Assembly (NCBI GenBank): GCA_946902875.1
Contig: OX336338.1
Location: 11,957,971 to 12,021,970, forward strand
DNA: 64,000 bases
Source of the DNA: Nematopogon swammerdamellus
Lineage: Eukaryota > Arthropoda > Insecta > Lepidoptera > Adelidae
Reading direction: 5' to 3'
Below the pieces are notes generated by a model. It searched no databases, was not told where the DNA came from, and saw only the letters and a program-made list of their open reading frames with translations. The translations under genes and the position numbers were made by a program. This document shows, in pieces, positions 1 to 64,000 of this stretch. Within the stretch, counting starts at the first letter, position 1; every line of letters starts with the position of its first letter.

Positions 1-180
1 AAAAGTACTGTTTATTTTTACTCGACTGCGAGCGAATGCAGAGGCTGTGTTTCGCTTTGATGTATGTAATATGAATGTATGAATGTATATTATGTAGTAT
101 GTATGTATGGGTATATATATATGGTTGAATTTCTTTATTCGCTCGTATTTCCAAAACAGCTAAATTGATTTTCATGTACG

Positions 181-1852
181 AGGTGTAATGCGAGGTTTAC
201 ACTCAGCCCTTGATACTGCTCCTCCCGCTGCCGCGATTATTACCCAAAATACTTCTGCGGCAGCATCGACGCGAGTATCGTGTTTACACTCAGCCCATGA
301 TACTGCTCCTGCCGCTGCCGCGATTATTGCCCATGTTCACTCGTCATGGCGGACGAAGTTCTTGCGGCGAACTTCTTGCTTATGTAAAAATGTTTTGTAG
401 CAATTAATAATTTCTATCAATCTAATAAAATAAATATAATTAAATACAATAATAATGAGTGTTTTTCGAACGCAGACAATACAAGCTCGACGAACGGCGG
501 CGCGGGGGCAAGTGAGCGAGAGGGCTGAATGTGAACACGATACTCGCGTCGATGCTGCCAGTCCTTTGACTCCCGCACGAAAAACCGACAATTTCGGGAG
601 CATCGGCAGCGCGAGCGGCATGACGAGTATCAGCGCGAGTATCGTGTTTACATTCTCGCGCTGCATACTGCCCTGCTCACTTCCCTGCCCTGTATGTAAA
701 CCTCACTTTAAATTTGTCCAACTATTTGTTTCAACACCGCGCCGCGCGCCGCCCCAATAACATAATTAGTCAGTCAGCGGTGCAGAGCTTTTGATTTGAT
801 TGGTCATACCAGTCCACCGGTCTTCCCACACTGTGCTCGGCCGCTTGTGTCGGATCCGTTTTTCTTCAAAACCTTTCGAGTAGGTAGCTGGCATCATTGT
901 CTAGAGCTTAAAAAGACGATTTCAAAAACATATTATGCGAGGTTTACACTCAGCCCTACAGGGCAGGGAAGTGAGCAGGGCAGTATGCATCGCGAGAATG
1001 TAAACACGATACTCGCGCTGATTCTCGTCATGCCGCTCGCGCTGCCGATGCTCCCGAAATTGTCGGTTTTTGTCAAAGGACTGGCAGTATGAGCGCGAGT
1101 ACATATCGTGTTCACATTCAGCCCGTTCGCTCACTTGCCTCCGCGCCGCCGTTCGTCGAGCTTGTCTTGTGTGCGTTCGAAAAACACTCATTATTATTGT
1201 GTTTAATTATATTTATTTTATTAGATTGATAGAAATTATTTATTGCTACAAAACATGTTTACATAAACAAGTTAAAGTAATACATTAGGGGCAAAGGTGG
1301 GCTTATCCCTTGCGGAGATTTCTCCTAATCAACCTTTGGATGTTGAGAGTCGTATGTTGTGAAATATACATATTAAGTAGGTTGTGTGTGTGAGTGAGTG
1401 TGCGTATAATATAAAATACCTATAATATACATAATAAATATAAAATATACATAACATACTACATATAAGCAATATAAGTACGAACTAGTAAATTAAAAAG
1501 TATATACATACATGAATACATATGAGATATAGTTTACATATAGAGATATATATATAAATATATACATACTATTTTATTAGGTAGGTTATATTATATTATA
1601 TTTTATTAGGTAATTTTAAATATCAACTACTGTATTTAAATTATGGAAATAATGACCAAATTCAGTTCGAAGTTCGCCGCAAGAACTTCGTCCGCGAACA
1701 TGGGCAATAATCGCGGCAGCGTCAGGAGCAGTATCATGGGCTGAGTGTAAACACGATACTCGCGTCGATGCTGCCGCAGAAGTATTTTGGGCAATAATCG
1801 CGGCAGCGGGAGGAGCAGTAACAAGGGCTGAGTGTAAACCTCGCATTACACA
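181..1852. mobile_element. Nested palindromic (foldback-like) TIR element
   Basis: Outer arms 181-375 and 1660-1852 are near-exact inverted copies, beginning TGTAATGCGAGGTTTACACT on the left. Inner arms 376-706 and 938-1275 are a second inverted pair carrying the motif GTGTTTACACTCAGCCC and its variants. The centre (707-937) is not self-complementary and includes a short GC-rich run. A 385-bp AT-rich segment (1276-1659) lies between the right arms only and starts with a fragment of a lepidopteran LINE-type 3' sequence (GGCAAAGGTGGGCTTATCCC), so it is probably a later insertion. The short frames within are shadows of the repeated arms. No transposase is seen, so the element is non-autonomous. 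Confidence 0.75.
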
Positions 1853-1949
1853 TCATGTTTTAGAAAATAAAATAATTATTAAATGAGTATTTTCAAAACC
1901 CGACTGCTAATAAAAATTAAGGAAACAATGAAGAAGCTGTGGAAAGTGC

Positions 1950-2355
1950 TTTTTTTTTTTTTATGTAATCCGGTATGGGTGGCTGAGTCGGAGAGGCCAA
2001 AGCACATGCTCTAACCAGCCAATATCACCTCCGAGAAGGTAGGTGCCATACCGGAGACTTCCCTGGATTGCTGGCTATACTGGACTAGAGGAGAACACAA
2101 CCGAGGTTGCTTGCGGCCATCTTACATCCATTACGGTGGTACCAACCCAGTTGGCTACAATTTGAGCCTACCACCTAGTAAGGGGCAAGGGAAGGGACCT
2201 ACAGTTTTACACCGGTTCCGAACGGTGAAGCAGCGGGTGTAGGTATGCACGTAAATTTTTTCGTCAGAAAAAACTCATTGGTACACGCCGACCGGATTCG
2301 AACCACGGACCTCCCGTGAGAAGCCGATGCCCAAACCACTCGGCCACCAGCCGCT
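1950..2355 (-). mobile_element. tRNA-headed SINE (family B), full length
   Basis: Read on the minus strand it begins with a tRNA Leu/Ser-like head: A box TGGCCGAGTGG and B box GGTTCGAATCC. A body containing GTAAAACTGTAGGTCCCTTC and GGTTGGTACCACCG follows, then an A tail (T run at 1950-1962). The other good copies are at 33691-34085, 38073-38438 and 49644-50042. Confidence 0.85.
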
Positions 2356-2679
2356 TTCCTTGTTCGCTTTCCTTGCTTGCTTACATCATTTTCCTTGTTT
2401 CCTTGATATTTTATTAGCAATGGGGTTTAAAATTGTTTTTCTATTATCATAATTTTGTAAGATGATGTTCAAATTTAATTAGCCTAACATTGCTCTGGTA
2501 CTCTGAGCCTAATGTTAATGTTGTTGAGTTGTTACATAGATCGATATTAATTCTTTATTTCTTAGCTCCACAAATTATTAAATGACTACCTGCAGTTTAA
2601 AGCCTTATACGAGTATCCTTGGTGTTTTTTTCATCTTCAAGCACAGCACTAGGATTAGTACCAGGATTGTGGCACTTGG
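2356..2679. other. No feature recognised
   Basis: AT-rich sequence between a SINE and a LINE fragment; no gene, hairpin or repeat stood out. Confidence 0.5.
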
Positions 2680-3115
2680 AGATCCGTTGTGTCTGTCTAC
2701 CCCGTTCACGCCTCTCTTGAAGGACCCAAAACAGCCGTACTTGGGGGAAATATGTGGGCAGGGAGAGCGTTCCAGAGTTTACCAGTTCTGTAGAGAAAAT
2801 ATCTGCAGAACCGATTGGTAGGTACGCATCCGTCCGTGGTAAGTCCAGCGTATAGGGATACAATCCCTGCCCAGTGGCCGTCGTACGGCGGTGGAAAGGG
2901 GACAGCGGGATCGCTCCTCCGAGTACTCCCCATAGAATAAGCGATAGAGCAGAGCACGTTTATGGCACTGACATTCCTACGAAGTTGCAGTAATTGACAG
3001 TGGATGACACCTCGGTCGCAAGGCACGACGTTGAATGGAGTCCAGAGGCCAAAGATTGCCAAAGGCGCAAGCTGGTATTTAGCTGAGCCATCCCACAAGT
3101 GATATGACATCTGAT
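2680..3115 (-). pseudogene. 3' end of a CR1/Jockey-like LINE reverse-transcriptase ORF
   Basis: The minus-strand frames resemble the extreme C-terminus of lepidopteran non-LTR reverse transcriptases: a TNRFCRYF-like segment, then YRTGKLWNALPAHIFPP. Catalytic domains are absent (5' truncated) and the reading is split between frames. A related fragment with the same ending (HRTGKLLTALPAHIFPP) is at 54880-55130. Clade assignment is approximate. Confidence 0.7.
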
Positions 3116-3639
3116 ATACTTACGTCTTTATTTCATACGTCAGTTCCGTAGTGCCTGAATTTCGATTATGTCACCTTATCCAAGACCTTTATCTATGACC
3201 CCTTCATGCAACCCGAAATCTATCTAGCTAGGACGTATACGCCTACGCCTATAAAAATATGTCAAAATTCTCCATATACCTATAGTTCTGGACACCACAT
3301 AAAATGAGCCCTCGCCGCTCCGCCAGTAGGTACCTTCAAGAATATCTACGTTCATACCTGTTTAATCTGTTTGCTGAGATATAAATTGTATATTATTGGC
3401 TCATCTTCCTATGTTCTTGGTCCGGAAATAATTGAAATTCCAACAGGCTCGAACGTTCACTGACTACTTTTTTACTTATTTTTATGGTATACGTAACAAG
3501 TAGATACCTGTTATTATTCTCAACGAATATTTCACTTCAAATTATTACATGCGATAATTATTTAAGTATGTAGGTATGTATATAATGTATGTATACTATA
3601 CCACTACTCCCTCGAGCACATCGTACCTATGTAGGTACA
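3116..3639. other. AT-rich intergenic DNA, no feature recognised
   Basis: Contains TAGGTA/TATGTA simple sequence only. Confidence 0.45.
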
Positions 3640-3821
3640 ATATTAAACAAGTCTGCGAACGTTGTTCACATACATAGGATTCCGTAGCCATTTCCTACTT
3701 GTCCATCACCCCTGCCCGTTACACACCCCCGCGTTGGACTTCACCCCCGCGCCGCGCGTCCTCACGGACGCTTCTACTCTCAGAAGATACAAACTTTAAA
3801 ATAGTTTCATGCCGTAAGCAC
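3640..3821. repeat. Dispersed repeat fragment shared with 16965-17290
   Basis: Both places carry TTGTTCACA followed by TTCCGTAGCCA, a variable GC-rich middle, then AACTT-AAAATAGTTT-CATGCCGTAAG. The GC-rich centres differ, so the shared ends flank a hypervariable core. The family is not identified. Confidence 0.55.
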
Positions 3822-4209
3822 TTTTTTTTTTGGAAACTGACACGGTTGGCTACATCATTTACAACATCCGTGATGTCAGCCCATAACACCGGGTGAACTA
3901 GGTGCCATGTCAGTGCTTCCCTTCGATCGTGCCGGCTACACTGAACTGTACGGAAAACACTAACTATTTACATAGCCGTTTCGACCGACGTTTCATTAAG
4001 TGCGTTGGTACCAACCCGGGCGGGTTGAACCCTACCAACGAGTTAGGTAGGAAGGGAAGGGACCTACAGTTTTACGTGGAATCCGAAGCACGGTCAGCCT
4101 CCAACGGTCGAGCGGTCACCCATCCAAGTACCTACTGACCGCGCCCAGCGTTGCTTATCAATCAATAGCAACAGTCGATTGTCTGCACTACTGAGCTATC
4201 GAGGCTGAC
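3822..4209 (-). mobile_element. SINE family A with chimeric tRNA/5S-rRNA-like head, full length
   Basis: Reading on the minus strand: ATAGCTCAGT (tRNA A-box-like), then AAGCAACGCTGGGCGCGGTC continuing into TGGATGGGTGACCGC, which matches the internal promoter segment of 5S rRNA (a short insertion interrupts it in this copy). A B-box-like region, the body shared with family B, and an A tail (T run 3822-3831) follow. The mixed head is unusual; see findings. Confidence 0.8.
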
Positions 4210-4264
4210 AAACACTAAATAGACTCCGTTAATTTTTTTATGTATTCGTCAATTTGTTATAAAA

Positions 4265-4680
4265 ATCAAGTTATATGGGGCGCCAGTGTCAATGCCTTGG
4301 GACACCACGGGCTATATAAGTGTTGGTCGTCTCTCCCGCCACACAGGCTGCTGTCTTCAGCAGACTTCCCTGGCTTACTGCAGCCACAAGAGATCAGCCG
4401 GTCTGACGGCAAGAGACCTGACGGCTTGTCTTTGGTTCCGTGGCAACAGGGAAAGGCGCTCGTGTGGGACGCAACATGCGTCGACCTACATCCTACATTC
4501 CTCTTTCCTCCCGTTCGGTCGGGGTGCAGCGACTACAGCCGCCGCCAACAAGGCGTATGTTTTCGTGGCGTTCGCCGTCGAGACCCTCGGTGCGTGGGCA
4601 CCAGAATCAAAAGAGTTCGTCGAAAAGGTGGGCGGTATCTAGACTTGATCGCCTTTTTAGGCTTCTGTAGAGAATTTATA
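4265..4680 (+). pseudogene. Decayed retroelement C-terminal domain, PD-(D/E)XK-like motif
   Basis: One frame gives SDGKRPDGLSLVPWQQGKAL then VWDATCVD (about 4402-4485). After a frameshift a second frame gives FVAFAVETLGAWAPES (about 4560-4610). These blocks belong to a domain family seen with reverse-transcriptase elements in many invertebrate genomes. RPDG followed about 12 residues later by WDxT resembles a restriction-like nuclease core. At least two frame breaks make it a remnant. The nuclease reading is inference. Related copies at 26757-27110 and 30440-30935. Confidence 0.6.
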
Positions 4681-4858
4681 GTAACTTTATTATAATAAAC
4701 CTCAAATAATCTTTATTATTTTAAGTCATTGTATAGGTAGGTACCTAGACACTTGAAAACCTTTTCACAGCAACCTTTTATTGAACCTTTTTTTTAGCAA
4801 TTAAAATCGACAATATTTCTAATGAGTTTAACAAAATTTCATCGTTTGCAATATTTTT

Positions 4859-5175
4859 AACCCCCGACGAAAAAAGAGGGGTATTATAAGTTTAACGTGT
4901 GTGTATGGGTGTGTCTGTCTGTGGCATCGTAGCTCCCAAACGGAAGGACCGATTTGGATGCGGGTTTTTTTTATTGTAAAGCTGGTTTAATCGGGATGGA
5001 CGGTAGCTAGGTTTGTAATGAAATAATCAAGTAATTAATCAAAAAATAATGCTCTTAAGAATGGACGGGTTATGGATATGTAAATAAAATATGCGCGGGA
5101 ATTTACTTAGCGGACCACCGACTCGCAAGTAAATACTTAAACGGAAATTATTTTTGAATTTTGATGGGTCGGGGG
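4859..5175 (+). repeat. Dispersed lepidopteran repeat (ACCCCCGACG...GAGGGG type)
   Basis: Begins ACCCCCGACGAAAAAAGAGG and contains GTGTCTGTCTGTGGCATCGT and GGACCGATTTGGATGCGG. Inverted fragments of the same family are at 36950-37090, 49190-49330 and 62600-62720. Probably the 3' part of a LINE or a derived SINE; exact class unknown. Confidence 0.6.
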
Positions 5176-5989
5176 TTTTTATTAGTAGGTGGTATTTCAA
5201 AGAATGTGTATGTAATGATAATTATACCATATGAGTGTGAAGAGGTACTTTTTGCGAAATGCAATTTCACCCAATCATTCTTGCACACAACAACGCATTA
5301 CAGCATTATGCGTACAAGGTGTTCATTCACCGGAGTAAGCGATACATTAGGCAGATGATAATTTTTATAAATGATAGATAAGTAGAACTTAAATGAAATT
5401 ATAATTTTTATGTACTTTTAAATCATCCATCAAAAGATTGATAGAACGCTCTGTATGTAAACTATGAAAATATTTATGCAAAATATCCCTTAATAATGTA
5501 AGTAAGTAGATACCTATATATTCTTAGCGTAATACCAAACATGAAACCACGACCAAATGCTACCATATCGCTGGTTATGGTATCTATAGTTATAGCTATG
5601 TATCTATCTATCTATGGTTATGATGGCTCTCGTGCTCGCTGCGGGGCAGCGGCTACGGCGGCGGCGGGGGCGGGCGGGGGCGGACCGGTTCGCTGAGATT
5701 TCTGATTCAGCCGTGACCTTCAAACGAAAGTGAATCTGGTGCCGGTCGTCGTTCCTCACTCCTAACATACATTCAGCGCGGCTGGCGTGCTACTTTGACA
5801 TAGGCAGCCTCATAGATACGAGTACATAGGTGCATAGCGTCACGCCTGTTTCCCAATGGCGTATAGGCAGACACAACGGATCTTCACTTGTCACGGTACT
5901 GACGCAATATCTCTGCCGCCGCCTCTTCCAATCTCATAATGTTCCTCATTTATAGGCACTTGGGCCTTTTTGAGCACATGCCCCATCTG
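5176..5989. other. AT-rich DNA with one small GC patch
   Basis: A GGCGGCGGCGGGGG-type patch at about 5640-5690. No coding frame or repeat was recognised. Confidence 0.4.
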
Positions 5990-6196
5990 TACCCTAATCA
6001 CGAGATTTAACCTACACCGCGTACTACGCTACGCCGCCCGTGTTCTCCGTATCATTTTGTATGGAGAAACGGAGCAGTGCCTCTAGTGATAGATTTGCGA
6101 ACTTCGTTTCTCCATACAAAATGATGCTGAGGAGAACACGCCGCGGCGGCGGCGTAGCGTAGTACGCGGTGTAGGTTAAATCTCGTGATAAGGGTA
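5990..6196. mobile_element. Short TIR MITE with TA flanks
   Basis: Ends TACCCTAATCACGAG and CTCGTGATAAGGGTA are inverted copies. The complementarity extends about 80 bases inward on each side (CCTACACCGCGTACTACGCT against its complement; TCATTTTGTATGGAGAAAC against its complement). TA at both ends suits a Tc1/mariner-type target duplication. No coding capacity. Confidence 0.75.
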
Positions 6197-7109
6197 TACT
6201 GGTCCGGTTACACGCGTCTAGGGCGACTCTTCCCGATTCTTCCAGTCACATTCGTTCCATAAATATCTTTTGTTAGTCTCCTATCAACTTCTTCGTCTTT
6301 ACATTCGCAGGACCGACCGATGTGTGACATTGGTCGCATGTCGCATCGCACGCATGGTCGCGCAGCCAGAAGTGCTGTCAGCGAATGAGAGTGCAAAAAA
6401 GAGTTCGAGTTTCTTCGCGCTTCGCGCATAGTTTTGGTTCTCTGCTCGAGACTTTACTCATGTGACATGTGGCATAGCCTTATAGGTAATAAAGCTATCC
6501 CAAGATACACATCGATACATACGAGTAGTTCCAATGCGCACTAACTCAAATAAACAGTAAACTTTGCATTACATTTTATTTGGAACTTATGTACTTTTTT
6601 TTATTTCACCCAATACAGATTACATAGGTAAGTGAAACTGAACGGTTTTGGAACTATACATAACTTTTTCATATTTCAAAATTTTAAATTTTTTCGCTAC
6701 TTTTGTAGGAAGAAAGGGGAAAAAAGTTCATCACAAAATAAAAAATCGTAGAGTAAAAGTTGTTTAGTTTCCGGTGTAGGACCACCCTCTTCCTGGAACC
6801 ACCATCACCAAATATAAAAATTATTTACACTGATAAAGATAAAAAAATAAATAAAAACAAAGATAATTTTTGAAATGTTGTCTGTTTGTATTCTCGTATC
6901 ACATAAAAACCACTGACCCAATTCGGATGGAGGTTTGAGAAAAATATAGGGCTTATCGGAGTAACATAGGCTTTACATCATCACGCCTTATTCTTATTGA
7001 GCAGAGCGCAGGGGTTCGGAAGTGACCTCAGTCGGAGAAAATTCGCCACTCGGTTCGCTTCGGTTTGTGCTCATGTTATATTTGATCAAATACTCAACCT
7101 ATATAAATC
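6197..7109. other. Intergenic DNA, degraded repeats only
   Basis: AT-rich. At about 6960-7080 there is a fragment containing TTGAGCAGAGC and GTTCGGAAGTGA, of a kind repeated at 8690-8760, 36420-36460 and 54700-54740. Otherwise nothing recognised. Confidence 0.4.
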
Positions 7110-7500
7110 AATAGTAATAATAAATCTGTAAGGGATGGTCATAGAGTAAATTTAAGTACTCTGTTTTATGACATATTGCGTTTGTAGACTCTATACACGT
7201 ATGATACTAAAATGAAATTGATAATTTTTAGAAATATTTTCTGCATGTATGTATGCTCCCCCATAACTCTTAAACCGATCATCCGAATTCGATGTAACTT
7301 GGTACAAACACATTTTACTATACGGGACTACGGGACACAAGGGGCTAAATAAAATTCAGTTTCGGTTACGCTAACTAAGATGTGGCTCTCATACAAACCG
7401 AATTTTTCCGCGCGCCGAAATAAAGGTACGGTAGCGGGCTTACTTACTTTCTTCTTTTTAAATACGAATTTCACGCGATCGAAGCCGCTGGTAAAAGGTA
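7110..7500 (-). repeat. Dispersed repeat, inverted relative to 9470-9850
   Basis: Matches the reverse complement of 9470-9850: ATAAATCTGTAAGGGATGGT, AACCGATCATCCGAATTCG, AAGATGTGGCTCTCAT, and the end AATACGAATTTCACGCG. The outer end is the same CGCGTGAAAT/GAAGCCGCGGGCA module that bounds the foldback elements at 26296 and 31380. The pair could fold a 2.7-kb loop. Confidence 0.65.
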
Positions 7501-8227
7501 GTTTGTATAATAAGGTTTTGAACAATATGAAAGAGAGCTTCGCGGGCCGCACTGGAAGCCTCATACAGAATGTTTATCGGAAGCCGAGCATGGGACTAGT
7601 TTTGATCCAAATCGTGTAGATCCAATCACTGAACTTGAATCATGATATTGAGAAACTCCATAAGTCAATGGTGATAAATTTTACAGGAAATAGAAAAAAA
7701 CTGTCTGTTGAAAAAAAATTTTTGAACGTTAGTATAATTCTAATTTTATTTTGAAACATGAATCCAAATTTCATTGTTTTTCACATGATTTTTATTTAAA
7801 ATATTTATGTATAATTAAATTTTTTTTTTTAAATCGTTTGACTTATGGTATTTCTCCTTATTTTCAATAAAATTAAACATCTCTTGCATAATAATCAATT
7901 AAATAACGTTAATTAACATCATTTTAAATGACAGCTGTCACATATGATGTTGCCATGTCAAATGTGGAAAAACCCCTTAAGTCAGTGACTAATGTGCTTT
8001 CTCCTGATTAAGCATATTAAGGCTAAATATTTTTCTATGTTCTTTGAGAGACTCGTGGGGTTTTTCCGCAATATGTTGTGCAGCTTACTTTAATGAATAA
8101 ATTTTCTTAAAAAAACTATTTTGCCTAAAATTATGACTTATGGGGTTTCTCAATATCACGATTCACTTGTTCTTGCAATGTGTTCGGTGAAGCCATTGCG
8201 TGGTATGTTCATCACCCGCCTACAATG
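7501..8227. other. AT-rich DNA, no feature recognised
   Basis: Poly-A/T-rich sequence without recognisable coding or structural signal. Confidence 0.4.
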
Positions 8228-8235
8228 CAGTATAC

Positions 8236-8608
8236 CAGCCATACTCAAAGTTTGCTCCGCGGAGCCTCTGTGGGGGCTCCGCGAGAATACGAGAAAAAAA
8301 AAATAAAATACACCTCACCTCTCTGACTCGATTCAGCTCGGCTGCGCAGACGAACTCAACTCAACTCTCTTCTATCAAAGTGATATCACCCAATTGATGA
8401 AAAATAAGAAACTGTTTCATACCTCCCATTAAATATTTAATTATTGTTTTTTTCTTCTTTTATTATAATCTTATGTAAGTAACTACTACATTGTAATATG
8501 ATTATTAATAAAGAATGCACAAAAACTAATTTTTGTTTATTTTAGGGCTCCGTCAAATACTTCGCTTTCCAAAAGGGTTCCGTCACCAAAAAAGTTTGAG
8601 AACCGCTG
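8236..8608. mobile_element. hAT-type MITE with perfect 8-bp target duplication
   Basis: The termini CAGCCATACTCAAAGTTTG and (inverse of right end) CAGCGGTTCTCAAACTTTTT are hAT-like. Flanking 8-bp direct repeats CAGTATAC at 8228-8235 and 8609-8616 are identical, which is diagnostic of hAT insertion. At 373 bp it has no transposase. Confidence 0.85.
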
Positions 8609-8860
8609 CAGTATACAGTCCAGAGTGATGGGATTATACTGGACCGCCAGACTGGTGTAGATCGGTAATCCCACTGTTAGACATGGGCCTCTGACATCAC
8701 GCCATTAGAGCTGAGCAGTGGGTTCGCACGGAAGTGAACTCAGCCACTTTAGTTTCATAACAAATTGATATTGTCAAACAAGAAAACCACGCGAGCGGAG
8801 CCACAGACTAAAATTGTGGAAATTCATATTTGACTGACTACGATTACGGAGTACCTAACC

Positions 8861-9149
8861 TACCGTGTGGAGCCAGTACTTAGAAATAATAGCCCCACTG
8901 CATCTCTCCCCGTGCATGTTGAGGAGGGATATGACTCCCTACTCGACTGCCCGGGTTGATACCACCGCACTGAATGACAGGTCGTTCGAAACGGCTATGT
9001 AAATAGTTTATGTTTTCCGTTCAGTTCAGTGTAGCCGGCACGACCGAAGGGAAGCACTGACGTGGCACCAAGTTCACCCGGTGTTATGGGCTGACATCAC
9101 ATTATGTTGTAGGTGATGTAGCCAAACGTGTCAGTTTCCATAAAAAAAA
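8861..9149 (+). mobile_element. Chimeric SINE (E-type head on family A body), plus copy
   Basis: Starts TACCGTGTGGAGCCAGTACT and CCCCACTGCATCTCTCCCCG (head of family E). After an internal deletion it continues with the family A body (CGGCTATGTAAATAGTTT, AGTTCAGTGTAGCCGGCAC) and A tail. A family E body fragment follows at 9150-9231 and an inverted copy at 9237-9435, so the two SINEs can pair. Confidence 0.75.
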
Positions 9150-9236
9150 TGTCGTAAAAGGCGACTAAGAGATAAGCACAAGATGCCGTGCTAAAGGGCG
9201 ACAGGTTAGCCACCTCTCACCTTGGCACGGTCCTTT

Positions 9237-9435
9237 TGTGATGTCAGCCCATAACACCGTGTGAACTTGGTGCCACGTCAGTGCTTCCCTTCGGTCGTGC
9301 CGGCGACACTGAACTGAACGGAAAACACAAACTATTTACATAGCCGTTTCGACCGACCTTTCATTCAGTGCGGTGGCACCAACCCTACTACCACCTAGTA
9401 ATATAAGAAGGGAGTCATATCCCTGTTGTATTTTT
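9237..9435 (-). mobile_element. Chimeric SINE fragment, inverted partner of 8861-9149
   Basis: Reverse complement of the family A body with the chimera junction (GGGATATGACTCCCTTCTTA) preserved at its 5' end. Together with the plus copy it makes a stem of about 190 bp with a loop of about 90 bp. Confidence 0.75.
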
Positions 9436-9469
9436 TTCGTCAATGTATCCCTCTACCTATATTTTATTA

Positions 9470-9850
9470 AAGAGACTAGCTTTTATCCACAGCTTCGCTC
9501 GCGTGAAATAGGTATTTAAAAAGAAGAAAGTAAGTAAGCCCGCTACCGTAATTTTATTTCGGCGCGCGGAACAATTCGGTTTCTATGAGAGCCACATCTT
9601 GGCGTAACCGGAACTGAATTTTATTTAGCCTATCCTGTGTCCCGTATAGTAAAATGTGCTTGTACTAAGTTTCATCGAATTCGGATGATCGGTTTAAGAG
9701 TTATGGAGGAACATACAGAAAAGATTGATAAAATCGTCAATTTTAATTTTATCATACATAGAGACTCTATGATAGAGTCTACAAACGCAGTATCTCATAA
9801 CAAAGAACTTACTCCATGACCATCCCTTACAGATTTATTAGTAAGTATGG
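9470..9850 (+). repeat. Dispersed repeat, partner of 7110-7500
   Basis: Starts with CTAGCTTTTATCCACAGCTT and GCTCGCGTGAAAT, the terminal module common in this window, then matches 7110-7500 in inverse. Confidence 0.65.
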
Positions 9851-9889
9851 ATAAGAGATCTTGCAGAAATGTTTAGTGGATTTTTTATA

Positions 9890-10177
9890 AATACGTTTTT
9901 AGGGTACCGTATCCATGCTGAAGCCTATTACTAAGCCTACGTCGTCTGTCTGTCCGTCCGTCCATCCGTCTGTCCGATAGCTGTATCTCTTGAACGGTTA
10001 ATAGGTAGCCCGTTGAAATTTTCACAGAATATGTGTTATTATGGCGGATATAACAAAAAATAATAAAACATTGAAAAATTAAGGGGGTTCCCATACAAGA
10101 AACGTGTTTTTTGTTCAATGTTTTTTTTAGGTGCGGAAACATCGGTGGGAGTCCAACTCGCACTTGGCCGGTTTTTT
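9890..10177 (+). repeat. Dispersed repeat ending CTCGCACTTGGCCGG (copy 1)
   Basis: Begins TTTTTAGGGTACCGTATCC, has AAGCCTATTACTAAGCCTAC and a Gly/Cys-coding-like GTCTGTCTGTCCGTCC run, and ends ACTCGCACTTGGCCGGTTTT. Other copies are at 22110-22462, 32918-33297, 37717-38078 and 46656-47010, all on the plus strand. Confidence 0.7.
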
Positions 10178-10347
10178 TTAATATACATACATATACTTAA
10201 TTGTGTTCAATTTTGTAGAGCGTTCTCTATCTATATACCTTAGGGACTCTGGGCCCTAAGGGATGGAGAAGATGAGTACTATGGCGCTGATATTAACAAA
10301 TTATTGTTAAAAGCTCTAAAAATAAAATAAAAAATGAAGGGTCTATT

Positions 10348-10382
10348 CGTTTCTAGCAAGGGGTTGCCCTTTGCTAGAAACG
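10348..10382. repeat. Short hairpin (CGTTTCTAGCAAGGGG arms)
   Basis: Arms CGTTTCTAGCAAGGGG and CCCTTTGCTAGAAACG around a 3-base loop; nearly perfect. Confidence 0.6.
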
Positions 10383-10867
10383 TGCTAATCGATTAGTACG
10401 TATTCACGATACTAAATAATATATATAGCCATAGGTATTTTACATCGCACAAACAAACGATAGACGGATACGGTTTTTTGACAGCTATGTTATAGCGGAT
10501 CTACGGAACCCTCTGTGCGTGAGTAAGACTCGCACTTGACTGATTTTTTTATTACTGCTTCTCAATTGAAAAATAGAGGATTACCTATTTGTGTTTCGAA
10601 ATGTTTAAATATTTGTATGTATGTTGTAAAAACTGAATTAAGTATTTCCGATAAAAACAACATTACTTCATTCAATATTATACTTGAATCGAATCACATC
10701 CGAACTAAATGTCGAAGTTTTTCTAAAGCTGAGATCATTTAGTAAGACTTTTAGAGTAGATATTATGCAATTTCCTGTTTTGAGTTCTATAATAAGTGTT
10801 GTAGAAAAAATAATTAAAATTTGGATCATATAGTGTGGGAAGTGTATTATTATGTATTATGGGGTGA

Positions 10868-10901
10868 CAAGAGCGCTCTGCCGCACGACAGAGCGCTCTT
10901 G
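10868..10901. repeat. Perfect 13-bp hairpin, CAAGAGCGCTCTG
   Basis: CAAGAGCGCTCTG, loop CCGCACGA, CAGAGCGCTCTTG. Each arm contains the self-complementary AGAGCGCTCT. GC-rich in an AT-rich setting. Confidence 0.7.
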
Positions 10902-11622
10902 CCATATAAAATCCCTAAAACTTGGAAACTATAAGGCGGATGAAAAAAAAAATTTTATAAAAATTTTCTTGTTGGAAATTCAACATTTCTAAACAAAAAT
11001 CTGCCTCTAGTACCTATCCTTCCGTCGAAAAATTAAAATAAATAAAATAAAATTTCTGTAAGATTAAAAAAAATCGCATTGAGCAGATATACTAGCAAAG
11101 GAAAAAAACACAATTATGAATTTAATGCAATCTTAAACCCGAGATCCCCTGGACTTATTACCCGAACTAACTCCGCTTCGTCTTCATAATGAAAACAAAG
11201 TATTTTCGTGTTCAAATAAGTGATGGATGTCCGATGATGATGATGTGTGTTTAGAAATGTTGAGTTCGAAATTTTTGTGGGTGCGTGTCTGCAGCATGCG
11301 TAGTCTCGTCCTGGTGTGGTGGCAGCCTTCCCTCCTGCTTCGTCCTGCCACGATCGCCTCTGATGTAGTTCACAGGATCCACCTGCTCATGCCCCTTGTT
11401 CCTTCTTTTATCCTCTCCTCCACTGGTGACTTACACTCTTTACTACCAGCGTCGGTATACATTTCTTTTATATTTCAATCTATGCATGTGTTTTAACTTA
11501 GATTAGAGGAATTTTATTTAACAGTTTTTTGCCAACCTAACTAATTAAACAGACTAAGTTTACAAGTATTAAGAATTTGCCTGACCGGAAGTGGGCCTGG
11601 ACTTGCAAGCAATTTTATTATG

Positions 11623-12010
11623 TTAAGACGATACCCATAGCTGGCTGCTTTGCATAGAAAAAGGTCGTGAGTCGGTGTTGTTTTTTAATTTAAAAAAATT
11701 AATGGTAATAAAATTTAAAAATGTACAACAATAGAGGTATGTGCTTGTGGTTTACTTATTTATCAGTGCAATAAAAATTTCGTTTTATTCATTCACTTTG
11801 GCGTCAGATGAAAAAAATCTAAATTAAATAATTTTTTCATCTGACGCAAAAGTGAATGAATAAAACGAAATTTTTATTGCACTGATAAATAACTAAACCA
11901 CAAACACAGAACTCTATTGTTGTAGATTTTTAAATTTTTTAAAATTAAAAAACAACACCGACTTACGACCTTTTTCTATGCAAAGCAGCCAGCTATGGGT
12001 ATCGTCTTAA
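11623..12010. mobile_element. Near-perfect 388-bp palindromic MITE
   Basis: Starts TTAAGACGATACCCATAGCT and ends with its complement (ATGGGTATCGTCTTAA). About 188 bp on each side pair almost completely around a short AT-rich centre near 11816-11832. TTAA at both ends could be a piggyBac-type or TA-type target. Few mismatches suggest youth or gene conversion between arms. Confidence 0.85.
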
Positions 12011-15000
12011 GGTATTATTTGTCTAATTTCAATAGGCACCCACCTAATTACTGTATAGCGTAACTATGTTCCTGTTCCTGCAGAACTATTTCAAGAAATT
12101 AATAAAGTTCGAGTACTGTGTGAGGCGAACTTTTAGGTTATTGTAAAATATTTATTAACCGTATAAATTTTAAGAATACAAATTTAAAATTTTTTTGTGC
12201 AAAAAATTTGTTTTCATTTGATTTTTATGTAAAATAATACTTTCAAGATAAGCTTTTCCGATAAATTTAAATAGAAATAAATAATTGGTAGGTACCTATG
12301 CAACACGCAAAAGCATAATAGCAGATTCGCAAATAGCAGATGACGTAATAAATAAAACCACATTTTCTGACATTAAATTTATTGAATAATTCATAAACCT
12401 TTGAAACATTCACCTACATCTGATTTTCAATGCCTAACTTTAACCATTAAATTCTTATTATCTATCTCTGAATTTGGCAAAACTTGACTGCAGTTTGATG
12501 ATCGAGTTTCAGAGTGGATTACAAAAATCAGACGCAAGCACAATGGATACAAAAGAAGAAAATAAGGATATACTCGTACATAATACAGTAAATAAAAAAA
12601 AAAACAATAAAATATTCTCCACTCTTTTTAGCTCGCTCGTACTTGAATTTGATTAGGAGAAGGTGCGTGCGAGAGGGACGGAGGAGTGAGTGCCGGTACT
12701 GCCGGTGCTCCGCCGCTCATTACTAGGACCAAAGCGAGCTCGAAAAGTGTGGAGACAGGGGAGCGCCACCCCACCCTCGACTCGGGCTGCAGCAGCGCGC
12801 CGACCGAGTCGTAGGCGAGGCGACATCACCCTCAATTGAACTAAATACATTTCGCAAGATGCATTCAACATTGTACGCTTTTGCCTTAAAATTAATAATA
12901 AGTAGTTCATTATGAATATTCACTTATTTTAGTAACTAATCTAAGTATATGAACTATGTAGTTTAGTAGATTATGAATAAATGTTCCGAAGTGTATGAGG
13001 TACGTCGTGTCACCTACCTAGCAGTGCGGAGCGGGGACAGCGAGCGGCGGCCGCACCAGCACCGCTCGCTCGCTCGGCGCGTCGCTTCCTCCTCGAGGGT
13101 AACGAGGACTGTGGGTACGGAGTATCTATGCTCTAATCATTACTTATCCGAACTATCAATCCACACCCAAATATGTAGTTAAATTTATTTATACCTAATA
13201 TGTTTAATTAACACCTGTTGCAAGTGTCATCAGCGTGATGGGTATTCGTATGCGGAGACGTCAAGGAATGTGTAACCAACAATTAGACCTAATCACTTTT
13301 AAAATAATGGGATAGAAATATCAAAGAAAAACAACTCGATTTCGAGATATAATATCCAAACGTTTACTCCGTAAATTAGATTTTTCAACATAACTGGTAA
13401 CTCATTATTAATTTACAATATGCACAAATTATTCATCACAAAACGTAAAAATTATAAATTCATCAACTATCCTAGAGGTATTGTTAATTACTATAACTCG
13501 CAACATCTACTTGAAATACAAATTCCAAATTATATTATTAACAATAGGTGTGTAGGTAACCTATTTTTATACCTTAATATTTACAACGGTACCTAGTTCG
13601 ATTTTTATTCTTTGCCATCAACCGGTTGCATTGAATCTGCTCGAGGAGGATAATGGCTCAAATATTTCGATATTACTTAAAAAATATATCAAAAGAAATC
13701 GACTGCGTTCACATACATGCACTGCAACTGGTAGATAGATAAATATCAATAATATTTATCAGACGACGGACTCTGTTCCCTGGCTCAGTACAAATGTTTC
13801 AGTGTGTAAATACGAGTGCCTATGTATATAGTATATGTATATATATAACTGATTGATTTGACAGCTTCCAGTACAGTTTACAGCTTACATTATGTTATGA
13901 AACTAACGGCCACCTAAATCTAAATACTTCATATGTGAGGTAGTTTCAGTTTCATTCGATCATTTTATTAGTATCTAGTATATTTACTCTGAATTATTGA
14001 TCTACAATTACGGAGATTTCCGTAAAATATCTTTGTAACAATAAAGGTAACATCTTACGTAGTCCTGAAACATTATTAACTTAGATAAATTTGTGAGAGC
14101 TAGCCGTCATGTAAATGCTGCTGAAAAATAGTTTTTGTTATTTTATTACTCTTTAGTGTTTTGTTTCGTTAGGTATATGAAATATATATTATTATATATA
14201 GGTGCGCGAATTGACAAGACGGGCGGCCGGTCGGGTTTGTACGTCAGAAACGGATGAGGTACATAGGCCGGTTCGTTCTGGGGTCCGACCGAGTTTACTT
14301 TACAAGCACTGCCAACTTGTTTCTTCATATTTACGAATGAACATAATATTGGTTTATTTATTTCTAAGTACATATTACATTGTATTATATGTTCATATCA
14401 ACATACTATAGTCGCGGCTGAGGTAGTTCAGTATTGTAATTCATATTAATATAAAAATACTTCTGTAATATATAATCAACATTCAATTACAAACATCAAA
14501 ATATATTTGTATTGCACGAACTAATTAGGTATATAAGCTGAAGTCGATTGCTGAAACGAAGCCGGCGCAGCGGCGACGACGGTTGGATACATAATATTAT
14601 ATTGTATAAGGAGGTATGTAGGTATGTGCATGTTCTGTCTGATAGCTATGTACATTTACAATACGTATGTCGATATTCATTACATTATTATCACTGCTAA
14701 GTTGACCGACATGTACAGATGATGTCTCGAGCAAGACAATTCTCATTCAATCTTTTGTTATACAACTTTTTAACTCAGTTTTTATTAATATTTTTTTTTC
14801 TGATATTTATTAGAATAACTATTGAACATTTATAAAACGTTGGATATGTGTATGTACCTTAAAATGTGCAGGTTTGCCACGTTTGATATAAACAAATGCC
14901 AGCGCAGCGTTCGTTATTTCTTGACCTCGACAAACTGTGGGTACATTTTTGTCAACGATTATTCTTGTTCATACAATTTTTGAAGTTTCTGCCAGTAAAT

Positions 15001-16964
15001 AAATAAATACCTAATTGGTATAGGCAATAGCGAGAAGAGCTTGGTCATGTTATATAATGTTAATCATCTATATATAATAGAGTCATCGAGTGTGGCAAGG
15101 CAATCAGCATTGTGAGTCCACTGAACATTGTTCTTGTACTTTAGTTTCCACGATATTCGTTATTAAACATAATTTAATGTACGACAGATGTTGTTTTCAT
15201 TTAAGGTCCCATCTATTTAGGATCAGTTGTATTTCGATTACAGTAAGAAAATTGATTAATGAATGTTCGTGTTTGATATGTTAACTTCCAAAATGGTCAC
15301 TCACAAGCTCACACACAATACAGTGTAGGTATACCTACGCTGTACTTAACACTTCATTATTTACGAGGTACTTTTGCTTATTATTTTTTATTGAATATTT
15401 TCGATAAATTCATTAATTCATCTATTTATTATACAAAATCATTTACAACATTAGTTCAAGTTATTGCTAAAGAATTTCTTTATTCCGTTATTAATATCCA
15501 CTTATCTAGATATAATTCCACGAATTACTTACTCGGACAAATCAAACTCCACTCACAAATTATTGGCGGATCTCATTTGGCAACGTTAGGAAGACTAAAC
15601 TCTTACACGCAACTACTAAAGAAATGTTATCAATCTAAACTCAATCTCGTCTATCCCTCCTTGGTAACTTAGTACAACATTCTAATATAATTTTGGGGAT
15701 GAACACTTACACTTCGAAAAAAAAGTAATTAAAAATGTAACTAACGATAATACGACCAACCCAATGCTAACTTAAAAATAAATTATTTGTCAACCAGAAA
15801 AGCACCGAAACAATAACTTTACAAAATGCTTACATACTGAGCGTAACATGAAATAAGCAATAATAATAGTAGACACCTGTTGAGGAAGATAATAAGATAG
15901 TATAGGTACATACGTAGGTACTACCTACCATCAATGATATAAGGTCTCACAAATCATGCGGTACGGCAGATTGTCAACACTTATTGATTGAAAACCATAT
16001 TTAAATAACATTCTACAAAAGTGTATGATAATTTGTCAATACATAAATATCTAACTAAACACTTTTCATGCTCCATTACTCTGGCAAAGTAGGAACTCAC
16101 ACTTCACTTGGCTATGATATTATTGTATTGATAGGATAACGTAAATATTATACATTTTTATTTTAAAACCACTGCAAGTGACAAACGGAATATAACTAAA
16201 ATTTTATATAAAAATGAAAATGCAAAAACTGGTACGTGTAAGAAAATAAATCGTGGAGTAAACAAACATACCTATTAGTACGTATAGATAGACATATGTT
16301 AAACATAATCACGATTCCGTGTCTCTTATATAAAAAGTATTTATGTACAAAGTATAAATATATATATGAACAATCAATAAAAAATTGAAGATCATCTTGA
16401 AACATTTCGTCAACCATTAAAGAAATTACAGTGATTGAACTCATTTTTGCATAATATATTTAGATATGTTCAATAAGTACAACTTGCAGAAAACAAACCG
16501 ACAATGCACTTTACTAAATGAAAACTTACCTACCTACCTAAACTTATTATAAACAGTAACAAAGTAATGTAAATTAAAAGTAACAAGTAAACATTATCAC
16601 GTGTAATTCAATATTTTTATTTTATAATTATTACCTGCACCAAAGAAATATAATAAGCCTGTACATACATAATGTATTTTAAAATGGAAATTTTCTGCAA
16701 ATTTCCGATATGTATGTTTCAAATTAAGCTTGCTCCTTTCCATAATAATAGCGCACATCAGGCGCGGCGTGGCATTATTTTGTCGATCGATACCGATCGA
16801 CAAAATAATTGGGACAGAGCTTTCGATAATATCACATACCTACTGAAACGTTAAAGTTGCCGATAAGTAGATATAAAAAATACTATAATAAAAATAATTC
16901 ATAAAGTCACCTTAAGCGAAAAATAAGCTTGGGTTAACTAATTGAAACAACAGAAATCCTGTTA
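12011..16964. other. Largely unique AT-rich intergenic DNA with small GC patches
   Basis: GC-rich patches occur at 12660-12830, 13020-13115, 14205-14290 and 14560-14590. A TATATAAG at about 14531 precedes a short GC-rich stretch and could be a core promoter, but no gene follows. A perfect palindrome centred on TTTTGTCGATCGATACCGAT occurs at about 16773-16808. The small frames are AT-rich and show no domain. No repeat copies recur here, unlike the rest of the window, so it may be regulatory DNA downstream of zld. Confidence 0.4.
16773..16808. repeat. Perfect short palindrome (TTTTGTCGATCG arms)
   Basis: ATTATTTTGTCGATCG, loop of 4, CGATCGACAAAATAAT. Contains nested GATC sites. Confidence 0.65.
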
Positions 16965-17290
16965 AGTGCGACCGTTGTTCACACACAGAGGGTTCCGTAG
17001 CCAATTCCTTTTTGCACGCATAGCGAGTGCGCGCGCTGTGATCACGCGGATTCACGCGGGGCGGCGCGGCGCGGCGGCGGCGGCGGCGCGGAGCTGTCCA
17101 TTGTAATACTATTTTCTCAAAAGGTGTAAACTTCAAAATAGTTTTCATGCCGTAAGGACTGAATTGACTTACTTTATTACATTTGTTTACATTTTCTTCA
17201 GTAATCATCGCGGACAGCGAGGGTGACAGACAGACGGACGGACGTACGGACCGATCCGAGACCTGAGCGATTTTAAGATTCACTGATGGC
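16965..17290. repeat. Dispersed repeat with GC-rich core, shared with 3640-3821
   Basis: TTGTTCACACACAGAGGGTTCC at the start, a (GGC)n/(GCG)n core at 17055-17095, then CTTCAAAATAGTTTTCATGC, a GACAGACAGACGGACGGACG run, and GGCTACGGAACTCTAAAAAA at the end. Confidence 0.55.
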
Positions 17291-17329
17291 TACGGAACTC
17301 TAAAAAAGTGTGCATGGATGCCATGGATG

Positions 17330-17565
17330 GGCGTCGTACTCACTGCTGGCGGAGGCGGTGCGTCAAGGCGCCAGGCGCGACGCGGAGCGGAGAGCCCCGC
17401 CACCACCGCGTCGTCGTCGTCGCGCCCGCCCGCCGCCGGACGTGTCCTGCCAGGCTGCTAATACGTACAGGGCGGCACGCACACAGTCGCGCCGACCGGT
17501 GGCGGCGGTGTGTGCGTACCGCACCACCCGCTCCCTCCGCTCCGCGCCGCGATACCCCGCCACCT
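17330..17565. other. GC-rich patch downstream of zld
   Basis: CpG- and CGG/CCG-rich. The stop-poor frames on both strands are mutually overlapping shadows with Arg/Pro/Ala-rich output. It could be zld 3' UTR, an unrelated promoter, or an exon of a neighbouring gene. No domain. Confidence 0.35.
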
Positions 17566-17630
17566 AGTCCTCTTTCTTTTCAACCTTCCTTCTTACCTAA
17601 ATATATTTCAAATATTTAGCTAAACGTAAT

Positions 17631-17636
17631 TTTAAT
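17631..17636 (-). terminator. Possible zld polyadenylation signal (ATTAAA)
   Basis: ATTAAA on the minus strand about 186 bases after the zld stop codon. No AATAAA was seen closer to the stop. The true 3' end could be much further downstream, for example past the GC-rich patch and the repeat at 16965-17290. Confidence 0.25.
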
Positions 17637-17821
17637 ATAATTAAACAAATATGATATCAAATACCTACCCTATCTATACGTTGATTTTATGACAAAGATC
17701 ACGTAAATAATAAAAAAATCACTTATATCGATATTGCCAGTGATATGTCGACAGGTAACATTATTATCGATCTAAATAGATATGCGAACATGATGAAGAT
17801 ATGAGAGGTATAGGGTGGGGT

Positions 17822-20800
17822 TTATGAGGTGATGGGTCGGAAGGACTTCTTGCGGTGCGTGTCGCAATGCTTTAGCATGTGATCCTTGCGGATGAAGCCC
17901 TTGCCGCAGTAGTGGCAGGCGAAGGGCTTGGTGCCGGAGTGCAGGCACATGTGCCGCCTCAGATCCGTCTTGTGGTTGAAGGACTTGGGGCACTGCTGGC
18001 AGCGGAAGGGCTTGATGCCGGCGTGCTTGGAAAAGTGCTCCTCATAGGTGAGGTCGTCCGGGAAGCGCTTGCCGCAGCGCTCGCACTTAAAGGGCTTGGC
18101 GCCCGAGTGGAAGGACTTGTTGTGCTGCGTCAGGTAGCACGCCTTGTTGAACGTCTTGTCGCACTCGAAGCACTTGTGCACCGTTTTCGGCACGCTCTTG
18201 TTGCTCTCTGCGAGAGGCGGCCCCGGCACCGTCGACGACACCGACGGGGACCCGCCGCTCTCGTACTCCACCGTCGCGCTCTCGGGGCTCGCCGGAGACT
18301 TCATCTGCTTCTCATAATTCTCCTTATTCGCGTAATCCATAATATCTTCAATTTTCATTATTTGAAGCTCCGCAGTATTCGAGGACGGTTCTTCTTTGAT
18401 TACTTTTGAAATGGCGTACTCAAGGTTACCCATTTTAATCTCATTGTTGTTCGGTAACAAATCTACCTTCATAGTTTTCGCGGCATAACCGTAATCGTAC
18501 ACAGCCCTTTGATCGTTCAATCCTTCGTTATATTGCATGGAGCTGTTTTCCGAGTCTATTATCAGGAAGGTCTCTACTGACTCTTCGCTGGGGCTGGGAC
18601 CCCCCACGTTAGGTGATGGTAGGTAGTTAGGAATGAAAATGCCGAATCTCTGAGATTGAATCTGAGCGAAGCTCGGTAGGCGGCATCCGCTAGACTCGTT
18701 CGACGTTTCAATTTCCGTAACTTCGGTCATTTCTGGCATAGTAAGTTCACCAAAAGTAACCGGACTGGCTATATGCAGGTTGCTGATAGCCATATCCATA
18801 ACGTGGGGGGCCATCCCGTTTGGGTAGTTCGGAGCTATACTCTGCTGAAAATTCTGACCCAAATATAATGGGGTGTGCGTGGGGTCCGGGACCGTAGGCA
18901 CCAAAGGATCCGTAGACCTCGGGCTGTACGGATTGACTGCCAAATGACTGAACGGCGGCAGCGTGTGCGGAGTAATTTGCGGAGTACTCTGCGGCAGGGC
19001 TGGAGTTGAAATATTGCTGGTTGATACTGATAGCAGGCCCCTCATATGGTGACTTTGTGAAACAGAGGGACCTGCTTCCCCGTTTGGGGGATTTCCCGTT
19101 GACGAATTGGGACTGGGTTTCGCTCCTTGATGACTGTTTTCGTTGGGATTTCCTATCCCCGGCGGTTGACTACCTATGTTGAGGGGATGTGTGCCTACTT
19201 GATGCGGCAGCGGGTGGTTAGCTAGAGGATTATTACTCATAAAATTATTATCTATGTTACCCTGTTGTAGATGCGAATACGGTGACTTGGACTGGATCGA
19301 GGAAGCGCGGTGCGTTCGATCATATGTCTGCGAGGGGTACGGAGACTGCAGTGCTGCCTCGTCCACACCGCGGCCGTCGTCGCCAGACCCAGGACTGTGC
19401 GTGTTGGAGTCCGACGGCGGCGGGCCACGGTTCTGGTCGCGGCTGGGGTGGTGGTGGTTGCTTATCGGGAGCGTCGCTGGATCTGGTTGGCCCGATGATC
19501 TTACTGCGTTCTTGTGAAGTGTAGTGTTATAATGTCTCTTTAGATGGCCAGAACTAGTGAACCATTTGTTGCAGGCGGTGCAGTTGTACGTTTTGGGACG
19601 TCTTGCTTCATTTGATTTCCAATTAGCACCCTTACCGCCGATAGATGGCAAGGCCGTAGAGGTAGGGTTGGCAGTTTGCGTGCTAGTTATCTGCGGGGCG
19701 GGTGAATCATAGGGTCTGTACGGCGGCTTCATATCTTGATTTGTTGATGCTGTGTTGCCATACTCCTGGATTGCTAGTGGGGGCATCTGTACACCTGGGT
19801 AGATTTTCTGATCAGGATGTAAAAATTGCTTCTGATCATGGTGCCCAGGTACAAAAGACTTCTCTTGTGCATAGGGAAATTTATGTTCAGAATGGTACAT
19901 TTTCGCATCGACTGCGAAAGGTTTCTGGTCCGAAAACATTTTCTGTTCTTTGAAGAGAGCTGAATCTCCGTTCATCGGTGGATTACTGTAAATCTTTTGA
20001 TTTTCCCAGGGTAACATTGGGGGTACAGCTCTTGGGTTTTCTCTCACTTGCACGGATGTGGGCTCAAAGTTGGTATTTCCCGTTTGGTCTGCTTCAGTAC
20101 CAGGATATACAACTTTCTGAGAGTCCAAATCTAATATGTCAGACGACTCCTCTTGCTCTTCTTTAACTTTGATTTCGCCGCCGGGAAAACCAGCGTACTG
20201 CTTTGTTGGAAACTGTTGAATATGTTGGTACTGGCCTTGTGTGGGTGCGTTGTGGGCGGTGTTGCAGTGCTCCGTGAGCTGCATGGCGGAATCACAGACG
20301 AATCCACACTTGTCGCACTGGTTGGGCGAGGGGGAGGGCGTGGGTTGGTTTAGCGGCTGCGTGTAGAGCGGTGACGAAGATGACACTTGTGACACTCGCT
20401 CTTGTACGCTGTAGGGGTGGAAACGTGATGGCTTGTGGTAGTCCTGGTTGTACTGCGACTGCTCCCAGCTCAGTTGTTCCGAGTGCTGGTTCTGAGAGAA
20501 GGGCGCGTGGCTATATTGAGCATTGTTGAACTGCGTGCTTGGCGAGAACGTAGTCTGATCGGGATTCTGGTAGGGCGAAGGCGCGCTGTGATAACTTTGT
20601 GGAGTTGCCGGGTGCGGAAACTGAGTCGACGTCTCCGGAGTCGCCCTATGCTGGAACTCGGGGCTCGGCTTCGTAATCATGTTGTCGCTCGAGTCGGCCG
20701 GCGCCGATACCGTCGTCTCGCTCTTCACTCTGGACGCGTTATTGTTGTCGGCGTCATTCTGAGAGTTCTGTGTGCCCCATTTCACGTACAAATTTTCTTT

Positions 20801-20914
20801 ATGATATTGAAGATGTACTTCTAGCGAGTCGATCGAATCTAAGTACAAGTCGCAAACCTTGCAGTGGTAGTCCCTCGAAGGCAGTGTCGACGAAACGGCG
20901 TTGCTGTTAGCCAT
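17822..20914 (-). CDS. zld: Zelda/Vielfaltig-type C2H2 zinc-finger pioneer transcription factor, single coding exon
   Basis: Uninterrupted 1030-residue frame. In Drosophila, Zelda is the pioneer factor that opens chromatin at CAGGTAG-type sites and activates the zygotic genome, so this product is expected to be nuclear and DNA-binding. Visible fingers: N-terminal C18-C21-H34-H38; C200-C203-H216-H221; a JAZ-type finger C445-C448-H461-H467 (spacing x5) followed by a conserved-looking SSGQPDPATLPIS stretch; and a C-terminal cluster of four fingers (C915/C918/H931/H936; C944/C947/H960/H964; C972/C975/H988/H992; C1000/C1003/H1016/H1020) joined by HSGAKPF, HAGIKPF and HSGTKPF linkers. Between them lie long Pro/Ser/Gln/Asn-rich segments, an acidic patch near 724-741, and SUMO-like sites VKSE (63-66), VKEE (250-253) and IKEE (839-842). 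The start is fixed by an in-frame TAA directly before the ATG. The architecture is the known Zelda one; the assignment rests on recognition, not a search. The protein is shorter than the ~1600-residue fly protein. Alternative: another multi-finger factor, less likely. Confidence 0.85.
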   Translation of the reverse strand: MANSNAVSSTLPSRDYHCKVCDLYLDSIDSLEVHLQYHKENLYVKWGTQNSQNDADNNNASRVKSETTVSAPADSSDNMITKPSPEFQHRATPETSTQFPHPATPQSYHSAPSPYQNPDQTTFSPSTQFNNAQYSHAPFSQNQHSEQLSWEQSQYNQDYHKPSRFHPYSVQERVSQVSSSSPLYTQPLNQPTPSPSPNQCDKCGFVCDSAMQLTEHCNTAHNAPTQGQYQHIQQFPTKQYAGFPGGEIKVKEEQEESSDILDLDSQKVVYPGTEADQTGNTNFEPTSVQVRENPRAVPPMLPWENQKIYSNPPMNGDSALFKEQKMFSDQKPFAVDAKMYHSEHKFPYAQEKSFVPGHHDQKQFLHPDQKIYPGVQMPPLAIQEYGNTASTNQDMKPPYRPYDSPAPQITSTQTANPTSTALPSIGGKGANWKSNEARRPKTYNCTACNKWFTSSGHLKRHYNTTLHKNAVRSSGQPDPATLPISNHHHPSRDQNRGPPPSDSNTHSPGSGDDGRGVDEAALQSPYPSQTYDRTHRASSIQSKSPYSHLQQGNIDNNFMSNNPLANHPLPHQVGTHPLNIGSQPPGIGNPNENSHQGAKPSPNSSTGNPPNGEAGPSVSQSHHMRGLLSVSTSNISTPALPQSTPQITPHTLPPFSHLAVNPYSPRSTDPLVPTVPDPTHTPLYLGQNFQQSIAPNYPNGMAPHVMDMAISNLHIASPVTFGELTMPEMTEVTEIETSNESSGCRLPSFAQIQSQRFGIFIPNYLPSPNVGGPSPSEESVETFLIIDSENSSMQYNEGLNDQRAVYDYGYAAKTMKVDLLPNNNEIKMGNLEYAISKVIKEEPSSNTAELQIMKIEDIMDYANKENYEKQMKSPASPESATVEYESGGSPSVSSTVPGPPLAESNKSVPKTVHKCFECDKTFNKACYLTQHNKSFHSGAKPFKCERCGKRFPDDLTYEEHFSKHAGIKPFRCQQCPKSFNHKTDLRRHMCLHSGTKPFACHYCGKGFIRKDHMLKHCDTHRKKSFRPITS

Positions 20915-20923
20915 TTAAATCAT
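20915..20923 (-). promoter_or_regulatory. Minimal upstream ORF (Met-Ile-stop) abutting the zld start codon
   Basis: On the minus strand the sequence reads ATG ATT TAA immediately followed by the main ATG, in the same frame with no spacer. No AG lies between the upstream ATG and the main ATG, so no splice acceptor can remove it; it must be in the mRNA unless transcription starts inside it. The upstream ATG has a weak context (T at -3, A at +4), which would favour leaky scanning. That it tunes Zelda translation is inference. Confidence 0.7.
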
Positions 20924-20925
20924 AG

Positions 20926-21880
20926 AAGCAACGGTACGGGCCGTTTCCCCTTCCGACGAAAATAAATAATAATGTACTCGCACGAATCCGGCACATGTAG
21001 TCTGTCACACACTGAGAATTTTCAAAGTCATGTTGTTCTCACTATAGTTAAGAAGTAGATTTGTGCATGTCATACGATCGCGGTGTTAGCGAGAAAAGTT
21101 TTTCGCGGCATTTTCGCGGGGCGGCGCGGTGGTGGCGGCGGCGGCGGTGGTAGGGGCTCGACGCGAAGCCACGTGCGCGCTGTATGTAAACACGCCACGA
21201 GGCGTGCTCTCCACTACACGAGAGTTAGATAACTTAGCACCGCACTCACACTTATTAACATTGACCATTTGTTTTGTTGATTTATATTTTAAATGTCTTA
21301 ATGTTGTAAATAACGGCTAAATTTTACGCGAAATAATATTTATCACAGTGACGAGTTTTGTACAGGCCGCGGCGAGTGACTAATCTTGTTGACCGGTTTG
21401 AAGTTGGTTAGATGTGCGGTCACGCGGAGAGGCGCGGACGAGTACTTCCGGCACTACTGGACGCGGCGAACGAGTGGCTCCGACTGACAGCCTTCCCGGA
21501 GTCGCCTTCGGGGGCATGACTTCAATAACAATTCGCAACGTAGCCTCCCCACTCCGCGCGCGCGCCGCACCGCACCCCCGCTTCCCCGCGCCCGTGGGAC
21601 AGAGACGCAGCGTAGCATCGCTGATGAAGTTATTGCTGGCGTATACAGTGCGTCGGCAGTGCGAGCGAGACCGGGAAGGGTGAATGCGGGGCGGTAGCGG
21701 GGGCGGGTGCGCGGGGGGAGAGCCGATGAGGGCGGCGCGGGGGAACGGACCTACTCTTTCTTTCTCAAAATTGAAATGCCCGGTCGAAATGTCCGGCGAT
21801 GCTGCGTCCGAGTGGGACGGCGATATCACCACCCTAAGCCTTCCAATGCGGGCGGAGGCTGGAGCGCTGCAACGGACTGT
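20926..21880 (-). promoter_or_regulatory. GC-rich 5' flank and putative promoter region of zld
   Basis: Upstream of the start codon the sequence rises in GC content in two blocks, about 21105-21215 (CGG/CCG runs) and 21410-21740, in an otherwise AT-rich region. The open frames here on both strands look like by-products of stop-poor GC-rich DNA. A CpG-rich promoter or 5' UTR exon of zld is the simplest reading. No TATA box or clear initiator was recognised. A weak acceptor-like site (pyrimidine-rich, ending GGAAG) lies at about 20948-20970 on the minus strand, so a 5' UTR intron is possible. Confidence 0.4.
21005..21073 (-). promoter_or_regulatory. Cluster of upstream ATGs/uORFs in the putative zld 5' leader
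   Basis: A 23-codon frame (21073 to 21005) contains an internal in-frame ATG at 21029-21031 in a favourable context (AACATG), leaving an 8-residue uORF. A third ATG at 21066-21068 opens a 6-codon uORF in another frame. These matter only if the transcript starts upstream of about 21075 and this part is exonic, which the sequence alone cannot show. Confidence 0.35.
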
Positions 21881-22109
21881 TCCTTAAAATATTCAAAGTT
21901 TTGGACGTTTCTAAAATATTTCGGTACAAGATGAACGAACATGTGACGTTGTATTCGCTTATTGATATTATCTAAATTTATCTCCACATTTTTTACTCTC
22001 AAATTATATTTAGTTGAGAATAAGGAATTTTAATGTTTTTCAGTTGTGTGTCGTCTTGTGTACATGGAGTATCTTACCTAGTCTAAAATGGCATGTTGTC
22101 GAACAAGAA

Positions 22110-22462
22110 AACCGTTTCCGCACCCGTACGGAAGCCTATTACTGAGCCTACGCCGTCAGTCCGTCTGTTCGTCTGTCTGTCCTACCTTTAAAGGGCTGTA
22201 TATTTTGAACGGTAATAGGTAGCCGGTTGGCATGTGTTATAATGGCGGATACACTAATAAAAAAATAAGAGGGCCTCCATACAAGAAACTTGTTTTGTCA
22301 AAGTTTTTTTTTTTGCTCCTTCGTAAAAAACAGTTATACATACAAGCGTCAAACGTGGTGTGATTATAATGTGAACTCTAAAACAGCCAATAATAAAAAC
22401 CGACCAATTACGTGGTGGTACGGAATTATCGGTGCGCGAGTTCGACTCTCACTTGGCCAATT
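22110..22462 (+). repeat. Dispersed repeat ending CTCACTTGGCC (copy 2)
   Basis: CGTACGGAAGCCTATTACTG at the start and CGGTGCGCGAGTTCGACTC near the end; same family as 9890-10177. Confidence 0.65.
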
Positions 22463-22485
22463 TGTTTATTATTATTTTAAATCAA

Positions 22486-22513
22486 GAAAGTACTCATGCG
22501 AGTACTTTCTTCT
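22486..22513. repeat. Perfect 12-bp hairpin
   Basis: AAGAAAGTACTC, ATGC, GAGTACTTTCTT. Confidence 0.6.
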
Positions 22514-25500
22514 TACTCATTAGAGTGTTTATTGTTGAGAGCTGAGAAGTGCACACCTCCATTGATTAAACCGTAATTATGTTGAAAACGCGACATGCGC
22601 ACACATAGATAACTCGACTAAACAGTATAAACGACGTAAAATTTACACTAAACATTGTTTATCTTTGGCTCTTCTCTTTTACTAGGCAAAACATCACATC
22701 ATATTATCCTAACTATAGCCATATTTCCATAGATATAACTATAATTTATATGCTTATAGTTAGGTAAAGATTGAAGGTATAATGTGTGATAGATTATTGT
22801 AATATAATCTTGTAAATTCTCTGAAAAATAAGTGGGTGAAAAGTGGTAAAAACGTTCGAAAATGTATTTGCTAATTTCGTTACAAATACGTCTATACAAA
22901 AAACGCTCGCGCACGGCAAAACGGCCCAAAATTTAGAATGTTCAAAGATAGTTCAGTGAAAAACCATTTATTATTCTGTAAGCGTTTGAATTTATTTAGA
23001 TGATTCTTAGTCTTATTGACTGTAAGCTCAATGAAGCATTTTTCGTATTAGATGCATTTGTAAAAAATGGCGAGAGAAATAGCATAGGCATTTTTGAACG
23101 ATTTTACCACTTTTCAACGACATATTTTTAAGGGAATTTATAAGATTAAATTAAAAATAATGTATTCACATTATGCTTTGAGTCTTTAGCTAACTATATT
23201 ATAGGCATATAAATGATAGTTAAATCACTTGAAATATGGGTATGGTTAGGGAAATACTAAGTGCTTTTGCCTAGTAAGAACCCCCCCTTAATAACTTCTA
23301 TCGCAGGCACAACCTCGATGTAAATTTTTATGATATTATTTAGGGCATTTAAAATGTAAAACTATTAAAACCATAAGGATCCCTCTGTTCGCAATGTTGC
23401 TACGGAGCCCTAAAAATATATATAAGTTTTCTTTTTATCCACGCCTACGGTTGTCTATTTTGCTATGTTTTTCTTCAAAATTGTTATGATTTAGTTGCTT
23501 TTTTCATTATTGCTTTGTAGTTTTTCATCCAATGAATGGTCATATTATTATTATCATAAAGTAGGTACATATACAACAAAATTTTTATACTGAAACCATG
23601 TCTCTAACAAAGGTGACTGGAATATTTAGGGTTTCTTTTGCCATACATAATGCAATTAGGCAATTTGAAACTCGAGTTCTATTATTAATTATTTATTTAT
23701 TGTTTAGAACCACTTATGCAAGTATGTATCTATACATATAAAATAAAAAGTCTGGCATCATCATTGCATTACTACCCGTCAAGTTTTAACCTTGTTAAAA
23801 TTTAATAAATAAATAATAGGGCTTATGGTGTTTTATTCAAACCATTTTAAAATTATGTTAATATATATTAAAAATTACTTTTTTATAGTCACGATTTAAT
23901 AATATAAAAAAGAAAGGAACATGCATTTATTGATTATATATAATTTATAATATAAGATAAACATGTACAAACAATTTATACAAGTAGGTACACATATTAA
24001 GTTGGCTGATTAGAGGAGGTCTATAATGTAATATGGAAGCACACGAGGCGGGCCTAGAATGCGATGGTGGAGGTGCGGCCGATCTACTACAAACATCGTG
24101 GGATCTGGTCCCACCACGGCGGCGCTCATCATTCTACATATTTAATACGTTAAGTTTAATCTATTCTTTATCTATTTAATTTCATAAACAATAAAATAAA
24201 GCAAAAGTAATTAGCTCATACATAAAAGTATTTATGTTTAGATTTGGAGATTAAAAAAATATATAAAAACACACAGTGATAAACAGAACAGCTATCGTAC
24301 TTAAAAATACTTTATTCATTATCGCACATTTTAATATATTTACTTCTGTTTAGGTTTTGAAATAAAAATATATCTCTACTTATTAAAAATTTAGAAAATA
24401 AAATGCATAATCTCTCTATCATCTCTAGATACCAGTTATGTATGCCTAGCTAGTTTCTAAGTGATAGAGTTTTAACAAAACCCTATTTTATTCTTTATAA
24501 TACCGTTGATATTATTAAATTTATTAATAAATCTTAACTTTTAGTTGTTAAATAAAATACCATATTTCCTTTGATTGTTCGTATAATTTTTTATTAAAAT
24601 TAAATGGAATAAAATAGCCTTAGGTCCACAAGAGTGGTACGGCGCAGTGCTCTCAAAATTTTGCATCGCTGGTCGGTCGGTTCGACATGGGGTCCCCGTA
24701 AGAGAGGGACGGAGCGATGCGCTCCCCACACAAATACGCTTCCTTCAATTTTTCTAAACGCGTGGAATACTTCCCTACGAATTCCTGCTGCTAAGACCGC
24801 TGCTCCACGGAATGAATTGATGGTCAGTCACCGAATTCTGTGGACGCGGTATTCAAATACGTAGTGTGCTAGCTACCTACGTTGCCTAGGTAAGATCTTG
24901 CGGTTGGTTACCTACTAGGTAACTAGCAATTTTAGGCTGTAAGAAATATATTCAAGAGTTAAGCCCACCTTTGCACTTCATGTTAATGCACTCACTGCTT
25001 TTTCAGAATGTATGTACAATTCTGAGGAGCAATAAAGTATATATATTTATGTAGGTGCACCTGTTTAGAATTTTCTAGCTTTATACATATCCTATAATAA
25101 CCATCTTTGGATATGCCAGAAAAAGTCAGTGAAAATGCCACGTGAATTGATTGCGTAGTTCTCGAGTTATACAAGTGAACAAGGGATCGACGACGGCGCG
25201 TCCTCTTGGACGAGAGTCTAAGGAAAGCTTGTGGAAACGTTCAGTGCATTCCACTCACAATCAGTCCTACATACCTACTAGTAGGTATCCTGCATACGAA
25301 CTTTCACTAGGTAGATACTTCTCTCGGGCAAGCCAACAAAATGTGTAAGTAAAAGAAAAACAACCTTATTTATATGACAGAACGTGCAATTTACAGTGAA
25401 ATAATTTCCAGGAACGAAACTATTTGAAAGTTTTCTCTTTCATATAGAGAGATACTTTTGGCGTATAAGGAAAACGTATTTGTTTTTCTAAACTATAGGA

Positions 25501-25600
25501 AATGAATAAAAGATCCAAAAATTCAAATTTAAATTTTAAAACCCGACTGCGAATAAAGACGAAGTAAAAAACGAGGTAGCTCGGTCGATGCGGTAGGTCG
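22514..25600. other. AT-rich intergenic DNA, few features
   Basis: A GC-richer segment at 24040-24130 and another at 24620-24720 (GGTCGGTCGGTTCGACATGG) look like old repeat ends. 24955-24975 is a fragment of the GCAAAGGTGGGCTTA repeat. No coding evidence. Confidence 0.4.
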
Positions 25601-25624
25601 GTGCGGTCGGTCGACTAATTGTTA

Positions 25625-25952
25625 AGCACACCTGGGCGCGGTCAGTACTTGGATGGGTGACCGCTCGACCGTTGGAGGCTGATCATGGTTCGAATTGCAA
25701 GTAAAACTGTAGGTCCCTTCCCTTCTTACCTTACTAGGTGCTAGGGTTTATTTTGCTCGAGTTGGTACCACCGTACTGAACGAAACGTCGGTCGAAACGG
25801 CTATGTAAATAGTTCGTGTTTTCCGTCCAGTTCAGTGTAGCCGACATTAAATGAAGGGAAGCATTGCCATGGCACCTAGTTCACCCGTTGTTATGGCCTG
25901 ACATCACGGAGGATGTTGTAGGTGATGTAGCCAACCGTGTCAGTTTCCATAA
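25625..25952 (+). mobile_element. SINE family A, plus copy
   Basis: TTAAGCACACCTGGGCGCGG and TGGATGGGTGACCGC (5S-like) are followed by GGTTCGAATT, the body GTAAAACTGTAGGTCCCTTC, and the 3' end GTGTCAGTTTCCATAA. The extreme tRNA-like 5' end is degraded. Confidence 0.8.
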
Positions 25953-26054
25953 CAAACCGCCACAAGAGTAGAAAAAGCTATAGGTATCCGGCCTCCTGTC
26001 TATTCAAATCCTTCTACACACACGTCCGACTACAGCATGTTCTATGACATAGAC

Positions 26055-26098
26055 AAGAAAACAAGGTCGCATAGAATCTATGTGACCTTGTTTTCTTC
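26055..26098. repeat. Hairpin (AAGAAAACAAGGTC arms)
   Basis: AAGAAAACAAGGTCGCATAG pairs with CTATGTGACCTTGTTTTCTT with one mismatch. Confidence 0.6.
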
Positions 26099-26295
26099 GT
26101 TTTTATTCACTGTCGTTTTTTTTTTATTTATTTTTATGGCTTTTAACAATACATTGTTAATATCAGCCCCATAGTGCCTACCTATACTTATCCCCAGAGT
26201 ACGTTCAACGAATGACCCCTCGCCAACAGTCTAAGTGCCGTCTGCAATTCCCTTCGTATTAATTCATCGTTTTAAATTTTCATTTTTATTTTTTA

Positions 26296-27764
26296 CTAGC
26301 TGAGCCCGCGGCTCCGCTCGCGTGAAATTCGTATTCCAAAGAAGAATGTAAGTAACTAAGGGCCAGGCCGAAGGCCGAGCTGCGTTCAGGTAATCGATAA
26401 ACCTTCTTGAAGAAAGTAACTAACTAAGGGCGAGGCCGAAGGCCGAGCTGCGTTCAGGAAGACGATAAACCTTCTGGAAGACAGGAAGGAACTGAGTGCG
26501 AGGCCGAAGGCCGAGCTGCGTTCAGGTAAACCAAAAACCCTCTTCCGCCTTCGGGCCTCGCCCTTAAAGACTTCCTTTCTTCGATAGAATATAATATCGT
26601 TTACTCAATCTATTTATTTCATAAAAATAAAAAAGTAATATTAATAACTAAAGAATTAAACCTACCTCACAAACATTAAAATAACTATCAAAACAGGCAT
26701 TTTCAAATGTTCTTAGAGCACTTGCGGCATTACCCCGCTGGATGGCAAGGCTTACCCTTTAAATGAAGTACATAAGCCCTTGATGGCGGGACACCAGTTG
26801 CGTCAACCAGCTCAAGCCTCTTTTGGCTTCACTGCTCCACGGACCGAGGGTTTCAACCGCAAACGCAACAAATTCGAAATCTTGAATTATATTTCTATAT
26901 TTGGTGCGTTTGAGGCTCTCCGCCCCAGCCTCGGCCGCGCCAGCCGCTCTTGAAGATGTCCTAACGTGACTTGGAGCCAATGTGAGAACAAAAGTGGCGT
27001 CCCACATCAAAGAACTACCCTTAGTCCATGGCACTAAGGTGATAGCATCGGGCCTCTTGCCATCCAGCCGGGAATAACCGCGAGGTTCTAGGATGCACGG
27101 TATATTTGCCGTTAGAAGCGTGGACTATATAATAAAATTTAAATTAAATTAACTCAATCTTAATATTAATTAACTTTATTCGAGATGGTTTAGCTTCTTC
27201 CTGAACGCAGCTCGGCCTTCGGCCTCGCCCTTAGTTACTTGCTTTCTTCGAGATGGTTTATCATTTGCCAGAACGTAGCTCGGCCTTCGGCCTCGCCTTA
27301 GTTGCTTACTTTCTTCAAGATGGTTTAGCTTCTTCCTGAACGCAGCTCGGCCTTCGGCCTCGCCCTTAGTTACTTGCTTTCTTCGAGATGGTTTTTCAAT
27401 TATCCGAACGTAGCTCGGCCTTCGGCCTCGCCTTAGTTACTTACTTTCTTCAAGATGGTTTAGCTTCTTCCTGAACGCAGCTCGGCCTGCGGCCTCTCCC
27501 ATAGTTACTTACTTTCTTCGAGAAGGTTTATGGTCTTCCAGAATAGAGCTCGGCCTTCGGCCTCGCCCTTAGTTACTTACTTTCTTCAAGAATGTTTTTC
27601 TTCTTCCTGAACTCAGCTCCGCCTTCCGCCTCGCCCTTAGTTACTTTCATCGAGAAAGAATATCGTTTACGTGAGCGCAGATCCGCCTTCGGGCCCGCCT
27701 TTAGTTACTTACTTTCTTTTTTTTAAATACGAATTTCACGCGAGCGAAGCCGCGGGCAACAGAT
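26296..27764. mobile_element. Foldback-like TIR element with ~70-bp subterminal repeats
   Basis: The ends are inverted copies: CTAGCTGAGCCCGCGGCTCC on the left, CGAGCGAAGCCGCGGGCAAC on the right, both adjoining TGAAATTCGTATT. Inside each arm lie tandem units of about 70 bp containing CTCGGCCTTCGGCCTCGCCC, three forward on the left and about eight inverted on the right. The centre carries a minus-strand remnant of a retroelement-type protein. An opposed relative occupies 30165-31380. Confidence 0.75.
26757..27110 (-). pseudogene. Retroelement-type domain remnant inside the foldback element
   Basis: The minus-strand frame reads DGKRPDAITLVPWTKGSS, LMWDATFVLTLAPSH, EFVAFAVETLGPWSSEAK. These are the same conserved blocks as at 4265-4680, in the same order. 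A preceding LTANIPCILEP segment extends the homology upstream. At about 115 residues with no partner domain, it looks like a captured fragment rather than a working enzyme. Confidence 0.6.
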
Positions 27765-27894
27765 ATATAAATTTTATTGCACCAATGACAGCGACATAAC
27801 TTCGATTTTCAATTATTATTTTTATTTATCAAACAATTTGTCAGCGGCCAGCTCAATTCGAGATGACAGTTCTCCGTTGTCAACATGACATTTA

Positions 27895-28530
27895 AAATTG
27901 TTTTTTACCTTTACTTTGGATTACGTGATTTTTATTATATTTTTTAATTATTATGTTCATCCGGGATATACACTGTCACTATTAAAAGTTTCGTCAAATT
28001 CCGTTCAGTGGTTTTTGCGAGATGCGCGTACAAATAGACATTTTTGCATTTACGATTTTATGATATGTATAGAAAGAATAGATATGTATAGACTATTGTG
28101 TTCAAGTTATAAAAAAGAAGAACTGTCATTTTCGTTGTATCTACTTATTTTTAAATTTCGAATGAATATTTTATTCAAATTGTATTTGTTGCCAGTTCTC
28201 AAGATATAATTATGTACTTTGGACTACGTGATTTTAAACGCGCAATAATGTTTATAATTGTTAATTTTTTTTTATTTTTGTTATTTTTCTTACGTATTAT
28301 GTTAACCCGGCATATAAACTGCCACTATACAAAGTTTCGTCTAATTCCGTTCAGTGGTTTTTGCGTGATGCGCGTACAGACAAACAAACAAACAAACAAA
28401 CAAACAAACAAAAATTTTTAAAACTGTTCTAACATGTTCAGTATCTCATTTTAAGCCACCCTGGTTAGTTTTTTTCCGAATAAATTCAATGTACAGACTT
28501 TCTTACCTCTACGATTTTATTATATGTATA
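27895..28530 (+). repeat. Tandem pair of RTE-type 3' end sequences with (CAAA)n
   Basis: Two copies of AATTCCGTTCAGTGGTTTTT followed by GCG-GATGCGCGTACA (at about 27998-28030 and 28350-28380), a lepidopteran LINE 3' signature. The second runs into a (CAAA)8-type microsatellite at 28379-28412. A LINE insertion into its own relative, or a tandem duplication. Confidence 0.55.
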
Positions 28531-28857
28531 GATTAAATAATGTTTAGTTCTAAACCGTAATCTCGATTATAGGTATATGGTTAATTCAGCCGTTTTGGAG
28601 TTAAGAGGGAATAAATAAACTATGAAACATTACCATACTTTGTGTTCGCAGTCGGGTAAAAAGTGCAAATAATCTGCACTGAAGTGATTCAATCTAAGGT
28701 CAGGAAGCATCTTTAAAGACTACACCTTTGTACTTACATATAATAAATAAATAGTAGAGTTACTCGAAATTCAGACGCGTTAGTTACTTCAAGGCAGCTG
28801 AGAAATAACACCCCTCCCCGCTCGAGGGTAGCACAAAGGCTTTGCCGCTGATTCCAC

Positions 28858-28885
28858 CCCCCCCCCCCCCCCCTCCCCCCCCCCC
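28858..28885. repeat. Poly-C tract (C16 T C11)
   Basis: A nearly uninterrupted 28-base C run, next to a GC-rich stretch. It can form i-motif/G-quadruplex structure. A second pure C22 run is at 49055-49076. Confidence 0.8.
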
Positions 28886-29754
28886 TATCCGCGTCCCGCC
28901 GCCGCGCCGCCGTCGCCGTTCACACCATCCCGTTGCAGAAAGCCAGATGAAATTTTAAAATTCTATCTAAACTACAAAAATGTTTCCCAATTTTGACAGG
29001 TTTCACCACAAAAATTTTACAATTCCGGACGGTCGTCAAATAATAACGGTTCAAGAAATACAATATTAGACCTAAGAACCATAGACCGACTGAAAATAAT
29101 TTATGCAATTTCACGCCTTTTCCACTTGTCATCTAAGTGATGCGCTCAAGTAAAAATAAAAATTACCTACGCCATTTTTCCAGTGAGCTGTCCTATATCC
29201 TTTCACATTAAAAATAATAAACTTTTACATTGCTTAAATTAATTTGGAACTTCCCCAAAATTTCCCTAAGGTTTCTCTCTTATCAAAACATCTACATTTC
29301 ATTAAATGTTTTCCCAAAATTGAAAACAAAAAACAAAACAAAAAAACAACCTGGCAAGTTTTTCCCGCCCGTTGTCTCACTGCGCTGCTGTCGCTACTAA
29401 ATTTTAATAATAAATAAATAACCAAATTTTCCCAAAATTCCTTCACTGGTGTTTTACAATAACGAAACTAGTAGGTACAACATTCCCTGTTTTAAAAATG
29501 TTTGACTGTATGTATGTCTGTTTGTTCGGCCATCACGCCGTTGCTTCCAGTTTCATGCAGTTTCACTATAAAAAAGAATGTCGCAAAGAGTCGCGATCTC
29601 GTACAAAATAGCCAAATTTCTAAGAAAGTAACTCAGTTAACTCAGGTCGAGGCCGCAGGTCGAGCTATGTATATAGCTCAGATATTGTAGGTATATTGTT
29701 TACCATAATGCGGCTCGCCCTTAGTGACTTAACATTTTCTATAATGCCAAGCTT
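28886..29754. other. Intergenic DNA; one fragment of the foldback unit
   Basis: At 29640-29735 GGTCGAGGCCGCAGGTCGAG and GCGGCTCGCCCTTAGTGACT are degraded copies of the unit in 26296-27764. The rest is AT-rich without features. Confidence 0.4.
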
Positions 29755-30110
29755 ACAGAACATACATACATATCACACGCGCTGAATCCCGACTATCGGG
29801 GTAAGCAGAATAATCGGTGTTGTGCTGCAAGAACTCTGGTAAATTACAGTACAACACCGATCACCACGTTTCGCAAAGTATTCGGACAAGACATCTATTA
29901 AGCAGCTTAAAAGGCACGAAGGAAGACCCACCTGCTGCATGACTCGGTGGAAGTACCCCGCCAAGGTGAGAGGTGGCGAACCTTTCGCCCTTTAGCACGG
30001 AACCTTGCCCTCATCCCTTAGTCGCCTTTTACGACATGCACGGGGACGGATGCAGTGGGGCTATTCTTTTTATGTACCGGCCTCACACGCTTACCGTGTC
30101 TTGCTTTTTT
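29755..30110 (-). mobile_element. SINE-like family E copy
   Basis: Read on the minus strand: GGCCGGTACATAAAAAGAAT, CCCCACTGCATCCGTCCCCG, GTCGTAAAAGGCGACTAAGG, then CACCTCTCACCTTGGC, and the end CCCCGATAGTCGGGATTCAG. A second copy at 47805-48415 is split by a family A SINE. Its head is also found on family A bodies. Confidence 0.7.
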
Positions 30111-30164
30111 TGTATCGCTTAGTCGCCGTTTTTTTTATGGGAACTGATGCCATCGGACGGAAAC

Positions 30165-31380
30165 CATCTCGAAGAAAGCAAGTAACTAAGGGCGAGGCCG
30201 TAGGCCGAGCTGCGTTCAGGAAGAAGGTAAACATTTTTGAAGAAAGTAAGTAACTAAGGCGAGGCCGAAGGCCGAGCTACGTTCTAACAAATGATAAACC
30301 ATCTCAAAGAAAGCAAGCAACTAAGGGCGAGGCCAAAGGCCGAGCTGCGTTCAGGAAGAAGCTAAACCACCTCGAATACAGTTCATTAATATTAAGATTG
30401 AGTTAATTTAATTTAAATTTTATTATAAAGTCCACACTTCTGACGGCAAATATACCGTGCATCCTAGAACCTCGCGGTTATTCCCGGCTGGATGACAAGA
30501 GGCCCGATGCTATCACCTTAGTGCCATGGACTAAGGGTAGTTCTATGGTGTGGGACGCCACTTGTGTTCTCACATTGGCTCCAAGTCACGTTAGGACATC
30601 TTCAAGAGCGGCTGGCGCGGGCGCGGCCGAGGCTGGGGCGGAGAGCCTCTTACGTTTGTATAATGTATTGTATAATGTATTGTAACGCAACAAATATATC
30701 AATATAATTCAAGATTTCGAATTTGTTGCGTTTGCGGTGGAAACCCTCGGTCCGTGGAGCAGTGAAGCCAAAAGAGGCTTTGGCCTCTGCTGGTTGACGC
30801 AACTGGTGTCCCGCCATCAAGGGCTTATGTACTTCATTCAAAGGGTAAGCCTTGCCATCCAGCGGGGTAATGCCGCAAGTGCTCTAAGAACATTTGAAAA
30901 TGCCCGTTTTGAAAGTTATTTTAATGTTTGTTAGTTAGGTTTTAATTCTTTAGTTATTAATATTACTTTTTTATTTTTATGAAATAAATAGATTGAGTAA
31001 ACGATATTACATATATTCTATCGAAGAAAGGAAGTCTTTAAGGGCGAGGCCCGAAGGCGGAAGAGTGTTTTTGGTTTACCTGAACGCAACTCGGCCTTCG
31101 GCCTCGCACTTAGTTCCTTCCTTTCTTCCAGAAGGTTTATCGTCTTCCTGAACGCAGCTCGGCCTTCGACCTCGCCCTTACTTACTTCCTTTATTTGAGA
31201 AAGGTTTAACGTTTACCTGAAAGCAGCTCGGCCTCCGGCCTCGCTCTTATTTAGTTACTTTCTTTGAGAAGGTTTATCGATTACCTGAACGCAGCTCGGC
31301 CTTCGGCCTCGCCCTTAGTTACTTACATTCTTCTTTGGAATACGAATTTCATGCGAGCAAAGCCGCGGGCAACAGCTAGT
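30165..31380. mobile_element. Second foldback-like element, opposed to 26296-27764
   Basis: Reverse complement of most of 26296-27764: GGGCGAGGCCGTAGGCCGAG units on the left, CTCGGCCTTCGGCCTCGC units on the right, and the terminal AGCCGCGGGCAACAGCTAGT at 31361-31380. The left terminal ~45 bp are missing. Together the two elements make a potential 1.2-kb stem with a 2.4-kb loop. Confidence 0.7.
30440..30935 (+). pseudogene. Retroelement-type domain remnant (plus copy) with internal duplication
   Basis: The frame carries KRPDAITLVPWTKGSS, VWDATCVLTLAPSH, and after a break FVAFAVETLGPWSSEAK and LAIQRGNAASALRTFENA. A duplicated TATAATGTATTGTA at 30658-30683 and a stop interrupt it. It diverges slightly from the inverted copy at 26757-27110. 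Confidence 0.6.
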
Positions 31381-31398
31381 ATTTAAATATCTTTGGCC

Positions 31399-31720
31399 CA
31401 TTATAACTTGGTGAACTAGGTGCCATGTGGTCGTTCGTCCTTCGTGCCAGCACTGCCGACTACTCTGAACGGGATGGGAAGCACTAGTTTAGTATTTACT
31501 AGCCGCTTTGATCGACCTTTCATTCGGTGCGATGGTATCAACCCAGGCGGGTTAGCAAAAAGAGAGGGGAGGGACCTACAGTTTTACGTGCATCCTAATC
31601 ATGGTCAGTCTCCAACGGTCGAACGGTCACCCATTCAAATTCAAGACCGCGCCCAGGCGTGCTTATGATTACAAACGGCAGTCCACCGATCGCACCACCA
31701 CCGACCTTGCCAGAGTGTGA
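31399..31720 (-). mobile_element. Degraded SINE family A copy
   Basis: Recognisable GTGAACTAGGTGCCATGTGG, TCGACCTTTCATTCGGTGC, GGGACCTACAGTTTTACGTG, and the 5S-like segment as GACCGCGCCCAGGCGTGCTT. More diverged than the other copies. Confidence 0.65.
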
Positions 31721-32917
31721 CATAGTGACCAATGATAATATCATTGTTAGTGACTATACGGATTACCTAAACACAGCTCGGCCTCGTCTTTAGATACTTA
31801 CCTTCCTCAAGGGAGTATGTCGTAAATTTAAACGCAAATATAGATAATTATATGCAGCTGCTGTCTCGAAAGGTACCTTCGTTCATCATCCATCAGATAT
31901 ATATAAGGTGTAAATCATATTATTTATTCATGACAGTATTATTGAAATTCGAATTTCGTGCGAAGCCGCGCTCAAATCCTCTCGACTAGTTTAGTCACAG
32001 ATTAAATAATAGTTTGCTTTAGTGCGTACGTCTAATTACTTTATGGCTGGACTTTAGAAAACACGCGATTTTCCAGAAACAAAACTCACAGTCCGGGGGA
32101 TTAGCGAGGGGATTAGTGTCTTTTCAAAACACGTGCACTTTTAAAGGCTTATCGATCGACTATTCTTTGTACCCCAGCTGTGTACGTACATATATTTCGC
32201 CTTTGTTTTAGAAAGATTATAAATTACTTTACCAGACTCGGATAGACAAAGATTTTTTTTTCGGATTTGCCGATTGGCAAGTAGGAATTAGACTTTCGTG
32301 TTATTATTTATTTGATGAAATAATGACTGCAGGATAGGCTTCAAAGGTCAGCTACATAGGTAGGTATATAACTCGATGTCTAAGGTAGGTTAGGTTAGTA
32401 CCGTGGCATCGATCCGTTGTTTCTGCCAACCCCATTTGGAAACAGACGTGACGTTATGTATGATCGTCATTATGTACATCGACCTTCTTTTTTTATAATT
32501 TTTTTTATTTATTATTCAAAATTTATTTTCAAATATTCAAAATGTATTTATTACCAAAATACCTTGCAAAATACCTTCGATTTCTTGCTTGGACCATAAC
32601 CATAACATAGAACTATAAAGGTTTAAGTACCTACCTTATTGTATTGTATGACTTGACGAGCCTAAGTGTAACCTTGTTACCTACCTAAAGACATCCTAAA
32701 GATAATAAATTGAATTGAATTGACCAATCTATGTATTTATTACATGTTTGTTAGTGACTAGCCACATAATAACACCGCCCAAAGTCTATCGCAAACAGAA
32801 CTTGAGAGCAGTTAATTTTAGTACCTAGGTAAGTACAAATTCGTCCTACCATGTATGTAGGTAATTCTCTTCGAAGTGTGGCCCGAGATAGTTCCATAAA
32901 ATTCTAGAAGTGTATTT
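31721..32917. other. Intergenic DNA, no gene recognised
   Basis: A CTCGGCCTCG trace at 31780 and a CGAAGCCGCGCTCAAATCC trace at 31960 are worn ends of the repeat modules above. AT-rich otherwise. Confidence 0.4.
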
Positions 32918-33297
32918 TTAGGGTTCTGTGTCCTTTGTACGGGATCCTATTAATAAGCCTACGCCGTCTGTCTGTCTGTCCGAGGGCTGTATCTCTTGAA
33001 CCGTAATAGGAAGCCCGTTGAAATTTTTACAGAATAAGTATGTGTTATTTATTATGGCCGATATAACAACAAATAATAAAAATAAGAAAAAGTCAAAAAT
33101 TTACGGGGTCCCCATACAAGAAACTAAAAAGTGTATGCGCGCCATCTACCGAAAACAGTATGAGGCATTTTAACTAATCATAATATATGAAGCATTTCAT
33201 AAAACACGCCATTAATGGCGTGAGTGGCGCTGAGCATGAGATGGCGATACGGAACCCTTGGTGCGCGAGTTCGACTCGCACTTGGCCGGTTTTTTGA
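32918..33297 (+). repeat. Dispersed repeat ending CTCGCACTTGGCCGG (copy 3)
   Basis: TAGGGTTCTGTGTCCTTTGT at the start, TATCTCTTGAACCGTAATAG inside, and CGAGTTCGACTCGCACTTGG at the end. It carries an extra GTATGCGCGCCATCTACCG segment also present in the 37717 copy, so these two form a subfamily. Confidence 0.7.
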
Positions 33298-33690
33298 GTT
33301 TCTGACATTATTAGCTCCGTGGTGTTAGGTCTGTCGAAACTACATGAACTATTTTCATGCCTATATCCGAACGACCTTAATTGAGTTTGGTGTGGTAGGT
33401 ATGTATATGTACATCCGATAGGCTTTATTCGAGCACATAGTACCTACTATTTAGTAAGGAGAGGGGAAGGATCCTACATACAGTCTCACATAGAATCTAA
33501 ACTACATATGAAGCAACTTGTTTTCATGACACAAATGAACTTACCTATCGAACTAAGAATGAGAAATAAACTGGTGTACCTATGTACATAGTACATACAC
33601 ACGATGACGACGGGTGGATTTGAACTTGAAAACCCTCTCGCGAAGGAATCGAAAGCTTCTGTCGCTTTACTAGAAGACATTGTAAGTAGG

Positions 33691-34085
33691 TAGGTGGCCG
33701 AGTGGTTTGGGCATCGGCTTCTCATGCGGGAGGTCCGAGGTTCGAATCCGGTCGCCGTTTACTAATGAGTTTTTTCTGACGAAAAAATTTACGTGCATAC
33801 CTACACCTGCTGCTTCACCGTTCGGAAGCGGTGTAAAACTGTAGGTCCCTTTCCCTGCCCCTTACTAGATGGTAGGCTCAAATTGTAGCCGACTGGGTTG
33901 GTACCACCGTACTGGATGTAAGATGGCCGCATAGCAGCCTCGGTTATGTTCTCCTCTAGTCCAGTATAGCCAGCAATCCAGGTCCCCGGTATGGCACCTA
34001 CCTTCTCGGAGGTAATATTGGCTAGTCAGAGCATGTGCTTTGGCCCCTCTGACTCAACCACCCATACCGGATTACATAAAAAAAA
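33691..34085 (+). mobile_element. tRNA-headed SINE (family B), best preserved plus copy
   Basis: TGGCCGAGTGG (A box) and GGTTCGAATCC (B box) match pol III consensus exactly. The body GTAAAACTGTAGGTCCCTTT and GGTTGGTACCACCGTACTGG follow, then an A tail at 34077-34085. Potentially transcribable. Confidence 0.85.
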
Positions 34086-34679
34086 GGTACCTACATTACT
34101 TCAAAACACTGCAAATCCTTCTTCTGCACTGAAGAAAAGTGTAATATTTTCCTGCCATCATAGAAGTTTAGTTATAGTGGAAAGTCTTACCGCAAATACT
34201 GCTAAAATAATTTATTAGAAGTTTACGAGAGGAGTTATTTTTCGTAAAGTGTCTGACGAACGATACGAGAAGGAACTTCATAGCTCGTTGATAAAATAAA
34301 GTAGACACAGAGCTGCACGAAAGAGATTAAGGAACTGTAAGCCTAAAACAAATGGGACATTATTCAGAAAGGATTAACGGGATTAAAATTTGTCAATATG
34401 TAGGACTAGGAACCTATTAAAAGTTCTTGTAGTTAAATAATACAATCTCAAAAACTGGTTTTATGAAACTTGACAATCTTAGCATGCTTGGCTGACTACA
34501 CCCGTGATGTCTGCTCATCAAATACTCTGTTCTTGTCGGAACTAGGTGCCATGCCATGTCATGTCATGTTTCTCGCCATCTTTCACGCTCACAAATGGCT
34601 CTGGCAGCTTGTGATACATGTACGACGGACGGACGGACACACGAACAGACTTAAGTAATAGCATAGCAAAATAAAAAAT

Positions 34680-34735
34680 ATATTATAATATACTGAACAC
34701 TTATGTGTTCAGTATATACATATTTTATTATTTTG
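34680..34735. repeat. AT-rich hairpin (TATACTGAACACATA arms)
   Basis: ATATACTGAACACTTATGTG folds on itself with GTGTTCAGTATAT; the flanks (AAATA/TATTT) extend it. Confidence 0.55.
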
Positions 34736-35083
34736 CTACTGACATCTAAAACGACGAGAAATACATACGAGAGTACATATTAGACACTAATAAAACTGCA
34801 TGGGAATAAAAGTTTTTGTTTTATAAAATATTTAAAAGTTGAATATAGATTTATAAGCATTTTGTTTCTAGAATATGTTTACCACTGTTTTTTTATTTTT
34901 CCTATACTTACATAATCTTCTATACTTACATAAAATAAAATCGAAGACTTACCGTGTCTGTACAATTTTTGCAAAAAAATAACTGGCAGACGGGAGGAAT
35001 AAGTAATAGAACGTAAAAAAACTATTTTGAAATGTTTGTCTGTTTGTCGTTTTGTTTGTTCGTTTGTACGCGCATCACGCAAA

Positions 35084-35143
35084 CGCCACTCATTGGATTC
35101 AAAATCTAAGTAGGTACTTAGATTTTGAATCCAATGAGTGGCG
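35084..35143. repeat. Perfect 27-bp inverted repeat
   Basis: CGCCACTCATTGGATTCAAA continues to CTAAG, a 6-base loop TAGGTA, then the exact complement. It sits where an RTE-type 3' motif (CGCATCACGCAAA-CCACT) would continue, so it is a foldback duplication of that repeat. Confidence 0.75.
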
Positions 35144-35403
35144 AACAAATATGAAGCTTTATTCTGAGTAATATTTAGTGTTTATTTGATCAAAATCAAC
35201 CAACAGAATAAAAAAATATTAAATTTTTAAGTTTAATTAACAACCCCATAGCACCACGCCACAGCGTGTTGCGGGGCGGTCTGTCGCGGGGAGGAGCGTG
35301 CCTAATATTTTGAGTGCATAACCTCTTTAACTGTTTTCTTTTTAGGATTTAATATCACAAATGATTAATTTTCAGGTGGTTCTTAAAGAATAATTTGTCA
35401 TGT

Positions 35404-35445
35404 TCAGTTAACCACGCGGACGAAGTCGCGGGCAAAAGCTAGTAT
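35404..35445 (-). repeat. Solo terminal module (CTAGCTTTTGCCCGCG)
   Basis: On the minus strand ACTAGCTTTTGCCCGCGACT and CGTCCGCGTGG, the module that bounds the foldback elements, here without the rest. Confidence 0.5.
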
Positions 35446-35769
35446 AAGTATAATAATAAAAACATATAACATAATAAATTAATAATATTCTAGAATATTT
35501 GAAAAATATTATGATTTACAAGGTCTGTAACTATATCTAGCGCACCCTTGACCGACCCCTGCTTCGTCCAGGTCAGCTGGATGTCGAGCGTTGCCTCTGG
35601 TGCCAAAATGGACCAACTAAAATGATATAAAAACGCACACGAGCGCATAATCGCTTAATAATTACACAGCGGCAGGCGTTCAGACATTCCGCCAATTCTT
35701 AGAATCACGTCCGACGAATACGTTTTCATTAGTGCATCCTGACTGCTAGTCCACTGAGCTGACGGGAGT

Positions 35770-36285
35770 CGACGTCATCATTAATACGTACTCGTTAACA
35801 ACATCAACTGCGTATTGGGCTGCCTTTGGAAAGTTAAAATTCGCCCTGCAAAACCTTCCGCAAAATTTAAAGACCCGTATATATGACCATATGACCAGTG
35901 TCTCCTCCCGGTTATGTATGACGCACGGGTGTGAAACGTGGACGGTCGCCGGTGTAAGGTTGAAATTTGCCCAGCGAGCAATGGAGCTACGTGATATGGC
36001 GCGTAACGAGGCAATCCGCCGACGTATCAAATTAGTCGATACTGGACACCGGGTGGCTAAACTCAAGCGGCAGTGGGCTGGGCACGTCAGCCGAACAGAC
36101 GACGACCGTTGGAGTAACCGTGTCCTACACTGGCGGCCGTGGACAGGAAAACAGAGTGTGGGAAGACGACATCAAGGACGTCGGCGGAAAGCAATGGTTC
36201 CGTACCGCTGAAGGCCGCGAGGACTGGAGGAAAATCAGAGAGGCGTATGTCCAGCAGTGGACGCTTACACGCTGACTGTCTGCTT
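35770..36285 (+). pseudogene. RTE-like LINE 3' ORF fragment, degraded
   Basis: The frame reads CETWTVAGVRLKFAQRAMEL, AKLKRQWAGHVSRTDDDRWS, HWRPWTGKQSVGRR, then breaks. The 3' end GCGTATGTCCAGCAGTGGAC is retained. This is the same C-terminal region as in the cleaner copy at 48435-48907, with frameshifts. Confidence 0.75.
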
Positions 36286-36502
36286 GGTCACGCATAACGT
36301 AAAAAGTACCTACCTATATTGACCCAATTTGGATGTATGTAGTTTTCAGAAACAAGACGAGAGACTAAAACAACGATTACAGGCAGGCTCTAACGCTTTT
36401 AACATCATTATTCATCATACGAGCTGAGCAGTTCGATCACAAGTTGAGCGCAGCCACAGAAAAAAGTTAAATTACAAATTTAAAAAACCCGCGCAGCTCT
36501 GC

Positions 36503-36560
36503 AGTAAATAAAATATAAAAACTCAGAGCTGGGCCTCTGAGTTTTTATATTTTATTTACT
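36503..36560. repeat. Perfect 26-bp hairpin
   Basis: AGTAAATAAAATATAAAAAC plus TCAGAG, a 6-base loop CTGGGC, then the exact complement. Confidence 0.75.
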
Positions 36561-36577
36561 TAGCGGTCCCCCGACTC

Positions 36578-36943
36578 CTTTAAGTGTGTACCGTGTGGGG
36601 CCGGTACTTGTACCGTGTGGGGCCGGTACTTTAAAAGAATAGCCCCACTGCATCTCTCCCCGTGTATGTCGTAAAAGGCGACTAAGGGATATGACTCCCT
36701 TCTTATATTACTAGGTGGTAGGGTTTAACCCGCCCGGGTTGGTACCACCGCACTAAATGAAAGGTCGGTCGAAACGGCTATGTAAATAGTTTGTGTTTTC
36801 CGTCCAGTTCAGTGTAGCCGGCGCGACCGAAGGGAAGTACTGACGTGGCACCAAGTTCACCCGGTGTTATGGGCTGACATCACGGATGTTGTAGGTGATG
36901 TAGCCAACCGTGTCAGTTTCCATAAAAAAAAAAAAAAAAAAAA
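36578..36943 (+). mobile_element. Chimeric SINE (E head + A body), complete with A20 tail
   Basis: The 5' end GTACCGTGTGGGGCCGGTAC is tandemly duplicated. Then CCCCACTGCATCTCTCCCCG and GTCGTAAAAGGCGACTAAGG (E head) join at GATATGACTCCCTTCTTATA to the A body, which ends GTGTCAGTTTCCAT and a pure A run (36924-36943). The long tail suggests a recent insertion. Confidence 0.8.
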
Positions 36944-37090
36944 GTAGGTAAGTAACCGGAAATTATTTTTGACTTTTTAAGTTAAATTTGTAATTTAACT
37001 TTTATTTTAAGCTTTTTAACAAAAACGTATCCAAATCGGTCCATCCGTTTAGGAGCTACGATGCCCAAAACTCTTTTTGCGTCGGTTGTT
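36944..37090 (-). repeat. Fragment of the CCCCCGACG repeat family
   Basis: CCAAATCGGTCCATCCGTTT and GGAGCTACGATGCC are the inverse of the 4859-5175 repeat. Confidence 0.55.
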
Positions 37091-37716
37091 AATTATAAAA
37101 TAATATCACGTTTGTTTTGTTACTGCATCATATTCAGAATTCTTTTCTCTCTGTTTTATTAGTTAGTAGGTATGTTGTTTAATTGTGTGTCTGCTACTCC
37201 TACTGGCATGGACCTTCTTCTGTCTACGACGACGCTGTAGGTAGATGTTCAGGGTGACCGATGGCTGACTAGCTGACTAGCTATCGGTCACCTTTAATTT
37301 TATAAACTATGACTACTTATACAGAACTCGTTTTTGCTTATATCACGCACGTGCTTATACATCGTATTAACTGTATGTTTCCGATAAATCCCGAGCTAGT
37401 GGACTGTATTGAGAAGTGTCGATAGTGAGTGCGGATGGGACTTGTCCGGCTAAAACAGCTAAGTAATGGATAAGGGGCACCTGAAGGTGCCATGTCAGGA
37501 GCCGCCACCTTCCACATCTGCCGCTCGTGGCCGGAACAGATGCCAAGGTTGCACCAGGTTTCAGGAGACGCCCCATATGTAGGTCCCGCCTGTTAGTTGT
37601 AGGTAATGTCTAAAGGTGCACCAACACCACTGATCAAATCGACAAATCACCGTTTAACTGCCGAGGCGAGAATGTTCTTTTTTAACATCTAGGTATTATA
37701 TTTTATTTCTATTTTT
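37091..37716. other. Intergenic DNA, no feature recognised
   Basis: A slightly GC-richer part at 37380-37600 has a 69-codon minus frame with no recognisable domain. Confidence 0.4.
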
Positions 37717-38078
37717 AGGCTTCCGTATCCGGTACGAGACCCTATTACTAAGCCTACGTCGTCTGTCTGTCTGTCTGTCTGTCCGTCCGGCTGTCCGAGG
37801 GCTGTATCTCTTGAACCGTAATAGGTAGCCCGTTGAAATTTTCACAGAATATATAGTGTTATTTATTATAGCCGATATAATAACAAATCATTTAAAAAGG
37901 AAAAAAATTCACGGGGGTTCCCATAGAATAAAAAGTGTATGCGGGCCATCTACCGAAAAGAGTACAAAGCATTTAACTAATCGTGAATTTTAAGTAATAT
38001 GAGTGGCGCTGACCATGACATGGCGATACGGAACGCTCCTCGGTGCGCGAGTTCAACTCGCACTTGGCCGGTTTTTTT
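37717..38078 (+). repeat. Dispersed repeat ending CTCGCACTTGGCCGG (copy 4)
   Basis: CCGGTACGAGACCCTATTAC, a GTCT microsatellite-like run, CGTAATAGGTAGCCCGTTG, and the end CAACTCGCACTTGGCCGG. The T run at its end is shared with the tail of the inverted family B SINE that abuts it. Confidence 0.7.
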
Positions 38079-38438
38079 TATCTAATCCGGCATGACAGCC
38101 AATATCACCTCCGATAAAGTAGGTGCCATACCAGAGACTTCCCTTTGAATTTGCTGGATATATTTGACTAGAGGAGAACACAGCCGAGGTTGCTCAGCGG
38201 CCATCATACATCCAGTACGGTGGTATCAACCCAGTCGGCTACAATTTGCCTACCACTTAGTAAGGGAAAAGGGAAGGGACCTCCTGTTTTACACGGGTTC
38301 CGAACAGTGAAGCAGCAGGTTTAGGTATGCACGTACATTTTTCCGTTAGAAAAAACTCATTGGTACACGCCGACCGGATTCGAACCCCGGACCTCTCGCA
38401 AGAGAAGCCGACGTCCAGACCAGTCGGCCACCCGCCGC
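38073..38438 (-). mobile_element. tRNA-headed SINE (family B)
   Basis: The head reads (minus) TGGCCGACTGGTCTGGACGT, with an A-box mismatch, and GGTTCGAATCC-like CCGGGGTTCGAATCCGG. The 3' half has lost about 30 bp (CATGACAGCC junction). Confidence 0.8.
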
Positions 38439-38462
38439 GCCGCTTGTTTATATTGGTAGGTG

Positions 38463-39480
38463 CAAATGTTTTTAACCGACTTCCAAAAAAGGAGGAGGTT
38501 CTCAATTCGTCTGTATGTTTTTTTTTTTTTTTTTTTTTTTTTTGTATGTTTGTAACACGATTTCTCCGTCAATTGAGGGCCGATTTAGAAAATTTTTTTT
38601 TTGTTAGTTAGATTCTTTTTTTGTTAGTTAGGTCATACTTCCGAGGTGGTCCCATTTCAATTTTATCGAAATTGGTTCAGTGGTTTTCGAAAAATCAGCA
38701 TAATACTATGGTGTGTGGTTACCTTCAGCAAAACTTGTGATGTGGTCGTTTTCGGCAATTTTCAGTTTGATAAATTAGTATGGTGTGTGGTTACCTTCAG
38801 CAAAACATTTGTGATGTGGACTTATTCAGCAATTTGCAGTCTGACACATATGGCGAATAATTCTGTACCACTTCAATCGATTTCGATTATTCGATTTCGA
38901 TTATTCTTTTTTATGTAATATTACTAAAAAGAATGAAATAAAAACGATTTCCAAAAAACAAAAAAAAAAAAACTAAAAGTATTAAATACCTAATATTTTG
39001 AAATTTTCTCTGTCCTGTTGAAATACATGAATCGATATACTAGTGATACATATTCGGACCCTTGTTTCATGAATATTCTAAATTTGAAATTTTTTATCTT
39101 TTCCGACCGGCGCTTAATTTATTATGGTACCTGGCCAGTACCTACTGTACCGAGTACCATCGAGCTGGTTTGATGATGGAGACAGAAGGTGGCCATAGGA
39201 ACTCCTAAACTACACATGATAAACCCATCGTGTTTGGGCTCGTTGCATTTGTCTTCACGAGAAATTTACTTTAGACCTAAAAGATTCTCAATTCGACGGT
39301 ATGTTTTCTTTTTTTGGATGTTTGTTACGCGATTACTCCGTCAATTGTGGGCCGATTTTGAAAATTCTTTTTTTTTTTATTTGAAATGGGATAACCCTGA
39401 GGTTTTTGAAGTGAAAACTTCTTTAGCGGCTCTTGGCACTTTTTTAGGTGGGTAAAAATGTATAACTCGCGACATCGCGT
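38463..39480 (+). repeat. Two copies of the CCGACTTCCAAAAAAGGAGG repeat
   Basis: 38463-38700 and 39270-39400 share TTCTCAATTCG, GTATGTTT, TTTCTCCGTCAATTG and GGGCCGATTT. Between them is a local tandem duplication (TATGGTGTGTGGTTACCTTC twice, 38708 and 38779). Widespread lepidopteran repeat type; class unknown. Confidence 0.55.
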
Positions 39481-39579
39481 CAGCGTCATTTTTAAAATGA
39501 AACCTTAAGTCATTGCGTTAAGGGTTAAGTTAGAGTGGCACGGGATCTGCCGGCACTCCCGGAGTGCAACTGTTAAGTA

Positions 39580-39770
39580 GGGTTCCGTAACACGTTTATG
39601 TCTGTCCATTCTACTAAGTTCTGCAAAATGAATGTAGGGTTCCGTAACATATGCATGTCTATCCGTTCTACTAAATTTTACAATTTTCAACCAAGGTCCT
39701 CCGACGGTTATTTTATAATAAAAGTAGGCTTCCGTAACACGTTTATGTCTGTCCATTCTACTAAGTTCTG
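39580..39770 (+). repeat. Three tandem copies of a GGGTTCCGTAACA unit
   Basis: GTTCCGTAACACGTTTATGT and CTGTCCATTCTACTAAGTTC recur at 39582, 39640 (diverged) and 39732 (near identical to the first). The last copy runs straight into a family A SINE. Confidence 0.6.
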
Positions 39771-40117
39771 CAACATCACCTACAACGTCCGTGATGTCAG
39801 CCCATAACACCAGTGCCATGTCAGTGCTTCCCCCTTTGATCGTGCTGACTACACTGAACTGGTCGGAAAACACAAACTATTTACATAGCCGTTTCGACCG
39901 ACGTTTAATTCAGTGCGGTGGTACCAACCCGGGAAGGTTAAACCCTACCACCAAGTAAGATTACGAGGGAAGGGACTTACAGTTTTACGAGGAATCCGAA
40001 CCTTGGTCAGCCTCCAACGGTCAGCGGTCACCCATCTAAGTACTGACCGCACCCAGCGTTGCTTAAAATTCAATAGCGACAGTTGACTGTCTGCACCACT
40101 GAGCTATCGAAGCTGAC
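39771..40117 (-). mobile_element. SINE family A with well-preserved tRNA/5S head
   Basis: On the minus strand the head is AGCTTCGATAGCTCAGTGGT, then AAGCAACGCTGGGTGCGGTC and TAGATGGGTGACCGC, then GGTTCGGATTCCTCG. The A tail is missing; the 3' end stops at GTAGGTGATGTTG. Confidence 0.8.
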
Positions 40118-40159
40118 GTGGTCCTATTTTAATTGGGTCAAGATCGGATTGGAAAGCGA

Positions 40160-40199
40160 GGCGGAATCGCGAGGCCGAAGGCCGAGCGATTCCGCCGAG
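40160..40199. repeat. Hairpin enclosing a GAGGCCGAAGGCCGAG unit
   Basis: GGCGGAATCG and CGATTCCGCC flank GAGGCCGAAGGCCGAG, the core of the foldback units at 26-31 kb. Confidence 0.55.
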
Positions 40200-40243
40200 T
40201 ACATTAATAGCAAAAAATTACTAAAAAAAACTGTGAAATAAAA

Positions 40244-40600
40244 AAAAAGTTTTAAAAAACATAAAACCGACTTCCTAAAAAAAGTAAAACTAAAAAACTA
40301 TTTAAAATAAAAATATAAAAACCGCCTTCAAAAATATATGAAATAAAAACCTAAAAAAAAAACGAACCCTAGAGTTGAAGGCGGTGCTAAAGCAAGCAAA
40401 AATGATGCATGAAAGAAAACATGAGCGGATGATAATATCCTTTGTGATTTGTGTAGCCTTTTTAGCACCGCCTTCCACTCTAGGGTTCGTTTTTTTTTTT
40501 TAGGTTTTTATTTCATATATTTTTGAAGGCGGTTTTTATATTTTTATTTTAAATAGTTTTTTAGTTTTACTTTTTTTAGGAAGTCGGTTTTATGTTTTTT
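40244..40600. mobile_element. Palindromic MITE (155-bp arms)
   Basis: AAACATAAAACCGACTTCCT on the left pairs with AGGAAGTCGGTTTTATGTTT on the right. Complementarity runs inward to CGAACCCTAGAGTTGAAGGC against its complement. The loop is about 45 bp, and its ends (GCGGTGCTAAA/TTTAGCACCGC) pair as well. Nearly perfect. Confidence 0.8.
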
Positions 40601-40781
40601 AATTATGGTCGCTATATACATTTTCATCCCATTTTTTGGAACATTGCACTTAATTGTTATTTTGTTGACACAAACAATGGGCGCTCTGATATGAACATGG
40701 CTCCGGCAGGAACGAGGTAACTATAGTAAGTTGCTAAAGCTCATTAACAATTTTTTTTTAATACATTGTATTTTTGTTTTA

Positions 40782-41368
40782 TACAGGGTGGCCCAGTTAT
40801 AGTGGTCCAAAAAAGTAATGTAGTTAGTAATGTTTTAAAAAATAAGATTTTAAAAATTAAGGTAATCTTCACTTTTTATTGTAGTGACTTTGTACAAATG
40901 ATGTTAATTTTGAATATGTTACAATTGTAACACCACTGCAATTTTTGGTCTGGAGTATTGTGATATGTATAGGTAGTTTTTAAGGGCATAGAGAAATCTC
41001 CGGTAGTATTTTTGTTTTCACAGTGATTTTTCAAAAATTAATCAGTTTTAATGTAAACAGGACAAAAATTCACTGAAAGGGCTATAGCAACAGTACAGTC
41101 TAGAAGTAAACCTAAAAACTATTCATGACGTACTAGCTACATGTCTCCTCTACTTCTATACCAAATTTTATTCGATTTTGTGGAATAGATACCTAGATAA
41201 CTAGAGCGGTTTATGTGACTAAAATAGAGAAATTTCAAAAAAGTTTAAAAAAATCATACCTTCTAAACTATTGATATCCGCCGAACTAATGTTTTTTTTA
41301 AATAAGTCTACATGAAGTACTGTATCTAAAAAAAATTTTTGGACCACTATAAACTGGGCCACCCTGTA
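40782..41368. mobile_element. Mariner-type MITE with 33-bp TIRs
   Basis: Left TACAGGGTGGCCCAGTTATA, right inverse TACAGGGTGGCCCAGTTTAT, extending through GTGGTCCAAAAA. TA flanks the CAGGG ends as expected for Tc1/mariner. The 0.58-kb AT-rich body has no transposase. Confidence 0.8.
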
Positions 41369-41369
41369 T

Positions 41370-43527
41370 ATAATATTTCCTAAAAATTTTCCAGCTCAAT
41401 TTTAGGATCCAGATCCAAAATAATACGAAAGAAAGCTGTTAGTATTGAAACAGGACTATCCAGAGCCGTGACTACAGTTTAGTAGTGGGGCCGCCGCGTT
41501 GCCCGCAGTCAGTCAGTACTCCACCCACGCTCATCTTATTACTCCGATTTTCTCCAGCTTCGATCCTTTCCATTCCAACGTTATATATAATTATTACTGC
41601 CTATTATGAATCAATAACATCCAAAAATAAATCACCGAAGAATGATTTCTAAATTTTTGCAGAAAAATTATCGAATCGAACAATGAGGCAAAATGAAATA
41701 GCCCCACATTAAACGATACTTCAACCAGAACAATAAAATAAAACTAAGTCCGCACAAAAACAAAAGTTAATAGTTAATAGAGGAAAATGTCAAATAATAT
41801 TTGTTAGAAAAAAATAGATGGTGCTAATCCTGTCGGGCTCCATGAATAAACTTCTGTCTGATGGAAATGGAGTGCAGTCCGACAAAACGTTTGTAACAAG
41901 ATAATATAGGTAATGTGAATGGTACGGCGAGGCCGTTTCTGGGTATGTGTTTATTTCCTGGATCGAGACCCATTCACTATTGTGGAACAGTCTGTTGGGA
42001 GCGCGGCGGGGCTGCGGCGGCGGCGGCGGCGGCGCGGCACAGGGCACTACCTTCCCGCGAGTTAGCGGGTGTTCGTGCGCGGGCGGGGGCGGGGGTGGGC
42101 GCTGGGGCGGGGTGGCGCGGGGCAGAGGTTAGCATAAAAACCTCGCTCACTACAATCATTATAATGGGTTGAGATGAACATGTGGGCTTACGATTCCACT
42201 GCATTGGGCAATGTGTGTATGTATCCACCATAGACGTAGATAACGTATATTATATTTTCTAAGGTACCCCCAACGCAACGCTTAGCAAATAACTTGTTGC
42301 CTATAATTAAGGTTGACTGGAAAACAATTCGTACTGCAATAGGTCCGCCTTTTATGCTACCAACCTGGTGCGGTGGTACGAACCTGGGCGGGTTAACCCC
42401 TTCGCCTAGTATGGAAAAAGGGAAGGAATCTCAAGATTTACGTGGAATCCAAACTACGCTCAGACTCCAATCGCCGAACGGTCTCATTCATCCTCCACAG
42501 TTTTAGTTTTGTCAGTTTCCGGATCATTTATTTGTATTAATTGAATTAAGTACTAGGGCTGCCAGTCAGTCAAAATTCCAGGACACAACTAAAAACAAAA
42601 TGGTTTTTATTATTTCATTCGACAAAAAAAATCATTGTAAGTACCTATTAAAATGTAAGGAACCTACTAAGGTAAAGGTAAGTTAATAACATAGTGTCTA
42701 AATTAATTTCTACTTGTATTTTGAAATCAAGTAGCTCCATGAACTCCGAACAAGATTCGTCCGAGTTCACCGGAGTTTATAGCTCAGCCTTGACCAAGTT
42801 CACGGACATCGGTCAGCTCACATACTTGCCATTTCATAGTTAACAAAAAGTTAGGTACTCACTGCTATGGATAGAACTAGAGATCATAGGTTAGTGAAAT
42901 AGCCCTATCGTAAAAAGTACGCCCATATTTTGTTGGTCCATTTTTGGGAAGATTCTCATATTGTATTGTTCTCAATGAACAATGAATACAAGCAATCTTG
43001 ATCAACTTTATCGTTTGATTCCTAAGTTTTCTGCAAGTTCGGACAGCAGTTTTGGAAGCTCGTCTTTATTTTTGATGTTATGTCTCTTGACCTTTGAATG
43101 TTACTTGTTACTTGACATAATATGTTTCTTCAATGATATTTTGTTTCTTGATCTCATAATATGATATATTTATAGGTCGGTATACGCACGCACGGGACGC
43201 CGCATATTTCTTTGGTACCTACGTATTTTAAATTTTTACCCGGTACAATGGACCGCGGGAGACGTATTAACTAATTCCGGGACAATCCCGACCACTCCCG
43301 GCCAAGTGGCAACCTTACTAGGTACACCTATCCTCACCGCCAATATGTTTCACAACTTTATTATATAAAAATCTGTACCTACATCATTTACAGGGCAAAA
43401 GTCAAATATGTACCTGATTTTATGAATAACTACTTATAAAATAAACGGTTTAATGTTATTATACTTCATCTGTACATTCATAGTTTTATTATCCTAGAAA
43501 CAAAAGAATACGACTCACAACACTACA
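41370..43527. other. Intergenic DNA with a GC patch and a SINE fragment
   Basis: GC-rich 41995-42125 (GCGGCGGCGGCGGC). 42365-42505 is a degraded minus-strand family A SINE fragment (GGTGCGGTGGTACGAACCTG, TACGTGGAATCC). No gene recognised. Confidence 0.45.
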
Positions 43528-43534
43528 CCTATAC

Positions 43535-46295
43535 CACAGCATATATATGGCTAAAGCAGTATGGAAACTACGTACAAAACGATCGAAACGACGCACTCAC
43601 ACACACGCACGCCTCAACAAGGCCCCGAAGCGAATGTCGCAAACAATCAGTCGCGGGTGCCGCGTCCGAGTGGTCGTGTTTGTTTTTGTTGCATGCGCCA
43701 CCCACGGACAGTCCGCGATCTTTTAGAATGCAAAAAAATGTTTACAAACGTTTTTCGACTGTTGTCACTTTATATTAACTTTTGACAAATATTGACAACT
43801 TTTGTCAACTTTTCTTATCTTTTGCCAACTTCTGCCACCTTTTGTCAACTTTTATCGACTGTTGTCAACTCTTGTCAAGTTTGTAAACTTTTGAGAACTT
43901 TTGTCAACTGTCAATAACTTATGTCAACTCTTGTCAACTTTTGTCAACTTTTCTCATCTTTTGCAAACTTCTGTCACCTTTTGTCAACTTTTATCGACTG
44001 TTGTCAAGTTTTGTAAACTTTTGAGAACTTTTGCCACCTCTCGGTAACTTATGTCAACTCTTGTCAACTTTTGTCAACTTTTCTTATCTTTGCCCACTTC
44101 TGTCACCTTTTGTCAACTTTTATCGACTGTTGTCAACTCTTGTCAATGTTTGTCAACCTTGGTCAACTTTTGTCAACTTTCGTGAACATTTGTCAACTTT
44201 TGTCATCTTTTGTCAAATTTTATCGACTGTTATCAACTATTGTCAATGTTTATCAACCTTGGTCAACTTTTGTCAACTTTCGTCAACTTTTGTCAACTTT
44301 CGTCAACTTTTGTCATTTTTTGTCAACTTTTATCGACTGTTGTCAACCCTTGTCAATGTTTGTCAACCTTGGTCAACTTTTGTCAACTTTCGTCAACATT
44401 TGTCAACTTTTGTCATCTTTTGTCAACTTTTATCGACTGTTGTCAACTCTTGTCAATGTTTGTTAACCTTTGTCGGCTTTTGTCTACTTTTATCATCTTT
44501 TGTCAACTTTTATCGACCTGTGTCAACTTTTATCGACTGTTGTCAACTCGTGTCAATGTCAACCTAACCTTGGTCAACTTTTGTCAACTTTCGTCAACAT
44601 TTGTCATCTTTGTCAACTTTTATCGACTGTTGTCAACTCTTGTGGTTGTTCACCACCTTAGTCAACTTTCGTCAACATTTTGTCATCTTTTTTTCAACGT
44701 TTGTCAACTTTTGTATACTTTTCTCGACTTTTGTGAACTTATAGCCACTTTCATCATCTTTTGTCAACTTTTGCCAACTTCTCTCAGCTTTTGTCAGCTT
44801 TTATCATATTTTAACCGCTGTTGTCAACTTTTGTCACTTTTATGAACTTTTGTCAGCTTTCGTTAACAAGGAGTTGACAAAAGTTGACAAGAGTTTACAT
44901 AAGTTGACTAAAGTTGACAAGAGTTAACGAAAGTTGACAAACTGGACAAAAGATGGGAAAAGTTGACGAAAGTTGACAAACAGCTGACATAAGTTGAAAA
45001 ACGTTGACAAAATATGAAAAAAGTTGACAATACTTAGTTGACATTAATTAACAATAGTTGACGAAAGTTGACAAACGTTGACAAGAGTTGACAAAAGTTC
45101 ACGAAAGCTGACAAAAGTTCATAAAAGTGACAGAACTTGGCAAAAGTTGACAATAGTGGTTAAAAGTTGACAGAAGTTAGTAAAAGTTGACAAAAGATGA
45201 CGAAAGTTGACAAAAGTTGACGGAAGCTGGCCTAAGTTCATAAAAGTGACAGAAGTTGGCAAAAGTTGACAAAAATTTCCGAAAGTTGACAACAGTCGTT
45301 TAAATTTTACAAAAGCTGATAGAAGTTTGCAAAAATTGACAAAAGATGACGAAATTGGCTATAAGTTAACAAAAGTCGACAAAAGCCATAAAAGTAGACA
45401 AACGTTGACGAAAGTTGACAAAAGTTGACAAAAGTTGACGAAAGTTGACAAAAGTTGGCAAATGTTGACAAAAGTTGACAAGAGTTGACATAAGTTACCG
45501 AGAGTTGATAAAAGTTCTCAAAAGTTTACAAAACTTGACAAGAGTTGACAACAGTCGATAAAAGTTGGCAAAAGATGAGAAAAGTTGATAAAAGATGACG
45601 AAAGTGGCTATAATTTCACAAAAATCGAGAAAAATAGACAAAAGTTGACAAACATTGACAAAAGATAACAAAAGTCGACAAATGTTGACGAAAGTTGACA
45701 AAAGTTGACCAAGGTTGACAAAGAGTTGACAACAGTGGATAAAAGTTGACAAAAGATGACAAATGTTGACGAAAGTTGACAAAAGTTGACCAAGGTTGAC
45801 AAACATTGACAAGAGTTGACAACAGTCGATGAAAGTTGACAAAAGATGACAAAAGTTGACAAATGTTGACGAAAGCTGACAAAAGTTTACCAAGGTTGAC
45901 AAACATTGACAAGACTTGACAACAGTCGATAAAAGTTGACAAAAGATGACTGAAATTGGCAAAAGATGAGAAAAGTTGACAAACATTTACAATGGTTGAC
46001 AAGAGCTGACAAAAGTTGTAAACAATTTACAAAAGTTAATAAAAGTTGACAAAAGACGAGAAAAGTATATCAATTCATATTTATAGCAACCACGTTTTGA
46101 ACTTATTATTGATGATTGATTATATTGATTATTTGATCATTACATTACAGAACCTAAATAAATGTTTTAATAAATAATAATTTTACAATTTTACAAAAAA
46201 TTTGATTGACATCCCTAACGCTCCAATGGAGCGTAGGTACTTATTTTTACAAATAGGCCTAGTTTCCATACTGCTTTAGCCATATATATGCTGTG
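43535..46295. mobile_element. Complete TIR element with head-to-head 10-bp repeat arrays
   Basis: Perfect 36-bp TIRs: 43535-43570 (CACAGCATATATATGGCTAA...) and 46260-46295 (its complement), flanked by identical 7-bp direct repeats CCTATAC (43528-43534 and 46296-46302). Between them are about 210 bp of unique sequence on each side, a 1.1-kb array of TGTCAACTTT units on the left (about 43780-44868) and a 1.2-kb array of the complement AAAGTTGACA on the right (about 44871-46060). A longer periodicity of about 100-140 bp is marked by TATCGACTGT. The frames here (up to 211 codons) arise because 30 bp encode a 10-residue repeat in every frame; they are not genes. Confidence 0.9.
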
Positions 46296-46655
46296 CCTAT
46301 ACTGTGTATCTTACTGTGAAAACCAACAAACAAGTAAGCAGATGAGATAAACAACATTTGTACTGTAATTCAGAGCCGGTTTGGTATTATGTTCTGCTCT
46401 GTTTAATACTTTTAAATAATCAAATTTAATTGAAGAAGAAGAGAAGATTGGCTTTTGAACAGCATTTTACACTTTAAGTTAGAATGTCGTTAGAATGGTC
46501 ACAACAACATAATAGAAATTTGTAAGCAGTGATAAAAATCAAAGTTCGTACCTACCAGGGGGAAATTAGTTCTGATATATTAACTTACCCTGGCTGGCAG
46601 TGCTGCGGTACACTATGCGTGCTTAGATAAATTAATAATCCATTCTGTTGTTTTT

Positions 46656-47010
46656 AGGTTTCCGCGCTCGTACGTGCCGCCGTTCGTGCGTTTGTCGGAC
46701 TGTATCTTTTGAACCTTAATAGATAGCAGGTTCTCGTAATTTTCACAGAAGATGTTTTATAATGACGAATATACTAACAAATAATAGGAAGAAAAAAAAG
46801 TTAAAAATTAAGGTGATCCCCATACAAGAAACGTGTTTTTTTCCATTTTGATGTTTGTTTTTGCTATATCGTAAAAACCATTGTATATACCAGAGTCAAA
46901 CTTGGTATGATTATAGCCATTATAGTAATAACTGTTAAGTAAAAAATTACCGTAGTGGTAATGAAACCTCGGTGCGCAAGCCCGACTCGCATTTAGCCGG
47001 TTTTTTTTTT
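46656..47010 (+). repeat. Dispersed repeat ending CTCGCATTTAGCCGG (copy 5)
   Basis: TTTTAGGTTTCCGCGCTCGT at the start, ATCTTTTGAACCTTAATAG inside, and CCTCGGTGCGCAAGCCCGAC at the end; the most diverged copy. Confidence 0.6.
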
Positions 47011-47804
47011 CAAATTATTCCTTGTATTTTTTTCGGAAATATAGGTGTGTATTCCCACATAATTTTTGCTTGTTTTGCAAAGGTTTTACAAGCCGACCCG
47101 GTTCGGGCGATATCTAATAATTGTATCACTTGCCCTTGCCATACACAACGCACGCTTGTTACATTTCCCGGGACGAGTCTGACTCCTGGCACTACGATAC
47201 TACCGGAGACTTCAAAAATAGAATTTATAAGAAATAATAATATATACTTTAATGTGCATGATTGACCTCTTGAGCAATATGAAGTGAGATATTAGTGTGA
47301 CGTCACACCGCTTTCGCTTTCGTTTAAACATTTTCCCTATTGAAACATATTACACGCTAATCAACAATACTAGATAACAAAACCAAAAAGTTCATCCATT
47401 TATTGGCATATCGCAGCGGTTAAATGGCGAATATGTACTTACTTCAGTCTGCTCTAGTAGCGTATGTTGGCTATGTGTGCCACTACCACCGGGGCCGCGC
47501 GCGCGGGCGTGCCGGGCGGGGGATGCTAGATTCGGCGATGGAATGCGGTTTGAGGGCGAAAAAAAAATACATTTTACAGTTATGCGTTCGTAGCCGAAGC
47601 GGAGTGGGTGCGGGGCAGAGCCGGGGTGGCCGGGGCGTGGCGGGAGAGGGGCAAGCAAGATACCTTCCCTGTTGTGAAGTACTGTGAACTGGCTCAATTA
47701 AATGCATACGTTTTGAGTTATCTTTGTTTTTTATTGAAATGAATACAATTTAATTTGGCGCCTAGCCACCCATACTACTACTACTACTCTACTACGTCTG
47801 TACA
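47011..47804. other. Intergenic DNA with a GC-rich patch
   Basis: 47485-47660 is GC-rich with opposing stop-poor frames and no domain. Otherwise AT-rich. Confidence 0.4.
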
Positions 47805-48415
47805 CACACACACATCCCACACGCTGAACCCCGACAATCGGGGTAAGCAGAGTAATCGAAGTTGTGCTGCCAGTAGGTACTCTTGTAAATTACAGCACAA
47901 CACCGACCACCACGTTTAGCAATGTATTCGGACAAGACAACTATCAAGTAGTGTAGTACCTAACTGATAGACTGCTGCAAGACTGTCAGTACTTGGATGG
48001 GTGACCGCTGACCGTTGGAGGCTGACCGAGGTTCGGATTCCTCGTAAAACTGTAGGTCCCTTCCCTCCTAATCTTACTTGGTGGTAGGGTTTAACCCGGT
48101 CGGGTTGGTACCACCGCACTGAATAAAACGTCGGTCTAAACGGCTATGTAAATAGTTTGTGTTTTCCGACCAGTTCAGTGTAGCCGGCACGATCAAAGGG
48201 GGAAGCACTGACATGGCACCTAGTTCACCCGGTGTTATGGGCTGACATCACGGACGTTGTAGGTGATGTAGCCAACCGTGTCAGTTTCCATAAAAAAAAA
48301 AAGTCTCGGTGGAAGGACCGTGCCAAGGTGAGAGGTAGGTAGCTAGCCTAGAAGGATGCAGTGGGGCTATTCTTTTTAAATACCGGCCCCGCTATTCTTT
48401 TTAAAACATGCTAAG
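47805..48415 (-). mobile_element. SINE-like family E copy interrupted by a family A SINE
   Basis: Left part (CACGCTGAACCCCGACAATC to about 47982) and right part (GTCTCGGTGGAAGGACCGTG to 48415) are contiguous in the intact copy at 29755-30110. The interruption is a family A SINE, so family A was active after this copy landed. Confidence 0.75.
47983..48302 (+). mobile_element. SINE family A, 5' truncated at the 5S-like segment, nested
   Basis: Begins GTCAGTACTTGGATGGGTGA, retains GGTTCGGATTCCTCG, the body and an A11 tail. Short flanking AAGACT/AAGTCT may be an eroded target duplication. Confidence 0.8.
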
Positions 48416-48434
48416 AGCAAGCTAAGCCAAGCTA

Positions 48435-48907
48435 TCTTTTCATCCTCCATCCCACAGTCATTGAAGACGAAGGTCTTCAATCAGTGCGTTCTGCCGGTAA
48501 TGACGTACGGAGCGGAAACGTGGACCCTGACGATGGGCCTGGTCCACAAATTTAAAGTCGCTCAGCGAGCTATGGAAAGAGCAATGCTCGGCATTTCTTT
48601 GACCGATAAAATCCGTAACAACGTGATACGTCAAAGAACTAAGGTAGTCGACATTCCTAAGAAAATAAGCAAGCTGAAGTGGCAGTGGGCTGGGCACATC
48701 TGTCGCAGACCCGACAACCGATGGGGTAGACGGGTGCTCGAATGGAGGCCACGTACAAGCAAACGTAGCGTGGGACGCCCCCCGGCTAGGTGGACAGATG
48801 ACCTAAAAAAGGTAGCCGGGAGTGGATGGATGAGAAGAGCGGAAGACCGCGTGTGGTGGCGTGCCTTGGGAGAGGCCTATGTCCAGCAGTGGACCGATAC
48901 AGGCTGA
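48435..48907 (+). pseudogene. RTE-like LINE: open C-terminal part of the reverse-transcriptase ORF
   Basis: An uninterrupted frame of about 155 residues: VLPVMTYGAETWTL, KVAQRAMERAMLGIS, KLKWQWAGHICRRPDNRWG, RSVGRPPARWTDDL, ALGEAYVQQWTDTG, stop, then a (TGA)n microsatellite at 48904-48920. This is the post-polymerase tail of RTE/BovB-like elements. Endonuclease and polymerase domains are absent (5' truncation), typical of target-primed insertion. The intact frame suggests a young copy. It is too short to be autonomous. Confidence 0.85.
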
Positions 48908-49054
48908 TGATGATGATGAAGATCAAGCTAAGAACCATCCCGGATAAACTAGCTTTCTAATAAAAAAAAAAAAAGAAAAAAAAATTTTGCACCTTACATG
49001 CCGTAGAGACACACATTAAAAAAAAACTAGACCCCTTAAACATTAAAAAATACG

Positions 49055-49076
49055 CCCCCCCCCCCCCCCCCCCCCC
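49055..49076. repeat. Pure C22 tract
   Basis: 22 consecutive C bases preceded by an A-rich LINE-like tail. Confidence 0.85.
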
Positions 49077-49189
49077 GACGAATTTAAGTAACTAAACGGG
49101 AATTATTTTTGCCTTTTTAAATATATAGTTTTAAATCATAGTTTTTTTTTAATTATAATTTAACTTTTATTTCAAGCTGTTTTAAGATA

Positions 49190-49330
49190 CGTATTTTTTG
49201 CATTTTACTTCATTACTAGATTACAAACATAGCTAAGAACCATTCCGTTTAAACTAACTCTCTAAAAACCGCATCCAAATCGGCCCATCTGTTTGGGAGC
49301 TACGATGCCACAGAGAGCTTAAGAAAATCT
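49190..49330 (-). repeat. Fragment of the CCCCCGACG repeat family
   Basis: CCGCATCCAAATCGGCCCAT and GTTTGGGAGCTACGATGCCA are the inverse of 4859-5175. Confidence 0.55.
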
Positions 49331-49439
49331 GCACATTGAATATATTTGAAAAAAAAAAAACAACCAGGGTTGTATGACCGATGAGTACCTACCTAACTCA
49401 ACATGTTAGAACAGTTTTTAAATTTTTTGTTTGTACGCG

Positions 49440-49643
49440 CATCACTCAAAAACCACTGAACGGCGTTCGGGATGACGATAAACCTTCTCGAAGAAAGTAA
49501 GTACCTAAGGGCGAGTCCGATGGCCGAGGACATAGTTTATCTGAATGCAACTCAGCCTTTGGTCTCGCCATTATATACGAGTTTCTACGAGAAGAATATC
49601 CTTTACCTTAACGCAACTCGCCTTCGCCCCCGCCCTTACGGAC
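49440..49643 (+). repeat. Fragment of the foldback ~70-bp unit
   Basis: CGAAGAAAGTAAGTACCTAA, GGGCGAGTCCGATGGCCGAG and ACGCAACTCGCCTTCGCCCC are diverged units of the type in 26296-27764, following a CAAAAACCACTGAACGGCG LINE 3' motif. Confidence 0.5.
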
Positions 49644-50042
49644 TTTTTTTATATCTAATCCTGGGTGGCTGAGTCAGAGTGGCCATAGCGCATGCTCCGA
49701 CCAGCCAATATCACCTCCGAGAAGGTAGATGCCATATCGGAGACTTTTCTTTGGATTACTGGCTAGATACTGCAGGACAAGAGGAGAACACAGCCGAGGC
49801 AGTTATACGGCCATCTTATCCAGTACGGTGGTACCAACTCAGTCGGCCAAAGTTTGAGGTTACCACCTAGTAAGGAGCAAGGGAAGGGACCTACAGTTTT
49901 ACACCGGTTCCGAACGGCGAAGCAGCGGGTGTAGGCATGTACGTAAATTTTTCCATAAAAAAAACTCATTGGTACACGCCGGTCGGATTCGAACCTTGGA
50001 CCTCTCGCAAGAGAAGCCGACGACGACGCCCAGACCACCAGA
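49644..50042 (-). mobile_element. tRNA-headed SINE (family B)
   Basis: T run 49644-49650, GGTGGCTGAGTCAGAGTGGC at the 3' end, the body CCTACAGTTTTACACCGGTT, and the head with GGATTCGAACCTTGGACC. The A box end is disrupted by a GACGACGAC expansion at about 50017-50030. Confidence 0.8.
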
Positions 50043-50844
50043 CAACGTGGGCCCGGCCTCAAGTAAGTGCCCGACGACGACACGACGCGACGTGCTGCGA
50101 GCGGCTCGCGGGCCGCGGGTGGGCCACCCATGTTAAATCTACGTATATACGGCATTCGATACTGTAGTATGAAGCTTGGTATGAAGTATGAACTACTACC
50201 GATTATACTATATACTTAATTATTTCTTGCTGACCCATGCAGCAATAAACGTCATATTCGGTAGGGATGCGAAACAGTGGTAACATTGATAAATCGATGC
50301 AAAACTAAATCACGACTTATTAGCACGCATCGAAAACTAATATGAAAGGTTTGGATCTCACAATAGAAACGCTAATGAGGTTTTCAGTTAATAATATAAT
50401 GAATGACTAATGCACTGCGCGCTGGTAGCCGGATAGGAAATCTTTTGTTATCTTTATCACAATCTTGTAAGTTTGTATGAGGCATTTTGAGCATTAAAAT
50501 TCCTAAATCTACTATTTTAAATAGGTATTTTCATCATTTTGTTTCACGCGGTCACGAGTACAATCGGTGTAGTTACCATGGAAACGTCTTAAGAAGTAAA
50601 ACTGTCAAGATCAGACAACAGAAGTTTATTGATGGCCAGTCACAAGATGATTAATCTTTCTACTGGAAATAGAATTACTGATCTTTGCCCTATGTACTAA
50701 GATTATTCCACGTCATCACGTAAAACTATCGTCCGTAAACCGACTTTACAGACAACCAATTTTTAATTACAATTGTTTTTATTGTTTTTGAAAATTGCTA
50801 CCTTGTTTATGTAATGTAGGCATAAAGGCCCCAAGTGAAGGTTT
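50043..50844. other. Intergenic DNA, no gene recognised
   Basis: A short GC-rich stretch at 50060-50130, then AT-rich DNA. Confidence 0.4.
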
Positions 50845-51095
50845 TTTCTAATTTTATTTCTATGAATAATAATTCCGAAAAGTTGTACTTCCCAATTACA
50901 AAAGAAAAATAAATTTTATTATAAAGTAAATTTAATTAGTAGGTAATAATAAAATAATAAAAAATAATAAAAATTATAAAATGAAACTTCATATGTATCT
51001 TGAAAAAAAAACTACAATATAAAATTTATTTTTTCTTTTGTAATTTGGAAGTACAAATTTTCAGAATTATTATTTATAGAAACAAGACACCCTGT
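50845..51095. mobile_element. Degraded palindromic MITE
   Basis: AATAATAATTCCGAAAAGTT with ACTTCCCAATTACAAAAGAA on the left is inverse to TTCTTTTGTAATTTGGAAGT and TTCAGAATTATTATTTATAG on the right. The right edge reads ACACCCTGTATA, a mariner-like end. Confidence 0.65.
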
Positions 51096-51429
51096 ATACC
51101 TTAACTCAGATTGTGTATGCCAATCAAATTATATAATAAACACATGTCATTGCATCACAACATTAAATAAAAATAATACGTATATTGTCGGTAGCATCAA
51201 TAAATAATCGACAACGAAAGTCGATGGTCATTCCTGCCTAGTGCCACTTCACTAGTTTTATCGGTTAGCCGAATTTCGTCGGAATAATTTATGGCTCGAA
51301 GGGTCAGGATGATTAAACCTACTATTTAATATGGATTTGGGTAACATTTCTTACATACAAATTTTTACTTGACTCATTTACTCGTACAAGGATGCGAATG
51401 AAAGTAGCTACCTACGACGAAAATCTATA

Positions 51430-51980
51430 CTTAAGTTGTCGACAAGAGCGTCCAGCTGGCTACTGCGACGCTGCGCACAGCTCCACGGAAGTGGCGGCAC
51501 CTCCCTTAAAATGCGTCTCCTCACGTACCCCACACGCGTAGCTCCTCCGCCGCCACACCCGCCGCACCGCCGCCGCCGGGCGCCTCCGCTCGGCCCCTTA
51601 TTTTACATTTCACACTCCGGGAAAATCGTTAGAGAAATCTGCGTAGCCCTCCGAGTCCAGCAGCCACATACACAGGCAAACACACCCTCACACGCACAGC
51701 AACATCGAATAGATATGCTAGTGGTGGGGCACGTCGAATCCTCCGGCCAACATATATGCACATATCCACACGTGCTACCTAACCTGCTCGAGACGTACCT
51801 ACTCGTAAATACTTACTCGTATGTATGTAGGCGGCTCGACGGCTCGCCCCGGTCTATAAGCGCATATAAGAGAACGAGCGACTGAAGATAAACTAAATTC
51901 ACAAGGGAACGGGACCTTTGATTTTTTAACATTCTATTTGGTTGTCCGCCGCAACCCCTGCCGCGCGTCCTCCCGGCCTC

Positions 51981-52014
<34 letters not shown>

Positions 52015-54150
52015 GACCGCGCCGCGCGCCGCTCAGCACCTCGGACTCGCTTGTGGAGTCCGTTAGCTCACAGCACTCGTACATTGTGGCTCTAGCTGTT
52101 CCCGCGGTGCCACATATTCTATCTATAGCCATTCTTAGATGTGATGACAGAAAACGTCAGTGTAAACCCTAGAATTCAATGGGTAGTTCGACATAGCTAC
52201 ATAGTATCGTCGACGGCGCTTCGTTACAGATTTACAGTTTTATTAGGATTTGCCTATTACGATTTTTATTCATCAGTAAAAATGTACCACACAACAACGA
52301 TACACTTGAATCATCACATCACTTACGTTGACGTTGATTTAAATAATGGTTCTTATTTTATTTAAACTTATCAACTCTCTGGATTTAATAGGAAAATTTC
52401 ATGCACATCCTGATGCCTTCAAATGAAGAACGTTGTGTTTGTAGGTTGTCGGCGAGATAAAGGGAAAAACCAATTGATAAAATAAGCAAGAGAGGCGTTG
52501 GGCGGCCGCGCGGCGTCAACAGCGGCGCGCGGAGAGACTCACCGCCGCCGCGCCGCCGCCCCGCCGCCGCCAGTGGCGCGGTGCGGCGGGGCGCGGTGCG
52601 GAGGGGCCGGGGTAGCCGGTGCTATTGAAAGATGTCGCCGCCGCCGCGCCGCGCCGCCTCGCTCCAGAGCCGAGGCGGAGTGGTCACATACATTATTACC
52701 GTACATTGTTACTATGCAAATGTATGTAGGAAGGCTTTGTGCGTACGCACTTACGCGTGTAGGGCGGGCGCGGGCGGTGGAGTAGCCTCCACATAATCCG
52801 ACACGATCTCCCTCGGCCGACCCGCCGCCACCGCCGCCGCACGCCGCCGCTCCGCCGCCGCACCGCCTCCGGCAACGGCGTCTCGCCAAAGACGGTACTT
52901 CGTATGTGATGTGAACGTGGAATACACACGCGTCACTTTCTCTTGAAGCTCGCCACTGGCTTTTAAAGAGGGAGTCGGGGGTTGGGCGGCGGCGCGAGAG
53001 TCGGCGGCAGTGGGGTGGAGGTGGGCGGCGGGGGTGCCGGCGGGCGGTGTAAAGTGGGGCGGCGACCACCCTCGCCCGGCCAGGCCGTTCCGAACGGGTG
53101 ACCACGGGGAGGCGGCGTGTGTAGGATAGCCGTGCGGACTTTACGTGCGTACGCCACCAGCTATCGGAGCCCGCACCACACCGCTACATGTAGCTGTGCA
53201 CGCAGCTAGCGCGTGCTGAGGAAATTGTTCGCCTGCGATGCCGTCTCCGGCGCGCCCGCCGCGCGCCGCGCCGCCGCCGCGCGCCGCCCGCCCACTCAAT
53301 TGAAATCGTTTCTCAAAATAAAATAAAGAATGAGCGTTGCCACCTGGGCGCGGTGTACTTAGTGAGTGTGATGCAGTGCAGGCGAATGTGTGGAGTGGAT
53401 GGAGGCAGGGCGGCACAGCGCGTCGCGTCAGGTCGCGTCACGCAACAGGTCCGCTCGGATAATTTGTCAGCAAGTGTTGATAAGACGATCGGAGGAAAAG
53501 TTTTCTGGCTGCTCCGCCGCCGCCGCCGCACCGCGCCCGTCCCCACTGAGCCGCCTTCTTCGCCGAGACGTACATTCTTATACTTCGACGGACTCTCTAA
53601 CTCGGAGATCTTCCGAAAACTTCCTCTAGTTTCGCAAATTATTCACTGGCGCCTGTTTTCACAATGAAGCTCTAGTAAGTATGCCTTCAGTAACAGGATA
53701 TTTGAAGATAAATTTAAAAACATCACAGGGAAATATATTCAGCAATCGTTAGCAGCGGGGTAGAGGCGTGTAGATATGGTATACATGTATGTATAGGTGG
53801 GTAGAGTATTGTAGAGCGTGTGGTTAGGTAGATAGGAAGGTAGGCATATGTAGGTAGGTTAGGTAAGTGAAGTAAGGGGAGGAAGTGCGTCTCGTCGTCC
53901 TCGTGTCGGTCGACTCCGGCTGGTGCGAACTGCGAACTACGGCTCGCTCCGGCCTCGCCGCCGGGTCGGCGCGGGAGCTGCGGCGGCGCGGGCGCGTCAC
54001 GGCGGCGCGGCGGCGGCGTCTCGTCGCAGCGCCACCTCCGAGCCGCGCCGCCGCCGCGCCGCGCCGGACGCTCTACTCTCAGCAAGGGGTGGTTGGTTCA
54101 TTTCACTGCGTTCCGTTTAATTGAGTGTAAGTACTCGGTCTAAATGAAGC
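51430..54150. promoter_or_regulatory. Cluster of GC/CpG-rich islands
   Basis: Islands at 51440-51610, 51950-52050, 52495-52680, 52790-52880, 52965-53160, 53240-53300, 53505-53560 and 53930-54080 are separated by AT-rich DNA. Frames up to 188 codons exist on both strands but are Arg/Pro/Gly/Ala-rich, overlap one another and contain no domain. A TATAAGCGCATATAAGAGAA motif at about 51855 lies just downstream of one island. Likely promoter/enhancer or UTR DNA of a neighbouring gene; direction unknown. Confidence 0.4.
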
Positions 54151-54879
54151 TCCTCTGTTTGCTAAAATACCTTTAATAGATGTTAATTAGAAGGAGGCCT
54201 CTCCGCTCCGTCCTGAAAAAAAAAATAATTTGAACAAGTCGTAATTAGAGATGTTTACAGAACTGTAAAACAAATATTTTGTTAATTTTAAATATTTTTT
54301 CCTCGTTCCTTACCTCGGGTCGGGTTTAAGCATATTTATTTTCCTCTGACGTTTCTTGAGGCGAAAGAAAAATCTGAAATTAAGTATATCTTCAAGTCGA
54401 GATCTACAGGGAGCGGAGGAGTCTCTTAGCACACGGCTCTCCCGACCGCCGCCGACACCTTGCACACTGAGTGAGCCGGGGCGGGCGGAGTATCGACTAT
54501 TTATATTTGCGTTACATTATGTTGATATGAAAATTTTATTGATCACCAAATATACGACGGACGAATTCTAAAAAAATAAATTACAACTCTTATCTTATAT
54601 TCTTCTCTACATAAGTACTCAACTTTTTTACTCGCAGTTTTTACCTGTGTAATACGACGTATCTCCACAAAGATATAGGCTGTATTATAACATCACGACC
54701 TTATGAGCTGAGCAGTGAGGCCGAAAGCGAATTAATTCGGAGACAATTCGATGATGTTCGATTGAAATACGATTTCCTTTGTTATTTTATAAAATGCATG
54801 CGCCGAGGTGTCTAACGACGCCCGTGGACATTCAGTCACACGCGGGTGCTGTGAATGCGATGTCGGCCTAACAAGTGTC

Positions 54880-55135
54880 TATTCACGCCTCTCTTGAAAG
54901 ATCAGAGCCGAGACGGTACTTGGGAGGAAATATGTGGGCAGGGAGAGCGGTCAAGAGTTTACCAGTTCTGTGGAGGAAAGATCTACAGAACCGATTGGTA
55001 CGCATCCGCGGTAAGTCCAACGTGTAGGGATGCAATCTCAGCCCAGTGCGCGTTGTGCGGAGGTGGAAAGGGGACGGCGCGATCGCTACAAACAGCTCCT
55101 CCGAGCACTCCCCATGGAGATAGAGCACACTAACA
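54880..55135 (-). pseudogene. 3' end of a CR1/Jockey-like LINE ORF (second copy)
   Basis: The minus frame: GECSEELFVAIAPSPFHLRT, HPYTLDLPR, NRFCRSFLHRTGKLLTALPA. One continuous frame of 81 residues, better preserved than 2680-3115, and diverged from it. No polymerase domain. Confidence 0.7.
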
Positions 55136-55379
55136 CATTCTTTGAAGTAAGTATAAAATGATAATTTAGAAGGCCCCTCTTATACTTATTATAAAGGCTT
55201 TGATTGTGACTTGCTACTACCACAGAACAGCGATCGGCGGCCGTCTTCCCCCAGCGCCGGTCCGATTTCTTGCTCTGTGGGACTACCCAGACGATACCTA
55301 GATATATTATCCATGCATATGCTGAGTGTTTTAACACCACAAGCAAATATGTGTCAAGTTAGATAGATAGATAGAAAAT

Positions 55380-55500
55380 TCTTTATTGCTCCAGTAAACA
55401 TTAAACAGTAACAAATACATTGGAAAATTTACATAAGGTGCAAAGCCGGACTTATCCCTTACAGAGATTTCTTACAGTCAACCTTTAAATTAAATTAACG
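55380..55500. repeat. LINE-type 3' fragment and (TAGA)n microsatellite
   Basis: TAGATAGATAGATAG at 55357-55371, then TGCAAAGCCGGACTTATCCC and CAGTCAACCTTT. Same family as the fragment at 1290-1345. Confidence 0.5.
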
Positions 55501-55699
55501 TTTGTAACTTTATTGTAACATTATAACCATAATGTTCCAATAATGTCAGATGTGTCTTCACGAAATAGCATGCTTATGCTTTCACCACCATGGAGTTGGC
55601 GTGTCATACCTGTGGCTTACTTTGTATTTTTATTTATTTGTATAGACCGCTAAAGAAATACAAGGAAAACGAGTGAATAGCTAAATAGAAGCGATCTTA

Positions 55700-56404
55700 C
55701 AGGAGTTGGTTCGGCGGCGCTCGAGGGCGGCCGGCGCGCCGCGGAGCGTCGTCGCGGCGGTTGCGGCGGTTGCGGACGCGAATGCTGCGAAGCTTCGGTC
55801 AAATGATAAAATTCCGGCCGGTGTGTATCGACGATCTTATTGGCGAGCGGGGGCGCATGGGGGAGGCGGGGAGGGGGGGGGGGGGAGGGAGGGGGCAGCG
55901 CCGGCCGCGGCTTGTTTGAATCGAACGCACGTTCCGGCAGCCCGGGGGCGGCGGCGGGGGGCGGCGGGCGGTGCGGGCGGGAGGGGGCCGGGCGGGAGCG
56001 CAGGAGGCTTTCCCGCCTCCGCCTCGCCGCCCACCCTCACGATCTTCAGCCTGCCGCCCCCATCGGGTGTAAGGGTGTGTAGTGGACTTTTCGCTCCGCT
56101 TGATATATATTTTCCATTCCTCCCTCTAGGACGGACGTAGAGATTCCGAGCGTCGCTCGTGCGCTCACATAACACGCACGCTCTACTTATAGCTACAGCA
56201 GCGCCGCCGCCGCCGCCGCCGATCTACAGTCCACACGGCGCGGCGCGGAGGCGGAGGCGACGAGGCGCTGGAACTTGGTCAAATTCGGGCCTATCTCGGA
56301 GCTAGGTACATTTACATAGGCAGGGGAGCCGTCTCAGCCTCGCTGATTGCCCGCTCCGAGCTACCCGGCATGCGGCAGCTCTCCGCCGCACCGCCGCCGC
56401 CGAG
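55700..56404 (+). promoter_or_regulatory. GC-rich block, putative promoter and first exon
   Basis: Very GC-rich with G runs (55862-55895) and a (GCC)n run at 56200-56220, ending exactly at a consensus 5' splice site (CCGAG|GTAAGT, cut after 56404). On the plus strand ATG at 56370 opens MRQLSAAPPPP up to the donor (phase 2). This looks like a 5' exon of a gene whose body lies beyond the window; it could equally be non-coding 5' UTR. The longer frames in both directions are GC shadows. Confidence 0.4.
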
Positions 56405-57397
56405 GTAAGTAGGTACCTACCTACCTATGTACACACTCCTAGTGGTACCGGGTACGTAGCTACTACCTCCCTGCCTATCTCTATCTCAGGCTTGACCGGG
56501 TTACATTCTGCCGCTATTATAATTAAATTTAGAAGCAAGCGCACAGAGTGTCCGTCCGCCACTTATATACTTCAATTTAGCTACTACTTACTTTCACAAC
56601 TTCGGTTCGGTTCCGTTCGGTATTCTGTATCGAGCATTACGACGGCTACAGAAAACTAGCTAGGGGTGACTGAAAAAAGACTTAGGTAAGGCTCTGTAGG
56701 TACTACTGTATTTATGTACTCTAGCAGTAATAAAAAGGTCAAGGGCGAGCCGCTCAATGAGTATTCCGTATACCGCACAACAGCAAGTATCTCATCTGTG
56801 ACAACAGTAAAGTTCATAAAGTAAATATTTTCTATACTCTTTGAAAATTTTTGACGGTATGATACGCTTGCTAAATTATTTTCAGATTATATCGACTGTT
56901 ACTTTAGGATAAATACATGTCATCGGGCAATTCGCAGTTACAATTGTTTTTTATGACAAAAACCAAATAATAGGTACCTACATACCGGGTGTATAAAGAC
57001 GTACCGTGGACCTTTCACCAGGGCATTCATTTATAATTAAGCTTCCGTTCCTCAAAAGATGAAAAAACTGAACCCTTATAGAATCACTTCGTTGTCCGTC
57101 TGTCTGTTTGTCGGTCAATACCGTTTTTCTCAGGAACGGGTAGAGGTATCAAGTTGAAATTATTATCAAATACTAAGGTCTACGGTTCCTTGGATGTGTA
57201 ATTTAACAATAAAATTAGTAATTTATTTAATAAAATTTAAGCTGCTAAGTCAACGCAATCGACAAGATACGGCCATTTATGTCACATATTTTGCTACTGG
57301 CACATCAAATCAAAATATATAGAGTAGGTACTTACCGTTAACCTAGAATCATGAAATTTGGTAAGAAGCAAGGTCTTACTGATCTATCCTGTATAAA
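56405..57397. other. AT-rich DNA, possible intron
   Basis: Follows the candidate donor. A TTCCTCAAAAGATG/GTCCGTCTGTCTGTTTGTCG stretch at 57050-57115 is a worn dispersed repeat. No acceptor or exon was recognised. Confidence 0.35.
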
Positions 57398-57500
57398 ATT
57401 AAATCCGGCTAAGTCAGAGAGGTCAGAGCTCATGCTTCGACCAGTCTATATCCACCTTCGAGGAAGCAGGTGCCATTCCGGCGACTTCCCTTTGGATTTT
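57398..57500 (-). mobile_element. 3' fragment of a family B SINE
   Basis: AAATCCGGCTAAGTCAGAGA, CATGCTTCGACCAGTCTATA and GCAGGTGCCATTCCGGCGAC match the 3' third of 1950-2355. Confidence 0.65.
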
Positions 57501-57539
57501 GAAATTGTCGAAATGTGACCTATGTAATTTAGAATTACC

Positions 57540-57600
57540 TCATCATCATCATCACCATCAGCCTGTATCGGTCCACTGCTGGACATAGGCCTCTCCCAAT
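57540..57600 (-). mobile_element. Ultra-short RTE-like 3' end
   Basis: Minus strand: GAGAGGCCTATGTCCAGCAG, TGGACCGATACAGGCTGATG, then (GAT)n. A dead-on-arrival insertion retaining only the last ~45 bp plus tail; it matches the end of 48435-48907 almost exactly. Confidence 0.75.
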
Positions 57601-59344
57601 AAAGAATTACCTACTTGGAATAAAAAAAACTGGTACATGTCATTCATTTCAGTATAAAAAACAAATAATGGTAAAATTTCCTTCATCAAATATACTTGTA
57701 TCAAACCAGCCTTCGACGTTTGATTAATCATTCTCATCAAGAACCGCAATGAATAACTCAGATTATTATTAACCTCTGTACTAACGGTCGCAGCGACTAG
57801 AGAGTCAGGAGTGTACATGCAGAATAAATAATTAATAATATAATTATGAGAACAAACAAATAGATCACTATATTATTATTTCTATAGATTTCACTCCATT
57901 GACGGAACTTACACAATCTTCTTTTCCCCGGCGAACAAAAGAAAGCAAAGCCAGAGGGAGCCATCTCCTCGTTGGGCGACGCACACCATAGAACTAGCAA
58001 CCGCTAGATGCGTTGCTCCAACAGAATATAAATATCAATAGGATGAAACCTGACCAAACCTGAAGGTGACCTCTACCAGGCAAATCTTACCTCATTATGT
58101 AATTTCGACTAAAATGATGACATTTTGTGATTCCGTTCTATCGAGCTATGGCTCGCTTGCGGGTGGTGGATTTTTCCCCCAAGGTTCCAACATTTACTTA
58201 TACCGAGAAAAAACACAATAAGAAATAATCATGGTGTAAGCTGTTGTATAAAAGTGAAGTGAAAATGAAAAACGAACAACACCTTTTTCGAAAATTATAT
58301 TGGCTAGTCGAAGCATACTGTGCTCTGATCAGCCACAAATATCGGGGAACCTATTAAACAAAATTCAATAATAAAGGCGAGCAAGCAAGATTGCAAGTTG
58401 CAGCGTCCTTGTTTTCCAGCCTTATCATTAGTAAATCGACACCGTATGTACATATGTAGGTATCGCTACTTACAACTACTTAAGAAAAAAAATATAAAGC
58501 ATAATATTACGTCTCTAAAAAATAGCATTATGGGATTGCATTTGCCGATGAAAACGACGACGTAAGCGTGTTTACGAGTAGCCTATTCAGTAACTCGCAA
58601 AAAAGCTTGATTTTTTCTAGATTTTAGTTTAGTATTTCATGAAAGTCTATAGGTAATATTCTTTATGCATTAATCCTTTACCTTTATTGTGTTCATGTTT
58701 AGTTCGAAAGGTCGAGTCACTTTGCTCTATTCTATACACCACCACGAGTAAAGCAGAAAGCCGTTTTTATTCTAGATGCATCATGATCGCGATCAGTGAC
58801 TAAGTGAATTTAAAAAAACACGCAAACAAAGAATTGCTGCTACTGTCACACATTGTATTACAATTTCTCCTAAAATACTCATTCGTCTATGAATGCACAC
58901 AATTTGCGTCGAACGACTCATAATAAATAAATAACAGACGTGTTGGTCGACAAAGAAACGTGAGTTCACAAGGTCTAACCGATTTTGGCATAAGAGTAGG
59001 TATAGGTAGGTAGGTATTTGTAATTTCGCGTTTGTTTAAGGCAATTTACAATGACTTGTTCGACTTAGGTATTGTTTTTTAGATATTATTTATCTATAGG
59101 AAAGTTACACTACATGAAAATTGTTTTACACGCGGTTCTTGCTTATAATTATATAATGCTTATATAATTATATTCCTTTAATGGCAATCTTTTTTCCCCT
59201 CTTTCTTTATCTGGTATAGTGTTCTATTCAGTTTTAACAAAGCTGTTAAATCAGCTGTGCTGATTGATGGTAGAGTAGGTAGAGTATAAGTTCTATGGCC
59301 GTCTTGTCTATAACTGGCATCGCCGTGGCTCGGCTCGGGGTTAG
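57601..59344. other. AT-rich intergenic DNA, no feature recognised
   Basis: No coding frame with domain content and no recurrent repeat. Confidence 0.4.
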
Positions 59345-59352
59345 GCCTAGGG

Positions 59353-60268
59353 CAGCGGTACTCAACCTTTTTTGGTCGATTGACAACGGCGCGGCGCGGC
59401 GCGGTGGAGGTGGCGGCGGCGGCCGGCGCGGCGGCGACAGATATTTTTGAAGGGCCGCATTATAAAAATGATTTCTCAAGGCTATTTCATGAGCTAGTTT
59501 ATACAAATATGTTGGCTTGTATGGAATACAATATGAGTATAACATGTAAAAATAATTATGCTAGGCTTTTAAGCTAGGGTCGATTTTAGCAATATTGGCT
59601 CCTCGAATGAGATATTTCATGGCACCCCTAGGTGGTACAAAAATGAACAAAGTAATAAAATACTGGAATTAAATTCACTCCGTACAACAAATCGACACAT
59701 CAACCTTACCTGCCTGAGGAGAAAAGCGTCCGAAAAATAATATCTTGTGTACCATTGATGGTAGATACACGGCAAAAAGAAATTGACACCGTACCATCAA
59801 TGGTACTGTCTAATGGTACCACGGTAAAGAATCGGTTTATGAAGGCTTTCGCAAAAATTATAAGAACCACTTTAGCTAGACTAATCTGCCGACCTTTAGC
59901 TGCGTACACGTCAGTGTATATTCTTTGCCCTTAAATCAAACCAAAAACCTTAAAAAAAACCATAAAAGCATTAACTCCGGCACAGATTACTTAAACTCCG
60001 GTAAGATGCGGCCATGGGATAATATACAAATGATAATAAGATAAATAATTTAAAAATATGACTCTGCAAATCAACAATAAAAGAGAATAAAACAATAGAG
60101 TTATCTTTTTATGGCTTTTGGCCTAATTTCGAAGGTGAAGACCATACGTAAGTAAGTTGGCTGTGCGTGCTTTTTGTTGTTTTATTTTGTTTGGAATTTT
60201 TTCGAGGTTCGTATGAAAATTCATGGCGGGCCGAATGCGGCCCGCGAGCTGCAGGTAGAGTACCTCTG
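59353..60268. mobile_element. hAT-type non-autonomous element, ~0.9 kb
   Basis: Left end CAGCGGTACTCAACCTTTTT. Right end, inverse, CAGAGGTACTCTACC. Subterminal GGGCCGCATTATAAAAATGA on the left and GGCGGGCCGAATGCGGCCCG on the right are typical of this hAT group. CTAGGG on both sides (59347-59352 and 60269-60274) is a partial target duplication. A GGCGGCGGC-rich stretch at 59390-59440 is an insertion or expansion. Short frames only. Confidence 0.7.
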
Positions 60269-60884
60269 CTAGGGAGTAGGAAAGGAACTGCGGAAGGGTT
60301 GTCTGCCGTTACACTCGTCCACGAGCACAAAGGTATCGTTTTTTGTGCGTCTGTCTGTCTCTCTCTTCAATTCCCCAGTGAGTGATAAGAAGCGGAAGGT
60401 ACTATTTTTTGTAATGAATGAAATTTTTTGATTAAATTAATATAGGTAAATGTATTATTTATCATGGTAGGGGTAGACGCGTAGTAATTAGCACTAAATG
60501 CTCTTTTTTGACTTCGTGCTTGGGTTTCTCTTTACCAGATCGAGAATTAAATGAAATCTTTGGTCATTATTAAATCTAGGTAGGTAACATACGAGTATGT
60601 CATACTTATATCTAATTTGGGAGCTCGTTTCTTCAGTGAAATTTGTTTTTCTTGTTGTACTGCAGTATATAATATTTTTACATCCTTTTTATTAGGGTTA
60701 CGTAGCCAGCGACTCACGCCGGAACCCATAAAATCCGGCAGGTGTCTGTCCGTTCGTCCGTCTGTACATCACACCTGTAAATCCTAAACGGTTCGAGTTA
60801 TCTTCTTGAAGCTGTTTATAGATACAATTTTATATGCCAACAATCCAGAGGTCCTTAATTTAATTAAAATACGCCGCGACAACT

Positions 60885-61005
60885 TTTTTTTTTTTTTTTT
60901 TTTTTTTATTGAACCTGACACGGTTGGCTACATCACCTACAACATCCGTGATGTCAGCCCATAACACAGGGTGATCTAGGTGCCATGTCAGTGCTTCCCT
61001 TCTAA
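60885..61005 (-). mobile_element. SINE family A, 3' end only
   Basis: A long T run (60885-60907), then CTGACACGGTTGGCTACATC and AGGTGCCATGTCAGTGCTTC; stops at CCCTTC. A 5'-truncated insertion. Confidence 0.75.
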
Positions 61006-61263
61006 GGGAAGTCTCTAACTAAGTTGAAAATAAAAAATATAACTTTTATAGGTCGAGTAGTACCTACATATATCGATGAAAAGGTAAACGCCTAGATTAC
61101 TGCAATAAAATATATGTTTTATTGCATCAAAAGTATACTAAGAAATGTTTATATTATAATAGGTATTTTGTTCTGTCTGGAGCGATTATTCTAGAACATA
61201 AAGTTCATAAATAAAAAAATAAAAATGTACTAAGTCCATTTTGTCGTTACTGCAGAAATACTA

Positions 61264-61625
61264 TTTATTTTAGGGTTCCGTAGTCAACAAGGAACCCTTA
61301 TAGTTTCGCCATGTCCGTCCGTCTGTCTGTCCGTCTGTCTGTCCGCGGTTTAGCTCAGAGACCCTTAGTACTAGAAAGTTGTAAGTTGGTATGGGTGTGC
61401 ATATTAATAACGCCGACAAAGTGGTAAAATAAAAAAATTTCAATAAATTTTTTTTATGGTGGTATCTCCCCTACACGTAAAGTGGGAATGAATTTTTTTT
61501 TCACGTCTACCCCATCGTGTGGGATGTCGTTGGATAGGTCTTTGGAAAATATTGCTGGTTTGTGAAAAGCATTTTTCGATTTAGGGATCCGTTTGAGAAT
61601 AACGGCAATAAAGCTTTTAAGTGCA
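61264..61625 (+). repeat. Dispersed repeat (GGGTTCCGTAGTCAACAAGG type)
   Basis: GGGTTCCGTAGTCAACAAGG, GTCCGTCTGTCTGTCCG, TACACGTAAAGTGGGAATGA and CCCCATCGTGTGGGATGTCG: a widespread lepidopteran repeat pattern. Class unresolved. Confidence 0.55.
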
Positions 61626-62599
61626 AATTTTTTTTAGAGTCAAGTGTCCCCACCCCCTGCCAGCTAAACGGTTGTTATTAGATATGTGAAAAAATTCACA
61701 GCAGTAGTATATATATCGAAATTAAAAGGTAAATTATCACAGCTAAGTAGGCTTTACAGGTACTTAATGTAAAATTAAACTATTCATTCTCTTCATCATG
61801 GGCTCACCTGGTAGAAAAATAAAAATAATGTATGAGCTGGGCAAATATGTGCACGGGTGTTAAACTAATTCTTATAGAGCAATATACAAGAAAGTTAAAA
61901 AAAAATATTTCACAAGAGATACATTTTTAAAACTCAATGCAAAGTTAAAATTATTGTAAAATAAATAGTTTGGTTTGGCATAACAGTAATCGCTGATTTA
62001 CTACACAATATTCAATTAATACAAAATATATATTTTAGCTTATTGAATCCCAGTAAGAGTCGCGACAAATGTAATAAGTTGCTTTCAAAGATTAATGTTG
62101 CTGTTAATTTATATCCACTCTCGACTGCGACAGCTGAAGAAGACAGATTAATTTATTTGGTTATATTAATGCTCACGTATCATTTTCTAGGACTGCCGTA
62201 TGAAGAACAGTGTTGTCTACCAACAAAATTATTATATTTCGTAATACTTCACATAATGGCTATTCAAAATTAGTGTTGCAAAGTAGTATAGAAATTATAT
62301 TAATTTTGAATTAAGTTCCGTCAGATCTGAATTTGGCCACAGTGTGCGGCGGCGGGGGCGGCGCGGAGGCGGTGGCTCGCGCGGCGGGACACGCGGAGTT
62401 AGCAGCGGGAAATTGTTAGCGACACCTGTTAGGCAACATAAGCACATCAACACATAGCTAAATGACAGTGTTGCCACATTGTTTTCTTGTAATGGGCAAT
62501 CCATAGACAAATAGCAAAAGAAAATTAGCAATATTTTTTCAATGTTTTTTTAATCCTGTGGAGTCATTTATTTGAAGATACAAATTCTGCTTTTTGTAT
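61626..62599. other. AT-rich DNA, no gene recognised
   Basis: A 76-codon plus frame at 62043-62273 has no domain, signal peptide or codon signal that I can support. A small GC patch lies at 62340-62400. Confidence 0.4.
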
Positions 62600-62720
62600 T
62601 AAAAAAAACGCTTCCAAATGAGCTCATCCGTTTGGTAGCTACAATGCCACAGAAAGACACACAGACAGAAGGAGGCGTCAAACTTATAACACCCCTCCTT
62701 TTGCGTTGGGGGTTAAAATA
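62600..62720 (-). repeat. Fragment of the CCCCCGACG repeat family
   Basis: ATGAGCTCATCCGTTTGGTA and AACTTATAACACCCCTCC are the inverse of 4859-5175. Confidence 0.6.
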
Positions 62721-62879
62721 CTTCTATCGACCTATGCACAGAGATTGAAATTATAGTTCGCAGCGACTGACGGACAAAAGTTTGCACGCCTTTAAAGTTT
62801 CAGTCTTCCTTGTTTTTCAATAGTCTAGGTACGTAGGTACCTACTAGCTGCTGGTCCCCGTAGGTAGGCAATGGTTAGG

Positions 62880-63540
62880 TTAGCGCCGATACCAACTCCA
62901 ACGGCCGGCGCTGGCAGGGCAGCTGCCAGCTCGCGCAGTCGCTCCATCGTGCGGACACGAAATTTCTGCCCTTCGGGCTGCAGCACGAATATCTCAGCAT
63001 TTCGGGTCCAGAATCGGGTCAAGCCGTAGACCCGTCTCGCCTCTGTGAAGATTTTAGGACGGGCCTCCGCGAGGAACCCAGAGACCTTGACGCCGCTCCC
63101 TTTTATTGAAACCTTCTAGGCCCTCGCGTTCGGTCCCGACGCTCGCGACCGAACGTCGAGGGAGGCACACCTAACCAATACTGGCCGCTTGCGATTAGCA
63201 CTTGCTGCGCCGAGTCGATGGCAAACACGGATGTCGGCAGCGCTAACGTCAGATATGTCCAGCTCTTTTGACTTGTGTTACGATTGTACTGATGCAGTTC
63301 TCACCTTCTTTCTCTTCCACACCGTGAAACAACAACACTTTTTTCCTTGTGTTTGTTTCCAGCACGTCGAGACGCTCGCAGGTGGCAAGCTGGCGCCGCA
63401 GGCAGGCTAGAGCCTTCCACATGCCGGGGACGGGCGGCGGCCGTTGGAGCCACTTCGTCTGCGTCGAGGCGGGCGTGGAGCCACGCCACCTCCGTCCGGA
63501 ACTCCGCCTTCGCCGAGTGAAGTGATGTGTAGAAGTGAGT
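62880..63540 (-). pseudogene. LINE ORF1/FP-protein-like gene remnant
   Basis: Minus strand, with at least one frame change. It has a coiled-coil-like KAEFRTEVAWLHARLD, then RLDVLETNTRKKVLLFHGV, a block around DIRVCHRLG, and finally GFLAEARPKIFTEARRVYG with TRFWTRNAEIFVLQPEGQKF. Order and motifs (coiled coil, 'HGV/YGI' strand, 'HRLG', then a C-terminal domain ending in an FVLQPEG hairpin) match the ORF1 type of insect LINEs that resembles the baculovirus FP C-terminal domain. As an RNA-binding chaperone type it would act with a reverse transcriptase that is absent here. Frameshifts and stops make it a pseudogene. Confidence 0.6.
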
Positions 63541-63849
63541 TTTGTGCCAGTGAAACAATTAGTGATAACCAGCAGGGTATGCTATTACTTATTTAGGATG
63601 TAAGCTTCACTTTTATACAGGTTTTATTTAAATTGAACCCTGCTATATAATAAATTATAAAAAAATCTCGGACAGCTTTTTGTTTACAGTGTGGTTTCTC
63701 CACCTATCCACACACGAACGTGTGTGAAAATTTCGGTAGCTTCTTGATAAAAAAAAAAATAACATTGGTACCTATTATCTGCCAGCGCGGTGTGCTACGG
63801 ATCCTTAACCCCAGGTCTTTGAATTCTTTGTATGACTATGATATCGGGA

Positions 63850-64000
63850 GTGACAGTCAGCGTTTATGTGTCCACTGCTGGACATACGATTTTTCTCCAG
63901 TCTTCCCGGCCATCAGCGTTCCAGAACCATTGATTGCCTCCGACGTCGTACCACCTGGGTGGTGGTCATCCCACACCCCGTTTCCCTGTCCAAGGCCGCC
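63850..64000 (-). pseudogene. RTE-like LINE 3' end, truncated by the window edge
   Basis: Minus strand contains ATGTCCAGCAGTGGACACAT, AAACGCTGACTGTC, and upstream coding similar to 36150-36270 (GACAGGGAAACGGGGTGTGG). It belongs to the subfamily of the 35770 copy rather than that of 48435. Confidence 0.7.

Follow-up and report, generated by a model that had tools for sequence, protein, structure and literature searches.

The genome of Nematopogon swammerdamellus carries roughly 300 copies of a young, recently mobile family of foldback transposons, a complete member of which occupies positions 43535-46295 of the window, the 64,000-nucleotide stretch of DNA analysed here. We consider it probable that these are non-autonomous cut-and-paste elements of foldback type, served in trans by a transposase from the P superfamily, of the kind that makes 7-bp duplications (1360/Galileo), and that their arrays have grown by slippage or unequal exchange.

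The window copy and its family

The perfect 36-bp TIRs and the 7-bp flanking duplication that the first-pass annotation had reported are both borne out by comparison of the ends and flanks (Table 1): the TIRs agree at every base and part ways at base 37, while CCTATAC stands on both sides and the next base outward differs between them. Within the window, bases 1-25 of the TIR occur, at no more than 3 mismatches, at the two TIRs only (expected number 0.00). The body of the element is made up of two opposed arrays of TGTCAACTTT, which TRF resolves as period-10 arrays of 111.6 copies (70% match) on the left and 119.3 copies (69% match) on the right. The claim that the arrays lie head to head and meet near 44870 is confirmed by the orientation of units within one mismatch of TGTCAACTTT, of which 54 are forward, none of them right of 44870, and 54 reverse, none left of it. 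Exact 10-base gapless units account for 102 of 113 on the left and 109 of 120 on the right (counts that take in partial end units), and in parts of both arms the unit variants come in the same succession every ten or so units, giving a higher-order repeat of about 100 bp. It should be emphasized that the foldback does not run unbroken inward from the tips of the element: the arrays are set inward of subterminal stretches of 176 bp (left) and 193 bp (right), which are mutually unrelated, their longest common match being at most 10 bp. G+C is 49.5% across 43535-43746 and 26.6% across 46067-46295. The longest ORFs lie along the arrays, reaching 219 aa, or span the left end (112 aa), and no transposase gene was seen among the frames of the window copy; the element is therefore presumed to be moved in trans.

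Table 1. Coordinates of the transposon's parts, as positions in the window
Feature	Position	Strand	Basis or remark
Left target-site duplication CCTATAC	43528..43534	.	flank comparison
Left 36-bp TIR	43535..43570	+	36/36 against the other end; 34-base core genome-wide 324 + 320, control 0
Left subterminal stretch, unique, GC-richer	43571..43746	+	without right-end counterpart; common to other copies
Forward array of TGTCAACTTT, ~111 units, ~100-bp higher-order repeats	43747..44860	+	
Array junction	44861..44871	.	same junction type in 15/19 copies
Reverse array, AAAGTTGACA on +, ~119 units	44872..46066	-	
Right subterminal stretch, AT-rich	46067..46259	+	
Right 36-bp TIR	46260..46295	-	
Right target-site duplication CCTATAC	46296..46302	.	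flank comparison

A genome search with the TIR, which had been proposed as a check, returned many further copies: across the whole host assembly (699 Mb, 39 contigs) the 34-base TIR core has 324 forward and 320 reverse places at up to 3 mismatches, and the reversed-pattern control has none. We extracted 59 stretches, comprising the window copy, 20 copies ranked by left-end similarity and 38 chosen by TIR pattern; the last were taken from the 44 pairs among 100 exact TIR places listed, 3 others being already in the first set and 3 omitted. Two stretches were dropped, L022 because it was cut during extraction and L017 because it lacks a right end, which left 57 two-TIR copies. L017, rejected as a full copy, aligns at its left end over 194 columns (96.4%), continues into unrelated DNA with no right TIR in 6 kb, and is read as a truncated end. 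An exact 7-bp duplication, and no other length, flanks 56 of the 57 two-TIR copies, including all 38 picked by TIR pattern alone, so that insertion as one unit, deduced earlier from the window copy, holds genome-wide; TIRs with a duplication of fixed length in independent copies mark the family as a cut-and-paste TIR transposon. L010 is the sole two-TIR copy without matching 7-bp flanks, in which it resembles the chimeric Galileo copies of PMC3573991. Its right flank joined to the TIR is absent elsewhere in the genome, which leaves no reciprocal partner with that flank.

The 55 copies without long inserts measure 1695-4092 bp (median 2857); 54 of them have duplications, 53 of which are distinct. 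The median pairwise difference at both ends is 1.5%, a few left ends reaching 21%, and only 2 of the 110 TIR ends have a mismatch (one each), a near-perfection that is partly selection because TIR-based copy finding favours good ends. Over 2823 aligned bases, L015 and L023 show a gap of one 10-bp unit and not a single substitution, and L009 and L014 show 2 substitutions in 2227. Since L015 and L023 combine near identity with unlike duplications (CCAATAC and TCTTAAC), the family moved very recently, and the copies in both pairs are separate, very recent insertions. The TIR has no exact match in the prokaryote sequence collection, nor have the TIR and unit in viral contigs.

Origin, turnover and role of the arrays

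When the two arms of the window copy are aligned in the same sense with gaps, they agree at 79% over 819 columns, and the score of 334 is far above that of 200 shuffles of 10-base blocks (52.7 +/- 9.9, largest 92); thus, the arms are inverted copies of one array. Base-by-base mirror identity about the element centre is 30%, which rules out a fold-over during assembly. The inversion, which the first-pass annotation had flagged as a possible artefact, is genuine: the array junction of the window copy recurs, with at most small changes, in 15 of 19 inspected copies on many contigs, and the other four (L012, L018, L021 and L026) likewise have opposed arrays, about a rearranged centre that is alike in L021 and L026. 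All 19 therefore have the long repetitive inverted arms of a foldback-type element. We give essentially no credence to the view that assembly folded over a single array, as it is refuted by the low mirror identity at the centre, by the unlike subterminal ends and by the opposed arrays with their own duplications in 56 copies.

In a sample of 18 of the 55 copies, left arms resemble one another (0.649), as right arms do (0.662), and the similarity of a left arm to the right arm of its own copy (0.329) does not exceed that to right arms elsewhere in the family (0.339). The inversion thus happened once, before the family spread, and present copies owe both arms, already inverted, to a single progenitor; there has been no noticeable homogenization of the two arms within copies since the inversion. 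Each arm gains and loses 10-bp units on its own. Indeed, among the 55 copies the number of array units at no more than 1 mismatch ranges from 37 to 128 forward and from 2 to 65 reverse, and the two counts are uncorrelated (r = 0.06). Of 1799 gaps of at least 8 bp, counted in 171 overlapping and hence non-independent pairs of 19 copies, 62% are exact multiples of 10 and 84% fall within 1 of one. Slippage or unequal exchange would account for the lengthening of the arrays. The arrays of the element have substitution-to-indel ratios (214:30 and 231:48) just somewhat above that of a 68-bp array of the window to which they are unrelated (77:20), so these ratios do not demonstrate a constraint on phase.

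It could be argued that the arrays are a passive minisatellite, captured by an ordinary short-TIR element and drifting in length with no role in transposition. This proposal, which contests the role of the arrays only and is compatible with a P-type partner, has little short of an even chance of being correct. Arm lengths vary freely over the ranges given above, the mostly unit-step gaps fit slippage, and L033 is complete with just 2 near-perfect reverse units, which shows that some copies can dispense with long symmetric arms. However, units of both orientations are kept in all 57 two-TIR copies, a sample that was not built to find array-free ones.

If the arrays do contribute to the mobility of a P-mobilized foldback, their retention may be owed to repeated sites near the ends that bind additional transposase, as is suggested for Galileo by binding tests. 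In the available text of PMC3688188, the Galileo THAP domain binds in vitro one site that lies 63-80 bp inward of the tip as well as two within the arm repeats, some Galileo arm repeats thus holding extra transposase sites, and the P element, with 31-bp TIRs, has a transposase that uses 10-bp internal sites (PMC7776569, in part). By analogy, the 10-bp unit may be a candidate transposase site. We regard as rather unlikely the more elaborate proposal, drawn from the same analogy, that a lepidopteran P branch independently evolved the Galileo foldback design, with each 10-bp repeat representing one putative THAP site and the arrays a transposase antenna. Runs of TTT recur every 10 bases in the arrays and predict phased, possibly curved DNA. 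The folded RNA of the element has an MFE of -1231, compared with -630 +/- 15 for 12 shuffles (z = -40), and a long hairpin RNA from the element is therefore thermodynamically plausible in this model.

Target sites and the source of the transposase

Among the 38 insertion sites of copies found by TIR pattern, the target is palindromic about the centre of the duplication (complementarity 0.373 versus 0.254 +/- 0.029 at other centres), and positions 2 and 6 of the duplication show pyrimidine/purine pairing in 92% of sites versus 47% elsewhere. An oriented target motif, CCTATAC, seen at the first 18 sites was rejected as an artefact of a query that carried that flank; the 38 TIR-pattern copies have the palindrome. 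The P-group motif ANAGT/ACTNT, placed on the 7-bp duplication by our reading of the paper's text, fits best at offset 0, if modestly (3.0 of 8 versus 2.03 +/- 0.33, largest other 2.66), and the fit of the Galileo consensus, similarly modest, is also best at the duplication (2.05 of 6 versus 1.51 +/- 0.23). The length of the duplication is the most informative pointer to the transposase. In the available text of the sources, duplications are of 7 bp for 1360, whose group has palindromic targets (PMC3276498), 7 or 8 bp for Galileo (PMC4168063), 8 bp for the P element (PMC3276498, PMC7776569), 9 bp for FB (PMC7642927) and commonly 9 bp for Mutator-type elements, Tm1 among them (PMC3169594). A 7-bp duplication at a palindromic target lies within the 7- or 8-bp range of P-superfamily elements with such targets, and points to the 1360/Galileo side of that superfamily. 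Duplications span about 8-11 bp in the Mutator superfamily and are 5 bp in Transib. Membership of the former was rejected on the 7 bp found in 56 of 57 copies, none having 8 or 9, and of the latter on the 7-bp duplication despite a CACAG tip.

Candidate sources of such a transposase are plentiful. There are 37 PF12017 matches in the host genome, many in long open frames, and none in 14 control genomes; the three P proteins that were scanned have P-type RNase H and GTP-binding domains. The matches, L069, L070 and L071 for example, include several frames of 744-949 aa and sets of equal score and frame length. In the one P family compared, two copies agree at every position (100%) of the 801 and 813 bases compared, and such identity, together with the sets of equal score and length, suggests recent activity of P elements in this genome. 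A P-superfamily transposase would recognize the 36-bp TIR and mobilize the element in trans.

Among the pieces read, no P-type transposase was demonstrated in an element with these ends. Neither a TIR (closest match, 15 mismatches in 36) nor an array was present in about 5 kb around each of three P transposases. Proximity was assessed with lists that contained the GG-prefixed TIRs in part (135 in all) and all 94 AC-prefixed ones; among the TIRs listed, 1 of the 37 P matches is within 25 kb of a TIR. None of the five P matches on C1-C3, where exact TIRs were fully listed, lies within 800 kb of an exact TIR, and of the six exact TIRs whose fourth base beyond GGAAAC departs from that of the family, none comes within 300 kb of a P match. 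The single P match within 25 kb of a listed TIR, in an open frame of 796 aa, sits inside a 21.4-kb TIR pair at C6:22512235-22533634 that has the exact duplication CCTTTAC. The left end of this pair is that of the array family for about 140 bp, followed by a short unknown piece and then by 16 bases equal to the terminus of an 821-aa P family; from this sequence, the match is likelier to belong to a P element that inserted into an array copy. The 821-aa family, the sole one with a located end, has a terminus unlike that of the array family.

Two long stretches were rejected as autonomous partners. L029 (6.8 kb) belongs to the array family, and within it is nested another element (2158-6852, ends CACAGTGGGG...CCCCACTGTG) with its own 5-bp duplication, CGTCG. 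The uninterrupted 751-aa frame of this insert (3320-5575, + strand) has no Pfam match and resembles PDB 6pqn, a putative DNA-mediated transposase, at 2e-167; we take 6pqn to be a Transib, and the insert would hence be Transib-type. The 12.2-kb stretch L031+L032 has broken frames that, by eye, are akin to the L029 frame.

That no autonomous partner appeared among the pieces read is what would be expected if the foldback were moved by another or a new superfamily making 7-bp duplications, an explanation that we hold to be improbable, as the target motif and duplication length fit the P group and P-type matches abound in the genome. A Mutator/Phantom-type (MULE) transposase acting on the same foldback element, as proposed for Tetris, Tm1 and many foldbacks, would accord with the TTGAC contained in the unit, which is presumably a WRKY-type zinc-finger site. 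It is, however, very unlikely that such an enzyme is responsible: the family has 7 bp in 56 of 57 copies, compared with 9 bp for FB (PMC7642927) and Tm1 (PMC3169594) and 8-10 bp for Tetris (PMC4079207), as the available parts of these papers give them.

Relation to known systems and wider meaning

The comparisons that follow are drawn from published descriptions, in the parts available. The element works like Galileo or FB, and its membership of Galileo would be tentative. Similar to Galileo, a P-superfamily element of Drosophila, the family has 7-bp duplications, ends conserved over some 40 bp, long inverted arms of repetitive make-up whose lengths change independently, and many copies devoid of transposase (PMC4168063, PMC3573991, PMC3688188). 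The arms of Galileo, however, are inverted from the tip over 0.5-1.2 kb, with internal repeats, where present, of about 140 or 210 bp, whereas here 36 bp are inverted at the tip and are followed by unrelated subterminal stretches and only then by arrays of a 10-bp unit. The likeness to Drosophila FB elements to which the first-pass annotation had drawn attention stands for structure, as FB of D. melanogaster has mirrored blocks of short tandem repeats in variable number (PMC7642927). It fails for membership, the duplications being of 7 bp and not 9 bp, and FB further differs in its inverted ends of 467-479 bp, its blocks of five 27-31-bp repeats and its middle region (PMC7642927). By description the family also recalls 1360/Hoppel, with 7-bp duplications and palindromic targets in its group (PMC3276498), and the P element, whose TIRs measure 31 bp and which has 10-bp sites for its transposase in the interior (PMC7776569), but arrays are absent from the available descriptions of both. 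Tetris and DAIBAM of D. virilis are likewise non-autonomous foldbacks with tandem repeats in their arms and an unknown partner; their unit, in contrast, is 220 bp and their duplications are 8-10 bp (PMC4079207).

A text search of the literature with six unit and TIR strings gave no match, and no P-superfamily foldback in Lepidoptera was found in the literature searched, which took in few subscription papers and no repeat databases; in the available text of a monarch paper, foldback and Galileo are named in the reference list only. It is possible that a repeat database already has an entry for this family.

The window contains a 1030-aa zinc-finger frame (17822-20914, - strand) that is zelda (zld), its best relative, at 72%, being from Epargyreus clarus; the named relatives among its best 34 matches are Lepidoptera, and the gene thus supports a lepidopteran host. 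Some 23 kb separate it from the transposon copy, which is upstream. A 68-bp unit (GCTCGGCCTTCGGCCTCGC core) makes up four arrays (26341-26544, 27173-27718, 30161-30376 and 31067-31332) that stand in both orientations and form another inverted tandem-repeat arrangement at 26341-31332. Two similar frames at 35746-36211 and 48380-48907 look, by eye, like retroelement fragments and have no Pfam match at 0.01.

With about 300 closely similar copies in which unit number varies freely, the family constitutes a natural dosage series for relating array length to mobility. Were the antenna reading true, each end would present up to about 100 regularly spaced sites to a transposase supplied in trans. Long inverted arrays dispersed through the genome are, in addition, likely substrates for ectopic recombination.
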